Assembly: GCA_023052935.1 (NCBI GenBank)
Contig: CM041298.1
Coordinates: 63,978,217-64,042,216 of the forward strand
DNA from: Piezodorus guildinii
Lineage: Eukaryota; Arthropoda; Insecta; Hemiptera; Pentatomidae
Reading direction: 5' to 3'
Length of the DNA stretch: 64,000 nucleotides
In this document: one piece after another, positions 1 through 64,000 of the stretch
Layout: the number at the start of each line of letters is the position of its first letter
How positions within the stretch are numbered: the stretch's first letter is position 1
The notes under the pieces: model-generated
Seen by the model: only the letters and a program-made list of their open reading frames with translations
Databases searched by the model: none
Told to the model about the DNA's origin: nothing
Position numbers and translations under genes: made by a program

Positions 1-23
1 TACGATATGAAAACAAGATAATT

Positions 24-700
24 TTATTTGAGGTATTTACCTTCTTTTTCTACACACTTTTCCCAACGTGACACCAACTTTTTTATCCCCGAACTGAAAA
101 ACTCTGAGCTTTGAAGTGAAACAAAATCTGGAAACGGACTTTTCACTTGATCATCATTTTCAAAAAGTTTTCCTTTAACGAAGTTGTCTAAATTCCTGAA
201 CAAGTGGTAATCTGTTGGAGACAAGTCGGGAGAATATGGTGGGTGCGGAAGAACTTCGTAGCGTTTCAACGCTACTTCAAGAACTCAAGGCGTTTCAATT
301 GCTGCCGCTCAGTGAGATAATGAGGTACCCATGTATCAAGCTTTTTTACTTTCCCAATACAATGTCTGGAAACGGTAGAGGCACTTGCATTTAGTTGTGC
401 TGAGATTCCATTAACTGTTTGGTAGGGGTTTCCTTCTACTGTATGTTTAAGGACATCGTTGTCTATTACGGACGGAGGTCTTCCCCAGCTGAAAACTTAG
501 CAAACCAGCGGCGAATGGTCCGTTCATTAACACTCTCTTCCCCAAACGCCTTGCAAATATTTCTAGCGGCCTCAGCTGCTGAATGGCTTAGTTTAAACTC
601 GTACAAAAATATTACTCGACAATCGCGTGTTGTTCATATTTGGAGGTATACTAAAAAGTGGGTAATTGATTGAGAAGCTAATGTTTATAATACAAAAGTA
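24..700 (-). pseudogene. mariner transposase remnant, internally deleted
   Basis: Read on the minus strand, about 620-450 encodes a mariner-type N-terminal helix-turn-helix region (EFKLSHSAAEAARNI, then a NERTIRRWFAKF-like stretch). About 269-24 encodes the C-terminal part with HPPYSPDLSPTDYHLF, the third catalytic aspartate region of the D,D34D family. The linker at about 310-270 jumps from a TERQQLKRLEFL-like segment straight to ALKRYEVLPHPP. Roughly 150 residues of a normal transposase of about 345 residues are therefore missing, including the first two catalytic aspartates. There is also an in-frame break near 467. The element cannot encode a working transposase. The terminal repeats were not located, and the low-coordinate end may lie outside the window. 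Confidence 0.85.
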
Positions 701-938
701 GAGGATTAGTAACTGTTTCCTTTAAATATGTAAACATTCGGAAGAAAACAACAGAGACCTGCAAAATCCTTTATGGATTTCAGAAACTATAAAAACGGAC
801 ATTGCATGTGAAACAACCCAATAGGTTGTTTTAGATAATATTATAATAGATTATTTCTGTGGCGTTCGTGAATATGTGGTTAAGTCAAAATCTTTTATTT
901 TACAAGTGAGCGACTTAAACTTTACATAATGCCTAAAA
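701..938. other. non-coding flank left of the palindromic element
   Basis: No gene is seen. About 824-860 resembles an internal piece of the dispersed repeat called family A here (the gataatattataatagatt segment). The palindromic element therefore appears to have landed in older repeat DNA; a second family A piece lies on the other side at about 15985-16120. Confidence 0.5.
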
Positions 939-944
939 TATAGT
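939..944. repeat. 6-bp target-site duplication, left copy (tatagt)
   Basis: tatagt lies immediately outside the left end of the palindrome and recurs exactly at 15819-15824 outside the right end. A 6-bp duplication is the size reported for Polinton/Maverick integrases. By chance alone an adjacent 6-mer match would be about a 1 in 4096 event. Confidence 0.85.
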
Positions 945-1020
945 AGTAGATGAAATATACCGGTTCTGGCCCAGGGCTCCGGTGCAAGATGGCGGCGCCC
1001 ATGGTTTCCCGCCAAAACTG
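945..1020 (+). promoter_or_regulatory. Left outer terminus, GC-rich, with a YY1/Pho-like motif
   Basis: The first ~75 bp are far more GC-rich than their surroundings. They include caagatggcggc at 985-996, which matches the YY1/Pleiohomeotic consensus (AAnATGGCGnC). Related GCCATNTT cores recur further in, near 1375, 1438, 1490 and 2348. The terminal bases AGTAGATGAAATATACCGG should be the integrase and replication-origin end if the element behaves like a Polinton. No binding has been shown here. Confidence 0.5.
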
Positions 1021-1204
1021 GCCTTTATTGAACGATCGTTCGCAATCTACCTGTCGTTCGTGATCTAGTCAATCCAACTTAACTTCATATTGTCAGTTTA
1101 ATTTATCGATTAAATATTCGATAGTAGAGAAGAAACAGGCGAGCTGGCGCACCGATTCCTCCATCCCCTCCCCTACCACTCTTAACCACCTATGACGTCA
1201 TCAC

Positions 1205-1345
1205 GACCTAACCTTAACTACTATGGTTCGCGCCATCGACCTAACCTAAACCACCGAGCCACGCCCCTTTTTAGTCACGTGACCTTTTATTAACCTAACC
1301 TAAACCAGTAGGCCACGCCCCTTTTTGGTCACGTGATCCCTGTTT
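1205..1345 (+). repeat. 54-bp direct repeats with E-box CACGTG and CCTAACCTAA
   Basis: Two units 54 bp apart share cctaacctaaacca (1240-1253 and 1294-1307), a cacgcccctttt stretch and a palindromic E-box cacgtg (1276-1281 and 1330-1335). A weaker third cctaacc lies at about 1206. CCTAACCTAA equals two units of the insect telomere repeat TTAGG, but two units do not make a telomere. The array may be a binding site for bHLH-type factors or for the element's own replication proteins. Confidence 0.6.
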
Positions 1346-1346
1346 G

Positions 1347-1500
1347 AGGGTATAAAGCATGAGTCTACCCGGCGTCCATCTTCTTTTCCCTACGTTTTGG
1401 GATAATTTAGTATTTATAAAGCATGAGTCTACCCGTTCGCCATTTTGTTTTACGCCGTAACCATTTACAAAGCATGAGTCTACCCGGACGGCATTTTGCT
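1347..1500 (+). repeat. Three copies of a ~40-bp unit with gcatgagtctaccc
   Basis: The exact 14-mer gcatgagtctaccc occurs at 1357-1370, 1421-1434 and 1472-1485. Each copy is preceded by tttataaa, tataaa or tttacaaa and followed by a CGNCATTTT or CCATCTT segment. The repeated TATA-like string just before the motif suggests tandem core promoters or iterated protein-binding sites near the element end. The function is unknown. Confidence 0.65.
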
Positions 1501-1611
1501 CCCCCCACTCCTGCATTAGTTAACCAATCAGAGTGCCTAACTTGAGAGTTCCTCCCGGCTAGGTCCGATGGTAAAATTGTAATGTGTGCTTTTACGAAAC
1601 CTTTCAAACTG

Positions 1612-2130
1612 TTACATAACCTTCTCATTGTTTACATTTTCCTCAACCTTCTCATTGTTTACATTTTCCTCAACCTTCCCATTGTTTACATTTTATGAAA
1701 CCTCCCTTGCTGTTACATAACCTTCCCGTTGTTTACATTATCTGAAGCCTCCCTTGCTGTGACATAACCTTCCCGTTGTTTACAATATCTGAAACCTCCC
1801 TTGCTGTTACATAACCTTCCCAATATTTACATTTTCCGCAACCTTCTCAATGATTACATTTATGAAACCTTCCAAACTGTTACATAACCTCCCCATTGTT
1901 TACATTTTCGGAAACTCCCCTTACTGTTACATAACCTTCCCAAGGTTTACATTTTCCTCAACCTCCCCACTGTTTACATTTTATGAAACCTCCCTTACTG
2001 TTACATAACCTTCTCATTGTTTACATTTTCCTCAACCTTCTCATTGTTTACATTTTCCTCAACCTTCCCATTGTTTACATTTTATGAAACCTCCCTTGCT
2101 GTTACATAACCTTCCCGTTGTTTACAAATT
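1612..2130 (+). repeat. TTTACA-type minisatellite (~27-32-bp variants)
   Basis: About 17 irregular units are built from cattgtttacatttt, ctgttacataacctt and cctcaacctt or gaaacctccc blocks. The order is higher-order: pairs of blocks repeat as larger modules, for example the 1620-1690 pattern recurs at about 2005-2075. The sequence is rich in TTTACA/TGTAAA. It is non-coding. Iterated arrays just inside a terminus could serve replication initiation, but that is a guess. Confidence 0.8.
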
Positions 2131-2444
2131 CAGAAGCATGTTCAATAGGTATTAACATTTCCACTGTTGGTTTACTTTTATTTTCTCTTCACATAGTCGC
2201 AGAACATACTTCATTTCTAAAGAATCCGCAAGAGCGCAGCACCCACTCTACTTCGTAATGTGTCCACCAGAGTGCATCTCTCCGGAATATTTTATGTTAT
2301 CTTTCCAATAATATTTTATACTTTTTTTTTTAAGTAAGTTTTTTCAGCCGCCATTTTGTTTTGAGGAAGCCAACATTGCAATAATTCAAACAGGTATGAA
2401 CATGTACAAACAGGTTTGAATCATGTTCAAGCATGTTGATAATT

Positions 2445-2826
2445 TAAACGTAAACATGGACTTTGAACCCTCTTAACGGCTTTAATATAAACATCGTTAT
2501 AGGGCTTCTTAATCCTATACATCTGTGAACTTTGATCCTTAATCCTACATTTTAAGTAGCGATAAAAAGTTCCTTAAGCTTAAACGTAAACATGGACTTT
2601 GAACCTTCTTAATGCCTTTAATATAAACATCGTTATACGGCTTCTTAATCCTGTACAGCTTTGAACTTTGATCCTTAATCCTAATATTTAAATAGCGATA
2701 AAAGGTTCCTTAAGCTCTTGGACTACGGTCTATTATTCTCCTATGTGTAATGATTTTTAATCCTATAGAGCTTTGAACTTTGATTCTTAATCCTACTATT
2801 TAAATAGCGATAAAAGGTTCCTTAAG
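2445..2826 (+). repeat. 136-bp direct repeat, two full units and one partial
   Basis: Units start at 2445 and 2581 with taaacgtaaacatggacttt and share ctttaatataaacatcgtta, aatcctacat-type and tagcgataaaa segments. A partial third unit covers about 2755-2826. Units differ by scattered substitutions. No coding potential is seen. Confidence 0.75.
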
Positions 2827-4174
2827 ACTTTGAAGCATTATCCTCTTAAGTATATGTATAAATATAATGCGGACCTTGTACGTTTTATCTCTTAGTATAG
2901 TAAATCCCTAATGATTTAATCGTAAACAACACCAATTTAAGACGTAAATATCAATATTGTACTAATGATTGCTTTAAGTATAAATATAAAATAATATAAA
3001 ACTTGTACCTATTTCGGTAGGCGAATATAATTATTTTTATATATATTTTCAATATTTTTAGTTATTTTCTCATCTTCTTAGACAAATTTTTACCTTTTCT
3101 ATGTATTATTTACTTAAAATTAACAATTCTGCTTTACAATTGCTATTAGCGATGTTTTCGGAAGAGTTCGTCTAATCTCGGCCGGCTTCGGTCTTCTACC
3201 TTTATCCCGTTCAACTTCGCTATAATCCGAAGTTCTATCTAAAGAAATAAACAATGATAACGTTGCTTCAATCGAAGGTAAACTGCTTCCTTATCTTATC
3301 TGCACATCTTGCTACAGTATAAACAACATTATATTCTAGTAAAATAATATTGTACATCGTAAACATTTTATTCATTTTAGTTATTAGTAAACAAAGTTTT
3401 GTACCTTTTTTAGTTCGGCGTTAAGCCTTAAGCCTCTTCACCACGTCAAGGTAAAGGTACATCGAAGAGGTTTTTATTTTATTTATTTATTTTACAACGT
3501 GATTTTCACAATAAAAATGTGTACATATTAAACGACAAAAATAAAGTTTATTAAAAATTAGAATTCATAAAATATAATTTCTAACACAATCAAGAATTAA
3601 ACTAAATTTATGCTTATAAAAAAATAAAATCATCACTTTTTTTGGTAGTGTATAATCATATTGAAATTTAATTTTTCACCCGATGGCATAAACGAAATAT
3701 TTGCTGATGAGATGGTCGGCAAGGTGCGGCAATAACTCTTTAATCTTCAATAAATAAACAACACCATATACTTTATCATTTTTTTTTTCTTTATGTATTT
3801 GAAAGAGAAATATGAGCATCGAAATTATTCTGCAGGGTTATTCTATTCACCTCACATTCACTCACACATTCAGGTTTACAGGTGTTCAAACCATGCCATG
3901 GACCTTCATTCAGGGTTTATAGGTGTTCAAACCGTGACAGTGACCCCTTTCATTCATGGTGAATAGATTTAAACAATTTTTCATTTACCTATACAGATAA
4001 AACCTTTTTTTGATACTCTGTACATTTCTCTTTCGAGACATTATGATAAATGCAATGGCTGCCTTGCTGAGATGGCTTTATTAATTTAAATACCGCCAAA
4101 ATATTCCAAATTCATTAGTGAACAGACATATTGTCACACCATGAACCATCATTTTTATTATTTGTTACCTTAGT
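2827..4174. other. Non-coding AT-rich DNA downstream of the left polymerase copy
   Basis: No reading frame or RNA gene is recognised. A short direct repeat around ggtgttcaaacc occurs twice near 3870-3935. Otherwise the stretch is plain AT-rich sequence with several possible polyadenylation hexamers. Confidence 0.5.
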
Positions 4175-4180
4175 TTTATT
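4175..4180 (-). terminator. Possible polyadenylation signal (AATAAA) of the left polymerase copy
   Basis: AATAAA on the minus strand about 69 nt beyond the polymerase stop codon; mirror of 12583-12588. Confidence 0.4.
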
Positions 4181-4248
4181 CAGACCAAAGACAAAAATGG
4201 TTGTAAATTCGCGTTTTGTTTCTTATTATTACCAAAATAATCTTTATA

Positions 4249-7200
4249 TTATTTCACTTCATTTAATTTATAATGACCATAGGCCAAAGTATTGATTCCG
4301 TCTTCTAGGATGTGTCTTTTATTATCAAAAGGAAACAGAGAAACCTTATTTATTTCGGAACTAAAAATATTATGCAGCTTAGATTGTATCATCCTCATTG
4401 GCGTATGCATAATTTCCCTTTTAAATAATACATTTTCATAATCCTCAAAACTAATATATTGTTTTAATGAGGCTGTTTTTACGCCTTTAGCTCGCTTTTT
4501 TACGTCGTTTTCTGTCATAATAGCGTACATTTTCGCTCTTAATCCCACATATTTTAAAATTATTTTGGAATTGAGCTCATCTTTAAACTTTCCTAACTTC
4601 TTTTTATTTTTATTCGAATAACACAAATGTGTTTCAGGATAGTCTGAGAAATCAAAATATTTATTCATTTTTTTCATATCTTCATAGACATCATCTGTTA
4701 AGACTCTATAGATAAATGAATCTGTATCGGTATACATCATCTTCAAGGTTTTTCCAGAATATTTTTTCATCATTATGTCATAATGAAATTGATACATTAC
4801 AGTTTTTGATAAGTCTAAAATGCACATTCCTATGTATATAGGTTTATTAAACAATACTTTCGATTTCCCCATATGTACAGCTACTATATTCTCATTGTAG
4901 ATTGTACGATCAATGAAATTCGGTTTAGAGACAAGTTTCATCAACTTTTTACTGTCAGTTACTAGTTGAATATTCTGGCGGTTCCTGATATTTTCCATCG
5001 TTTTACCGAAAACTGCATTGTTAAGCAACTTATAAAAATCTTTTTCAAAATCATTGGATGCTCCTTTCCTTAGCTCTGTATTGTATTCTATATACGATCG
5101 TAACCATGGTGCTTGGTTAAACTTTAGAACACGGTGAATTTTTTCCAAATTTAGCCCATGCTGTAGAGCTTGAATCAAATTTTTATAATGTAAGACGTAG
5201 CGATTTCTTTTCCCAAAATGTGTTGTTAATTTTTTTGAATTAGAATTTGAGCCCGGTGGTATCATCGCTTCAGGTAAGAACGGCAAATCATCATGGGAAT
5301 GGTGAAGTTCTTGAGGATAACTGATATCAATTTCAAAGATATATCCAATATCGTCATCATCCTTAAGCTCGAATATATTGATACGTTCAGGATTTTTGAC
5401 CCACTCGAATCCTCCGTACGGTAAATACATACTCATCGCTTGCCCATAAAGATTATTAGCATCTAAATAAACTATATAACTCGATTTTTCGTTTGGATTA
5501 AAATTGAGCATGTACTTATTATTCGCTTCTGCATACCTGTGCGATACCTGGCACAAACCTCCTCGAATGCCGTGCTCTACCATTAAAATCATATCATAAT
5601 CCTGTAAGAGCTCTATGTTAATTTTTGTATATTTTAACATGGCGTCGAAGGTCAAACCGGGAACGGTAAAATAATGAGCTGGATCAAGTTTATGTGTCTT
5701 CATCATAACGTCTCGAAAAGATTCGAAGACGTCACAAAGTAGAAGAACATCACTTTTAACGTAAAAATCAGCATATTCACCCAAAGATTTACATTTAAAG
5801 TGTTCCCATATGTTTTGAGCATGTCTATAATCTTCTGCGCTGATATCACTCTCATTCAATTTATTGTAAAAAGCTTCAATTGATGGTAGCTCTGTTTCAT
5901 TGAACTTATCTTCATTGTCTATGTAATCGTATGGAAAAACACCTTTTCTGGTGACCAATTTTAATTCCTCATCTCTATAATAATTTGATGTCTCCTTGAA
6001 TTTGTCCCAAGAAAGAGATTTTACAAGATAATCTAAGCTCCGCGGCATGAATCTGTAAGAATCTATAAACCTCAATTTCAGTTTACCAACATGTTTTGTA
6101 AAAGATATGTATTTTTCTTCACTGTTCGGTATTACCTCAACTTCTCCAGGGGTAGTTCCCAATTCTCTAACAATAAAATGTGCGTCATAATTGCTCAAGT
6201 TGTGCATTATGACAGGTACAAACGAGGGATTAACGCGTTTTAAATTACAATTATTACACGAAGCTCCTAAGTACGTTCCGGTTATATGGCAGTGGTCTCT
6301 AACTTTTATGTTGTTTTATTTAAATTCGTCTTGGCACATGTAACAGGTTTTAGCTTCAGCCCAATTTTTTTCTTCATCCGATGAAATCCGCATTGGTTTG
6401 TTCATCTTATAGATTTCTTGAATCTTTTTAGCAATATTGGTAATATATTCCATGAAGTGATAAGCGGCATTGGCTCCTCTATAAACGTACGGTATGTTTA
6501 TTGGGACGTCTACTCCCTCGATCCCTTTAACATATACACAAAATGATATCGGATCGTGCCTCTGATATTTAGTCGTGTTCTTTGACGATTCGTTTATAGG
6601 AACTAACATCGATTCAAAGTCGGCATAGATGACAAACGGCACCTTGCTTTGTCGTTCCATATTTGAGAATCTGATAAAGTGGTCTTTCTTTGGTATCTCT
6701 ATTCTTACTGGTTTATTTTCAGAGCAATATATCTTATGTTCTTCAAGTTTTTCACTAGCTTGTTTTCCATACAGATTGTTAAAATGTGTGAAGCAGCGTT
6801 TACATATTGTTAACTTATGTTCATACTGGCTGATTTGTGACACAACTAATCTTTCGAAATTTTTTATGTAAACATAATGGGAAGTTTTATCATCAGACAC
6901 GAGTAAAAGATCCCGGTGATCTTTCAATTCTGTTTTACAGACTTTCAGAGGGTATATCTTATCTTTTTCATCGAGCCCATAGACATTGATGGAGATGTTA
7001 TTTACCTTTTCAAATTTTCTTATCTCACTCAGTGAAGTTGGAAATGAAACGCAAGTAAAGTCATACACGTGTTCTAAATTGTTATACTTAGTAACGCGTT
7101 GTGCGTGCTTTTTAACAAATTTTGATAAAATTGAATACTTAAAACAGTACATATCATTATTCCGCACATTAATGCAAGCTTTCTTTGATTCTATAGATGG

Positions 7201-7857
7201 GGGGAGTGGAAGATACGTACAACCTCTTAGAGGCATATATTTGTTAATTCTCAATCTGATTCCATCAACCCCACTCAGCTTCCATCCGCTTTTTTTAAAT
7301 TGAGACTCCTCAGCTTCAGTTATGATTTTGTTAAAACTTTCCTCTATAAATTTGCTAAGATTGCTGCCTTTAAACACACATTTGTTTCGTGTTTTGAATG
7401 CCTTATCCATCTGATCACCTACAGAATTTGTAAAAGTACATTCCAATAGGCAGTTCACTTTCAATGCGCCATGTTCATGTAGCGAATCTCGAATTTTATA
7501 CACTAAGAGGTTCTTAACACTTTCCAGAAACGAGTTAATATCCATAGAATCGGACGATCTGATGAAGAATGATGCCAATCGGTTCTGAAATGCTGTCTCA
7601 TACTCAACAAGTCCCTGCTTGTCTGGTACGAGTGCTAAAATGACATTCTTTTGTGGCTCAGATAATTTTAATTTTTTTATCAACGGTTCCTGGGTACATA
7701 CATTTTCATGTCTTTTACCGTTATAAATATTTGGAAAAACACCTCCACACCTGGTGCAAGTATAAGTCGAATTACCGTTACAAGATTTTTCATGTCTACG
7801 AAGGCTCTTCAAATACTCATACGTATTATCGCAAAGGTAACATTTAAACTGACTCAT
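4249..7857 (-). pseudogene. Left-arm copy of the PolB gene, nonsense-mutated
   Basis: This is the mirror copy of the intact gene at 8906-12514, with the same start (7857) and stop (4249). One base change at 6318 turns codon 514 from GAA (right arm) into TAA, so the N-terminal product ends after 513 residues. The break lies inside the endonuclease VII-like domain, between its two CxxC pairs. Downstream the frame stays open to the natural stop and has an in-frame ATG at 6207 (residue 551). A reinitiated product would keep ExoII, ExoIII and polymerase motifs but lose the zinc fingers, ExoI and the nuclease module. In the two translated segments I saw no other amino-acid difference from the right copy, so the mutation looks recent. 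Confidence 0.9.
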
Positions 7858-7882
7858 TTTTAAGTGTTAAATTTCAAAATTT

Positions 7883-7927
7883 CTGAACGGAGAAAAAATT
7901 AATAATTTATTTATGCACACAACTTAC
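7883..7927 (-). other. Possible 45-nt intron in the 5' leader of the left polymerase copy
   Basis: Mirror of the candidate intron at 8836-8880: GTAAGT donor and a pyrimidine tract with CAG acceptor, 25 nt upstream of the start codon. Confidence 0.3.
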
Positions 7928-8152
7928 CTTCCGTGAACAAATGGAGAAATATCTACTAGTTTAAAATTAACGAAAAAAAAAATCTTCTATAAAACTTAAA
8001 TAATATAAAAATATTAATGGCACCAAGAAATTAGGAAATATTTTTAAACTCAGATAGCAGCAACAGCAACAAATCAATGTGTTCGCTTTGAAGTCTGAAG
8101 CTAAAATGACAGTAAATACAAATGACAAGTAACTCGTTAACTATCAGCTGTT

Positions 8153-8242
8153 GCTTACCCCCACCACCTCGTGTTTACCCCCACCACCTTCCACTTTACC
8201 CCCACTACCTTCACTTTTACCCCCACCACCTTGCATTTTACC
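8153..8242 (-). repeat. G-run tandem repeat upstream of the left polymerase copy
   Basis: Mirror of 8521-8610. One base differs from the right arm at 8214. The proline/histidine-rich reading frame on the plus strand here is a translation of the repeat, not a gene. Confidence 0.7.
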
Positions 8243-8358
8243 TCCCCCCCCCTCCCTCTTCCCCCTCCTGCCCTTGTAGTGCATTCGAGGATACCCAACT
8301 CAAGATGATGGTCAGAAGTGGTTAAGAGTAATCAGAGAGAGTCGGAGAGGTTCACATG

Positions 8359-8404
8359 TGAGGAAAAGATTATGTCCAATCTGTCCAATAAGTTTTCTTA
8401 AAAC
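8359..8404. other. 46-bp loop at the centre of the palindrome
   Basis: This is the unpaired spacer between the arms. It has the short direct repeat tgtccaat twice (about 8373-8389) and weak residual complementarity at its edges (gaggaaaa against ttttctta). It marks the point where the duplicated end folded back on itself. The direct repeat and edge microhomology would fit a template-switch junction, but that is inference. Confidence 0.85.
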
Positions 8405-8520
8405 CATGTGAACCTCTCCGACTCTCTCTGATTACTCTTAACCACTTCTGACCATCATCTTGAGTTGGGTATCCTCGAATGCACTACAAGGGCAGGAGGG
8501 GGAAGAGGGAGGGGGGGGGA

Positions 8521-8610
8521 GGTAAAATGCAAGGTGGTGGGGGTAAAATTGAAGGTAGTGGGGGTAAAGTGGAAGGTGGTGGGGGTAAACACGAGGTGGT
8601 GGGGGTAAGC
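8521..8610 (+). repeat. G-run tandem repeat (~21-bp units), potential G-quadruplex, upstream of PolB
   Basis: Five units begin with ggtaaa/ggtaag at 8521, 8542, 8563, 8584 and 8604 (spacing 21, 21, 21 and 20). Each ends in a run of four or five G after ggtggt or ggtagt. A further G-rich tract at 8490-8520 precedes them. On the sense strand of the right polymerase gene, about 300 bp upstream of its start, this offers at least four G-runs and could fold as a G-quadruplex. The mirrored array makes the central ~500 bp a symmetric divergent control region. Confidence 0.7.
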
Positions 8611-8743
8611 AACAGCTGATAGTTAACGAGTTACTTGTCATTTGTATTTACTGTCATTTTAGCTTCAGACTTCAAAGCGAACACATTGATTTGTTGCTGT
8701 TGCTGCTATCTGAGTTTAAAAATATTTCCTAATTTCTTGGTGC

Positions 8744-8776
8744 CATTAATATTTTTATATTATTTAAGTTTTATAG
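8744..8776 (+). promoter_or_regulatory. Possible AT-rich promoter of the right polymerase gene
   Basis: A TATA-like run (tatttttatattattt) lies about 150 bp upstream of the start codon, within the region between the G-run array and the candidate leader intron. It is the only TATA-like block at a sensible distance. The assignment is weak because the whole region is AT-rich. The mirrored block would serve the left copy. Confidence 0.25.
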
Positions 8777-8835
8777 AAGATTTTTTTTTTCGTTAATTTT
8801 AAACTAGTAGATATTTCTCCATTTGTTCACGGAAG

Positions 8836-8880
8836 GTAAGTTGTGTGCATAAATAAATTATTAATTTTTTCTCCGTTCAG
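8836..8880 (+). other. Possible 45-nt intron in the 5' leader of the right polymerase gene
   Basis: AAG|GTAAGT donor at 8836 and a ttttttctccgttcag acceptor ending at 8880, 25 nt before the ATG. The signals are strong, but 45 nt is at the short limit for insect introns. Confidence 0.35.
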
Positions 8881-8905
8881 AAATTTTGAAATTTAACACT
8901 TAAAA

Positions 8906-11900
8906 ATGAGTCAGTTTAAATGTTACCTTTGCGATAATACGTATGAGTATTTGAAGAGCCTTCGTAGACATGAAAAATCTTGTAACGGTAATTCGACTTA
9001 TACTTGCACCAGGTGTGGAGGTGTTTTTCCAAATATTTATAACGGTAAAAGACATGAAAATGTATGTACCCAGGAACCGTTGATAAAAAAATTAAAATTA
9101 TCTGAGCCACAAAAGAATGTCATTTTAGCACTCGTACCAGACAAGCAGGGACTTGTTGAGTATGAGACAGCATTTCAGAACCGATTGGCATCATTCTTCA
9201 TCAGATCGTCCGATTCTATGGATATTAACTCGTTTCTGGAAAGTGTTAAGAACCTCTTAGTGTATAAAATTCGAGATTCGCTACATGAACATGGCGCATT
9301 GAAAGTGAACTGCCTATTGGAATGTACTTTTACAAATTCTGTAGGTGATCAGATGGATAAGGCATTCAAAACACGAAACAAATGTGTGTTTAAAGGCAGC
9401 AATCTTAGCAAATTTATAGAGGAAAGTTTTAACAAAATCATAACTGAAGCTGAGGAGTCTCAATTTAAAAAAAGCGGATGGAAGCTGAGTGGGGTTGATG
9501 GAATCAGATTGAGAATTAACAAATATATGCCTCTAAGAGGTTGTACGTATCTTCCACTCCCCCCATCTATAGAATCAAAGAAAGCTTGCATTAATGTGCG
9601 GAATAATGATATGTACTGTTTTAAGTATTCAATTTTATCAAAATTTGTTAAAAAGCACGCACAACGCGTTACTAAGTATAACAATTTAGAACACGTGTAT
9701 GACTTTACTTGCGTTTCATTTCCAACTTCACTGAGTGAGATAAGAAAATTTGAAAAGGTAAATAACATCTCCATCAATGTCTATGGGCTCGATGAAAAAG
9801 ATAAGATATACCCTCTGAAAGTCTGTAAAACAGAATTGAAAGATCACCGGGATCTTTTACTCGTGTCTGATGATAAAACTTCCCATTATGTTTACATAAA
9901 AAATTTCGAAAGATTAGTTGTGTCACAAATCAGCCAGTATGAACATAAGTTAACAATATGTAAACGCTGCTTCACACATTTTAACAATCTGTATGGAAAA
10001 CAAGCTAGTGAAAAACTTGAAGAACATAAGATATATTGCTCTGAAAATAAACCAGTAAGAATAGAGATACCAAAGAAAGACCACTTTATCAGATTCTCAA
10101 ATATGGAACGACAAAGCAAGGTGCCGTTTGTCATCTATGCCGACTTTGAATCGATGTTAGTTCCTATAAACGAATCGTCAAAGAACACGACTAAATATCA
10201 GAGGCACGATCCGATATCATTTTGTGTATATGTTAAAGGGATCGAGGGAGTAGACGTCCCAATAAACATACCGTACGTTTATAGGGGAGCCAATGCCGCT
10301 TATCACTTCATGGAATATATTACCAATATTGCTAAAAAGATTCAAGAAATCTATAAGATGAACAAACCAATGCGGATTTCATCGGATGAAGAAAAAAATT
10401 GGGCTGAAGCTAAAACCTGTTACATGTGCCAAGACGAATTTAAAGAAAACAACATAAAAGTTAGAGACCACTGCCATATAACCGGAACGTACTTAGGAGC
10501 TTCGTGTAATAATTGTAATTTAAAACGCGTTAATCCCTCGTTTGTACCTGTCATAATGCACAACTTGAGCAATTATGACGCACATTTTATTGTTAGAGAA
10601 TTGGGAACTACCCCTGGAGAAGTTGAGGTAATACCGAACAGTGAAGAAAAATACATATCTTTTACAAAACATGTTGGTAAACTGAAATTGAGGTTTATAG
10701 ATTCTTACAGATTCATGCCGCGGAGCTTAGATTATCTTGTAAAATCTCTTTCTTGGGACAAATTCAAGGAGACATCAAATTATTATAGAGATGAGGAATT
10801 AAAATTGGTCACCAGAAAAGGTGTTTTTCCATACGATTACATAGACAATGAAGATAAGTTCAATGAAACAGAGCTACCATCAATTGAAGCTTTTTACAAT
10901 AAATTGAATGAGAGTGATATCAGCGCAGAAGATTATAGACATGCTCAAAACATATGGGAACACTTTAAATGTAAATCTTTGGGTGAATATGCTGATTTTT
11001 ACGTTAAAAGTGATGTTCTTCTACTTTGTGACGTCTTCGAATCTTTTCGAGACGTTATGATGAAGACACATAAACTTGATCCAGCTCATTATTTTACCGT
11101 TCCCGGTTTGACCTTCGACGCCATGTTAAAATATACAAAAATTAACATAGAGCTCTTACAGGATTATGATATGATTTTAATGGTAGAGCACGGCATTCGA
11201 GGAGGTTTGTGCCAGGTATCGCACAGGTATGCAGAAGCGAATAATAAGTACATGCTCAATTTTAATCCAAACGAAAAATCGAGTTATATAGTTTATTTAG
11301 ATGCTAATAATCTTTATGGGCAAGCGATGAGTATGTATTTACCGTACGGAGGATTCGAGTGGGTCAAAAATCCTGAACGTATCAATATATTCGAGCTTAA
11401 GGATGATGACGATATTGGATATATCTTTGAAATTGATATCAGTTATCCTCAAGAACTTCACCATTCCCATGATGATTTGCCGTTCTTACCTGAAGCGATG
11501 ATACCACCGGGCTCAAATTCTAATTCAAAAAAATTAACAACACATTTTGGGAAAAGAAATCGCTACGTCTTACATTATAAAAATTTGATTCAAGCTCTAC
11601 AGCATGGGCTAAATTTGGAAAAAATTCACCGTGTTCTAAAGTTTAACCAAGCACCATGGTTACGATCGTATATAGAATACAATACAGAGCTAAGGAAAGG
11701 AGCATCCAATGATTTTGAAAAAGATTTTTATAAGTTGCTTAACAATGCAGTTTTCGGTAAAACGATGGAAAATATCAGGAACCGCCAGAATATTCAACTA
11801 GTAACTGACAGTAAAAAGTTGATGAAACTTGTCTCTAAACCGAATTTCATTGATCGTACAATCTACAATGAGAATATAGTAGCTGTACATATGGGGAAAT

Positions 11901-12514
11901 CGAAAGTATTGTTTAATAAACCTATATACATAGGAATGTGCATTTTAGACTTATCAAAAACTGTAATGTATCAATTTCATTATGACATAATGATGAAAAA
12001 ATATTCTGGAAAAACCTTGAAGATGATGTATACCGATACAGATTCATTTATCTATAGAGTCTTAACAGATGATGTCTATGAAGATATGAAAAAAATGAAT
12101 AAATATTTTGATTTCTCAGACTATCCTGAAACACATTTGTGTTATTCGAATAAAAATAAAAAGAAGTTAGGAAAGTTTAAAGATGAGCTCAATTCCAAAA
12201 TAATTTTAAAATATGTGGGATTAAGAGCGAAAATGTACGCTATTATGACAGAAAACGACGTAAAAAAGCGAGCTAAAGGCGTAAAAACAGCCTCATTAAA
12301 ACAATATATTAGTTTTGAGGATTATGAAAATGTATTATTTAAAAGGGAAATTATGCATACGCCAATGAGGATGATACAATCTAAGCTGCATAATATTTTT
12401 AGTTCCGAAATAAATAAGGTTTCTCTGTTTCCTTTTGATAATAAAAGACACATCCTAGAAGACGGAATCAATACTTTGGCCTATGGTCATTATAAATTAA
12501 ATGAAGTGAAATAA
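8906..12514 (+). CDS. Protein-primed-type family B DNA polymerase with zinc fingers and an endonuclease VII-like domain
   Basis: Intact 1202-residue frame. Residues 6-26 and 34-54 form two CxxC...H..C zinc fingers; a third CxxC...H...C sits at 352-378. The 3'-5' exonuclease motifs are ExoI ADFES (D413, E415), ExoII NLSNYDAHF (near 553-560) and ExoIII YVKSDVLLL (D703). Between ExoI and ExoII lies an endonuclease VII-like module: C505/C508, D521-H522-C523-H524, and C534-N-N-C537-N538. This is the four-cysteine, DHxH, CNxCN pattern of phage T4 endonuclease VII. Polymerase motifs are A (DANNLYG, D799), B (KLLNNAVFGK from K943), C (YTDTDS, D1044/D1046) and a KKRAKG stretch further on. The A-to-B and B-to-C gaps (about 144 and 100 residues) leave room for the TPR1/TPR2 insertions of protein-primed enzymes. 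It is expected to replicate linear DNA from terminal-protein-bound ends in the nucleus. No terminal-protein gene is seen. Confidence 0.93.
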   Translation: MSQFKCYLCDNTYEYLKSLRRHEKSCNGNSTYTCTRCGGVFPNIYNGKRHENVCTQEPLIKKLKLSEPQKNVILALVPDKQGLVEYETAFQNRLASFFIRSSDSMDINSFLESVKNLLVYKIRDSLHEHGALKVNCLLECTFTNSVGDQMDKAFKTRNKCVFKGSNLSKFIEESFNKIITEAEESQFKKSGWKLSGVDGIRLRINKYMPLRGCTYLPLPPSIESKKACINVRNNDMYCFKYSILSKFVKKHAQRVTKYNNLEHVYDFTCVSFPTSLSEIRKFEKVNNISINVYGLDEKDKIYPLKVCKTELKDHRDLLLVSDDKTSHYVYIKNFERLVVSQISQYEHKLTICKRCFTHFNNLYGKQASEKLEEHKIYCSENKPVRIEIPKKDHFIRFSNMERQSKVPFVIYADFESMLVPINESSKNTTKYQRHDPISFCVYVKGIEGVDVPINIPYVYRGANAAYHFMEYITNIAKKIQEIYKMNKPMRISSDEEKNWAEAKTCYMCQDEFKENNIKVRDHCHITGTYLGASCNNCNLKRVNPSFVPVIMHNLSNYDAHFIVRELGTTPGEVEVIPNSEEKYISFTKHVGKLKLRFIDSYRFMPRSLDYLVKSLSWDKFKETSNYYRDEELKLVTRKGVFPYDYIDNEDKFNETELPSIEAFYNKLNESDISAEDYRHAQNIWEHFKCKSLGEYADFYVKSDVLLLCDVFESFRDVMMKTHKLDPAHYFTVPGLTFDAMLKYTKINIELLQDYDMILMVEHGIRGGLCQVSHRYAEANNKYMLNFNPNEKSSYIVYLDANNLYGQAMSMYLPYGGFEWVKNPERINIFELKDDDDIGYIFEIDISYPQELHHSHDDLPFLPEAMIPPGSNSNSKKLTTHFGKRNRYVLHYKNLIQALQHGLNLEKIHRVLKFNQAPWLRSYIEYNTELRKGASNDFEKDFYKLLNNAVFGKTMENIRNRQNIQLVTDSKKLMKLVSKPNFIDRTIYNENIVAVHMGKSKVLFNKPIYIGMCILDLSKTVMYQFHYDIMMKKYSGKTLKMMYTDTDSFIYRVLTDDVYEDMKKMNKYFDFSDYPETHLCYSNKNKKKLGKFKDELNSKIILKYVGLRAKMYAIMTENDVKKRAKGVKTASLKQYISFEDYENVLFKREIMHTPMRMIQSKLHNIFSSEINKVSLFPFDNKRHILEDGINTLAYGHYKLNEVK

Positions 12515-12582
12515 TATAAAGATTATTTTGGTAATAATAAGAAACAAAACGCGAATTTACAACCATTTTTGTCTTTGGTCTG

Positions 12583-12588
12583 AATAAA
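12583..12588 (+). terminator. Possible polyadenylation signal (AATAAA) of the right polymerase gene
   Basis: First AATAAA after the stop codon, 69 nt downstream. Confidence 0.4.
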
Positions 12589-13936
12589 ACTAAGGTAACA
12601 AATAATAAAAATGATGGTTCATGGTGTGACAATATGTCTGTTCACTAATGAATTTGGAATATTTTGGCGGTATTTAAATTAATAAAGCCATCTCAGCAAG
12701 GCAGCCATTGCATTTATCATAATGTCTCGAAAGAGAAATGTACAGAGTATCAAAAAAAGGTTTTATCTGTATAGGTAAATGAAAAATTGTTTAAATCTAT
12801 TCACCATGAATGAAAGGGGTCACTGTCACGGTTTGAACACCTATAAACCCTGAATGAAGGTCCATGGCATGGTTTGAACACCTGTAAACCTGAATGTGTG
12901 AGTGAATGTGAGGTGAATAGAATAACCCTGCAGAATAATTTCGATGCTCATATTTCTCTTTCAAATACATAAAGAAAAAAAAAATGATAAAGTATATGGT
13001 GTTGTTTATTTATTGAAGATTAAAGAGTTATTGCCGCACCTTGCCGACCATCTCATCAGCAAATATTTCGTTTATGCCATCGGGTGAAAAATTAAATTTC
13101 AATATGATTATACACTACCAAAAAAAGTGATGATTTTATTTTTTTATAAGCATAAATTTAGTTTAATTCTTGATTGTGTTAGAAATTATATTTTATGAAT
13201 TCTAATTTTTAATAAACTTTATTTTTGTCGTTTAATATGTACACATTTTTATTGTGAAAATCACGTTGTAAAATAAATAAATAAAATAAAAACCTCTTCG
13301 ATGTACCTTTACCTTGACGTGGTGAAGAGGCTTAAGGCTTAACGCCGAACTAAAAAAGGTACAAAACTTTGTTTACTAATAACTAAAATGAATAAAATGT
13401 TTACGATGTACAATATTATTTTACTAGAATATAATGTTGTTTATACTGTAGCAAGATGTGCAGATAAGATAAGGAAGCAGTTTACCTTCGATTGAAGCAA
13501 CGTTATCATTGTTTATTTCTTTAGATAGAACTTCGGATTATAGCGAAGTTGAACGGGATAAAGGTAGAAGACCGAAGCCGGCCGAGATTAGACGAACTCT
13601 TCCGAAAACATCGCTAATAGCAATTGTAAAGCAGAATTGTTAATTTTAAGTAAATAATACATAGAAAAGGTAAAAATTTGTCTAAGAAGATGAGAAAATA
13701 ACTAAAAATATTGAAAATATATATAAAAATAATTATATTCGCCTACCGAAATAGGTACAAGTTTTATATTATTTTATATTTATACTTAAAGCAATCATTA
13801 GTACAATATTGATATTTACGTCTTAAATTGGTGTTGTTTACGATTAAATCATTAGGGATTTACTATACTAAGAGATAAAACGTACAAGGTCCGCATTATA
13901 TTTATACATATACTTAAGAGGATAATGCTTCAAAGT
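12589..13936. other. Non-coding AT-rich DNA downstream of the right polymerase copy
   Basis: Mirror of 2827-4174. A ggtttgaacacct direct repeat lies near 12831-12894. Nothing else is recognised. Confidence 0.5.
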
Positions 13937-14318
13937 CTTAAGGAACCTTTTATCGCTATTTAAATAGTAGGATTAAGAATCAAAGTTCAAAGCTCTATAG
14001 GATTAAAAATCATTACACATAGGAGAATAATAGACCGTAGTCCAAGAGCTTAAGGAACCTTTTATCGCTATTTAAATATTAGGATTAAGGATCAAAGTTC
14101 AAAGCTGTACAGGATTAAGAAGCCGTATAACGATGTTTATATTAAAGGCATTAAGAAGGTTCAAAGTCCATGTTTACGTTTAAGCTTAAGGAACTTTTTA
14201 TCGCTACTTAAAATGTAGGATTAAGGATCAAAGTTCACAGATGTATAGGATTAAGAAGCCCTATAACGATGTTTATATTAAAGCCGTTAAGAGGGTTCAA
14301 AGTCCATGTTTACGTTTA
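13937..14318 (-). repeat. 136-bp direct repeat, right-arm copy
   Basis: Mirror of 2445-2826. Confidence 0.75.
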
Positions 14319-14632
14319 AATTATCAACATGCTTGAACATGATTCAAACCTGTTTGTACATGTTCATACCTGTTTGAATTATTGCAATGTTGGCTTCCTC
14401 AAAACAAAATGGCGGCTGAAAAAACTTACTTAAAAAAAAAAGTATAAAATATTATTGGAAAGATAACATAAAATATTCCGGAGAGATGCACTCTGGTGGA
14501 CACATTACGAAGTAGAGTGGGTGCTGCGCTCTTGCGGATTCTTTAGAAATGAAGTATGTTCTGCGACTATGTGAAGAGAAAATAAAAGTAAACCAACAGT
14601 GGAAATGTTAATACCTATTGAACATGCTTCTG

Positions 14633-15151
14633 AATTTGTAAACAACGGGAAGGTTATGTAACAGCAAGGGAGGTTTCATAAAATGTAAACAATGGGAAGG
14701 TTGAGGAAAATGTAAACAATGAGAAGGTTGAGGAAAATGTAAACAATGAGAAGGTTATGTAACAGTAAGGGAGGTTTCATAAAATGTAAACAGTGGGGAG
14801 GTTGAGGAAAATGTAAACCTTGGGAAGGTTATGTAACAGTAAGGGGAGTTTCCGAAAATGTAAACAATGGGGAGGTTATGTAACAGTTTGGAAGGTTTCA
14901 TAAATGTAATCATTGAGAAGGTTGCGGAAAATGTAAATATTGGGAAGGTTATGTAACAGCAAGGGAGGTTTCAGATATTGTAAACAACGGGAAGGTTATG
15001 TCACAGCAAGGGAGGCTTCAGATAATGTAAACAACGGGAAGGTTATGTAACAGCAAGGGAGGTTTCATAAAATGTAAACAATGGGAAGGTTGAGGAAAAT
15101 GTAAACAATGAGAAGGTTGAGGAAAATGTAAACAATGAGAAGGTTATGTAA
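14633..15151 (-). repeat. TTTACA-type minisatellite, right-arm copy
   Basis: Mirror of 1612-2130 with the same unit order. Such arrays usually change copy number quickly, so the identical order in both arms supports recent duplication or ongoing conversion. Confidence 0.8.
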
Positions 15152-15262
15152 CAGTTTGAAAGGTTTCGTAAAAGCACACATTACAATTTTACCATCGGAC
15201 CTAGCCGGGAGGAACTCTCAAGTTAGGCACTCTGATTGGTTAACTAATGCAGGAGTGGGGGG

Positions 15263-15416
15263 AGCAAAATGCCGTCCGGGTAGACTCATGCTTTGTAAAT
15301 GGTTACGGCGTAAAACAAAATGGCGAACGGGTAGACTCATGCTTTATAAATACTAAATTATCCCAAAACGTAGGGAAAAGAAGATGGACGCCGGGTAGAC
15401 TCATGCTTTATACCCT
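15263..15416 (-). repeat. Three gcatgagtctaccc units, right-arm copy
   Basis: Mirror of 1347-1500, with the 14-mer cores at 15279-15292, 15329-15342 and 15393-15406 on the minus strand. Two short overlapping reading frames here are only translations of the repeat. Confidence 0.65.
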
Positions 15417-15417
15417 C

Positions 15418-15558
15418 AAACAGGGATCACGTGACCAAAAAGGGGCGTGGCCTACTGGTTTAGGTTAGGTTAATAAAAGGTCACGTGACTAAAAAGGGGC
15501 GTGGCTCGGTGGTTTAGGTTAGGTCGATGGCGCGAACCATAGTAGTTAAGGTTAGGTC
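15418..15558 (-). repeat. 54-bp E-box direct repeats, right-arm copy
   Basis: Mirror of the left-arm array. The E-boxes lie at 15428-15433 and 15482-15487. Confidence 0.6.
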
Positions 15559-15742
15559 GTGATGACGTCATAGGTGGTTAAGAGTGGTAGGGGAGGGGAT
15601 GGAGGAATCGGTGCGCCAGCTCGCCTGTTTCTTCTCTACTATCGAATATTTAATCGATAAATTAAACTGACAATATGAAGTTAAGTTGGATTGACTAGAT
15701 CACGAACGACAGGTAGATTGCGAACGATCGTTCAATAAAGGC

Positions 15743-15818
15743 CAGTTTTGGCGGGAAACCATGGGCGCCGCCATCTTGCACCGGAGCCCTGGGCCAGAAC
15801 CGGTATATTTCATCTACT
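15743..15818 (-). promoter_or_regulatory. Right outer terminus, mirror of the left
   Basis: Inverted copy of the left terminus with the YY1/Pho-like motif at 15767-15778. Both ends of the element are therefore the same terminal sequence, which would let an integrase acting in trans recognise both. Confidence 0.5.
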
Positions 15819-15824
15819 TATAGT
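15819..15824. repeat. 6-bp target-site duplication, right copy (tatagt)
   Basis: Exact repeat of 939-944, immediately after the last palindromic base at 15818. Confidence 0.85.
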
Positions 15825-16557
15825 AACTAACATACAGCTTTCTTTCCAAATAAGATTTATTCCACCAAGAAATTTCTTTAACCAATTTAACACGACGTGA
15901 GAGACGGTCTGAAATGGGGTTAACCCATTTTTGATATAACTCGAGTTACCCAGTTTTTCACGACCGCCTTTTATTAAAACACGTGTTTCTATCGAAACTC
16001 AATTTAATTAATGTACCTTTTTTCATCGCTGTGTCATTCAACTGTATTTAAAAATCCTTTAATTAATTTCGACAACGTAGATTTCTGAAAGTCGTGTGTA
16101 CTCCGCACCAGATTTTTTAAATACTATTCTCGAACAAAGCAGACGTAAGATTACTTGGTTAAGAGAGTAAGTCAGGTCGTGAAGATGGGTTTCTAAATAT
16201 TTACGCCTATTCGATAAGATGAGTATCTATCGTGAGAACTTGGGAGATTGATGCATCATGCAACTCCGCTTCAACTTGTTTTACAACCGGAACTTCGAGA
16301 CAAAGTTGCGTGCTTATTAACGGGCTGAGTGTGCCATGTATCATTAGCTTCGCTTGCCGACCGTCATCACTATCTTGCATCATTAATAATTACGGAAAAG
16401 GTGGATCCGACATGGCTATATTTCTATTTTAATAAATAATTTCGATTTCGTACACACTGGCACAATGACACGCACGCATGCACGCAATTTGCAAGACCCT
16501 GTTATCATAAGAGTTATAAAAAGAAAAAATATATAAAAATTAATTGTTGATGGTATA
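15825..16557. other. Non-coding flank right of the palindromic element
   Basis: About 15985-16120 is a family A repeat piece in reverse orientation: a cacgtgtttct segment at its start, and gtcgtgtgt plus gcaccagattttt at its end. The rest, including a 66-codon open frame at 16232-16432, is not recognised. Confidence 0.5.
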
Positions 16558-17290
16558 ATTTTTTTTTTGTTTATATTTATTTATTGAAATTTACAACCGT
16601 AATTTATATTACAAGTAAATATGCTAAAAGAAAAGTCACATGAGACAGATTTGTTGAGGAGCAACCCAATGGAAGCACTCCAGTAACTATTTTAAACGAG
16701 AAGGTCTCGAGGCCATCTTCTTTTCAGACGCCTCGGAGGATTATCAGGAATCGAAGAGTAAGCAAGGGTTGAAACTAGTGGGTTGGAGTGGGATTGGAGT
16801 TTGTCATAGAAGGATTGATATCTAGTTCGGGCCAAATCAGCAACATACGGAACATTTAGTTCTTTATGGATGATTTTATTTGTGACAAAGTAAGGAGCGT
16901 TGAGGATTTTACGAAGGATTTTGGATTGTAAGGATTGGATACGGGAAGAATTCGATGGTTTAGTAGAGCCCCAAAGCTCAACTCCGTAAGTCCATATAGG
17001 CCTTATGATGGTCATCTAGATGAGCCTTTTGTAGTTAAGTGGAAGGTTAGAGCGTCTGTCTAGTAAGTGTTGAAGTAATCGAAAGCGGCGAGCAGTTTCT
17101 TGTCGTTTCAGTCCTGTGTGTGGATTCCATGTGAGACGTTTGTCAAGGAGCAGTCCTAGGTAGCGGATCTGTTCAAAAGGGACAAGTGGAATATTATGAA
17201 AGGATACTGTAGGACAGGATGTCATTGGCTTACGACGAAGGGTAAAGGTTATTTGATGGGATTTGTTGGAATTTATTTTAATTCTCTAAT
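16558..17290 (-). pseudogene. Jockey-like LINE, 3' fragment (J1)
   Basis: The minus strand encodes the C-terminal part of a Jockey-clade reverse transcriptase protein: TFTLRRKPMTSC..., FEQIRYLGLLLDKRLTWNPH, then IIRPIWTYGVELWGSTK, LRKILNAPYFVTN and the terminal RRLKRRWPRDL. An in-frame TAG at about 17016-17018 interrupts it. A 3' UTR follows and ends in a short poly(A) (T-run at 16558-16566 on the plus strand). It is 5'-truncated, as is usual for LINEs. The catalytic RT motifs are upstream of the surviving part. Confidence 0.88.
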
Positions 17291-17678
17291 TCTGACACTA
17301 TATCTCAAGGTCTCTGATGTGGGATTGAAGGTATAAAAGTAACTTTAGTTTGTAACATAAAAAGGTTTAGCTTCATTAATACTCTACATAAGGCAGAATA
17401 ACTATACGATTCTATATATATGAATTTTTTTTTTTTTTTACTTGTGTATGAAATACTGACGATAAAACTTTTCAACGGTGGCCTTTTCCTGAATTATCGA
17501 TATATTTTATATATTTACACTTTTATAAATAAGTGAAAGCAAGAAAAAATCATAATACTTTTAATGACAATATATTTTTAGAAGCGAAACTCGTACAAAC
17601 AAAAGATATATTAATAATAATATCAGCATTCTTTTTTTATTTTCTGCCAAACTTTTTTACTTTCTATTACTTATATAT

Positions 17679-17679
17679 G

Positions 17680-17726
<47 letters not shown>
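17679..17726. repeat. (AT)n microsatellite
   Basis: About 24 consecutive AT dinucleotides. The surrounding 17291-18076 is AT-rich and shows no gene. Confidence 0.95.
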
Positions 17727-17727
<1 letters not shown>

Positions 17728-18076
17728 CGGTCCTGATTTGTGTGATGAAGTGCCATAGATTTGTCACTGCTTTAAACATGTTTATATTTTTGTTCTTTTT
17801 ATATTTATTTAAAGCTGATTTTCATTTCTTATTTTATTAGTTTAGAATTTTTCTTTTATTTTACAGAGGCAAACCCATTGTAACCTTTCGCCAGCTGTTG
17901 TCTTTTTGTGTCTCTGTTGTTTTTGTGCGCTCCTTATTTTGTCTCTCGTCTCTATATTTCGTTATTTTTAATTATCAACTACTGTAGCAAGAAAATAAAA
18001 TAATATTAATAACTTTTTAACCAGTAACTGGCTGCTTATTTATCAATCTTTCACCTCCTCTAAATATTTAATAACG

Positions 18077-18500
18077 GCTTTCCCTTATACTTTTATTGCG
18101 ATCATGAAAATTTCCGAATTCGAGTTTTCACCAGAAATACATCTTTTAACAACTATTTTAACAAAATCGGCAAAACAGAAGAGGCGAATGGGTTTTAATT
18201 TTATGTAGATTTCTTTCTTATTGAAATATTCTGACATGGCTTAAATGGTGAATTTATGAATTATCTATCTTTGAATTACCTTTAATTTGTTAATAAAAAA
18301 TGGGTAAATATATAAGTTGAATGAATTGATAATTAATATAAGGAGAAAAGAGCAAAATATTTTTGTAAATTATTTTTATTTTTTTTCTAACTCAAGAATA
18401 TAGATATAAGATGTACCGTAAAGTAATGACGGTAATGAAAAGTGATAAAAAGCGTATGAACTTAGAAGATTGTTGTAGATAACAATTTATATTATTATAA
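18077..18500 (-). repeat. Family A dispersed repeat, partial, reverse
   Basis: It shares the diagnostic blocks attgcgatcatgaaaattt, tgacatggcttaaatg and gtaatgaaaagtgat in the same order as other reverse copies, but has lost the CA-repeat part. Divergence is higher than in the 49-54 kb copies. Confidence 0.65.
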
Positions 18501-18639
18501 TAATAATATTTATTTATATACAATATTTACAAGTACATATAGCTACAAATAAGTTTCTTACATGATTTCAGTTGATATTGTTTTATTATTCTGTCTGAAA
18601 CATATGTTTCCAATGAAACTGAATATAATTTTTTTATGT

Positions 18640-18717
18640 GTTCTTATGTGTTCCACTCTAGTAAGTTCGTTCCTTACTCTTTTTCTCCTGGATAAAAGAG
18701 TCTCTGACCAGCGGAGG
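18640..18717 (+). pseudogene. End of a gypsy-type pol frame preceding the left LTR
   Basis: The short stretch encodes VFHSSK...SFSPG, the same pol C-terminal end that precedes the right LTR at 19581-19648. Pol sequence is not expected upstream of a 5' LTR. This LTR must therefore also be the 3' LTR of a second, mostly lost element. Confidence 0.7.
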
Positions 18718-18906
18718 TGTAAAAACAAGAATTTTATTATTCTTGATTTAATTATCATATGTTAATATTTTACCAAGGGAGGTTATATCTCTGTTATGAT
18801 AGTTAATTGCATTAATCAAAGGACTGTTAAACAATTCTTTATTTTAGGTAGGTTCATTGTTAATTATGTATTTATCCAATTGATTATTTTATGTCATACA
18901 AATTGT
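18718..18906 (+). repeat. LTR of a gypsy-type retrotransposon, left copy
   Basis: Direct repeat of 19649-19840, starting TGTAAAA after a purine-rich tract (ccagcggagg) and running to gtcatacaaattg. The 3' boundary is unsure because the right copy carries extra sequence after caaattg. Confidence 0.75.
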
Positions 18907-19648
18907 TTAACTGTCAGTAACGATGGCCGTTGAGAAGAAGAGGTTATATCTGCACATTATAAAGGGAGTTGAAAATTTGTTTGAATTGGTAGCTTTGTCT
19001 AGCGATAAAGTGCTATGGTATGCGCTCCCTCCTCAATTGAAGAATTTAACCTTACATAAGGAATTATTGGGCATAAAAACCGTTACAGGTAGTATGAATT
19101 CCATTACTAGAATAGAGGGTTATCGTAAAATTGCAGTTCCATTCAGTACGGCGTTGCAAAAAAAGTATTAGGATGAAGAAGAAAATTTTTGTATAGACGA
19201 GAATTACCTAGAAGAATATAATGACGAAAAAATATCATGTAACAACGAATTGAAATCTAATGAATTTTTTTTTATAGAACGAATTAAAGAGTTAGAAAAC
19301 CGTATTTTAGCAGCTAATGAGATCAGTTTAAGGGAAATTGAACTCAAATTCTTAATATCTAAATACGACAGTAAGAAAAATGCAACGTCGTGGATAAACG
19401 AATTTGAAAAAGAATTGATCATGAGTTTAAAGAAGGAGATTTGGTCTATGTAACGAATGGTAATAGTTTGAACAGGAGGAAGCTGGACCAAGTCAGAATA
19501 GGGCCACTCAAAATTAGAAAACATATTTCCAAATCTATATATGAAGTAGAGTCTAACAAAAAACTGAAGGAAGCGAATGTGTTCCACTCTAGTAAGTTGG
19601 TTCTTTACTCTTTTTCTCCTGGATAAAAGAGTCTCTGACCAGCGGAGG
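18907..19648 (+). pseudogene. Internally deleted gypsy-type retrotransposon body (gag start + integrase end)
   Basis: An ATG at 18923 opens an 82-codon frame (MAVEKKRLYLHIIKGVENL...) that ends in a stop at about 19171. A second frame at 19250-19453 has a gag-like KYDSKKNATSWINEFEKE segment. It passes directly to 19441-19626, which encodes DLVYVTNGNSLNRRKLDQ, RIGPLKIRKH and SIYEV, the GPY/F module at the C-terminus of gypsy integrases. Protease, reverse transcriptase, RNase H and the integrase core are missing. The element is a deletion derivative and cannot move on its own. Confidence 0.75.
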
Positions 19649-19840
19649 TGTAAAATCAAGAATTTTATTATTCTTGATTTAATTATCATATGTTAATATT
19701 TTACCAAGAGAGGTTATATCTCTGTTATGATAGTTAATTGTATTAATCAAAGGACTGTTAAACAATTCTTTATTTTAGTTAGGTTCATTGTTAGTTATGT
19801 ATGTTATCCAATTGATTATTTTATGTCATACAAATTGTAA
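19649..19840 (+). repeat. LTR of a gypsy-type retrotransposon, right copy
   Basis: Over 90% alike to the left copy by eye. It continues beyond 19840 through taataattaaaac to about 19900. The same extension is found in the diverged LTR at 45405-45602, so that part probably belongs to the full LTR. Confidence 0.75.
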
Positions 19841-19897
19841 TAATTAAAACTTTATTTTAGCATCGTTTAACTCCTGATTTATTTAAATTAGAAGAAG

Positions 19898-19899
<2 letters not shown>

Positions 19900-19953
<54 letters not shown>
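19900..19953. repeat. (AT)n microsatellite
   Basis: About 26 AT dinucleotides. 19954-20492 beyond it is AT-rich with no recognised feature. Confidence 0.95.
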
Positions 19954-19957
<4 letters not shown>

Positions 19958-20492
19958 TTATGTAATTGTTTTTTACAGCTTTCAGGACGATAATAACCAT
20001 TATCAGTAGTTAGTTCTTATAATTAATACGACGTAATAAATAGATTATGCTGATTTAAAGATAATTTATTGTCCGCTACTGGAACAATCTCATTCCTTTT
20101 TATATTTACTTATTACTATTTATATTTACTTATTAATTTTTATATTAATTAATTCTACATATTATTTGCCGTCTCAAGATAAATACAGTAATATTTAATA
20201 TCCATTATTTGCTGTATAGATTGTATTTAGCAATATTCTCACAGCGTATGGTAATTAAGTCCAACTTAAAACAGGATCCAATAAGTGAGAGCCTTAATTA
20301 AAATCTGGGTTTTATTAAATTAATTAACCTTACATTATATTAAAAATTGATTTTACTAACTGAAGAACGGGTATATCCCTTTTCAGATGTTAAAAAAGAT
20401 TATATTAAACTGTTCCACTTTATCTGAAATAATGTGGTCATTCACACTAACAATGAAATATTTAAATTTCGGTTTATTGAATATAAGTATGA

Positions 20493-21236
20493 AAAATCTG
20501 GTGCACGCATCACACGACTTTTACTTACCTCAGTTATTTATATCAATTTAAGAATTACTTACATTGAGTTTTAATAGAAACATGTGTTTTATTGAATAAT
20601 CTATAATATTATTATCCAAAACAATCCGTTAGTTTTATCGGCTTTTCATCACTCTCTGTTAACTGTTACAATACTATGTACAATATAATATTTTTTCTCT
20701 TTTCTCCTTTAGTTGATTATCAAATTCGTACAACTTGTATATTTAGCTGTTTTTTATCAATGCTAAGAAGATGATTTGGTCAATATTATAAAATCAACAA
20801 AATTAAAGGTACTTTGGAGGAAGACATTATAAAATATCTACATTTAAGTCCTATCAGACTATTTCAATCATAATGAAACACTACATGATAGTAAAGTCTA
20901 TCAAATTTTACATCGGTATAACGATTTTAATCAAAATAGATATAGCCGATTTTAAGAAAATCATAGAAAGGTGCAAAATGCCTAGTATAAAGTGGCTGTT
21001 CTGGTCAGCTGATTTCAATGAAAAAATTGCTGTAACATCTCGGGCGTATAGTTGTGTTGAATATGAAATATAGATTTCGTTCGACTGATAGTTTTTGTGC
21101 TATACTTATTACATACACACACACAGATAGACCTTTTGGGGGGATTTCGTTATTTGGACTCAAGGGACTTTAAAACGTGTATTTTCACGATCGCAATTGT
21201 TTCCCTTACTATATATATTTCATATATAGGTAAGCA
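20493..21236 (+). repeat. Family A dispersed repeat, near full length
   Basis: It starts aaaatctggtgcacgc with cacacgacttttacttacct and ends catatataggtaag. Internal blocks (tttcatcactctctgtta, ttaaaggtactttgg, a short ACACACAC run, gatcgcaattgtttccctt) follow the family order. The copy is shortened inside. Confidence 0.75.
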
Positions 21237-21834
21237 AATTTAATAATTATTTATGTAAGCTCATTCTTACTTTTTAACTTTATTTATTACTTTTACTTAT
21301 TTATCCTCTTGAATTTATCTTTTATTTTTCCTGGCTATTCACTACGCAGGTAATTTTAAATAAAATGTCCAGTAAGAAAGTAGTATTAAATAGTAAGTCG
21401 GAGAAAACCAATTAATTTATTTTAGCAAAATAAATTTTAAATATTTAGTTTTCGTTATTATTCGCATTAATTATACGATCCACATAATTTAGTTCGTAGG
21501 GCACGCTACTGATTTCTAGATCCCTCGAAATCGGCCGGTGCAGGATCATTATTAATTCCCTTTCAAAAGTCGAAGATCGACCCTGACGTGGATTTGGGAG
21601 AAAAGCCTGGTAGTTTGCCGTCGTAGAGACGGTAGGAACCCTTGCTAGATACTGACACGGAGACGCTTTATGTGCCGTAGTGGTAGTCATATTTTTTAAT
21701 TTATTCATTTTTTATTATTTTAATATTGTATGATATACAATGGATTACTATGGCCCTGAAATATCTTACTAGTACTGTGGCAGCTTATATTATTTTTAAT
21801 AAAACCTGTTTAAAAAAGTGAATTTTTGATAGTT
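21237..21834. other. Unrecognised AT-rich stretch
   Basis: An 87-codon minus-strand frame at 21445-21708 has no motif I recognise and no supporting context. Nothing else is seen. Confidence 0.3.
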
Positions 21835-21965
21835 GATATAATCTATATTTATGACTGAAAGTACCATTACCCTTACTTTTCTGGTCATCGCAGTATCTCA
21901 AAAATGACTAAACTAAAATTGTTTTATAGAGGTTCATCTTACTGTTTAGATGTATTGGGTCGTCC
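21835..21965 (+). repeat. Dispersed repeat segment shared with 44575-44690
   Basis: Both places share gaaagtaccattac-like, ttttctggt and tcaaaaatgact-like blocks followed by a tcatctta(c)...tagatgt end, at roughly 75% identity by eye. The type is unknown. Confidence 0.4.
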
Positions 21966-22064
21966 GACAAGTTCGTAGTGACTTTCAAAATAAAATTTAC
22001 CTTACATTTTTATACTAAAAATCCCATACAATCCACGAATTACTGTCCGTGAGCTAGTCCTCAT

Positions 22065-22345
22065 GTGTCTTTAAGGACTCGGCAAAAGTTATTAAGCTTC
22101 AGATGGGAGGTTTCACCTCACCCGCCGTACTTTCCTGACATTGCTCCTTCGGATTTCAATCTTTTCCGTTCCCTCGAAAATTTTCTAAAAGGGAAATCCT
22201 ACTCTTCAGAAGATGACGTCAGAACGGAACTTTTATTGTTCTTCAGGAGTAAGGACAGTGATTTTTGGGAAAAAAAAGAATATTGGACCTTCCAAGCCGT
22301 TGCGAAAGGGTAATCCTGGTGGTAACTATTTTGTAGATAAAATAA
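22065..22345 (+). pseudogene. mariner transposase C-terminal remnant
   Basis: The plus-strand frame has SPHPPYFPDIAPSDFNLFRSL followed by ENFLKGKSYSSEDDV, the mariner region with the third catalytic aspartate. It then decays into stops near 22313. The N-terminal two thirds are absent. The family is different from, or diverged from, the remnant at 24-700. Confidence 0.85.
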
Positions 22346-22440
22346 ATAAATTTTACCCATTTAAACAACCTAGGACCACCAGCGGGTTTAAACTCGGGAC
22401 ACTCTAAGATAGTAAATCTCACACTATTGTATTTTGTATG
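22346..22440 (-). repeat. Short fragment of SINE family C
   Basis: ctaggaccaccagcgggttt and cgggaca correspond to the internal B-box side of the family C SINEs at 34554 and 39258. The rest of the SINE is missing. Confidence 0.45.
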
Positions 22441-23119
22441 ATTCTAAATGGACTTGTCCAAGAATAAGTAAAGAAGTAATTATTATATATATAAATAAAT
22501 ACACACACATTTGTGTAATGAAAAAAAAATTGTTATTAGAAATTCTCAATTTAAGGTGGATCATTCAGCAGGTCTGAATAATTGTTTTGTTTTTTATTTG
22601 TTTGCTTTTTCAAAGAATCTGTTTTTTTTTAATTGAAATATTTTTTATAAAATGTTTTCTTTTCAAAGTAAGTAAAGAGCGGATCCGTTGAAAGCTGTGA
22701 AGCGCACTTGAGAGCAAATCATTGTAAACACGTCAGTGACAAAGTGGATGCCGTTGACACGCCGTCAGTGCACCGGCGTAGGGTTTGACGTTTTCATATT
22801 TTTGAAAATGTTTCATGTAACAGGACTTTTTGCACTTTTTTCTAGTTCCGCTCAATCCCATACTTTATAATTGCACATGAGAGAGAGATGCACTTTATTT
22901 AACAAGTGGTATTACCCAACCTAATTGGGTTGCTAATTACACAGCTTACTTTGTTTTTTCCTTAATGGACAATTTTTTATATAAACATCTTAAAAATCTT
23001 TAAATGCAATACACATAAAAATAGATTAATATTTTTTCTTTTAACATTTCTTTTCCTTTTAATTTTTTTTCTTTTAACACATTTTTTCGTTTATCATTTT
23101 TTTTCCTAAATTATTTTTC
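22441..23119. other. No recognised feature
   Basis: AT-rich DNA with T-runs. A moderately GC-richer patch at 22680-22790 has no motif or coding signal I can name. Confidence 0.4.
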
Positions 23120-23460
23120 TCATTTATTCTTTTTTTTTCATTTCTTGTTTATCTCTAACAACCATATTAAACTCCGCTTCAATATTAAATCTCCAGCATA
23201 TACAATAAAAATAATAATACCACAATAAAAAGTTAAAACAATAATACACATCTATGTCCCACCATCGATCCCTGTTCCATTCGCTATGAGTAAATGTGAT
23301 GGTGAATAATTCCCAGCAGTCAAGCACTATATTCTCTGCTATCCTTGCTACGTCCTTGACATCAACACCTATATCCTCCATGAAGCTCCTAGCTGAACTA
23401 GGTACAGTTCCGCGGGCTCCGAACCATAGGCCTCTGAAGTTGAAGTCTCAAAATCTTATT
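23120..23460 (-). pseudogene. Probable retrotransposon protein C-terminal fragment
   Basis: The minus strand encodes LWFGARGTVPSSA...SFMEDIGVDVKDVARIAENIVL. The LWFGARGTIP-like string followed by a helical tail resembles the C-terminal end of some non-LTR element proteins that I remember from other invertebrates. I cannot name the family. The frame opens out of stops on both sides, so it is a decayed fragment. Confidence 0.45.
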
Positions 23461-23860
23461 GTATCTAAAAGAACTTGTTATACTGAAGATATTTCTCGCA
23501 AAATAATGAATATATATTAGTGAGAACCAGGACTTTAATATTAGCCAAAAGGATTAAATATAGTTTTTTTATAAAATAAAGGAATTATTAGTAATACACG
23601 AAAATTCATTCCGATGGATGACAAACTTTCGATGGAAGCATTTATTTTACGTTCAATACTTTAACAATAAAAATTATTAGCTTAACACACGCTTATTTTA
23701 GTCCCCTTTTCATAACTTTCTATTACTTTATATAATTTAATATATAAGATAACATTTTTTATGTAACCATTAACTTTCCAATAATAAATTTATATTACTA
23801 CTATTGGACTCGCCCCTATTTCGCACGGGTGAAATTTGAAGAAAGTATCATTTATATTTA
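23461..23860. other. No recognised feature
   Basis: AT-rich sequence between the retroelement fragment and the family A copy. Nothing is seen in it. Confidence 0.4.
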
Positions 23861-25085
23861 AAAATCTGGTGCGGGCAACACACGACTTTCACTTACCTCC
23901 GTTTTTAAAAGCAATTAAAGAATTTACAAACACAGAGATAAAAATGAGTGAAACCATTAAAGAATCAATTAAATTGAATGAATATAGAAACATGTGTTTT
24001 ATTAAAAACTCTATTATATTATCATCTACAATAATCAGTTCGTTTTATCGTCTTTTTATCACTCTTTATTAAATTTTAGAAGCTTTTGTATAAGATAATA
24101 TATTTTCTTAAGTCCTTCTATTTCCAACGGTGTATTATACGTCTATATTACCATTGTTATGTTCGAAAACAAAATTGGGGTGTTCAGCTTCATTGACAAG
24201 CCGTCAGGCTGCAGCACGGTCAACATAAATTTCCCTTTTCGGCTTTTCATCACTCTCTATTACTCTTTACAATTCCGTGTACCAGATAATATTTTTTTAT
24301 CTTTAGCTATCAAACGGTATATTATACATCTATATTACTGTTCTTGTGTTCAAAAACAAAAAAACAGCTGGAAGGAACTAGCCCGGGTGGCGGTCATTAA
24401 ATAAAACAACTAAATAGTTTCAACCATTTAGTTGTTTCATTTAATGACCGCCACCCGGACTAATTCCTTCCAGTAATTCTCAACGGTCAACTAATTATAT
24501 CCACATAAAAAAAAAAAAAATACATAAAAAAATATTTGTTCAGTTTTCTCCTTAAGTTGTTTATCAAATTCGCTCAACGTGCATATTTAGCTGTAATTAT
24601 CAATGGTAACAAAATAATATAGATATTTTTATAGAATCTACAGAATTAAAGGTACTTTAGATGTAGATAATTTAAAATATCGGCATTAAGCCCTGTCATA
24701 CTATTTCAATCAGAATAAAACTTACATCACATTAAAGCCCATTTAATTTTACATCCATATTGTGAGTTTAATCAAAATTGTTTTTGAGAAAATTATAAAA
24801 AGATGCAAAATGCAATGGTATAAAGTAGTACTTCCGGTTAGCCGAATTTATTAAAAAAAAGTTGCTGTAACATCTCGGGCGTCTTAAATATAAAATTTCA
24901 GTTTCACACAATTTTTCGTTTTGGCCTGAGAGTTACTACACACACACAGACCTTTTTGTGGGACTTGGTCATTTTGACTCAGGGGACCCTAAAACCTGTA
25001 TTTCCGTTGAAAACTGGAATTCTAAAATTTTCACGATCGCAATACTTTTCTCACTATATATTTCATATATAGGTAAGTGAAAGTA
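23861..25085 (+). repeat. Family A dispersed repeat, long copy with an internal duplication and a nested foldback
   Basis: It starts aaaatctggtgcgggcaaca and ends atataggtaagtgaaagta. At about 1.2 kb it is longer than the usual ~0.9 kb. A ~180-bp segment containing tttttatcactcttta/ttttcatcactctcta is duplicated (about 24045-24180 and 24240-24360). A 106-bp foldback element sits at 24368-24473. Confidence 0.8.
24368..24473. mobile_element. 106-bp foldback (MITE-like) element
   Basis: The two ends are ctggaagg and ccttccag. The arms, containing cgggtggcggtcattaaat and its complement, pair almost perfectly around a ~10-nt loop at 24415-24424. It is GC-richer than the family A copy it interrupts. 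No clear target duplication is seen. Confidence 0.7.
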
Positions 25086-25149
25086 AATATTTTTCAGACA
25101 TGAGGCATTGGCTTGAAAGCACCTACTCACATTAGATCAAATTAGTTCT

Positions 25150-25191
25150 ATTGCACCTGAAGGTGGCATTGTAGCCGAAACGTAGTGCAAT
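25150..25191 (+). ncRNA. Hammerhead-ribozyme-like motif
   Basis: Stem I attgcac (25150-25156) pairs perfectly with gtgcaat (25185-25191). CTGAAGG follows the first strand. A ggc/gcc stem II (with flanking g-t) leads to GAAAC and then GTA just before the second strand. This is the order of a minimal type I hammerhead: stem I, CUGANGA, stem II, GAAA, very short stem III, NUH, stem I. One core base departs (CTGAAGG for CTGAAGA), which may disable it. Confidence 0.45.
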
Positions 25192-25734
25192 TATTTTCAA
25201 TAAAAGAGTGGTGAAGTAGAAATCAGCCTCCAATTGTATTCATAGAAATTGACCTTCACCTAAAAGAATCTACACATTATACATTTTTTTTCATTTATGT
25301 GAAGTATTTATTTTACGTTTAATACATTAACAATAAAAATTATTACCTTATTAATTTGTTCGATTTCTTTTATTGATTATTGACTTTTCTGAATAATTGT
25401 GCTTTATAACGGTATATGAAACACCTACCCTACTACTTATAATTCAATAATAATTTTTTGATGACTTGGTTACAGAATATTTTTTTCCTTTTAAAGAAGA
25501 GCAAAATTTAAAAATATTTTACTTATAAACCTTCGGGAAAGAATAAAGAATAAATAACGGTGAAAACCGTATCTAAATCCGTCTTGTGGTTTAGAAGGAG
25601 ATAGCTGAAACCAAAAACACATTGTCATTTTTATATTTAAAGAGATTATTATGTTCAGAAAAAAAAAATTGTTTCCCAAAAGCTGGCTATCAAATGTTTT
25701 CATCTTTTAAATTAACAGTTTATTATCAATCCTG

Positions 25735-26490
25735 GCAACAGGAAATGTTTTAAATAATCAAATCTCGAAAATTAATGATACTTTTGCGGAAGAAAATACA
25801 AAAAATATGGCATTTAAACCCTGTCAGACTGAATTAAATTTATATTTAGCTATGGAGGTCCACTAATCCATCGAATTCCTCCCGCATCCAATCCTTGCAA
25901 TCCAAAATCCTTCGATAAATCTTCGACGCTCCTTACTTTCTTACCAATAAACTCATCCATAGAGACCTGAATATCCCACTAGTTGCAGAAATTGCCCAAA
26001 AAAGATACACCTCCTTTCATTCTAAATTTGCCGCCCATTCAAACCCGCTTGTCCGTATTCTCTCATCGACTTCTATTCCCGATAATCCTCCGATGCGTCT
26101 GAAAAGCCGGTGGCCTCGAGACCTGCTGAACAAATAGACAATGAAGTGCTACCGCGGGGTAGATTCTTCTCATGGCTTTTCAAGCCAATTGTCTGTAAAT
26201 AGCACATTTACTTATTGTACTATGTAAATTGTACAGTTGTAAATCTCAAAAAATGATTTAAAAAAAATAATTATATTTCAATCAGAATGAGACCTTCATG
26301 AAATTAAATCTCATTAAATTTTACAACGGTATAGCGAAAATTCATGTAATTTTCGGCTCTTCGATTTCATTGAAAAAGTTACTGTAACATTTCAGGTATA
26401 TTTTCTTCTAAAACATGAAATTTCAAGTTTAGGCAATTTTTTGTTTTCGATCTAGACCTACCACACAAACAGATAACTGAAAATAAAACG
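25735..26490 (+). repeat. Family A dispersed repeat split by a Jockey insertion
   Basis: The left part to about 25849 has catttaaaccctgtcagac. The right part from about 26267 resumes with tttcaatcagaatgagacct in correct order. The Jockey fragment J2 lies between, with a likely ttatattt duplication on each side. Confidence 0.65.
25852..26268 (+). pseudogene. Jockey-like LINE, 3' fragment (J2)
   Basis: The plus strand encodes SNSSRIQSLQSKILR, a stop, FDAPYFLTNKLIHRDLNIP, RYTSFHSKFAAHSNPL and the end RLKSRWPRDLLNK, closely related to J1. A 3' UTR and an A-run to 26268 follow. It is 5'-truncated and inserted into a family A copy. Confidence 0.82.
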
Positions 26491-26629
26491 CAATACAATG
26501 TAATGAAATCAAATAAAGTTAATTTAATTTGGATGATTATATATAATAATTTATAAATAAGAGAAATGTTAACGATTTTTCGCTTGAGGTGTTTTTATTT
26601 ATGTAATTGTTTTTACTTTTACTCCTAGG

Positions 26630-27165
26630 TGAAAATAAAAACAATCACATTTACTTTACCTTAAACGTTAAGGGAAAGTATTGGGAGAAAGTAGGGAAAG
26701 TATAGATTTTTTTTCTCCTGATCTCAAATAACCGAAAAGTAAAATCACCAAAATAAAAAGTCGAACGATACCGAAATTTGATATTTAAGACAGCTATCCC
26801 CTCGAGCTGTTTCACCAACTTTTATGACCTAAATCAGCTGACTGGGAGTCCTAGATTATACCACCCATTTTGAACCTTTTTATACACCTTATCTAAAAAT
26901 AAAAATAGTTTTAACTTTTTATTTTGTTTGCTATTTTATGATTATTACTTTTTTATTCAGATTTTGATTAAACTCGTTTTACTGATGCACAATTAACTAG
27001 ACTTCTTCCTCTAAATAACTTTAAATTATGTAGATTTCAATAAAAATAACAATATAATCTTATTAGCATTGATAAAAAAAAACGGCTATATATATAAGTT
27101 AGACTAATTTGATTACTAATTAAATAAGAAAAGATCAATCTTTGTTTTCCGAATATAAGAATAGG
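26630..27165 (-). repeat. Family A dispersed repeat, diverged, reverse
   Basis: gttaagggaaagtattgg, a diverged accgaaaag/gatatttaagaca part and a ttataccacccatttt part occur in family order. The CA run is lost. Confidence 0.6.
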
Positions 27166-27179
27166 AAAAAGCCGTAAGA

Positions 27180-27520
27180 AGGATAAGATTTTTTGAATTG
27201 ATGTTTGATTTGAAATATCAGGCTTGTTGAGCGTCTGTTAGGGAAGACTGTAGGTACTGGATCTGTTGGGACCTGAATGATGGTAGGGAAGAAGTATGGC
27301 GGATATGAGTAGGTAGGGAATTCCAGAGAGTAGTAGAGCGGGCAAGAAAGGAATGATCAAAAGTTGTAGTTATATGGGTAGGAATGTAAAGGTCAGAATT
27401 GTGCGATCTTGTTTGGAGATAGTGGATTGACTATTTAAATAGAGGAATGATCCTAGGAAAAAGGGAAGGAGCCTCTTTAACTCGCTGTATAAATGGGTAC
27501 ATATGATACCTTTAGTGTAC
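27180..27520 (-). pseudogene. CR1-like LINE C-terminal fragment
   Basis: The minus-strand frames carry LEFPTYSYPPYFFPT-like and other blocks in the order of the C-terminal part of the CR1-like protein at 46840-47277 (the LWNSIPPEI region). Several stops are present. Confidence 0.5.
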
Positions 27521-28680
27521 TTTTTTTTTCAATAACAATTTTTTATTGAGTAGTATTACAATCTGTCCCGATTCGGACATCAATAATAGTGGTGAAAGAT
27601 AACATTCATACAATATTTACACATCAATAAAATTACAATAAAATATATATACAATAATGAATAAACTGTTTACAAAGTCTAGATATCACTCATACCTATA
27701 TACACGTCATACATACATCACATGAAGTGGAAAAAGTAGCCAGTGCTAGAACTGCAATATATACATATTTACAAGAGGTCGCGGGGCCACTGCCGTTTCA
27801 AACATCTAGTGGGCTGGGGGTAGTAAGGATGAGTGGAGCTGGAAAAGGATTAAGCTAGACGATTGGGATGATGGATAAGGTTCTAATGGAATTTGGAGAA
27901 TTTTGATGGAATAAGATCTAGCTTAATAGAATATTTAGGTAGTGGTGTGAGATATGATTGGTGACATAATAGGGAGCATTTACTATTGTTCGAAGGACTT
28001 GGGATAGAAAGGATTGAATGCGTTTGATGTTAGAAAGTTTAGCTGTCCCCCATAGTGCAAGTCCGTAGGTCCAGATAGGCTTCAGTATTGTCTTGTTGAT
28101 TAGTATTTTTTTGTCAACTGTAAGCTCAGATTTTCTGTTGAATAGTCGGTATAACTGTCCGAACAGTCGGTTGAGTTCTTGTCTTTTAAGTCTTGTATGT
28201 GGGTTCCATGTCAATATTTTGTCTAACAGTAAGTCAAGATAACGGGATGTATCTGAAGTAGGAATTGGTAATGAGTTGAAATTTTTTGAAAAATTCGTCT
28301 AAGAGTGAAGGTTATGTGTTTACATTTGGCTTCGTTCACCTTTATACGCCAGTTATTACATCAGTGTTCGATAAGGAAAAGGTGTCTCTGCAGGCTTAAG
28401 GATGCTGTTTCAGGATTGGAACTGGGTGATAGGATGGCGGTGTCGCCTGCAAATCTTGCCAGAAAGGTATCAGAATATGTAGGAATATCAGCAGTGTAAA
28501 GGATGTAGAGGACGAGTCGTAAGAAGTTGCCTTGAGGAACACCGGCCTCAACGGGATAAAAGTTGGAAAATTCTACACCACAGCGAACTCGGAAGAAACG
28601 GTTTGAGAGATAGGATCGGAGAATGAGGTATAGAGACTGGGTTTGGTGTAGCACAAATATCAAACATATGCTCATAAAGT
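27521..28680 (-). pseudogene. Jockey-like LINE fragment including RT motifs (J3)
   Basis: Minus strand. About 28675-28361 encodes SLYLILRSYLSNRFFRVRCG, EAGVPQGNFLRLVLYILYTAD and FARFAGDTAILS, the RT region with FAGD in place of the usual FADD. After a frame break, 28214-27918 gives MTWNPHTRLKRQELNRLF, LKPIWTYGLALWGTAKLSN and IVNAPYYVTNHI. The end CLKRQWPRDL lies at about 27780. A poly(A) (T-run at 27521-27530) marks the 3' end. The altered RT motif and frameshifts show that it is dead. It is a different subfamily from J1/J2. Confidence 0.85.
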
Positions 28681-28754
28681 ATTGTTTCCCATGAAATTGA
28701 ATGTTTTTGAACTGTAACTTTATTTAGAACTGATTGTGTTGATTTTAACAACCA

Positions 28755-28795
28755 TTGTAAGTGAAGTCGTGTGTTGCGCACTCCAGATTTTTTTT
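28755..28795 (-). repeat. Family A terminal fragment
   Basis: Carries gtaagtgaagtcgtgtgttg and the caccagattttt-like end only. Confidence 0.5.
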
Positions 28796-28949
28796 TGTTT
28801 GGATAGCAAAGTATAAATGTTCTGGGATATTTTATAGAATAATATAACAACGGATAGACGTAGAAATATAGTCGTCAAAGCCATCTCTCAAATAGTATAT
28901 GATTATTAAAATAAAAATATATGTTTAGCAATGATATACGCTCCAAAAT

Positions 28950-29578
28950 TGAGTGTTTTTTTTTTTTTTTTTTTTTTTTACTATCAGTCCTTTATTTTAT
29001 TTTTACTCTAAGTGGATCATCATTGGATAAGATAAATTGTGTATCGCAGCTCAAGGTCATTACTCGGAAGGGTCGTCATTACCTTTTATTCATATGCCGA
29101 TTCAACCTCTTGTAACCTGGCAAAAATAAAAATACCAGGAAAATCCTCCATGGAGCCTGATACAATTTCATCATATTAACTCAGTCCGTACAGAAATAAA
29201 CATCAGTGGATTTCTCTGAAAAGATAAATAAATCCAACCTTGGATCCTTGTGCATGTATATCAAATCCTTCTCCTCGTGGGAGGGAGTGGAATTTGGTTC
29301 CGAACGGATGTTCAAGATCGAACGGGGAAGGTTCAACTCCGTGGGGTGTAATGCGATTTAGGTAAGCAGCTCCGAGTTCCACCTACCTCAAAAGTATTAA
29401 TAGTATCCATTATCATTATCGTTGGTCATCTCATACCTAAGAATAATAACAGTCTTTTAATATTGAAAGTACAGTTCCACGTTACCAAAAAGTTTTGGTA
29501 AAACTTGTAGTAAATCGCTTTTTTCGTATTATCTAATTTTATTAATTATTAATATGTCTTTTAGATGAGGATCTGTTA
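28950..29578. other. T-run and unrecognised sequence
   Basis: A 23-nt T-run at about 28957-28979 is followed by sequence without a recognised feature. A GC-richer stretch at 29270-29360 (gttcaactccg) could be a decayed SINE head, but I cannot show it. Confidence 0.35.
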
Positions 29579-29870
29579 CTTTCATTTTATTTTACATTCA
29601 CTTACTTCTGAAATATATAGTAAGGGAAAATATTGCGATCGCGAAAATGTTTGAATTCTTGTTTTCACAGGAAATATACGTTTTAGGATCCCCTGTGTCC
29701 GAATGACCAAGAAACGCAAAAGAAATCTGTGTGTCCGTTTGTGGTAAATCTAGCGTCAAAATGAAAAACCGTATGAAACTGAAACTTCATGTTTAAGTCA
29801 ACTATACGCCCAAAACTTTACAGCGACTTTTTCATCGAATTCAGCTAACCAGGAGAGCCAAATGTTGTCA
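29579..29870 (-). repeat. Family A dispersed repeat, partial, reverse
   Basis: It opens cattcacttacttctgaaat and agtaagggaaaatattgcg, then runs through the gtcctgagtc-like, gtgtgtccg and atgaaactgaaacttcat blocks to gagagccaaatg. It stops short of the head end. Confidence 0.75.
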
Positions 29871-30314
29871 ATTCTTCTGGTTATAAATTTAGTGCAGAAT
29901 ATTTTTTGTTATTTGTATTACATTTGTTGCTAGGATCAACCTTTTGGCAACAATATTGGCTTGGATGAAAAAAAAACGTCATTTTTATAACTTATTTCAC
30001 AATTAAAAATGTTACATGTATGTTTTGTGTTGCTTAGATTAAAAACTTTCTGATAGTTGCTTGGAAATTTAATGAAGAATTACAATCGTTACATAACATT
30101 TGTCACTAAGACGTACAGTTTAGCAACTATTCAATTGAGACCTTCATTTCCAAATGTACTAAAGGACATTTTTTATGAAACTAATATTTTGACGTATATG
30201 TATTAACATCTTTTACTTTTATTTAAATCTTCTATTTGATTTTATCTAATTAACTCTCAAGTCCTTTAAAAACACGATTTAGAAATGCAATTATTTTCTA
30301 AAGGTACTATTTAC

Positions 30315-30460
30315 GCATTTGGTTCCGGAACTTGGTTATTTGGACTCAGGAGACCCTAAAACGTATATTTCCGTTGAAAACTGGAATTCGAAAATTTTCA
30401 TGATCGCAGTACTTTCCCTTATAATATATTCCATGGATAGGTAAGTTAAAGTAAAAATCT
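30315..30460 (+). repeat. Family A terminal fragment, forward
   Basis: Runs from ggaacttggttatttggac to ggataggtaagttaaagta, the last ~145 bp of the repeat. Confidence 0.75.
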
Positions 30461-31537
30461 ATGGTTAATATATAAATAAGATATGAAATTCTAGTAACAT
30501 TTAAACAATAATGAAATAGGTCAATTGGCGTCCATCTAGAATAACCACCAACTAGCATTTATTTTGCAAAATTTGTAATTTTTTATAATTTGTCGCGCAT
30601 GTGTTAGGCCATACAGGGCAAGAGTAACATATTATAGGCCTAATATAAAGATAATATAATAACTTTTTATTAATAATATTAAGTCTAGAATACTTCGATA
30701 ACAGGGGGAATAATTTTTGCATGGCTTATATAGCTTGATTAATTTGAGTATTAATATGGTTTGTGTATGTTAGCCTAGACTCCAGATGTACCTCTAAGTA
30801 GGTAATATATTTAGACCACAGTATGGAGTTTCCTTCTGTGGAATCAGATTTTTCAAACATTTCATTCCAGGACTTTAATATAGTAAAAAACAATTCTATA
30901 TTTTTATCCGAAAATAATTAAATAAGTTGTCGGTTTAATAATATAGTAATGAGAGAGTTTTGCACTTCCTGTAAATTTTCTTAAAATAGATATAGTATCT
31001 TTTGGAAATCATATTCTCGATTTCTTTCTCCCTGGTAACATCAGTAGATTATAAATCGACATATTCGTGATCTATTGTTTTTTCTAGTCAAGAAGATTTT
31101 TTTTTTTTTAATTTAGAAAATAAGACTTTACCTAACTTAGCTTATGATAATTTATGTTTATAACCTGTTAGAAGGTTATAAAATTCTATTACAAAGATTA
31201 ACAATTCAGGAGTAAAGGTTAACGATTTTATTTCAGTGATACGCGGTGTTTTTTGGACGGCTAACCCCAGAAGAGGTAGGAACGAAATGAAAGCGGTAAG
31301 ATAGCATTGAATCGGTCGCAAAGACATAATACCTTGAGGAAGAGGTTAGTTTCAGATAAGTCGGAACGTATTGTGTCCCCAGCCCTAACCTCAAAGAACT
31401 CCCTCTCACCCCAACCTTTCTCTGACCCACACAACTACTTATTTTCTTCTTTAGAGGCTTCACATTCTCTATATATTTCTTTTCTTAGCTTTATATTATA
31501 TTTCAATCTCTGTTTAAAACTATAGCTCTACACTATG
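30461..31537. other. No recognised feature
   Basis: AT-rich DNA. Short open frames around 31140-31525 overlap on both strands without motifs and are probably chance. Confidence 0.35.
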
Positions 31538-31539
31538 TA

Positions 31540-32611
31540 CTCTACCAGACAAAGGTTTGAGACCTCTCCCTCGACTCATTATAAAAATACTAAACAAAGT
31601 AGTTTGAAAAATTCTCGAAAATGAATAAAATACGAGACTTTAGAAAATATAAGAAAATATAAAGAAAAAGAGCAATATAAATTAAAATACCTTTGATAAT
31701 TATTTCTTGTATTCCTTAGTCATATCCTAGTTCCTGTAAGAATTTCGGATCATGAGAACTTAGTCTCTTTTTTATTATAGGAATTTTCAAAATTCGTTTA
31801 TGGCGATGTTAATAACCCTCTACAATAAAAATATTTACATTAAAATACGTTATCCAACCATACCTGAGACTGTCTAGCAAATATATCATCAAAATTACTT
31901 TTTGAAACTAACTTCACATAGTTACTCCGCAAAATAAGTGTTCTCTCTGCGGTAACTCAGTGCCCAAAGACTTTAATAATACACTGCCGGACAAAATTAA
32001 AGGATCACTTCAATATTTTGAAATTACTGAACTGTATAGGGTATTTTCGAAAATATTCTTTTTACTTTGGAAGTCACACGTTATTATAAGGGTGATAAAA
32101 AATAAAAAAATCTTTTCTAGACATTTTTAATAGGAAAACAAATCAAAAAATAAAAATTTCCTACAGTCTCAAAATGAAAAAGTAAATCTTTGAAATGAAA
32201 CGAAATAACAAAACTGAATAAAAAGGAAGAATTCAAGGAAAAACATCAATAATTGGTATTCCCACCTCTAGCTCTGATAATTGCTTCCATTCTACTGCCC
32301 ATTCCAGCGACCAGGACTCTTACATTTTGTTCTGGGATGTTGGTTCACTCTTCCACTAACATTTCCCTTAAATCTGCCAAATCTCGTGGGTCTCGGGCGC
32401 GGACACGTCTTCCAAGCATGTCCCATACATGCTCTATTGGGTTCATATCTGGACTTTTCGAGAGATTTTTGCAACTGCGTGTTCTTCGGAATCTGGTAAC
32501 TGTCTGCGTGGTTTCCTCCAGAGGTTCAGGAATGTGCAAATTTTCAAACTACTTTGTTTAATATTTTTACAATAAGTCGAGGGAGAGGTCTCAAACCTTT
32601 GTCCGGTAGTG
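31540..32611. mobile_element. Tc1-like element E1, defined by ~65-bp terminal inverted repeats
   Basis: The left end (31540 on; ccagacaaaggtttgagacc, then ctccctcgact) is matched inverted at 32548-32611. TA lies outside each end (31538-31539 and 32612-32613), as expected for Tc1/mariner insertion. Its right end lies inside the other inverted-repeat pair (E2). Confidence 0.7.
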
Positions 32612-32656
32612 TAATATAAATATTTGTAAGTGATCCTTTAATTTTTTCCGGCAGTG
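31982..32656. mobile_element. Tc1-like element E2, defined by ~28-bp terminal inverted repeats
   Basis: cactgccggacaaaattaaa at 31982 is matched inverted by the sequence ending at 32656 (ttttttccggcagtg). TA lies on both sides (31980-31981 and 32657-32658). The element is 675 bp and overlaps E1 in an interlocked, not nested, order. Confidence 0.75.
32255..32540 (-). pseudogene. Tc1 transposase C-terminal remnant
   Basis: The minus strand encodes SPDMNPIEHVWDMLGRRV, with the final acidic region of the DD34E family, then RARDPRDLADLREMLVEE. An in-frame TGA (where Trp is usual) follows, and the frame goes on to VAGMGSRMEAIIRARGGNT. The first two thirds of the transposase are missing. Confidence 0.88.
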
Positions 32657-32719
32657 TAATTGCTAAATTTACAATGGTTTTCTAAATTGCTCAATATTCA
32701 TAATTTTTTAACTATAACA

Positions 32720-32860
32720 GGCAGTTAGAAGATGGCCTCGAGACCTAATGTTTTAAATAAACACTGCGTAGTTTCTCACGCCTATGTAAGAATGATCACA
32801 TTTACTTGATTTTTTGTATTTTTTTTTTTTTAATTCATTTATAAATATCACTATAAATAA
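32720..32860. other. Jockey 3' scrap and T-run
   Basis: agatggcctcgagacct at about 32731 equals the end of the Jockey coding region (WPRDL), but nothing else of the element remains. Confidence 0.4.
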
Positions 32861-33590
32861 AAAATCTGGTGCGGGCAACACACGACTTTCACTTACCTCC
32901 ATTTTTAAAATCAATTAAAGAATTTTACAGTTAGAGATAAAAATACGTGAAATTATTAAGGAATTAATAAAATTGAATTTATATATAAACATGTGTTTTA
33001 TTAAAATATATATTATATTATTATCTTAAATAATCAGTTAGTTTTATCTTCTTTTCATCACTCTCCATTAACTTCTAAAAGCTTGTGTATGAGATGATAT
33101 TTTTCCAACGGTATATCATTCATGTATATTACTGCTCTTATGTTCAAAAACGAAAAATTGCATTAAAAACATATTTTTCTGTTTTCTCCTTTAGTTGGGT
33201 ATCGAATTTATTCAATTTATATATTTACCTGTTTTTCATCAGCGTTAACAAGATAATCTAGTTATTATTATTGAATCTACAAAATTAAAGGTACTTTAGG
33301 GGAAGACAATTTAAAATATCGGCATTTAAGCCCTGTCAGACCATTTTTATCCAAATAAAACCTACATGATATTAAAGCCCATTAAATTTTACATCGATAT
33401 AGCGAGTTTAATCAAAATCGTCGGAACTGTTTTCGAGAAAATCGAAAAAAGGTGCAAAATGCATGGTATAAAGTGCCTCTTCTGGTAAGCTCATTTTGAT
33501 GAAAAAAGTTTTGTCACGTCTCGGGCGTATAGTTGTCTTAAATATGAAATTTCAGTTTCATAGGACCTACCGTTTTCGCCCGGGAGTTAC

Positions 33591-33623
<33 letters not shown>

Positions 33624-33780
33624 ACACACACACGCACACACACACACACAGAGACCTTTTTGCGGGACTTGGTTATTTGGACTCAGGGGACCCTAAAACG
33701 TGTATTTCCGTTGAAAACTGGAATTCGAAAATTTTCACGATCGCAATACTTCCCCTTACTATATATAGTAAGTGAAAGTA
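32861..33780 (+). repeat. Family A dispersed repeat, full-length reference copy
   Basis: The copy is 920 bp. The head is aaaatctggtgcgggcaaca with actttcacttacctcc. Further on come ttttcatcactctccatta, aattaaaggtactttag, atttaagccctgtcagac, a (CA)n tract at 33594-33650, gggactcaggggacc-type sequence and gatcgcaatacttcccc. The tail is agtaagtgaaagta. The inverted motif actttcactta.../...taagtgaaagt lies ~30 bp inside the head and at the very tail. There is no coding capacity beyond ~66 codons, and its class is not known to me. Confidence 0.85.
33594..33652. repeat. (CA)n microsatellite inside family A
   Basis: CACACA tract with a few interruptions. The same position is a CA/TG tract of different length in other family A copies. 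Confidence 0.95.
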
Positions 33781-34553
33781 ATATGTTTATATTATAATAT
33801 TTAAAAATATTACTACTATATTGACTTATTGTTTCTTTATTAGTTCTACTTTTCCACAGTCTTTTTATGTCATCATCCGGTTTCCTACTACATGTTTCTA
33901 CACCGTTTTAAGATAAGTAGCCTGACGACCTATCAATGTTCGATAAGGATTTTCTCTTTTCCTGAAGACAATGAAGAGATCGTAGGTGTAAGGTATTGGA
34001 AGATAGGGAATTCTGGCTGGAGTCCCGAAAGACACTATCGGGTAAATGTAGCGTGGCATCCTAATCACTTACCGATACCCTCCACTTCCTTAGATCTTCT
34101 ATTTCCCGAAACCACCCCTACCCTAAGTCTGAGGATAAAGGGGCTTGGCAGGATCATTTCGAACAGGCTACTTCAAAAAAAAAAAAATGCGGACCATATA
34201 TTTGTTTAACATCGTTGAGATCAATGGAAAAAAAAAGTGTAAAAAATAGAAAACAAAAAATATTGGGTTCATGTTCCCTTAGAACAAAAACAAATAATTG
34301 TTAATATTGTATTATACATACTCACTTTTTGGTTTATTATTTTCAATATGCATATCTTTAAAAATAACTGATTTATTGAATTAAATCACTTTCAATCGGC
34401 CGCCATTTTTAAAATTACCAGCTGATGTCAACTTCTAAATGTTAGGATCATCGTCATATGTTTTAGTATTTTTGTGGCGAATCGGGAGCAAAAATTGGTC
34501 CAGTAGTCCAGCGGACAAACGGATTTTTTTAATTCATTATTCCGGTTATACGT
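33781..34553. other. Unrecognised sequence
   Basis: A 105-codon frame at 33892-34209 is comparatively GC-rich, but it has no motif I recognise and no relative in the window. It could be a decayed retroelement or exon fragment. Otherwise AT-rich. Confidence 0.3.
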
Positions 34554-34830
34554 TTGTTAATTTGTTTATTTATTTAACGTCCCTATATGCTGCTGTGGCT
34601 AATCGGACGATGCTACAGTGGGAGTCCTAATTTTTGCCTATCCAGGTTTTATTAGGATAGGGACCTTTAACGAGTACCTGACATGGCACAGGCTCGAGTC
34701 CCCTCCAAAGGAAGGCATAACTAAGGATTTTTTACTCCCATTAAAAATCCTAGGGCTACCTGCGGGTTTGAATCCGGGACCTTTGGTATAGGAGGCTGTT
34801 ATGCTAACCAACATGCTATAGGTAACCTCT
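34554..34830 (-). mobile_element. SINE family C, copy 1
   Basis: Related to copies 39258-39525 and 44815-45057 through tttatttaacgtcc, cggacgatgctacagtg, gagtcccctccaaaggaagg and ttaaaaatcctagg blocks. On the minus strand the head has a tRNA-like A-box region and a ggtttgaatccggg-type B-box complement. A likely but imperfect target duplication (cggttatacgt / cggtttctacgt) flanks it. Confidence 0.7.
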
Positions 34831-35254
34831 CGGTTTCTACGTATCTTAAAACTTCAAATTTTGAAAGGGTCGTTTTGTTTCTGTTTGTCTGATTACAAAG
34901 TTTCATTATTGAAAAAATGAAGCAAAATTGTGATTTTGTTTTTCATAACATATATGCAATATTATGAAGTATCAGATTCAAGGGAACGGCGAGATCTAGT
35001 GTATAGATCACGCAATCTATAGTTCCTTATGTTCCCTTTGAATTCCGGCTGTGGGGTTGGGGCCCTGGGGTATGGAGGTCCCCTGGGATACACGCAGCCT
35101 CTATGAAGTGTGTATCCAAAAGTTGGAGAAAAACCTGGCGCTGTAATCTCGGCCAGTCCCTTACAAACAGTACGAATCTCTATATGTACTGAGCTCAACC
35201 TCGATGGATTGTAGAGATATAGATTTCTTAGTTTTTACAAGATTTATAATTAAA
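34831..35254. other. Unrecognised, partly GC-richer sequence
   Basis: 35040-35200 is GC-richer (ggggccctggggtatggagg, then an acgcagcctctatgaag stretch) and could be another decayed SINE. I could not find a second copy or target duplication. Confidence 0.3.
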
Positions 35255-35424
35255 AAGCTAAGACGGAGTAGAGGTTTGGGGCTCAACTAAACCAACAAAT
35301 TCTTCCCGTATCCAATCCCTACAATCCAAAATCCTTCGTAAAATCCTCAATGCTCCTAACTTTGTAACTAATAAACTGAACCATAAAGATCTTGATGTTC
35401 CGTATGCTGCAGATTTGGCCTAAA

Positions 35425-35468
<44 letters not shown>

Positions 35469-35935
35469 CCCCTACCTCGCCTTTGAAGGCTATACGGGGT
35501 TCTCGGGCCAGGGGTGAGGGCGGGGGATAAATGCTGAAATAAAAGTCCCCCACAGCACCGAGTCTCGAACTCGTAATTTTTTGGGTTTCAAATTAATCGG
35601 TCCTCTGTGTTGCTAGGCAACGCGCGTTTAAAGCAACGCGCGCTAACCCGGTCAGCTACCCCGCCCCGGCCCAAACCAGATATCATTCCTTTCACGAGAA
35701 ACTCCATTCGCACTTTAATCCTCTAGTTTCAATCCTTTCTTCCACTTCAATTCCTGATAATCCTCCGAAGCGTCTGAAAAGAAGATTGCCTCGAGACCTT
35801 CAAGTTTAGAATATTTTTATGGTAATTCCATTGGGAAGCTTTTTTACATGTCTTTTTCATGAGTATTTTCTTTTAGCCTATTTACTAGATGTGTTGTACA
35901 ATACAGTTGTAAATATAAATAAATAATTTTAAAAA
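35255..35935 (+). pseudogene. Jockey-like LINE, 3' fragment split by a SINE (J4)
   Basis: 35265-35430 encodes TNSSRIQSLQSKILRKILNAP and a DLDVPYAADLA segment. 35682-35810 resumes with RYHSFHEKLHSHFNPLVSIL and RRLKRRLPRDL. A 3' UTR and an A-run end at about 35940. It is closest to J1. The coding sequence is cut exactly at the SINE insertion, whose duplicated target is Jockey sequence (ggcctaaaccagat). Confidence 0.85.
35431..35667 (-). mobile_element. SINE family A2 type ('ctacctcgcc' SINE), copy 1
   Basis: A 14-bp target duplication (ggcctaaaccagat at 35417-35430; ggcccaaaccagat at 35668-35681) bounds it. On the minus strand the head has gtagctgaccgggttagcgc (A-box-like) and acgagttcgagactcgg (B-box-like), and the tail is a ~38-nt poly(A). 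It is therefore a tRNA-derived SINE, related to 39624-39912. Confidence 0.88.
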
Positions 35936-36039
35936 AAATAAAAGCTAAAAGTTGAAGAAGGATTTTTTGTGACATTTTAGTCAAAACTGGAATTAATGCT
36001 TACAAGAATATTATAAATTCTACGATATCACTCTTTTAA

Positions 36040-36270
36040 GTAATGTCTTGTATTGATAATTTAATAAACATTATCAAATCCATTTTTTCAAAGTCTAAAT
36101 TATTGCTAAGTTGCTTTTATCTTTTTTCATTTAGCTCTTCCATTGTTAATGTTTCAAATATAAGGAAACAAATGATTTTCTTGAAGAGTGGAGAAGGAGG
36201 AACTGTAATTGTTATTGCAATTACAATTACAATTCCTCCCCCACTCAGAGATCGATGGGTCGTATGAAGT
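36040..36270. other. Unrecognised sequence with a short hairpin
   Basis: ggaggaactgtaattgt and acaattacaattcctcc at 36197-36239 form a clean hairpin. No gene is seen. Confidence 0.5.
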
Positions 36271-36454
36271 TGCAGGAGCACAGGTGTTGTGTTATTAATG
36301 TGTCCCGTTCTAATATTGCCTTGTAGTGTGCCATGGTGTACCTTGTAACACTAAGTCCTCAAGCACTGGGCTTATTGCTACCATATTGTACCTATTAATA
36401 TTTATTAATTAAAATCTACAACGATAATAAAACGTGGGGTTTCCCATGTTAGCT

Positions 36455-37200
36455 GCTGAATAATTATATTTTTGGATTTTCAATAATGAACCTTTGTAAT
36501 TAATCAAAATAAAAATTACCCCTCTTTAAAATTTCAACACGCAAATAAAAAAAAAAACGCTGCAAATTCTTTTACATAACGGTGTATTATTTCCATATAA
36601 CAACATTAGTGTATAACTGTTTATATAGCTGTTGATAGGCAATTAAGCAATATGAAAAGCGATAATTCTAGGGATAATGGCATGTCACTACTTTTGATTT
36701 CGAAATGGTATATCTATGCCACTTCTGAACCAATTTCAATGATATTTTTCTTGATTTTGTAGAAAATTTAATTTTTGGTATTTACTTATTAATCAGGAGA
36801 AATGGATTTTTTTTATTCGTTATGAGGATTCTGAGCATCTTGAAATGCAAGCCCTCAAATTTCGAGGACGAGGAAGAGTATATTTTTTTGGTCGATTACA
36901 AAGGTTAGTTATTGAAAATAACAAACCAAAAGCATTTATACTAGATTGCGTTACTATTTCCTTTTCTTTCGATGTTAATTCAAATAATTTTATTAAAATT
37001 TCCCGATTCCAGAACACCTTACATTTTTTCTCTATAATCTATAATAACCGAGTTATCAGGGAATCGCGTCTCTTGTGGTAGTGGTTTTATCATATTAAAA
37101 TAATTTTTTTTTTTTTTTGTTCATCGTGTTGTCTTGATCTCGAAAATCTTTTCGATTTTTCTCTATCTTCAATAAATACGCTCAGAACACAGATATTTTT
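36455..37200 (+). repeat. Family B dispersed repeat, forward copy
   Basis: Blocks in order: ttcaataatgaacctttg, ttaatcaggagaaatgg, catcttgaaatgcaagccct, ggtcgattacaaaggtt, gattgcgttactatttcc, gattccagaacacctta, ttcatcgtgttgtcttg and atctcgaaaatcttttcgat. The same order occurs at 37436-38050 (reverse), 38463-38960 (reverse), 56130-56560 and 62690-64000. It has no coding capacity, and its class is unknown to me. Confidence 0.75.
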
Positions 37201-37435
37201 TACAATCGAGAAAAGTATGTATAGAGTTTTAGAATCAGTATAAAAAAAAAAAAGGAATATGTAAAAAATTGAAATCTTGCCTATACATAAATATATACGC
37301 TTGTAACTACGTTATTTTCTAAGATAAAAAAAATATTTATTAGTGTGTTTTAACCAAAATACCGCTAATAATTATAAAAATAAGAGAAAACAATTAAAAT
37401 TGTATCCATAAATAATAATTAAAAAAAAAAAAAAG

Positions 37436-38050
37436 TTGATCTGTATATTTAAGTCACAAATTATAATAGATGTAATTCCACCAAAAATCGGTTATTACTG
37501 AAGATGGGTAAAAATGGAAAATACTTTTGAGATAAGAACAACGCGATGAACAAAGAGAAGAAAAATAATTCTCAAATGGTCAAGCTACAACTTATAAGAG
37601 ATGTGACTCTCTGATATCTCGGTTATTATTGATGATAGAGAAAAGATGTAACGAATTCTGGAATCAGGAAATTTTATTTGAATGTAAATCGAAAGAAAAG
37701 AAAATAATAGGAAATATTAACGCAGTCTAGTATAAATGCTAGGGGAGCCCGTGGTTGAGTGGTTAGCGCGCTAGCCTCTCATGGTACAGGTTCTGTGATC
37801 GAATCTCAGTCCCAGCGGGGCTTTTATAAGGATGTGAAAAAATGGGGATTCACTCACAGCCTCTCCCCCGGATATGTGAGACCCCGTCAGCCAAAGGGTG
37901 GCCACTCACAAAATTATTTGTAGTGAGTGATGACCCTACACTAAAAATTGCATCATGAAACGTACACGGCCTATCGCGCCACCGGAAGAAGAAATATAAA
38001 TGCTTTTCGTATATTATTTTAAATAATGAACCTTTCTTATTATAGATATA
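37436..38050 (-). repeat. Family B dispersed repeat, reverse copy split by a SINE
   Basis: It carries gttgatctgtatatttaagt, acaacgcgatgaacaaagag, attctggaatcaggaaa and acgcagtctagtataaat. The SINE at 37741-37994 interrupts it before ataatgaacctttctta. Confidence 0.75.
37741..37994 (+). mobile_element. tRNA-derived SINE (family with 'gtggttgagtggttagcgcg' head)
   Basis: The head gcccgtggttgagtggttag with gcgctagcctctcat has a strong tRNA A-box. gatcgaatctcag serves as the B-box. A non-tRNA body with agccaaagggtggccactca and a gccaccggaagaagaaa tail follows. A perfect 10-bp target duplication tataaatgct flanks it (37731-37740 and 37995-38004). It looks young. It should not be annotated as a tRNA gene, because the acceptor stem does not close. 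Confidence 0.9.
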
Positions 38051-38462
38051 AAGGAATAAATACTTTTCTGTCACTTCCGGTATTAATCCCAGACCCTGGT
38101 GTTGAGAAGCATACTAAGATAGTTTTGGAGCTACCGTTTATTAAATTTATTATTTACTAAACTGTAAATAAAACATACACGCGTAGGGAAATTTAAGTTT
38201 GGCTTACTCCAATATAAAAAAAATCCTCCGTTTGTTCTAGTTTAATATCGTTCTACTTTTATCATCAGCGCTATTTTTATTATTTTTTTAGGACCAGACC
38301 TTCTAGAGACCTCACAAATTTCATTTTCCTCTCTTCCCCGTTACTCCGTCTTCCTTATCTCCTTCATTTTTCCCTAATCTTTATTGTATTATCCTATTTA
38401 CTAACTTAATTATATTTTTTATAAGTAATTTATAAACATATTTACGCATCTAAATCTATTGA

Positions 38463-38960
38463 AACTGTATATTCTGAAATCTGTTGATCTGTATATTCAA
38501 GTCACAAATTATAATCGATGTAATTCTACAAAAAAATCTGTTATTATTGATGATTTTCGAGATCAAGACAACGCGATGAACAAAGAGAAAAAATAATGTT
38601 ATACTGTCAAGCCACAACTTATGGGATTCCCTGATAACTCGGATATATTTAATAATAGAGAAATAATGTAATGTATTCTGGAATCAGAAAATTGTATTTG
38701 AAGAGAAATTGAAAAAAAAAAAAAAAAGGAAAAGGAGATAGTAACGCAGTCGAGTATAAGTGATTTTCGTTTGTTATTCTCAATAATGAAACTTTTTAAT
38801 CAACCAAAAAAAAAAAATTACCTTCCTCAAAATTCGGGAGCTTACGTTTCAAGATGTGTAGAACCCGAACAACGAATAAAAGAGATCCGTTTCTCCTAAT
38901 TAATAAATAAATAAATAACAAACTAATAACTTTACTTCTCTTAGTGCTATTTCATAGAGT
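38463..38960 (-). repeat. Family B dispersed repeat, second reverse copy
   Basis: It opens ctgttgatctgtatattcaa and runs through acaacgcgatgaacaaagag and attctggaatcagaaaat to a gagatccgtttctcctaatt end. 38051-38462 between the copies is plain AT-rich sequence. Confidence 0.75.
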
Positions 38961-39257
38961 GTTAAATTGTCTACAAAGTCATCATTGAAATTGGTTAAGA
39001 ACTAGCAGAGATATAGCGTTTTGGAATTATCAGTGGTTTATTTGCTATTTTCCTTTGAATTATTTATTGCTTTTTAATTTATTTAATTGCCTACACCAAT
39101 TATAGCCTATTACAGTTATACCCTAATATTGTTACTTGGAAATAATAAACCAATATGTAATAATTTGCAGGGGTTTTCTGATCATATTTTTAATATTTAT
39201 TTTTTATTATAAAGGTTTCCCTATGCTATTTTATTTTAGACTTATTAGTTAAATTTT

Positions 39258-39525
39258 GTTTGTTTATTTATTTAACGTCACTTTATACTGATATGACTAA
39301 GCGGACGATACTACAGTGGTAGTCCTAAATTTTGTCTATCCAATTGGGATCTTCAACGAGTATATCGCACATAGTTGGGACCAGCTTTTTAGTTTCCCTC
39401 TGAAGGAAAGCAAAACTAAGGATTTTTAACTTCCATTAAAAATCCTAGGACCACCTGCATGTTTGGACCTTGTGACCTGTGGCATAGGAGGCTGTTATGC
39501 AAGCCACCCAGCTACAGGAGATCCC
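39258..39525 (-). mobile_element. SINE family C, copy 2
   Basis: A perfect 13-bp target duplication ttagttaaatttt lies at 39245-39257 and 39526-39538. Body blocks tttatttaacgtcac, cggacgatactacagtgg and ttaaaaatcctagg match copies 1 and 3. On the minus strand the head gtagctgggtggcttgcata resembles a tRNA A-box region. Confidence 0.88.
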
Positions 39526-39623
39526 TTAGTTAAATTTTAATTTTATATCGTCTTTTTCCACTTTTTTTTATTTATTGGGATATATTACAATTCGTTTCTA
39601 AATGAACAATAGTAAAGTGATAT

Positions 39624-39912
39624 TTTTTTTTTTTCCACCCCTACCTCGCCTTTGAAGGCTATACGGGGATTTCTCGGACCAGGGGATGAGGGCGGGGGAA
39701 TTAATGCCCAGATAAAAGTCCCCTCCGGTACCGAGAGTTAAACTAGTAATTTTTGGTTTTCAAAGTATTGGTCATCTAGTAGCTAGGCAACGCGTGTTTA
39801 AAGTAACGCGCGCTAACTATCTCGGCCCCCAAAAGATATTGTCACTGGATGCGATCTCGTCACTTTCGGAACAATAGATCGGAGCGCTGCCACCGAGCCA
39901 CTGGAGATCTGG
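39624..39912 (-). mobile_element. 'ctacctcgcc' SINE, copy 2 (longer head)
   Basis: An 11-bp target duplication taaagtgatat lies at 39613-39623 and 39913-39923. The body matches 35431-35667 (ctacctcgcctttgaaggct, gggcgggggaat, gctaggcaacgcg). This copy has ~80 bp more at the head, including ccagtggctcggtggcagcg on the minus strand, a second tRNA-like A-box. The family may have a dimeric head, or copy 1 may be 5'-truncated. Confidence 0.85.
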
Positions 39913-40096
39913 TAAAGTGATATGAGGCCACATCCACACAATATATACAGAAAATAATGATTAAGTCAAATTTCATAAAATATAATTTGTCTATTACTGT
40001 CGTAATCCTTATCATGCATAATTTCTGTTTTTTTGGTTTTACATTATGTTTGTTGTTGTTGTTTTTTTAAACTGAATGTTATCTTGTTTTGTTATT

Positions 40097-40135
40097 AGCA
40101 ATGAAGATGGTAGAAAATTTAGGCCGAAACGTCAA
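40097..40135 (+). ncRNA. Degenerate hammerhead-like motif beside a foldback
   Basis: atgaagatgg, a 12-nt loop, then ggccgaaacgtc: GAAAC-GTC and a CTGAAGA-like core with its first C replaced. No good stem I is seen. It is probably a decayed relative of 45820-45853. Confidence 0.3.
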
Positions 40136-40178
40136 AAAAACATTAAATAATGTAGTTTCCACTATTGCATTGTTTTTT

Positions 40179-40504
40179 CTTTCTCTGGCCGCTAAACAGA
40201 CTAATTTCCTCTTAAGCATCCCAACCGTCTACTACTATATTTAATATTTAATATAACATTAATTTAAAAACGCTATAACTATCCGGAGATAATATCAATT
40301 GTTAAGAATCATTTCAACAAGTTAGTTAAAACTTAGTTTAGTTAAAGTTAAAGTCGCCATTCTCGTTGAAAGGATTCTTAACAATTGATATTATCTCCGG
40401 ATAGCTATAGCGTTTTTAAATTAACGTTATATTAAATATTGAATATAGTAGTAGACCGTTGGGATATTTAAGAGGTAATTAGCCTGTTTAGCTGCCAGAG
40501 AAAG
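40179..40504. mobile_element. Foldback element with ~140-bp arms
   Basis: The left arm 40179-40318 and right arm 40365-40504 pair along nearly their whole length (ctttctctggc.../...gccagagaaag; tatccggagataatatcaat and its complement) around a 46-nt loop. A third partial copy of the inner part (gttaagaatcctttcagcg) lies at 40838-40866. Confidence 0.85.
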
Positions 40505-40513
40505 AACAAACAA

Positions 40514-40960
40514 AAATTTAACTTAGAATAAAAAAAACAAAATTTAAAACAGTCCTTAAAATATGAAAATCGGGCATATCCTTTGAAATAGTAGATTAGT
40601 CCTTTTCGGACGTAACCCACCTCACCCACCCTAATATAGACAGTTAGACTTAAGTTATTTCGAACCGCTTTTGCATCGGGAAGAGAGTTTCTATATTAAA
40701 AAGTGTCCTTTTTAGTGTGGTAATCCTAGTTACAAGTGAATTATTTCGATTCGTATTCTTTTAAAAGGAGAATCGAGTCAAAAATGGAGGTTCTCTTCCA
40801 TTTTGAACCGTCTCCTGGTTACAATAAAAATCAATCGTTAAGAATCCTTTCAGCGAGAATGGCGAATTTAACTTAGAATGAAAAAAAAAACACAAATTAA
40901 AGCAGTCCTTAAAATATGAAAATCGGGCATATCCTTTTAAATAGTAGATTAGTCCTTTTC
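40514..40960. repeat. Direct repeat pair beside the foldback
   Basis: 40514-40603 and about 40868-40962 share aacttagaat, cagtccttaaaatatgaaaa, tcgggcatatcctt and agtagattagtccttttcgg. Together with the arm copy at 40838-40866 this suggests a larger broken composite element. Confidence 0.7.
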
Positions 40961-40962
40961 GG

Positions 40963-41567
40963 GATAATAATATTATTATATTAATAATATATAATATATG
41001 ATCATTTATTAAAACTCTTAAATCACATGAAATATTCGAAAACGAATGTTTTAAAAGGGGTTAACATACAATACTGGATATTATCAAGTTGTGCAGTAGA
41101 GGAAGTTTACAAAACACCAAATATCAGAATATAGATCTGCGGAAGCTTAATTTGCTTCTCCCTGCAATGAAAGGACCCTCCTGATTGGTGGATAAGGACT
41201 ATCAGATGTTTCCTTTGTATCTGCTCACTAAGGGGAAGTGTTATTTAAAACTTTCTATTTGTTCAGGTTGTTCAACTTACACATACCCTACGCCTTCCCT
41301 CTCATCTTCTACTTGAGGAGCCGTATTGAAATAGGGGTGGGAGGGTGATGAACCCTTTCGCTGCCTTCATCAGATGAAGAGCCATCGCTGTTGAGGAAAA
41401 AAAAAGTAAATAAAAAGGGGACAACCTTGTAGTTTTACTTAATATAATTCATAATAATATATAAGCATTCTTAATGTCTACAATGGGCATGTAGAGTCTG
41501 TGAATTTTCTTTCATGAAATTGAATACCTATTCCTAAGATTAAAATAAAAACATTTGTCCATTAGTT
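40963..41567. other. No recognised feature
   Basis: 41150-41400 is moderately GC-richer, but no frame or motif is recognised. Confidence 0.4.
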
Positions 41568-42418
41568 AAAAATCTTGGGCGCGGAACACACGACTTTCAC
41601 TAATCTCCATTATTTTTATCAATTCAAGAATTTATAAACGAAACAAAATTGTTAAAAATTATTTAAATTGTTTTTTAATAGAAACATGTGTTTTATTGAA
41701 TAATCTATTTTATTATTATCTACTACGATCAGTTTGTTTTATCGCCTTTTCATCACTCTCCGTTAACTTTTACAATTGTATGTACTAAATAATATTTTTT
41801 TCTAAAATCTTTAGCATTACAACGGTATATTAGCAAGTATATTACTGTTGTTAAGTTCAAAAACTAAAAATTGTATTAAACAATATGTTTGCCAGTTTTC
41901 TCGTTTAGTTGGATATCGAATTCGTTCAACTTATATATAAGTTACCCGTTATTTATCAATGCTAATAATTTGATGTTCCAATTTTTTCGAAATATATAAA
42001 TTTAAAGGTACATAAGAGGAAGAAAATTAAAATATCGGCATTTTAAATATTTTAATCAGAATGAAACCTACATGATGTTAAAGCCCATTCAATTTTATAT
42101 CGATATCGGGAGTTTAATCAAAATCGTTTGAGTCGTTTTTGAGAAAATCGTAAAAAGGTGATAAACGCATGGTATAAAGTAGATCTTCTGGTCAGCAGAT
42201 TTTGATGAAAAAGATTCTGTAACATCTCGGACGTATATTTGTCTTAAATATGAAATTTCAGTTTCATAGGAATTTTCGTTTTCGCCCGGGGGTTACCACA
42301 CACACCTTTTTGCGGACTTGGTCATGTGGACTGAGGAGCCCCTAAAACGTGTATTTCCATAGAAAACTGGAATTCGAAGATTTTCACGATCTCAATATTA
42401 TTAACATAATAGAAAGTA
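41568..42418 (+). repeat. Family A dispersed repeat, forward, near full length
   Basis: The head is aaaatcttgggcgcggaaca with actttcactaatctcc and the tail is gatctcaatatt. The CA tract is reduced to ccacacacacc. Confidence 0.75.
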
Positions 42419-42445
42419 ATAACAGGTGTTCGCTAGGAATAAATT

Positions 42446-43080
42446 TTTACCTCCACTTACCTATATATTAAATATATAGTAAGGGAAAGTATTGCGATCG
42501 TGAAAATATCGAATTCCAGTATTTACTAGAAATACACGTTTTAGGGTCCCTTGATTCCAAATAACTTAAGTCCTGCAAAAAGGTATGTGTGTCTGGATGT
42601 CTGTGTGTGGTGAGTCTAGCAATTCTAAAATTTCATATTTAAGACAACTATAAGCCTGAGATGTTCCTGCAACTTTTCCATCTAAATCAGCTGACCAGAA
42701 GAGCTACTTTATACCATCCATTTAGCACCTTTTTACCATTTTCTCAAAAACGGCTCTAACGATTTTGATTAAACGCCCTATATCGATTTACAATTTCATG
42801 GTTTTTAATATCATGTAGGTTTCATTCTGATTGAAATAGTCTCACAGGGCTTAAAAGCCAATATTTTAAATTTTCTTCCGCTAAAGTACCTTTAATTAGC
42901 GTTAGTTATTTAATAAAAACAAATATATCATCTATTTAGCACTGAAAAAGACGTATAAATATATTATTTGAACGAATACGATAATATTTAACAATATTAA
43001 AATATTTTGTTGACATAAAAAACAGTAAGATAGACGTATAATATACCGTTGGAAAGGGTGGGAGATATTGTACTTATTAT
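42446..43080 (-). repeat. Family A dispersed repeat, reverse, partial
   Basis: It opens ttacctccacttacctatat with agtaagggaaagtattgcga and ends around accgttggaaaggg. The head end is missing. With the preceding copy it forms a tail-to-tail inverted pair. Confidence 0.75.
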
Positions 43081-43605
43081 ATTGATGCCCAACGCACTTT
43101 AATTTCTTTGGGATAAACGACGTCAATGAATTTTTTTAAATTTTTGCAAATTTGTATTAATAAAATCTATCCTCGCATTTCATCCCGACTAGCTGTCACT
43201 GACACTAGACCAAAACAAGCTGGCTCTGGAACGTCAAGCTATGATACATGGATAAATAAGGCACTGACGCTGGGACAATTTATATCGGTGGAGGAGGGGG
43301 GCACCTGGTGTCGTGCAGCTGTTCGGGCCCCCACAAATTAACAGAAAAAAATCGGCAGATCCGAACCCTGCCAATAATTCTGCTGTCGTCGCATTTCGTC
43401 ATGAGAAGCTACTGCTGCGGTCCACTCTGCGGTGATTGATTGGTCCCGTGTGTAGGTGGAGAGCTGTTTCAAATCGTTATACTATCGGCTGTCGCTGTGT
43501 TGTACCTGCGATTCTCTGATGGAGGGTTTTTCCTAATTCAGTGTTGATTTATACAGACGTAAACTATTTTTACTCGTTAGTTTCTTTCTTTTTTTCTCAC
43601 TATTA
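43081..43605. other. Unrecognised, partly GC-rich sequence
   Basis: 43190-43540 is GC-richer and holds a 71-codon plus-strand frame (43126-43341) without a motif I know. It could be part of an unrecognised element. Confidence 0.3.
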
Positions 43606-44219
43606 TCTATACTAATATTATAAAGCTGAAGAGTTTGTTTGTTTGTTTGTTTATTTGAACGCGCTAATCTCAGAAACTACTGGTTCTAATTGAAAAATTC
43701 TTTTTGTGTTGGATAGTCCATTTATCGAGGAAGGTTATAGGCTATATAACATCATGCTGCTACCAATAGGACCGAAGAATCAGTCGAAAATCTGGGAAAA
43801 AACGGGAAAAATTTGGGAGAAAAAAAATACCTCGCTTCCCAATGATTCCAGATGATTTACCTTTTATTTTAAAATAATTTAATTTCCCGTTAATTTATAT
43901 TTTTCCATTTAAACACGTAGGAATAGATTTACGTCGAGATCGGGTTGCGGAGAAAATCAGTATGTTCTTCTGCCACAAGAAAATAAAACTAAAAATGTCA
44001 TTTACGCGGAAGTACTTTAAAATATATTCTTTTAAAAACTTCTTAATAGTAATCATAATAACAGATATTGATGCTGACGAAGTCGCTTTAGAATATATCA
44101 AAGAAAAAGTGACATGTACTAAGAAGGTTTAAATTTGGGTGATAAAATTCCGGTTCTGGGATAAGTCGATGATTTGGTACTGCTAAAGGAAGACACGGAA
44201 ACTAAAAAAAACTAAATAC

Positions 44220-44590
44220 AAGTCCGTTAATAAAAACAGGTAAAGAAATAGGATTCGAAATAAATACCTAAAAGACAAAATATATAATTTTAGCAGAGAC
44301 GGTGGCGATCATAGTAATATTGATATATCAGGGTATACTTTTGAACACGTAGAGAAATTTAAGTATTTAGGTTCAATGATAACGAAAAAAAAATCCAGGA
44401 GGAAATAAAGTCCTGGTTAAACGCGGGAAATGCGTGTTATAATTCAGTTGCGAAATTACTTAGCTTCTGTCTAAAAACTTAACTGTTAGAATTTATAAAA
44501 CTGTTACTCTTCCGACGGTGAAACGTGGCCGTTTACTTAGAAGGACGGACAACGGCTAAAGGTTTTACAAAATAAGGTATGTCTATATTT
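44220..44590 (+). pseudogene. RTE-like reverse transcriptase fragment
   Basis: The plus-strand frames encode EHVEKFKYLGSMITKK and, after frame breaks, an RIYKTV.P.V-type segment. This is the region around the FKYLG motif in RTE/BovB-like elements. Several stops and frameshifts are present. Confidence 0.6.
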
Positions 44591-44814
44591 ATAAAAGAAA
44601 GTACCACTCAATTTTCTGGTATCTAAAAAATGACTATGGTTGTGAGGCTAAATTTTTTCCTGGAGATTCGTCTTACCGCCTAGATGTGCAATAAGGCAGG
44701 ATTTGAAAATCTTCGCCCAAAAAGTGGTTGAACAACATAAACATAAAATTGTATTAATCTGATATGTATCAGCAAAAGTACAAACATTTTATAACAAATA
44801 TATTTAAGCATATT

Positions 44815-45057
44815 ACTGTTGTTATTTGTTCATTTAACGTCACTTTTGTACTACTATGGTTAATCGTATGATGACTAATTTTTTCATCGCCAAGTTTAGT
44901 TAGGGTAGAGATCTTTAACGAGTTCATGGAATCGCAAAGGCTTGGTACCACCATTTTACGTTCCCTCCGAAGGAGGGCATAACTAAGGTTGTTTTTTCCT
45001 CTCATTAAAAAATCTTAAGGGCACCTGGCTGGTCACTACATACAGGTGACCGACCCT
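44815..45057 (-). mobile_element. SINE family C, copy 3
   Basis: A perfect 12-bp target duplication tttaagcatatt lies at 44803-44814 and 45058-45069. Blocks catttaacgtcactttt, gttccctccgaaggagg and cataactaagg match copies 1 and 2. Confidence 0.85.
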
Positions 45058-45404
45058 TTTAAGCATATTGCGTTTCATATCTGTTTCGAGTGTAGGTTCC
45101 TATGAAAATATATTCAATTGTTATTTATTTTTTAAAAATGGTTTGTGAGGATTATTTTTACATACTAAGTGATTATGGGTATAACCACTTCTAATGGTTT
45201 GCTATTGTAAATTTGACAGGAAGAAGTCAAGATCGGGCTTTAAATGATAACAAAGAGTAGCTGATAGTTGATATTTATTATAGCCAATCTCACCATAAAA
45301 ATAAATTAATACGAAATGCAATATTCGCGAGCAAAGCTGCGTGACACAGCTAGTCTAGTTATATAAGAAAGACTAAGATATTAGTCTTATATATTAACAA
45401 TTTT

Positions 45405-45602
45405 TATAAATATGTAATTCTTCTTCTAATTTAAATGAATTAGGAGATGAACGATGCTAAAATAAAGATTTAATTATTACAATTTGTTGGACATAAGATT
45501 ATCAATTGAATGACCAACATAATTTACAATGAACAAACCTAAAATAAAGAATTGTTTAACTGTCCTTTGATTAATACATTTAACTAACATAACAGAGATG
45601 TT
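45405..45602 (-). repeat. Diverged LTR of the gypsy-type family (solo fragment)
   Basis: The reverse complement matches the right LTR at about 19680-19900: tcctttgattaat, taaagaattgtttaac and a tctaatttaaat-type end. No internal region accompanies it. Confidence 0.7.
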
Positions 45603-45775
45603 TCAGGGCTCTCAGTAGGGCTGTAGGTTCCCCTGAGAAGACGGAGCTCAATTCTGTCAACTTGAACAGTTGTTGGAGGTTTAAAATTTGTATGTGGTTT
45701 CAGTATGTCCGCCTGGTTTGCTATATGTAGTCGCTCACAGCAATAAGACACATTAGTTATTTATTTTGATAGGTG

Positions 45776-45925
45776 GAAAAATCAGGAGTCAGTCTTTTTA
45801 TATATATCTTAATTTTGCCGACGTTTCGGCTCAAGCTTGTGAGCCATCATCAGGCCATTACTGAGTCCTGTCCAAGCATAAACTCACGCAAAATTAAAAT
45901 ATTTAGAAAAAGACTGACTCCTGAT
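45776..45925. mobile_element. Foldback element with a hammerhead-like core
   Basis: aatcaggagtcagtcttttt at about 45780 is matched inverted by aaaaagactgactcctgatt ending near 45928, and ttaatttt by aaaattaa inside. The ribozyme-like motif at 45820-45853 sits just inside the left arm. Confidence 0.75.
45820..45853 (-). ncRNA. Hammerhead-ribozyme-like motif
   Basis: On the minus strand: CTGATGA, T, ggctc-acaagctt-gagcc (stem II, 5 bp), GAAAC, GTC. All conserved core positions of a minimal hammerhead are present, and stem III would be only AC/GU. The flanking stem I is weak here (tggc against ggca). A palindromic ACGT stem III could pair between two molecules, as proposed for short-stem hammerheads of Penelope-like elements. 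Confidence 0.5.
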
Positions 45926-45929
45926 TATT

Positions 45930-46544
45930 TTAATAGTAACCTATAATAGTTTCTACAGTCGACTATACATCCTCAATGTTATATATTTTTACTTAAGAGT
46001 TTCCACTAGAATGGGTTTCCTTAACATAAAACTGTTGGGATAGTTTTTGTCAATAAGGTCCATTCTTCACGTACACCATGACCATCATGGACTCCTCCGT
46101 CCCTTCGTCTTTACTTCCTTCGTCCTTACTTCGTCATTCCATGTTCTTGGTTTGTCTTCTATGTCATTTTATTCCCTTAATTTTTCACAAATAGAATTCT
46201 TTAGGCAATCTTCAGACATTTGTTCAATCTCTCTCAGAATGAATCTTTAAGCCTCCATATTTTATAACTCCAGTCTCCAGCAGTCCACTTATGTGGTGAA
46301 GAGTTTTTTTTTTTTTTTCCTGAAGTTCCTATTTAAAGTCCAAGTCCATGACCCAGATGTCATGATTCTCAGTGATATACTATTTTGTGTGTGTATATAT
46401 ATATATTTTTTTTTTTTTTTTTTTTTTGGAAGGGGAGGGGAGGGTTTGCTGGTGATGATTTTTCAGTTTCACTATACCGAGTACAGCATTTTTATAATAT
46501 ATTTTCAATGTATGCTATTGTATCCTATTATATTATAAGGTGAA
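45930..46544. other. No recognised gene
   Basis: Two short plus-strand frames (46047-46250 and 46293-46538) have no motif. A T-run and an ATATAT run lie at 46398-46430. Confidence 0.35.
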
Positions 46545-48150
46545 ATGAAATAAAAATGAAATGAAAAAACTTTTTTATTATCCTGGGACTAAAGTCCCTT
46601 AAGAATAAAATAAAATACATAGTTGATGACCGGAACAGTGTGGTCATGGCTTAGAATAACAAAATACTAAACTAAAAAATAATTAAGGTAGTAATATATG
46701 TACATCTTTACAAGTCAGACTTTCGGAATAAGAAAAACAAAAAAAACAGAAATAGCTGGTTCATCAATGATAATTTGAGTACTATAAACACACAAAAATA
46801 ATAATAATAATTGGTATTTATAGCATCTGCAGTTTGAAGTTATTGTCTGTTTGACTGGGTAAGGAGAAGGTGGTTGAAAAGTAGCGATTTGAAGGAGGAA
46901 GCAGTACTTACATGACGGATCTCAGGAGGAATAGAATTCCAAAGAGTGGTTGCTTTGGCTAGAAAGGACTTGTCAAAGGCAGCAGTACGGTGAGGAGGAG
47001 GGTAGAGGTCAGAAAGACGGGATCTAGTAGAACGGGACTGAATTGATGATTTAAATTGAAGGGATTGGAAGATAAAGCTGGGACGATGAGTTCTGATAAC
47101 CTGGTAGAGGAAGGAGGCTAGGAAATACTGGCATCTGTAACGAGGATAAAGCCACCTTAACTCGGTGTAATACTGGGTTATATGCGTGTCTCTGGTGATT
47201 CCGAATACAAACCGTATTGCACAGTTCATAATACGCTTAAGTTTTGCTTCGAGCTCACCTGAAAGTCCGCTGTACACCTCTCATCCGTAGTCAAAGTGGG
47301 GAAAGACAAGGGAAGAAACAAGGAGTTTACGAATATTGAATGGTAGGAGGTGATGGAGGCGACGGAATTGCTTTAGGGTTGTTATGGTTCGGCGGGATAT
47401 TTGGGAGATGTGCGGTTTCCAAGAGAGAGTTTGATCAAGAGTAATACCTAAGTTCTTGACAGATGAATGGAAAGAGATAGGAGTATTGTTTAGGAAAAGG
47501 TTGGGGGAACTGGGAAAGGATTTAAGGAGAGCAGGTGATGCTATCAGGATGGCTTTTGTTTTTTCAGCGCTTAGCAGGAGTTTGTTGCTGTTTGACCAAG
47601 CTCTTATATTATTTATGTCCTCCTGAACTTTAGAGATAGCATCAGGAAATTCATTTGGGGTAAAGGAAATATAAATCTGAATATCGTCGGCATAGAGGTG
47701 GTATTGGGAGTGCTTGATGGAGAGCGGAAGATCATTTATGAATATGGAGAAAAGGGTAGGAGATAACGAGGAACCTTGGGGTACACCTTTTGTTAATGGC
47801 AGTGAGTCGGAGCGGGGTTTATTGGGAACTACAACATACTGGGAACGGCCGGTAAGGAATGATTGAAACCATTGAAGAGCGCCTGTGGATACTGGGAGTC
47901 TATGGAGTTTGGTTAAGAGGATATTATGGTCCACAGAATCGAAGGCTTTGGAAAAATCAAGCAAAACAAGGATTGTTATTTTGTGCTGATCTATGGCCTT
48001 GTGAAGATCTTGGGAAATGTGGGAGAGAGCAGAGTGAGTAGAATAGCCAGGCCGAAAACCAGACTGGAGGGGGTTCAAAAGGTTATTTTGCTCGAGGTAG
48101 AGGGATAACTGAGATTGGACCAGACGCTCTAAAGGTTTAGAAAGGTGCTA
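46545..48150 (-). pseudogene. CR1-like LINE reverse transcriptase, 5'-truncated, one in-frame stop
   Basis: Minus strand. It opens at about 48150 with LSKPLERLVQSQL and goes on with LQSGFRPGYSTHSAL, LVLLDFSKAFDSVDHNILL (catalytic D), KGVPQGSSLSPTLFSIFINDL, HLYADDIQIYISF (catalytic YADD), KTKAILIAS and VKNLGITLDQTLSWKPHI. A TGA at 47281-47283 replaces the Cys seen in the sister copy (FDYGC). The same frame then continues through NCAIRFVFGITRDTHI and LRWLYPRYRC to LWNSIPPEI. The 3' end has tcctgggactaaagtccctt and ATTTC-type repeats. RT catalytic residues are intact, but the upstream part (endonuclease, ORF1) is missing. Similar to 58097-59716. Confidence 0.88.
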
Positions 48151-49252
48151 GTAAAAGTAGCAAAGAACACAGCACGAATTATCCTCCCCCGTGTATTTTA
48201 GGCCCTTCAGACTGATGGAGACAACTCAAAACGAACGGAGATCACTATATATCAGTGTAATAACTTCAATGTGTATAACGTTATGGTCCTGCAGGATTGC
48301 CGCTTGACACGCCTGCTGACCCCTTACAGTCATAACCTGTGGATCTCGATCGATAAATTACTGTCCTTTAACCCTAGTGACTCAGTTGGTAAAACAGTGT
48401 CCGATTTACAAAACGAAAGGATCATGTAAACCATGGTTTAGGGCAGAGTGAGGTTTACGATCTTTCTTTTGTGGTACTGTACTTGATGAGAAAATTTTCA
48501 TGGACATAGGTTATACAAAGTTGATCATCACTTAAGTTTAAGAAGTGAGTGTACCATAGGGAACTTTCAACAAGACGCAATAAATTATGAGTAGTTTTTA
48601 CGCTTCTGTATATATTTTCGAATTATTCCATCATCTTTGAGGACACGGAAAATTGTTCTCCAGAGATAGTAGCCCTAAACAGTGTCCAGTCGCTGGAGGC
48701 TCCAGGTGTGTCCCTTGAGTAGCTCGTATCGTTTGTCACCTAGGTCCGTTCGATATTAGCAACCCTAAGGGAAAATAAGATTTAAATACAAATTATTATT
48801 AAAGCCCTTTCGTTCTCTAGAAAAAAGGATTTTTCAAAACATATTGTTTACTGTTTTTACAATTTTTTATTTGTTCAATTTACTTTTAATTGTATTCAAT
48901 ATGGTGGATAATAAGTTATACGTGCATTGTTACAAATGATTACTTTATAACGTAAGAATATTGTGAGAACTATTATATTATCTTATATTCAACAGATGAG
49001 ACGTTGATTTCCAAAAAGGACATTTTTTACTAAATTTATATTTTGACATAATATATACAAATGGTGTAGTTTATTCTATATCCATCATTCAACTTTATAA
49101 AAAGAATACTTAAGTCCTCAAAAAACGCGATTCCAAAATGCAATTATTTTCAAAAGGTATTAATTACAAATTCAATTTTTCCTCAAATGATACTAAAACA
49201 TTTTCTTCCTCAGTCTTTTTATAAATAAGTAAGCCTTGTGTAAATAAATAAA
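48151..49252. other. No recognised feature
   Basis: Mixed-composition DNA without coding signal. 48230-48420 and 48660-48760 are GC-richer. Nothing is named. Confidence 0.35.
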
Positions 49253-50443
49253 AAAATCTAGTGGGAACAACACCCGACTTTCACTTACCTCCGTTTTTAA
49301 AATTGATTAAAAAATTTTTAAATACATTTAGAGATAAAAATAAGTGAAACTATAAAATAATTAAGTAAATTAAATTTCTATTAAAACATGTGTTTTATTA
49401 TAAAATTATTATATTATAATATAAAATAATCAGTTAGTTTTAGCGGCTTTTCATCACTCTTTATTAACTTTTACAAGCTTGTGTGTAAGATAATATTTTT
49501 CTATAATCTTTAGCTTTCAAACGGTATATTATACATCTATATTACTGTTCTTAAGTTCAAAAATGAAAAATTTCATTTAAAAAATATTTTTGCAGTTTTC
49601 TCCTTTAGTTAGAGATCGAATTCGTTCAACTTATATGTTTACCTGTTTATTATCGTTGATAAAAAGATTATGTAGTTATTTTTTTAGTATCTACATAAAA
49701 AATACCCTAAAACGGACATAGTAATATTTGAAAATAAACATCTGAAATAAGCATACAATGAAACTAGCTGATATTTTCGGATTCCAATCTTCACCGGAAA
49801 TATTAACGATAAGACTTATTTTAAAATTTCTTATTCTATAAGCGTATATCCCTGAGATGTTACAGTAACTTTTTTAATCTAAATCGGCAAACCATGCGAT
49901 CCACATTATACCATGTATTTTGTACCTTTTTTAAGGTTATCTCTAAAACGTCAGTAACGACTTTGATTAAGTCCGATATATCGATGTAAACTTTAATGAG
50001 CTTTAATATTGTGTGGGTTTCTTTCGATTAAAACAGTCTGGAAGGGCTTAAATGCCAATATTTTAAATTTTCTTTCTCTAAAATTCCTTCTGTTTTATAA
50101 ATTCAAATGGATGCCAGATTTGGATGCCAAGGAGAAAAGAGTAAAAACCTGCTTTTTATATACCTTTTGTTCTTTTGTGCAGTAAAATAAATGTTTGCTA
50201 AACAGTTTAGAAATAAATATTATTTTACACACAAAGTTGTAAAAGGTAATGGAGAGTGGTGAAAAACAGATAAACTTAACTAATTCTCGTCGATAATAGT
50301 ATAATAGGTTATTTTATAAAATATATGTTTCTAACAAAACTCATCGGTATTCACTTTTCCACTATAACTTAATTTAAAAGTTTTTAAATCGATTTCAACA
50401 ACAGAGGTAAGTAAAAGTTGTGTGTTTCACTCACCAGATTTTT
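49253..50443. repeat. Two family A copies in head-out inverted arrangement
   Basis: The forward head aaaaaatctagtgggaacaa is at 49253. A reverse copy ends at 50443 with gtaagtaaaagttgtgtgtt and tcaccagattttt. The two halves meet near 49740-49800. Both outer ends are therefore the same head sequence. Confidence 0.7.
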
Positions 50444-50709
50444 AACTTTGTTATGATAATAATGTATGTTATACTAAGTGTTTCGCATAATATTTTTAGG
50501 AGAAATAAAGTTGGGTAGGTAGTATACCCCTCTCAATCTTAGTCCTACAGTCCTAAGATGTTTCCCTTCGAGGAACTGACTAATGTCTTCTTTATTCCTT
50601 AAATTATATCTTTCTTATACACCTCTTTATCCAGTTTTAGTCAATAAAATTTCTCACTTGCTACCAACCTTATTCGGGTTTTCTATATAAACTAAACCTT
50701 TTCTCTTTT

Positions 50710-50837
50710 TACTTTCACATACTATATATAGTAAGGGGAAGTATTTGCGATCGTGAAAATTTTCGAATTCCAGTTTTCAACGAAAATACACGTTTTAGGG
50801 TCCCCTGAGTCCAAATAACCAAGTCCGCAAAAAGGTC

Positions 50838-50879
<42 letters not shown>

Positions 50880-51521
50880 TAACTCCCGGGCGGAAACGGT
50901 AAGTCCTATGAAACTGAAATTTCATATTTAAGACAACTATACGCCCGAGACGTGACAAAACTTTTTTCATCAAAATGAGCTTCCCAGAAGAGGCATTTTA
51001 TACCATGCAATTTGCACTTTTTTTCTATTTTCTCGAAAACGGTTCCGACGATTTTGATTAAACTCGCTATATCGATGTAAAATTCAATGTGCTTTAATAT
51101 AATGTAGGTTTTATTTGGATAAAAATGGTCTGACAGGGCTTTAAATGCCGATATTTTAAATTTTCTTCCCCTAAAGTACCTTTAATTTTGTAGATTCAAT
51201 AATAATAACTAAATTATCTTGTTAACGCTGATGAAAAACAGGTAAATATATAAATTGAATAAATTCGATACCCAACTAAAGGAGAAAACAGAAAACATAT
51301 TTTTTTAATGCAATTTTTCGTTTTTGAACATAAGAGCAGTAATATACATGTATGATATACCGTTGGAAAGTTAAAGATTTTAGAAAAAATATCATCTCAT
51401 ACACAAGCTTTTAAAAGTTAATAGAGAGTGATGAAATGAACATAAAACTAACTGATTATTTTAGATAATAATATAATAGATTTTTTAATGGAACACATGT
51501 TTCTATAGAAATTTAATTTAA
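50710..51521 (-). repeat. Family A dispersed repeat, reverse, head missing
   Basis: Opens actttcacatactatatata and aaggggaagtatttgcgatc, with a (TG)n tract at 50837-50877. It continues in order to ttaatgg(a)acacatgtttct and stops where the next copy begins. Confidence 0.85.
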
Positions 51522-51526
51522 TTTAT

Positions 51527-52025
51527 TACTTTCACATACTATATATACTAAGGGGAAGTATTGCGATCGTGAAAATTTTCGAATTCCAGTTTTCAACGGA
51601 AATACACGTTTTAGGGTCCCCTGAGTCCAAATAACCAAGTCCCGCAAAAAGGTCTGTGTGTGTGTGTGTCCGGGCCGAAACGGTAAGTCCTATAAAACTG
51701 AAATTTCATATTTAAGACAACTATACGCCCAGACGTGACAAAACTTTTTTCATATTTAATACCATAAGAGCAGTAATATACATGTATGATATACCGTTGG
51801 AAAGCTAAAGTTAATAGAGAGTGATGAGAAGAAGATAAAACCAACTTATTATTTCAGATAATAATATAATCTATTTTTTAATAAAACACATGTTTCTATA
51901 TAAATTTAATTTAATTCCTTAATAGTTTCACGTATTTTTATCTCTAACTGTATTTGAAAATTCTTTCATAGATTTTAAAAATCGAGGTAAGTGAAAGTCG
52001 TGTGTTGCCCGCACCAGATTTTTTC
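51527..52025 (-). repeat. Family A dispersed repeat, reverse, internally deleted
   Basis: Both ends are present (actttcacatactatatata; gaggtaagtgaaagtcgtgt and gcaccagatttttt). The middle is shortened: after ttcatatttaa it jumps to accataagagcagtaatata. Confidence 0.85.
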
Positions 52026-52225
52026 GAATAATGTTATCTTCCAAATTTTTTTTCTTTATATAAAGTGTGTTTACAGTATATTCGTTTCTACAATTCAGAC
52101 TTTGATTTGCAAATGGTGCTATATCCACTCTAGAAAATTTGATATGAGAAGCAACAGTCTTTGTTTTATTTATTGTTGAATCAATTCACTTGATTGATTC
52201 TTTATTAACATCTAAAGTTGATTTT

Positions 52226-53005
52226 ACTTTCACTTACATATAAATACATAGTAAGGGAAAGTATTGCGATCGTGAAAATTTTCGAATTCCTGTTTTCAAC
52301 GAAATACATGTTTTAGGGTCCCCAGAGTCCAATTAACCAAGTCCCGCAAAAAGGTCTGTGTGTGGTAACTCCCGGGCGGAAACGAAAAGTCCTATGAAAT
52401 TGAAATTTCATATTTAAAACAAACATAAGCCCGAGATGTTACAGAAACTATTTCATCAAATTCAGCTAACCAGACAAGCCACTTTGTACCATGCATTTTG
52501 CAACTTCTTACGATTTTCTCAGAAACGGCTCCGACGATTTTGATTAAACTCACTATATCGATGTAAACTTTAATGGGCTTAAATATCAAATATAATTAAT
52601 TTTGACTCAAATAGTCTGATGAGGCTTAAATGCCTATATTTTAATTTTCATTTTCTAAACTACCTTTAATTTTGTATATTCTATAAATGTAACCGTATCA
52701 TCTTGTTACCGTTAATAAAAAAAAAGTAAATATATAAGTTGAACGAATTCGATATCCGAATAAAGGAGAAAACTGAAAAATTTTTTTTTTAATGCAATTT
52801 TTTAATATTAAACATAAGACCAGTAATATAAATGCATAATATACCGTTGGAAAACTAAAGATTTTAGAGAAAAAATTATCTAATACATACGCTTGTAAAA
52901 GTTAATAAAGAGTAATGAAAAGCCGATAAAACCAACTGATTATTTTAGATAATAATTTAATACAACATATGTTTCTATAAAAATGTAATTTAATTAATTC
53001 TTTAA
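52226..53005 (-). repeat. Family A dispersed repeat, reverse, head missing
   Basis: Opens actttcacttacatataaat with agtaagggaaagtattgcga and runs to ctttaatagttttac, where the next copy follows. Confidence 0.85.
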
Positions 53006-53019
53006 TAGTTTTACTTATT

Positions 53020-53976
53020 ACTTTCACTTACCTATAAATGAAATATATATTGAGGAAAAATATTCCGATAGTAAAAATTTTCGAATTCTAGTTTTCAACG
53101 GAAATACACGTTTTAGGGCCTACTGAGCCCAAATAACCAAGTCCCGCAATAACGTCTGTGTGTGTGTGTGTGTGTGGTAAGTCTAGTGCAAAAGCGAAAA
53201 GTCGCACGGAACTGGAACGTCATATTTATACAACTATACCCCCGAGATGTTACAGCAACTTTTTCATCAAAATCGGCTAACCAGAAGAGCCACTTTATAC
53301 CATGCATTTTTCACCTTTTTAAGATTTTCTCAAAAACGGCTCTAAATTTTGATTAAACTCGCTTTATAGATGTAAAATTTAATAGGCTTTAATAACATGT
53401 AAGTTAAATTCGAATTGAAATAGTCTGACAGAGCTTAAATGCCGATATTTTAAATTTTCTTCCTCTAAACTACCTTTAATTTAATTTTGTACATTCCAAA
53501 AGATTAACCATCTCATCTTAATAGCATTGATGAAGGACGGCTAAATATTAAAGTTGAGCGAATTTGATAAACATCACTAAAGGAGAGAAGTGCAAACATA
53601 TTTTTTATGCAATTTTTGTGTTTTTAAACACTAGAATAGTAATATAGGGGTATAATAAACCGTTGGATAGCTAAATATTTTAGAAAAAATTTTATCTGAT
53701 ACACGGAATTGTAAAGAGTAATGGTTTGGGATGTGTGTGATCCAATGTCAAGATGATCAACTTGACATTGAGTTGTTGGTGATTACCCTAAACACTAACT
53801 GATTGTTGTGGATAAGAATATAATAGATTTTTTAATAAAACACAAGTTTCTATTGAAATTCAATTTAATTGATTCTTTAACAATTTATGTTTATCTGTAC
53901 ATGTATTAAAAATTCTTAAATTGATTTGAACAACGGAGGTAAGTGAAAGTCTTGTGCTGCGTGCACCAAATTTTTA
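53020..53976 (-). repeat. Family A dispersed repeat, reverse, near full length
   Basis: Opens actttcacttacctataaat and ends ggaggtaagtgaaagtcttg with gcaccaaattttt. Extra sequence near 53720-53800 includes a short hairpin (aatgtcaagatgatcaact). Confidence 0.85.
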
Positions 53977-54180
53977 GTTCATGGAATGAAACGAGATGTG
54001 GAGTTAGTATATTTTGGATATAAGTGCAACTTTCAAATACGTTTTTTTAAGGATTTGTATGATTTTTAGATGGAATCGGTTGACAGATTTCAATACAACT
54101 AAATCACTTGACTATTAGGAAGCAGTTTTGCTAGCCACTACACCACAGCTAACCCCATTTTAATTTTTTTTTTAATTTAT
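53977..54180. other. No recognised feature
   Basis: AT-rich. Nothing is seen. Confidence 0.4.
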
Positions 54181-54725
54181 TTATTTTTGATTATTAATAT
54201 TTATCTACATAATTTCCTGATTAATTAATAAGTGCATCAATTACATTCTATGATTTATCTTAACCAAAAACATTTCTTTATAAATAAACTGGCAATAATT
54301 ACTTGAATTAAAATAAGAACTGTATAAATGTTTTTTTGTTTGGGCGCCAGAAAACATAGAGTCACATAAAACATCAGAAACCATTTAAAAATTTCCAAAT
54401 TTTCTAAAGTTTCGATTACGATATCTTTAAAAATTGATCATTATTATTTTTTTTATTTGGTTCTATGATTTTAATCACGTTTTAAAGGAAAGTACTAATA
54501 TTCCGGGAAGTCATTTAATTAATTTATTTTTTGATTATTCATATCTATTTACTTACGTTTCCTCTACCTGCCCTTCAGCTGATATACATAAATATTTGTA
54601 TAGTAAGAAGTGAATAATTTACATTATATAGTTTATCTTAACTCAAAAACTTTCTTTATAAATAAAGTGGTAATAATTACTTGCTTTAAACTAAGAACTC
54701 TATTATTCTGTTTGGGCGCCAGAAA
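54181..54725 (-). repeat. Direct duplication with a tRNA-Lys-type primer-binding string (possible LTR element leader)
   Basis: 54181-54356 and 54530-54725 are diverged direct copies (aaaaacatttctttataaat, caataattacttg, aagaact...). Both end in tttgggcgccagaaa. Read on the minus strand this gives tggcgcccaaaca, which matches the start of primer-binding sites that pair with tRNA-Lys. No LTR pair or coding sequence is visible beside them. Confidence 0.45.
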
Positions 54726-55551
54726 GGTTAATTACTGCTGAATATAAAACACCATACTGTAAGATACATAGTAAACCTTACCAATTTTTTTTTTAACTTT
54801 GCAGAGCAATATTTCAATACTCCATTACTAATTTAATTAATTGCTAAAACTTTATAGCTTCGCCTCTTGAAAAAATAGCAATGAAACTGCCCCAAGAACA
54901 AACGCTCATCTAGAGCAACGGTAGATAGGTCTCCGGCTTAAAAGTCCCTCGAGGATATTATGTAAATTAAAATGGTTTTGTGTTTAAAATTGGAATTGCA
55001 AAAATTCAACTACCGGGAGAGCTTAATTCATTCCGGCGATGGTATAAATTAGCGGAGGAGAAGGTTCTGTTTTGAATTTCCACCGGCCGCTGTCTTTGTG
55101 CTCTTGGAACGGAAGGGGGGTAACTGCCCCCACGAAACCCCCTCATTTCTATCCGCACCCACCCGTGAAATGATCCCAGTGGTCCTCCATTTGTACCAGG
55201 TGTTAAATAGTCCCATCCCTCACCGGATTCCTGAAATAATGGATAAAAGCTTTTCCACTCCGGTGTCAGAAAGGAATCACTTTTGTTCAAATTTAATAGC
55301 GACTTGTTAAAATGGGATTGCATACCTGTCACAGCATAGGGAGCGTAAGGTCATATAAAGAGTTACAAAAGATGATCAAAGATTTCGTGTAGCTGTATAA
55401 GGAGCATACTGATATGTTTTGAGAGTATAAAAAATATATATTAAAAAAAAAAACCTTTACCATCTATGACGTTTCTTTAGCTCAGTACATATAGCGGTTC
55501 GTACTACCGTGCAAGTAGCTAATAGGACTGATATTACACTCAGCCACCAGG
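54726..55551. other. Unrecognised sequence, partly GC-richer
   Basis: 54990-55330 is GC-richer and open on both strands (70 and 108 codons) without a motif. It could be a decayed SINE or other element; no second copy was seen. Confidence 0.3.
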
Positions 55552-55722
55552 TTTTTTTTTTTTTTTCACTAATTCGGGTACTCACTCTATAGGGGATATC
55601 TCCAAACCATCGGGGGCACCACGGCCCAAGTAACAGAATAAATAACATTTTGAATCAGCCGGAATGCGAATCCTGAACCCGGAGAACAATAGACTAGTAC
55701 TTTGTCCACCAGAGCTCCCTGT
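55552..55722 (-). mobile_element. Probable tRNA-derived SINE
   Basis: On the minus strand: gggagctctggtggacaaag (A-box-like), gttctccgggttcaggattc (B-box-like), then a body and a poly(A) tail (T-run at 55552-55566). No target duplication was found. Confidence 0.55.
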
Positions 55723-56129
55723 ATAATTGTATGTGTGTATATATATATAGAAGAAATCATTCATCCAAAATGTATGAAGCAAACAAAAATAAAATAAATA
55801 ATTAATTACAAGAAGAATTAAATAAAGATGAAACAAAAATTACAAAAAAATAATAATGATTTAAAAAGAAAATAATAAAATAATAATATTAATAATAATA
55901 TACAAAATACAAAAAAAAGGAAAAGGAAAATTTATGAAGGAAATTATAAAAAAAAGAATAATAACCACGATTGAATATTTTAACTATTGAAAATTGAGAA
56001 GATATATTAAAAAAATAATAATAAAAATAAAAACGCTACAAGAAAGAAATTCAGATTTGGATTTGCTGCTCAACTTCGCTGAGTTGCTATGCGTACACAG
56101 CATACCGCATCAATCCTGAAGACAATTTT
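55723..56129. other. AT-rich low-complexity stretch
   Basis: Long A-rich, AAT-rich sequence around 55780-56030. No gene. Confidence 0.6.
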
Positions 56130-56560
56130 TTAAGGTACAAATAGATACACAATGGTTTATTATTTCTAAATAAAAATATCAGGGTATAACTGTTTATATG
56201 GCTGTTGAAATTAAGTAATATGAAAAGCACTAATTCAAAGCATCATATCATAACACTACCACCGATTTCAAAACGCAATATCAAAGCTAGTTGTTAACCA
56301 ATTTCGATCCTTTTGAATTTCAGTAATCCTTATTAGTCTTAAATCTAATTCTCTATCCAAAGACACACAATTATTGGTATTTATTTATTAAGAGAAACGA
56401 TTATTTTTATTTTTTATTCGGATCCTACGCATTTCGAAACGAAAGTTCTCAAATTTTGAGGGGAGGTTATTTTATTTTATTTTTTGGTCGATTACAAAGG
56501 TTCATTATTGAAAATAATAAACCAAAAGAAGTTATCGTATAATCATTAAAGGAAATTGAT
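56130..56560 (+). repeat. Family B dispersed repeat, partial
   Basis: It has ggtttattatttctaaat, a ggtataactgtttatatggc block, ttaagagaaacg, catttcgaaacgaaag and ggtcgattacaaaggttc in family order. Confidence 0.7.
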
Positions 56561-57599
56561 GAGTAAATTAAGTGCGACGTTTATTTCCAAAAGGTGTTTT
56601 GTGTGTTATTTTGACATATTTAAAAAGAATAAATAATCCTTGGGGCTATTCTATCTTTCGGAGGGAACGTAAAACTGTGGGCCCGAGCCTCACGGTCCTG
56701 ATTAAACGTGTATAGGCAAAATTTGTAAAAAGTAAATTAATAAAGTGATGTTTTTTTTTCAAATTATCGTAATCGGAATATTTATAGTTATATCGGATAG
56801 TTTCCTATCAATACGTTAAACTTTTCCAAGGCAGTTATAAAAATTGTATAATTGGATGACAAATTAAATAACAATATTTATTTGTGTATTTGAAGTCTTG
56901 TAAAATCTTAGCATTAGCGGATTATAAACTAGAATTTTCACTCCTATCAAATAATCTATTAAGGCTGTATCGATCTATTCCATAAACAAACTTTACTGCG
57001 GACCTATTAATTAATTCAAGATGCCTTGATTCGATAAAGTCACAGTTACTGGCTGCTGTTTATATCAATTTGACATAAAAATAAAAGGGACGTAGTTTTA
57101 TCAAAACCATAAAATGGCAATTTATTCTCAGTACTTTTCTTCTAAGGAAGATAGGGTAGAGTGATGTGTCAGGTCTTTGTGTTATTTATTGAGTTTGAAA
57201 TCCTAGGACAGGCCATTTTTCTTTTTAATGTGATAGATGATTCAATATCGGACTGACGGGACAAGATCTCGGGGAAATAATACAAGTATTTCTGCTCCAG
57301 TTCCTCCTCCAGCCGACCAATAAGACGGGTCTTTCTACAGGAGTCATTTTACTGTAAATAATTGGTTCCGAAAATGCCTTCGATCCCGAGAATTCAGATT
57401 GTTAGGAACACTGATGCTTACTTGACCCGGATTTTCTCGAACATAATGCTCATTTCAATATTTTCCCTACTGATTGGGATGAGGAAATATGCTATAATAC
57501 ACACAATTCAACATAAAAATAATTCGTGATTCAACTTTTGTTCATAAATATAACATGAATAATACGGAAATCATCATTTGATGATTCATTGTTACTTAA
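56561..57599. other. No recognised feature
   Basis: 56640-56720 has a short scrap resembling the SINE family C body (ttcggagggaacgtaaaact). The remainder is not recognised. Confidence 0.35.
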
Positions 57600-58096
57600 A
57601 AAGATTTTTTTTTTTAACATACTTATTGATTTGTATTAAATATTACAACTGTATTAAAATGCATCAAATAAATGCGATGGATATAGTAAACTGACATGAA
57701 ATAAATGTAGAGACATTACCTATTGGCAGCACTCTAAAAATATTCTAAACTAGAAGGTCTCGGGGCATCTTTTTAGACTCCACAGATTTTCATGAATCGA
57801 AGAGAAGAGAATTTTCAGAATAGAAAATAGTGGGTTAGAGTATGAGTGGAGTTTTTCATGGAATGATTGATATCTGGTTCGACCTAACTCAGTAACATAT
57901 GGGACACTAAGGTCTTTATGGGTGAGTTTATTCGTGACAAAGTAAGGAGAGTTAAGGATTTTGGATTGTAAGGATTGGATGAGGAAGAATTTGATGGTTT
58001 AGTAGAGCGCTATAGCTCTACTCCCTTAGTCTATATCGGCCTTTTGGAGGTCATGTAAATGAGTCTTTTGTGAAGAAGTGGAATGTTGGAGCGTTT
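57600..58096 (-). pseudogene. Jockey-like LINE 3' fragment (J5, part 1)
   Basis: The minus strand gives the decayed equivalent of J1's C-terminal region: ILNSPYFVTNKL, HKDLSVPYVTEL, RYQSFHEKLHSYSNPL and a WPRDLLV-like end broken by a deletion. A T-run at 57607-57615 marks the poly(A). The fragment is interrupted at 58096 by a CR1-like insertion and resumes at 59717. Confidence 0.78.
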
Positions 58097-59716
58097 GTTG
58101 TTTATCCAACCTCTCAAAACCACTTGAAAGAATAATCCACTCTCAATTCTATAACTTTCTTGAACAAAAATCTCAACTCGTTCCCTTCCAGTCTGGCTTC
58201 AAATCCCAATATTCCATATAATCAGCTCTCCTAAAAATTACTCAAGACTTTTAATCCTCCATAGACAAACAAAACATATCTATCCTGGTCCTCTTTGACT
58301 TCTCAAAAGTCTTTGATATGGTAAACCATGAAATCCTTCTCTCCGAACTCCGAAACCTATCAATATCCGATAGTGCCATAAACTGGTTTCTTTCCTTTCT
58401 ATCCGCTCGAACTCAAACTGTGATAATTCCAAATAAACCTCCTTCCTCACCTATTCTTCTAACACATGGAGTTCCGCAGGGATCAGCTCTTTCTCCAATC
58501 CTATTCTCTATCTATATTAATGACCTACCCAATTCCATACTTCACGACGACTATCTCCAAATTTATCTCTCCTTCCATCCCTCCGAAATGCCTGAGATGG
58601 TCCAAAAATTACAAGAAGACATTGACAGTATCAATTTATGGGTCATCAAGAATGGTCTAAAACTTAATGTTGATAAAACAAAAGCTATCCTCATCGGTTC
58701 CAAACATCTGCTCAACTCCCTCTCTTGCCACCCCTTACTCTACCTCAATCATAGACCCATCATCTTCCAAACGTCCGTTAGAAACCTAGGCATATTCCTT
58801 GACCAAAACCTATCTTGGAATAATCACATTTCTCATATTTCTAGAAAATCCATAGCCATCCACAAACAGTTCCTCAGATTATGTGATATAATACCCCTTA
58901 AAACTCGCCAGCTCATAGTTTCCTCTCTCATCTTCCCCCACTTCGATTATGGCTGCCTGGTGTTTGGCGGGCTGTCCGAGATTCTTGAGATGAGACTGAA
59001 GAGATTAATGAACTGTTTTATTAGATTCATCTTCGGAATCCCTCGGCGCTCTCATGTCTCAGCCTGGTATGCCGAGTTGAAGTGGCTTTACCCTAAATTC
59101 TGACGACATACTTCCTAGGAACTTACCTCTACCAATCCTTCAGAACCACAAAACCCCTCTATATTTACAATTCGTTTACCCCACTTTCCTCTGTCCACTC
59201 CATCAACACAAGATCCCAACCTTTAATCTGCTGATTCCATCCCACAGGACTGCTTCCTTTAAGAGATCCTTCGTCATACGTGCATCTTCATTTTGGAATT
59301 CCTTGTCCATGTCGATTCGTACATGCCCATCCTTAACTTCCTTTAAGCACCATCTATTTACCCATCTCCTCGAACATCAATCTGCCGTGCCTTTATAAAC
59401 TTAACTACCTGGCCTCTTCATTTGTATCCCAATTTTCTCAATTTTTGTTGTTTTTTTTTGTTTTAATATATTTTATTATTTTTATTTATTTACGGTTATA
59501 TGTATTTGTGTGTGTGTATATTTAAATGTATGCAGACCTATATGTATCATAATTTGTAATCCATAAAATGCTGTATATAATCTTATAAATTCTACTTAGC
59601 TAGAAGTTAAATCTTATATTGTACATTTATATTATTCTTAGGGGACTAGCTGTCCCAGAATAAAATTTATTTTTAATTTCATTTTCATTTCATATCATTC
59701 ATTTCATTTCATTTGT
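58097..59716 (+). pseudogene. CR1-like LINE reverse transcriptase copy lacking the YADD motif, inserted in Jockey J5
   Basis: The plus strand encodes LSKPLERIIHSQFYNFL, FQSGFKSQYSI and LVLFDFSKVFD with two in-frame stops before 58318. An open frame of 261 residues follows: GVPQGSALSPILFSIYINDL, then HDDYLQIYLSF, KTKAILIGS, VRNLGIFLDQNLSWNNHI, HFDYGCLVFGGL and RFIFGIPRRSHVSAWYAEL. Where the sister copy has HLYADDIQIYISF, this copy has lost several residues, so the YADD catalytic motif is gone. The remainder to about 59400 is frameshifted. The 3' end has gggactagctgtcccagaat and ATTTC repeats. It is 5'-truncated at nearly the same codon as 46545-48150. Confidence 0.87.
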
Positions 59717-59990
59717 CCAGTAAATGTTGAAGTAGTCGAACAGGTTGGGCGGTTTCTTGTCGTTTCAGTTTTGTATGGCGATTCCAAGTGAGACGTTGGT
59801 CAAGTTCGAGTGTTAGGTATCGAATCTGTTTAACAGAAACAAGTGGAGTCTCACTAAAAGATACCGTAAGGCAGGAAGTCATTGGTTTACGGCAAAGGGA
59901 AAAGGTTATTTGGTAGAATTTGTTAAAATTAATTTTTATCTTGTAATTCTGAATCCATACTTGAAGGTCTCGGATGTTAGTGGCAATAAC
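59717..59990 (-). pseudogene. Jockey-like LINE fragment (J5, part 2)
   Basis: It continues J5 upstream of the insertion: minus-strand KRQETAQPVRLLQHLLD-like, DQRLTWNRH and QIRYLTLELD-like blocks, then TFSLCRKPMTS. Both sides of the CR1-like insert join to restore the J1 order. Confidence 0.75.
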
Positions 59991-60830
59991 TGGATCATTA
60001 TCTACTGTAACTTATTAATACTCTCTTCTATCCAAATCATCAAAACAAAAGTTGAATACATAAACAAACATACCTAGTTGGACCCATATGGACTTATACC
60101 TCACAGATCGATGGTTCAGAACAACGAAAAAAATACATGAAAAACTGCAATATAATCAATAAAATAATCTAACAACATCTCCTTGGTACGTATAATAATA
60201 ATTTCTATCATCCTTTCATACGGACTTACAATAACCAAAAGTTGAACAATACATACAAAATTTCTATTCGCGTTTTCATAATATACTCTAGGTACACGAC
60301 AATAGACTTATAGACGACATGTCAATAACTGAAAGAAAAAGGCTGAAAAGAAGCTGGATGGAAAGACCTCCTCTGTTAAATTAAAACCTAATAGAGGTGC
60401 TGCTGGGGAGTTTCGTTCACCATGCCTATCATGTCTGCTACTGTAGTTTTATATAGCATATTTAACATAACTTCTGACAGATAGGAACATATTTCAGTTT
60501 ATTTACTTTCACTTACATATACATAGTTCTGCCATAAATATTGCTACAAAAGTTGCACTTTGTTTACATCCTTTGGTATTATTCAGATTAGCTTCACTTA
60601 TATCAGAGTTTTTCTATACATGCCAGGGGAATAATCACATTGAACTTTTCTTTCGTTCAATTAAAATTAATAGTACTGTAAAGTTAGGTTTTAACACAAA
60701 TATTGAAAAAATAAAAATTTGATTCTGTCAGAAATTATTCAATACCCTTTCCTTATTAACTGGTAAAAAGTCCTAAAGTTTTCCGCGTTGTGGTTTATGG
60801 GGTGGAGAGGAAGAATCAGAAAAAAATTAA

Positions 60831-60837
<7 letters not shown>
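59991..60837. other. No recognised gene; family A terminal scrap
   Basis: At about 60504-60530 ttactttcacttacatatac resembles the family A tail end. Otherwise AT-rich and unrecognised. Confidence 0.4.
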
Positions 60838-60906
<69 letters not shown>

Positions 60907-60923
60907 GAGAGAGAGAGAGAGAG
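60838..60923. repeat. (AT)n followed by (AG)n microsatellite
   Basis: About 30 AT dinucleotides, then AGAGAGGAGAGAGAGAG to 60923. Confidence 0.95.
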
Positions 60924-60955
60924 TTTGATCAGTTCTCCACTGTTGATAATTTAAG

Positions 60956-61304
60956 TTTCTACTGTTCTTAGGTTTCAGTCAATGAATAAACAATTTTATT
61001 TTTGGTCTACACATATGTCTATTTAAGACACTATTTTGTCTAAAATTGTAAGTAAATTTCTTATAATATCTTTAATGTCGATTTTAATTGAAATTTCTAT
61101 TTACCTACTGTATATTCATTGTTCAATGTATTGTTTTCTATATCTCTAACAATAACATTATATATTAATTATTGTATAATAATATTAATGTTCTGATTTT
61201 TTGTTTTTCCACTGTTAAGGCATGATTATGAGAACAATAAATTCTCGAAACGTTGCAAAAATAAAATTTTTTATTCATTGACTGAAACCTAAGAACAGTA
61301 GAAA
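60956..61304. mobile_element. Foldback element with ~48-bp arms
   Basis: The left arm 60956-61004 (tttctactgttcttaggttt, cagtcaatgaataaa) pairs with the right arm 61257-61304. Just inside the right arm, 61220-61256 has gcatgattatgagaa and ttctcgaaacgttgc, a degenerate hammerhead-like string. Confidence 0.75.
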
Positions 61305-61306
61305 TT

Positions 61307-61311
<5 letters not shown>

Positions 61312-61351
<40 letters not shown>

Positions 61352-61362
61352 ATATATATATA
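61312..61362. repeat. (AT)n microsatellite with interruptions
   Basis: AT dinucleotide tract interrupted once near 61340. Confidence 0.9.
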
Positions 61363-61479
61363 ATAATTTCTATTGTCACATTATTCAATCTGAAATAAAT
61401 GTTTCTATGAAAATAATCAAATTCTTTTTATTCTTTTTAACTCTAACTTCGTTTAAAAGTTCTTAATTAGATTTTTACC

Positions 61480-61525
61480 ACCAAATAAGTGAAAGTAACC
61501 CGTGTGTTCTGCGTGCCAGATTTGT
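61480..61525 (-). repeat. Family A terminal fragment
   Basis: ataagtgaaagtaacccgtg with ctgcgtgccagattt, the head end only. Confidence 0.5.
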
Positions 61526-61740
61526 TTTATTTTATAATGTTACAAGGTTTCGATCTAGTTATAATATATTTTTTCAGACATTTCTGTTGCTCTTGTAACT
61601 TGTTTTTCTTCTTACTTTTTTTTTTTAATTAATTTTGGGAAGCTAGTAAAAAATAATTATAAATTTTTAGGTTCTTTTTAAATAAAACAAGTGATCCATA
61701 TTTTTCACAAAACAAAGTTTTTATGTCTTTTCTCTCTTCA

Positions 61741-61935
61741 ACGTTTCAGCCTTTTGCCGTTTTCAAGGATCCTTAAATATGTCCTGTCCATTGCATACAT
61801 AAAAATATATATACATTGTCGCATTACAAAAAAATATACTTTAGCCATTTTATAACGTGACAATGTATATCTATTTTTATGTATGCAATGGACAGGACAG
61901 ATTAAAGGCTCTTAAAAATGGCAAACGGCTGATAC
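61741..61935. mobile_element. Foldback element with ~75-bp arms
   Basis: gtcctgtccattgcatacat in the left arm (61741-61825) pairs with atgtatgcaatggacaggac in the right arm (61859-61933); the loop is about 33 nt. The outer end acgtttcagccttttgccg retains the GAAACGT part of the hammerhead-like motif on the minus strand. Confidence 0.8.
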
Positions 61936-62689
61936 GATGGAGAAAAAAAAAAAAAAAAGATTGTGGAGTGAAAAATATGGATCATTCGTTTTATTTAAAA
62001 AGAACCTAAAAAAAAAAGTATTCACTCAAATAAATACATGTATAATAAAAATTAATAATTATAAATCTCCAACAAAAACTAAATTTGATAGCACCTCATT
62101 TAAAATATGTTTGAAAACGTCTTCAAATTTATCCCAAACCTCTGTTAGACAGCTTCCCAACAGCCTGCCTGCAGTATTTACCAGCATAGGCTTACTTAAA
62201 TATTTCAAAACATTGCAGTAGAGTCTGGGATCGAGGTTCTCTTGAATTATATACACTGCTCAAAGAAACGGGTCAATGTTGTACGTTTCCTACTTCTTTT
62301 TTCGGCTAGAGAAGGGATTTTGTTTTATTATATATATATTTTTTTTTGGGGGGGGGGGGAGGAGTTATAGTCGCTCAACTTGAACCCGTCTTATCATTAG
62401 GTTTTTTTTTTTTTTACGTATCTTCTAATTCACTAATTACATAAATGATTCGCAAACCTAGTGTAATGGTGTAATCAATTTATGCCATTATTTTAAAGTT
62501 TTTTGTTTTTTTTTATTAAAACTTTTTGTTTTATATTATGTTTTATACTAAGATATAGTGTAGCACTCCAGGAGCTTAAAAACATTACTACTCATCTCCC
62601 ATTTATTTGATTATTAAATTCTTTCATAGCTTATATTAATTTTATTTTAGTATAATATAACAAAGGTAGATTGTAAATTATACCAAAAT
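61936..62689. other. AT-rich sequence with homopolymer runs
   Basis: A-run at about 61943-61960, T-runs and a G-run around 62338-62363. A 94-codon frame at 61937-62221 has no motif and begins in a lysine-coding A-run, so it is probably chance. Confidence 0.5.
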
Positions 62690-64000
62690 AAAAAACGCTG
62701 AAAATTATTACACAATGGTTTATTATTTCCAAATAAAAATATTAAGGTATAACTGTTTATAAGCAATTAAGTAATATGAAGAGCAGAAATTCAAAGGATA
62801 ATATCATATCACTACTGCTAATTTCAAAACGCTACATCTCAGCTAGTTTTTAAGCAATTTCAATGATTCCTTTTTTTTTTTTTTTTTTTCGAAAATTCTA
62901 TCCTCTGTCAAATGGCACTATAAGCTTCTTCTTCTTTAGCTTTCTCATTGTGCCTTTCCGCGTGGAGATAGTCCAACCCAGGATCTTCATCTCCTGCAGT
63001 GTCTTGCCTCTCGCTTGCCCCAACTTGGTAATGCAGCCATCGTAGCTAAACCTAGGCCTTCCTCTAGGTCGGGTGCTAACTGGTTTTGCCTCCATAAATT
63101 TGCGTGGGTCACAATCCTGGCTCATCCTACACACATGCCCGTACCACCCTAACTGTCTCTTCTGCAGGTCTCTTCTGTCTCGTCTCCTTCATTGCTGGAA
63201 TGTTTAATTCTTCCCTTATTGTTTCATCCCTGATCCTATCCCAGCGGGTTTTGGTAGCCACTCTGCGCAAGTATTTCATTTCTGCCGCTGTTATACCCCT
63301 CCATTTGTTTTCCGGGAGTATCCAGCTCTCTGCTCCGTATAGTAGAACAGGCATGTATACGGCCTTAAATATATGGAGCTTGACATCTTTTTTGACCTCT
63401 CTCTTTCCTACTACCGGGTTGCTGATGGGATAGTATATATTATTTGCTTTTCCTATCCTGTGGGATATTTCAGGTTGTATCTTTCCATTTCCACTTATCA
63501 CAGTTCCAAGATAGGAGAACTCATTTACAAAATAATTAATTCCTGGTATTTATTTGTTTATTAATTAGGAGAAAGGGATTTTTTTTTATTCGATATTCGG
63601 ACCCTCCGCATCTTGAAATGTATGCCCTCAAAATTTTGGAAGGGGAGGAGTAATTTTTTATTTTTTTTTCGTCGATTACAAAAGTTGATTATTGAAAATA
63701 ATAAACCAAAAGCATTTATATAGGACTGCGTTACCATTTCTTTTCTTTTTTTTTCTTTTGATTTTCATTGAAATAATTCAAATAAAAGTTCCTGATTCCA
63801 GAACACCTTCAATTTTATCTTTATCATCAATAATAACCGAGTTTCTAGGGAACATTGTCTCTTATTAGTTATGGCTTGACCATACAAGATGAAATTTTTA
63901 TTTATTTATTTTTTGTTCTTTGTTCATCACGTTGTTTTAATCTCGAAAACATTTTCGATCTTCTATATCTTTAATAATAACCGATTTTTCGTGGAATTAC
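62690..64000 (+). repeat. Family B dispersed repeat split by an RTE insertion, running off the window
   Basis: 62690-62867 carries the opening (ggtttattatttccaaata, ggtataactgtttata). 63536-64000 carries the rest (ttaattaggagaaaggg, catcttgaaatgtatgccc, gattccagaacacctt, ttcatcacgttgtttta, atctcgaaaac). The RTE fragment lies between. Confidence 0.75.
62868..63535 (-). pseudogene. RTE-like LINE 3' fragment
   Basis: The minus strand encodes FSYLGTVISGNGKIQPEISH, RIGKANNIYYPI, LHIFKAVYMPVLLYGAESW and EMKYLRRVATKTRWDRIRDE. After a frameshift near 63127 it continues with RPRGRPRFSYDGCITKLG and QARGKTLQEM. These are the C-terminal thumb and tail regions of RTE-type reverse transcriptases. A T-run at 62868-62889 is the poly(A). 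It is 5'-truncated and inserted in a family B repeat. Confidence 0.85.

Follow-up and report, generated by a model that had tools for sequence, protein, structure and literature searches.

Architecture of the palindromic element

The window, that is, the whole stretch of 64,000 nucleotides of Piezodorus guildinii DNA analysed here, contains a palindrome at positions 945–15818, in which position x pairs with position 16763-x with three mismatches in the 7,414 positions of 945–8358. The left arm (945–8358, plus strand, 7,414 bp) pairs with the right arm (8405–15818, minus strand, 7,414 bp) around an unpaired centre, or loop, of 46 bp (8359–8404), and the same loop recurs in A, F, I, J and C2:153474. 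A 6-bp target-site duplication, TATAGT, flanks the element at 939–944 and 15819–15824. This pairing confirms the 14.9-kb palindrome with a 46-bp loop and tatagt at both ends that a preliminary description had reported, and the length and identity of the arms exclude a chance origin.

The window element starts with AGTAGATG and terminates with CATCTACT, its termini reading AGTAGA...TCTACT. Since the element's first base matches too, the duplication can be read as 7 bases; it is 6 bases long if the AGTAGA start of the other copies is taken. The outer 178 bp at both ends (945–1122, plus strand, and its mirror at 15641–15818, minus strand) form a terminal extension that is absent from many other copies, and a nested AGTAGA at 1123 marks the point at which many of those copies start. 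The outer non-coding part of each arm harbors a tandem-repeat array (1618–2126 on the left and 14637–15145 on the right). The stretch between the loop and the PolB gene (8405–8896, with its mirror at 7867–8358) is devoid of a long frame and, given its position, probably corresponds to a divergent promoter region.

Each arm carries a PolB gene

The right arm contains an open PolB gene (8906–12514, plus strand, from the first ATG to the stop) within a frame that runs stop to stop from 8897 to 12514 and encodes 1,205 residues. Its left-arm counterpart (4249–7857, minus strand) is split by one in-frame stop into frames of 516 and 688 residues. The protein combines an endonuclease-VII-type zinc domain embedded in its middle (E 2.7e-5, just over the cut-off), exonuclease and polymerase motifs and a weak C2H2 match at its start, below the cut-off. 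The residues of what we take to be the exonuclease and polymerase motifs are invariant in a 14-sequence alignment.

Among the best 120 of 6,251 relatives, the closest is a Halyomorpha halys protein (80% identity over residues 400–1200), and the others include many arthropod and some mollusc proteins, one of them the PolB of a Ladona adintovirus. The predicted structure of a 337-residue N-terminal piece (pLDDT 90, pTM 0.57) matches an adintovirus 2 protein (E 1.2e-22, TM-score 0.43) and the PolB of a MELD virus (E 1.7e-11); the same model yielded no PDB match at an E-value of 0.001 or better. The Pfam profile PF03175 does not score on the window PolB and does so on its relatives and on other genomic copies, an NCBIfam scan of the protein returned nothing over the cut-off, and a search of phage records and viral contigs retrieved no relative. 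Judged by sequence, the PolB of the window element is of the Polinton/adintovirus kind, and its relatives and motifs place it with polymerases of the protein-primed type.

Between the window copy and another copy of the family, H, PolB has accumulated synonymous changes at a dS of 0.23 and nonsynonymous changes at a dN of 0.033; the resulting dN/dS of 0.14 shows that, on this estimate, the gene has been under purifying selection between these two copies. Among near-identical copies, dN/dS ranges from 0.24 to 0.84, on 6–9 changes, numbers too small for a verdict on selection. The complete 1,205-residue frame is present in 9 of 22 arms, belonging to 7 of 11 elements. Most of the PolB changes that distinguish H from the window copy fall within the gene's inner half.

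PolB is the only gene that we found in each arm, as the preliminary description had stated. The next largest right-arm frame encodes 106 residues and lies antisense inside PolB. Ten of the 66 other right-arm frames of at least 40 residues were scanned against Pfam, with eight lacking a match and two giving weak ones below the cut-off. No RVE integrase was detected among the unspliced frames of the arms, in which no non-PolB right-arm frame exceeds 106 residues, and the same survey, including the 10 of 66 small frames compared with Pfam, revealed no packaging ATPase, protease or capsid gene.

Palindromes are the inserted form of a multi-copy family

We searched the 1.2-Gb genome (434 contigs) with window positions 946–3000. 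Scoring 40 of 1,063 candidates gave at least 94 matches, which were grouped by reading the match table into at least 25 loci. Palindromes occupy 21 of the 25 loci, one of them judged only from its paired PolB genes, and another locus holds one arm and a stub; C7:110578262, C7:20735642 and C3:20283864 were left out of the palindrome call. Both arms are directly visible at 15 of the 25 loci, and the ten apparent singles include six further palindromes: C5:152019396, C2:117391515, C7:31848757, C1:180488751–180503142, the four-arm locus C2:90981487 and, judged only from a divergent PolB pair, C1:181393572.

Exact 6-bp duplications, all different, surround 13 of the 17 palindromes with readable ends, and AGTAGA is found at 32 of 34 ends. 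The remaining four comprise G and C1:180, with no recognisable duplication, B, which lies between 62-bp direct repeats, and C7:60573, which matches at 5 of 6 positions. Since the palindromes are bracketed by 6-bp duplications of their own, they are the units that insert. These data bear out the earlier proposal that the window palindrome was mobilised as a unit with a 6-bp duplication, and the search for further palindromic copies with different duplications, suggested in the preliminary description, did find them in the same genome.

Two units depart from the common size. The one-arm copy (C5:46953412–46961840, 8.4 kb) retains a single arm together with the loop and a stub of 166 bp; a host repeat lies between these parts, and a 5-bp duplication flanks the unit. 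The four-arm unit (C2:90981487–91003481, 22.0 kb) has CCGGGC on both sides and looks like a multimer inserted as one piece. Because the 22.0-kb and 8.4-kb units are also flanked by duplications (of 6 and 5 bp), we reject a limit of about 15 kb, and the suggestion that the element is close in size to a normal Polinton owing to a replication or packaging limit fits poorly.

A PF03175 search of the same genome gave at least 72 matches, with 91 of 516 candidates scored. Among these scored matches, 48 of 72 form 24 divergent (minus-then-plus) pairs and 24 are single, and no scored neighbours lie within 8 kb of each other in any other orientation. One single match, C1:209174705, belongs to a known palindrome locus. 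Four single PolB matches are situated 3.9–4.9 kb from one of ten packaging-ATPase matches and, from this gene pairing, are conventional Polintons present in this genome; for 6 of the 10 ATPase matches, the nearest scored PolB match, if any, is more than 15 kb away. The search for a conventional Polinton in the same genome, proposed earlier, recovered PolB genes near a packaging ATPase, but over 74 residues the one conventional PolB that was sampled (280 bases) shows only 53% identity to that of the window element. We therefore reject a recent origin from this sampled Polinton.

Central turn-arounds differ among copies

Besides the 46-bp loop, short loops of 20 bp and 34 bp occur in B and D, and homologous loops of 57/56 bp, compared by eye, are found in H and C1:209164396. 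The outer arm of C1:209164396 is about 85% identical to that of the window element, despite its loop being homologous to that of H. C and E have the same central deletion of about 730 bp, confined to one arm; it lies in opposite orientation in the two copies, which also have different target duplications. The recurrence of the 46-bp loop in several copies and of other loops elsewhere indicates that turn-arounds change, yet any given one has, on this comparison, been carried through several insertions. A single fixed centre junction is not supported across the family, in which several turn-arounds coexist.

Arms agree within elements

Across 4.65 kb aligned in 11 elements, the two arms of an element differ at 0–8 positions, with a sum of 31, a value reached by none of 20,000 random pairings of arms; the same result was obtained without H. 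An arm is strictly nearest to its own partner in 16 of 22 cases and not strictly so in 6 of 22. Outside H, the other ten elements carry 19 private substitutions present in both arms and 23 present in one arm only, in a count that leaves out columns shared between elements.

H is a mosaic that switches sequence about 4.8 kb along, inside PolB, and its two arms do so at the same position. More than 99% of its sequence outside the switched part is identical to the window arm, except for the first 250 bp (95%), and inside that part the identity falls to 83–96%. Over 2.4 kb, the sites at which one arm of H departs from the window copy are also those at which the other does, with one exception. Two independent events at one point being implausible, we interpret the common breakpoint as the result of copying of one arm to the other. 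The aligned arms show that such copying has evidently taken place in several lineages. C and E retain one site that differs between their short and full arms; this difference, together with the one-arm deletion, indicates that remaking of the arms does not accompany each cycle. In element I, a window-like arm is combined with a J-like arm, as judged from four sites.

A proposed model for fold-back replication

In the reading that we propose, to which we assign a probability of roughly 0.58, the family is a PolB transposon whose replication passes through a self-complementary hairpin and whose insertion depends on an integrase provided in trans. PolB would start at the termini by protein priming, as expected from knowledge of the family, and would displace a strand. 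The displaced, self-complementary strand would fold into a 7.4-kb hairpin, the open end of which would provide a double-stranded origin, and copying round the loop would restore the full palindrome. In the folded state, differences between arms could be removed by mismatch repair or by copying of one arm, and products that fail to separate could yield multimers joined tail to tail, of which the four-arm unit would be an example. An integrase of the retrovirus type acting in trans, perhaps from the conventional Polintons of the same genome, would insert the AGTAGA-starting ends.

A broader formulation, which we advance tentatively and at somewhat less than even odds, is that these elements represent a class of eukaryotic transposons with a self-complementary hairpin genome: one arm would hold all the information and the second would be regenerated from it during PolB replication, and the hairpin form, inherited across subfamilies, would replace the usual Polinton gene set, with integration borrowed in trans.

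The arms might instead be kept alike after insertion by host gene conversion, the palindrome being inherited as ordinary double-stranded DNA and hairpin replication being unnecessary. Sex-chromosome palindromes have arms that are kept alike in this way, and gene conversion would also yield the agreement of arms within elements. C and E carried both arms, difference included, through transposition, as this explanation would have it. Near the centre (self-alignment, loop included), the arms of C95 and C7:60573 are 99.8–99.9% identical, and the arm ends of all four diverged copies are 99.3–100% identical over 152–221 bp, values that leave room for host gene conversion. However, near the centre the arms of C2:153474 and C1:209164396 reach only about 98% identity, and the four-arm unit and the new central turn-arounds are left unexplained, so that we regard this alternative as rather unlikely, while giving it appreciable weight. 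The preliminary description favored a snap-back defective genome. The palindromic form does suggest fold-back replication, but defective status is not borne out: palindromes predominate in a family with many copies and diverged subfamilies, PolB has a dN/dS of 0.14 between two copies, and the many copies rule out a one-off defective genome. Repeated aberrant snap-back of ordinary Polinton genomes, each palindrome being a defective by-product, would agree with the several different turn-arounds and with the presence of conventional Polintons; it is improbable in view of the 46-bp loop that the window copy shares with at least five others, the conservation of PolB between two copies and the 53% identity of the sampled conventional PolB.

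Insertion of two elements head to head, or a foldback element with a captured PolB, is very improbable: very long inverted repeats are a feature of foldback elements too, but in 13 of 17 cases one and the same duplication encloses the palindrome as a whole, and the only one-arm copy found still possesses the loop and a stub of the second arm. We consider an assembly or hairpin-read artefact scarcely credible. Amplified or hairpin-adapter reads can generate inverted duplications, but the same architecture is found at numerous loci whose flanks and duplications are distinct, with asymmetric centres, diverged sequence and some differences between arms, and we reject this explanation.

Relationship to known elements and viruses

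The fold-back transposon proposed here shares traits with several known systems. Duplications of 6 bp and AG-starting ends are Polinton traits, and the element resembles Polintons/Mavericks in its kind of PolB, its size near 15 kb, its 6-bp duplications and its inverted, AG-starting ends. It differs in that no integrase, ATPase, protease or capsid gene was found in its arms and in that the inverted repeats of Polintons surround a unique gene set, whereas only the 46-bp loop is unique here. Foldback transposons likewise consist of very long inverted repeats with little unique sequence between them; the window element has a PolB gene in each arm, and we know of no foldback transposon that carries one there. 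Self-complementary (dimeric inverted) parvovirus genomes and rolling-hairpin intermediates comprise an inverted dimer round a hairpin, form head-to-head and tail-to-tail multimers and have a Rep nickase. The inverted dimer and the multimers have parallels here, the four-arm unit being an indirect sign of putative self-complementary intermediates, but the family encodes PolB rather than a Rep nickase, is integrated with target duplications and has the palindrome as its common form.

Adintoviruses, as described in the accessible portion of the source, carry PolB together with integrase and virion genes (PMC11071296). The window element is similar to them in PolB sequence, a Ladona adintovirus being among the relatives, and in the predicted N-terminal fold, and differs in that PolB, and no virion or integrase gene, was found in its arms. 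Bidnaviruses have a Polinton-type PolB without most Polinton genes, a feature in common with the window element, but according to the accessible portion of their description they have capsid and helicase genes between terminal repeats (PMC4061559). Among the papers listed, our literature search, by title or abstract start, retrieved no palindromic Polinton or PolB element of this type, and no word built on the stem palindrom appears in PMC4028283, PMC4061559, PMC11071296 and PMC6431247, which cover the definitions of Polintons, bidnaviruses and adintoviruses.

In our judgement, Polinton replication has so far been inferred mainly from gene content. In the present family, the copies themselves record replication, with both-arm breakpoints, arm-specific differences and the four-arm unit as testable traces of fold-back copying. 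If our proposal is true, PolB and a pair of ends can suffice for a spreading element, and very long palindromes, which are usually unstable in chromosomes, can serve as a transposon's regular form.

Each end of the palindromic PolB element in the window carries two nested AGTAGA termini, spaced by 178 bp (window 945-1122 and 15641-15818). The long or the short terminus is chosen independently on each side among the palindromic PolB copies, as both copy C and the four-arm 22-kb unit at C2:90981487 combine one long with one short terminus. End choice in these elements is therefore not fixed. Copy B (stretches L011/L012, C3:96176980-96191544) is flanked on both sides by 62-bp direct repeats and has no 6-bp duplication.

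In element I (stretches L025/L026, C3:74681991-74696617), judged on four sites, one arm has changes in common with the window copy and its partner arm has changes in common with copy J; the element looks as if it had been built from two parents. In the one-arm copy within stretch L050, a host repeat of ~0.95 kb (about C5:46953586-46954539), 85% identical to window 27531-28473, stands in for most of one arm.

Elsewhere in the window, two reverse-transcriptase frames, at 47284-48147 on the minus strand (RVT_1, E = 4e-35) and at 58255-59100 on the plus strand (RVT_1, E = 1.6e-17), are probably retroelement remains.

A PolB frame lies 3.9-4.9 kb from a packaging-ATPase match at C2:187356927, C4:154102, C1:48137047 and C3:152718917. 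Based on this gene content, we identify these four loci as conventional Polintons residing in the same genome as the palindromes.
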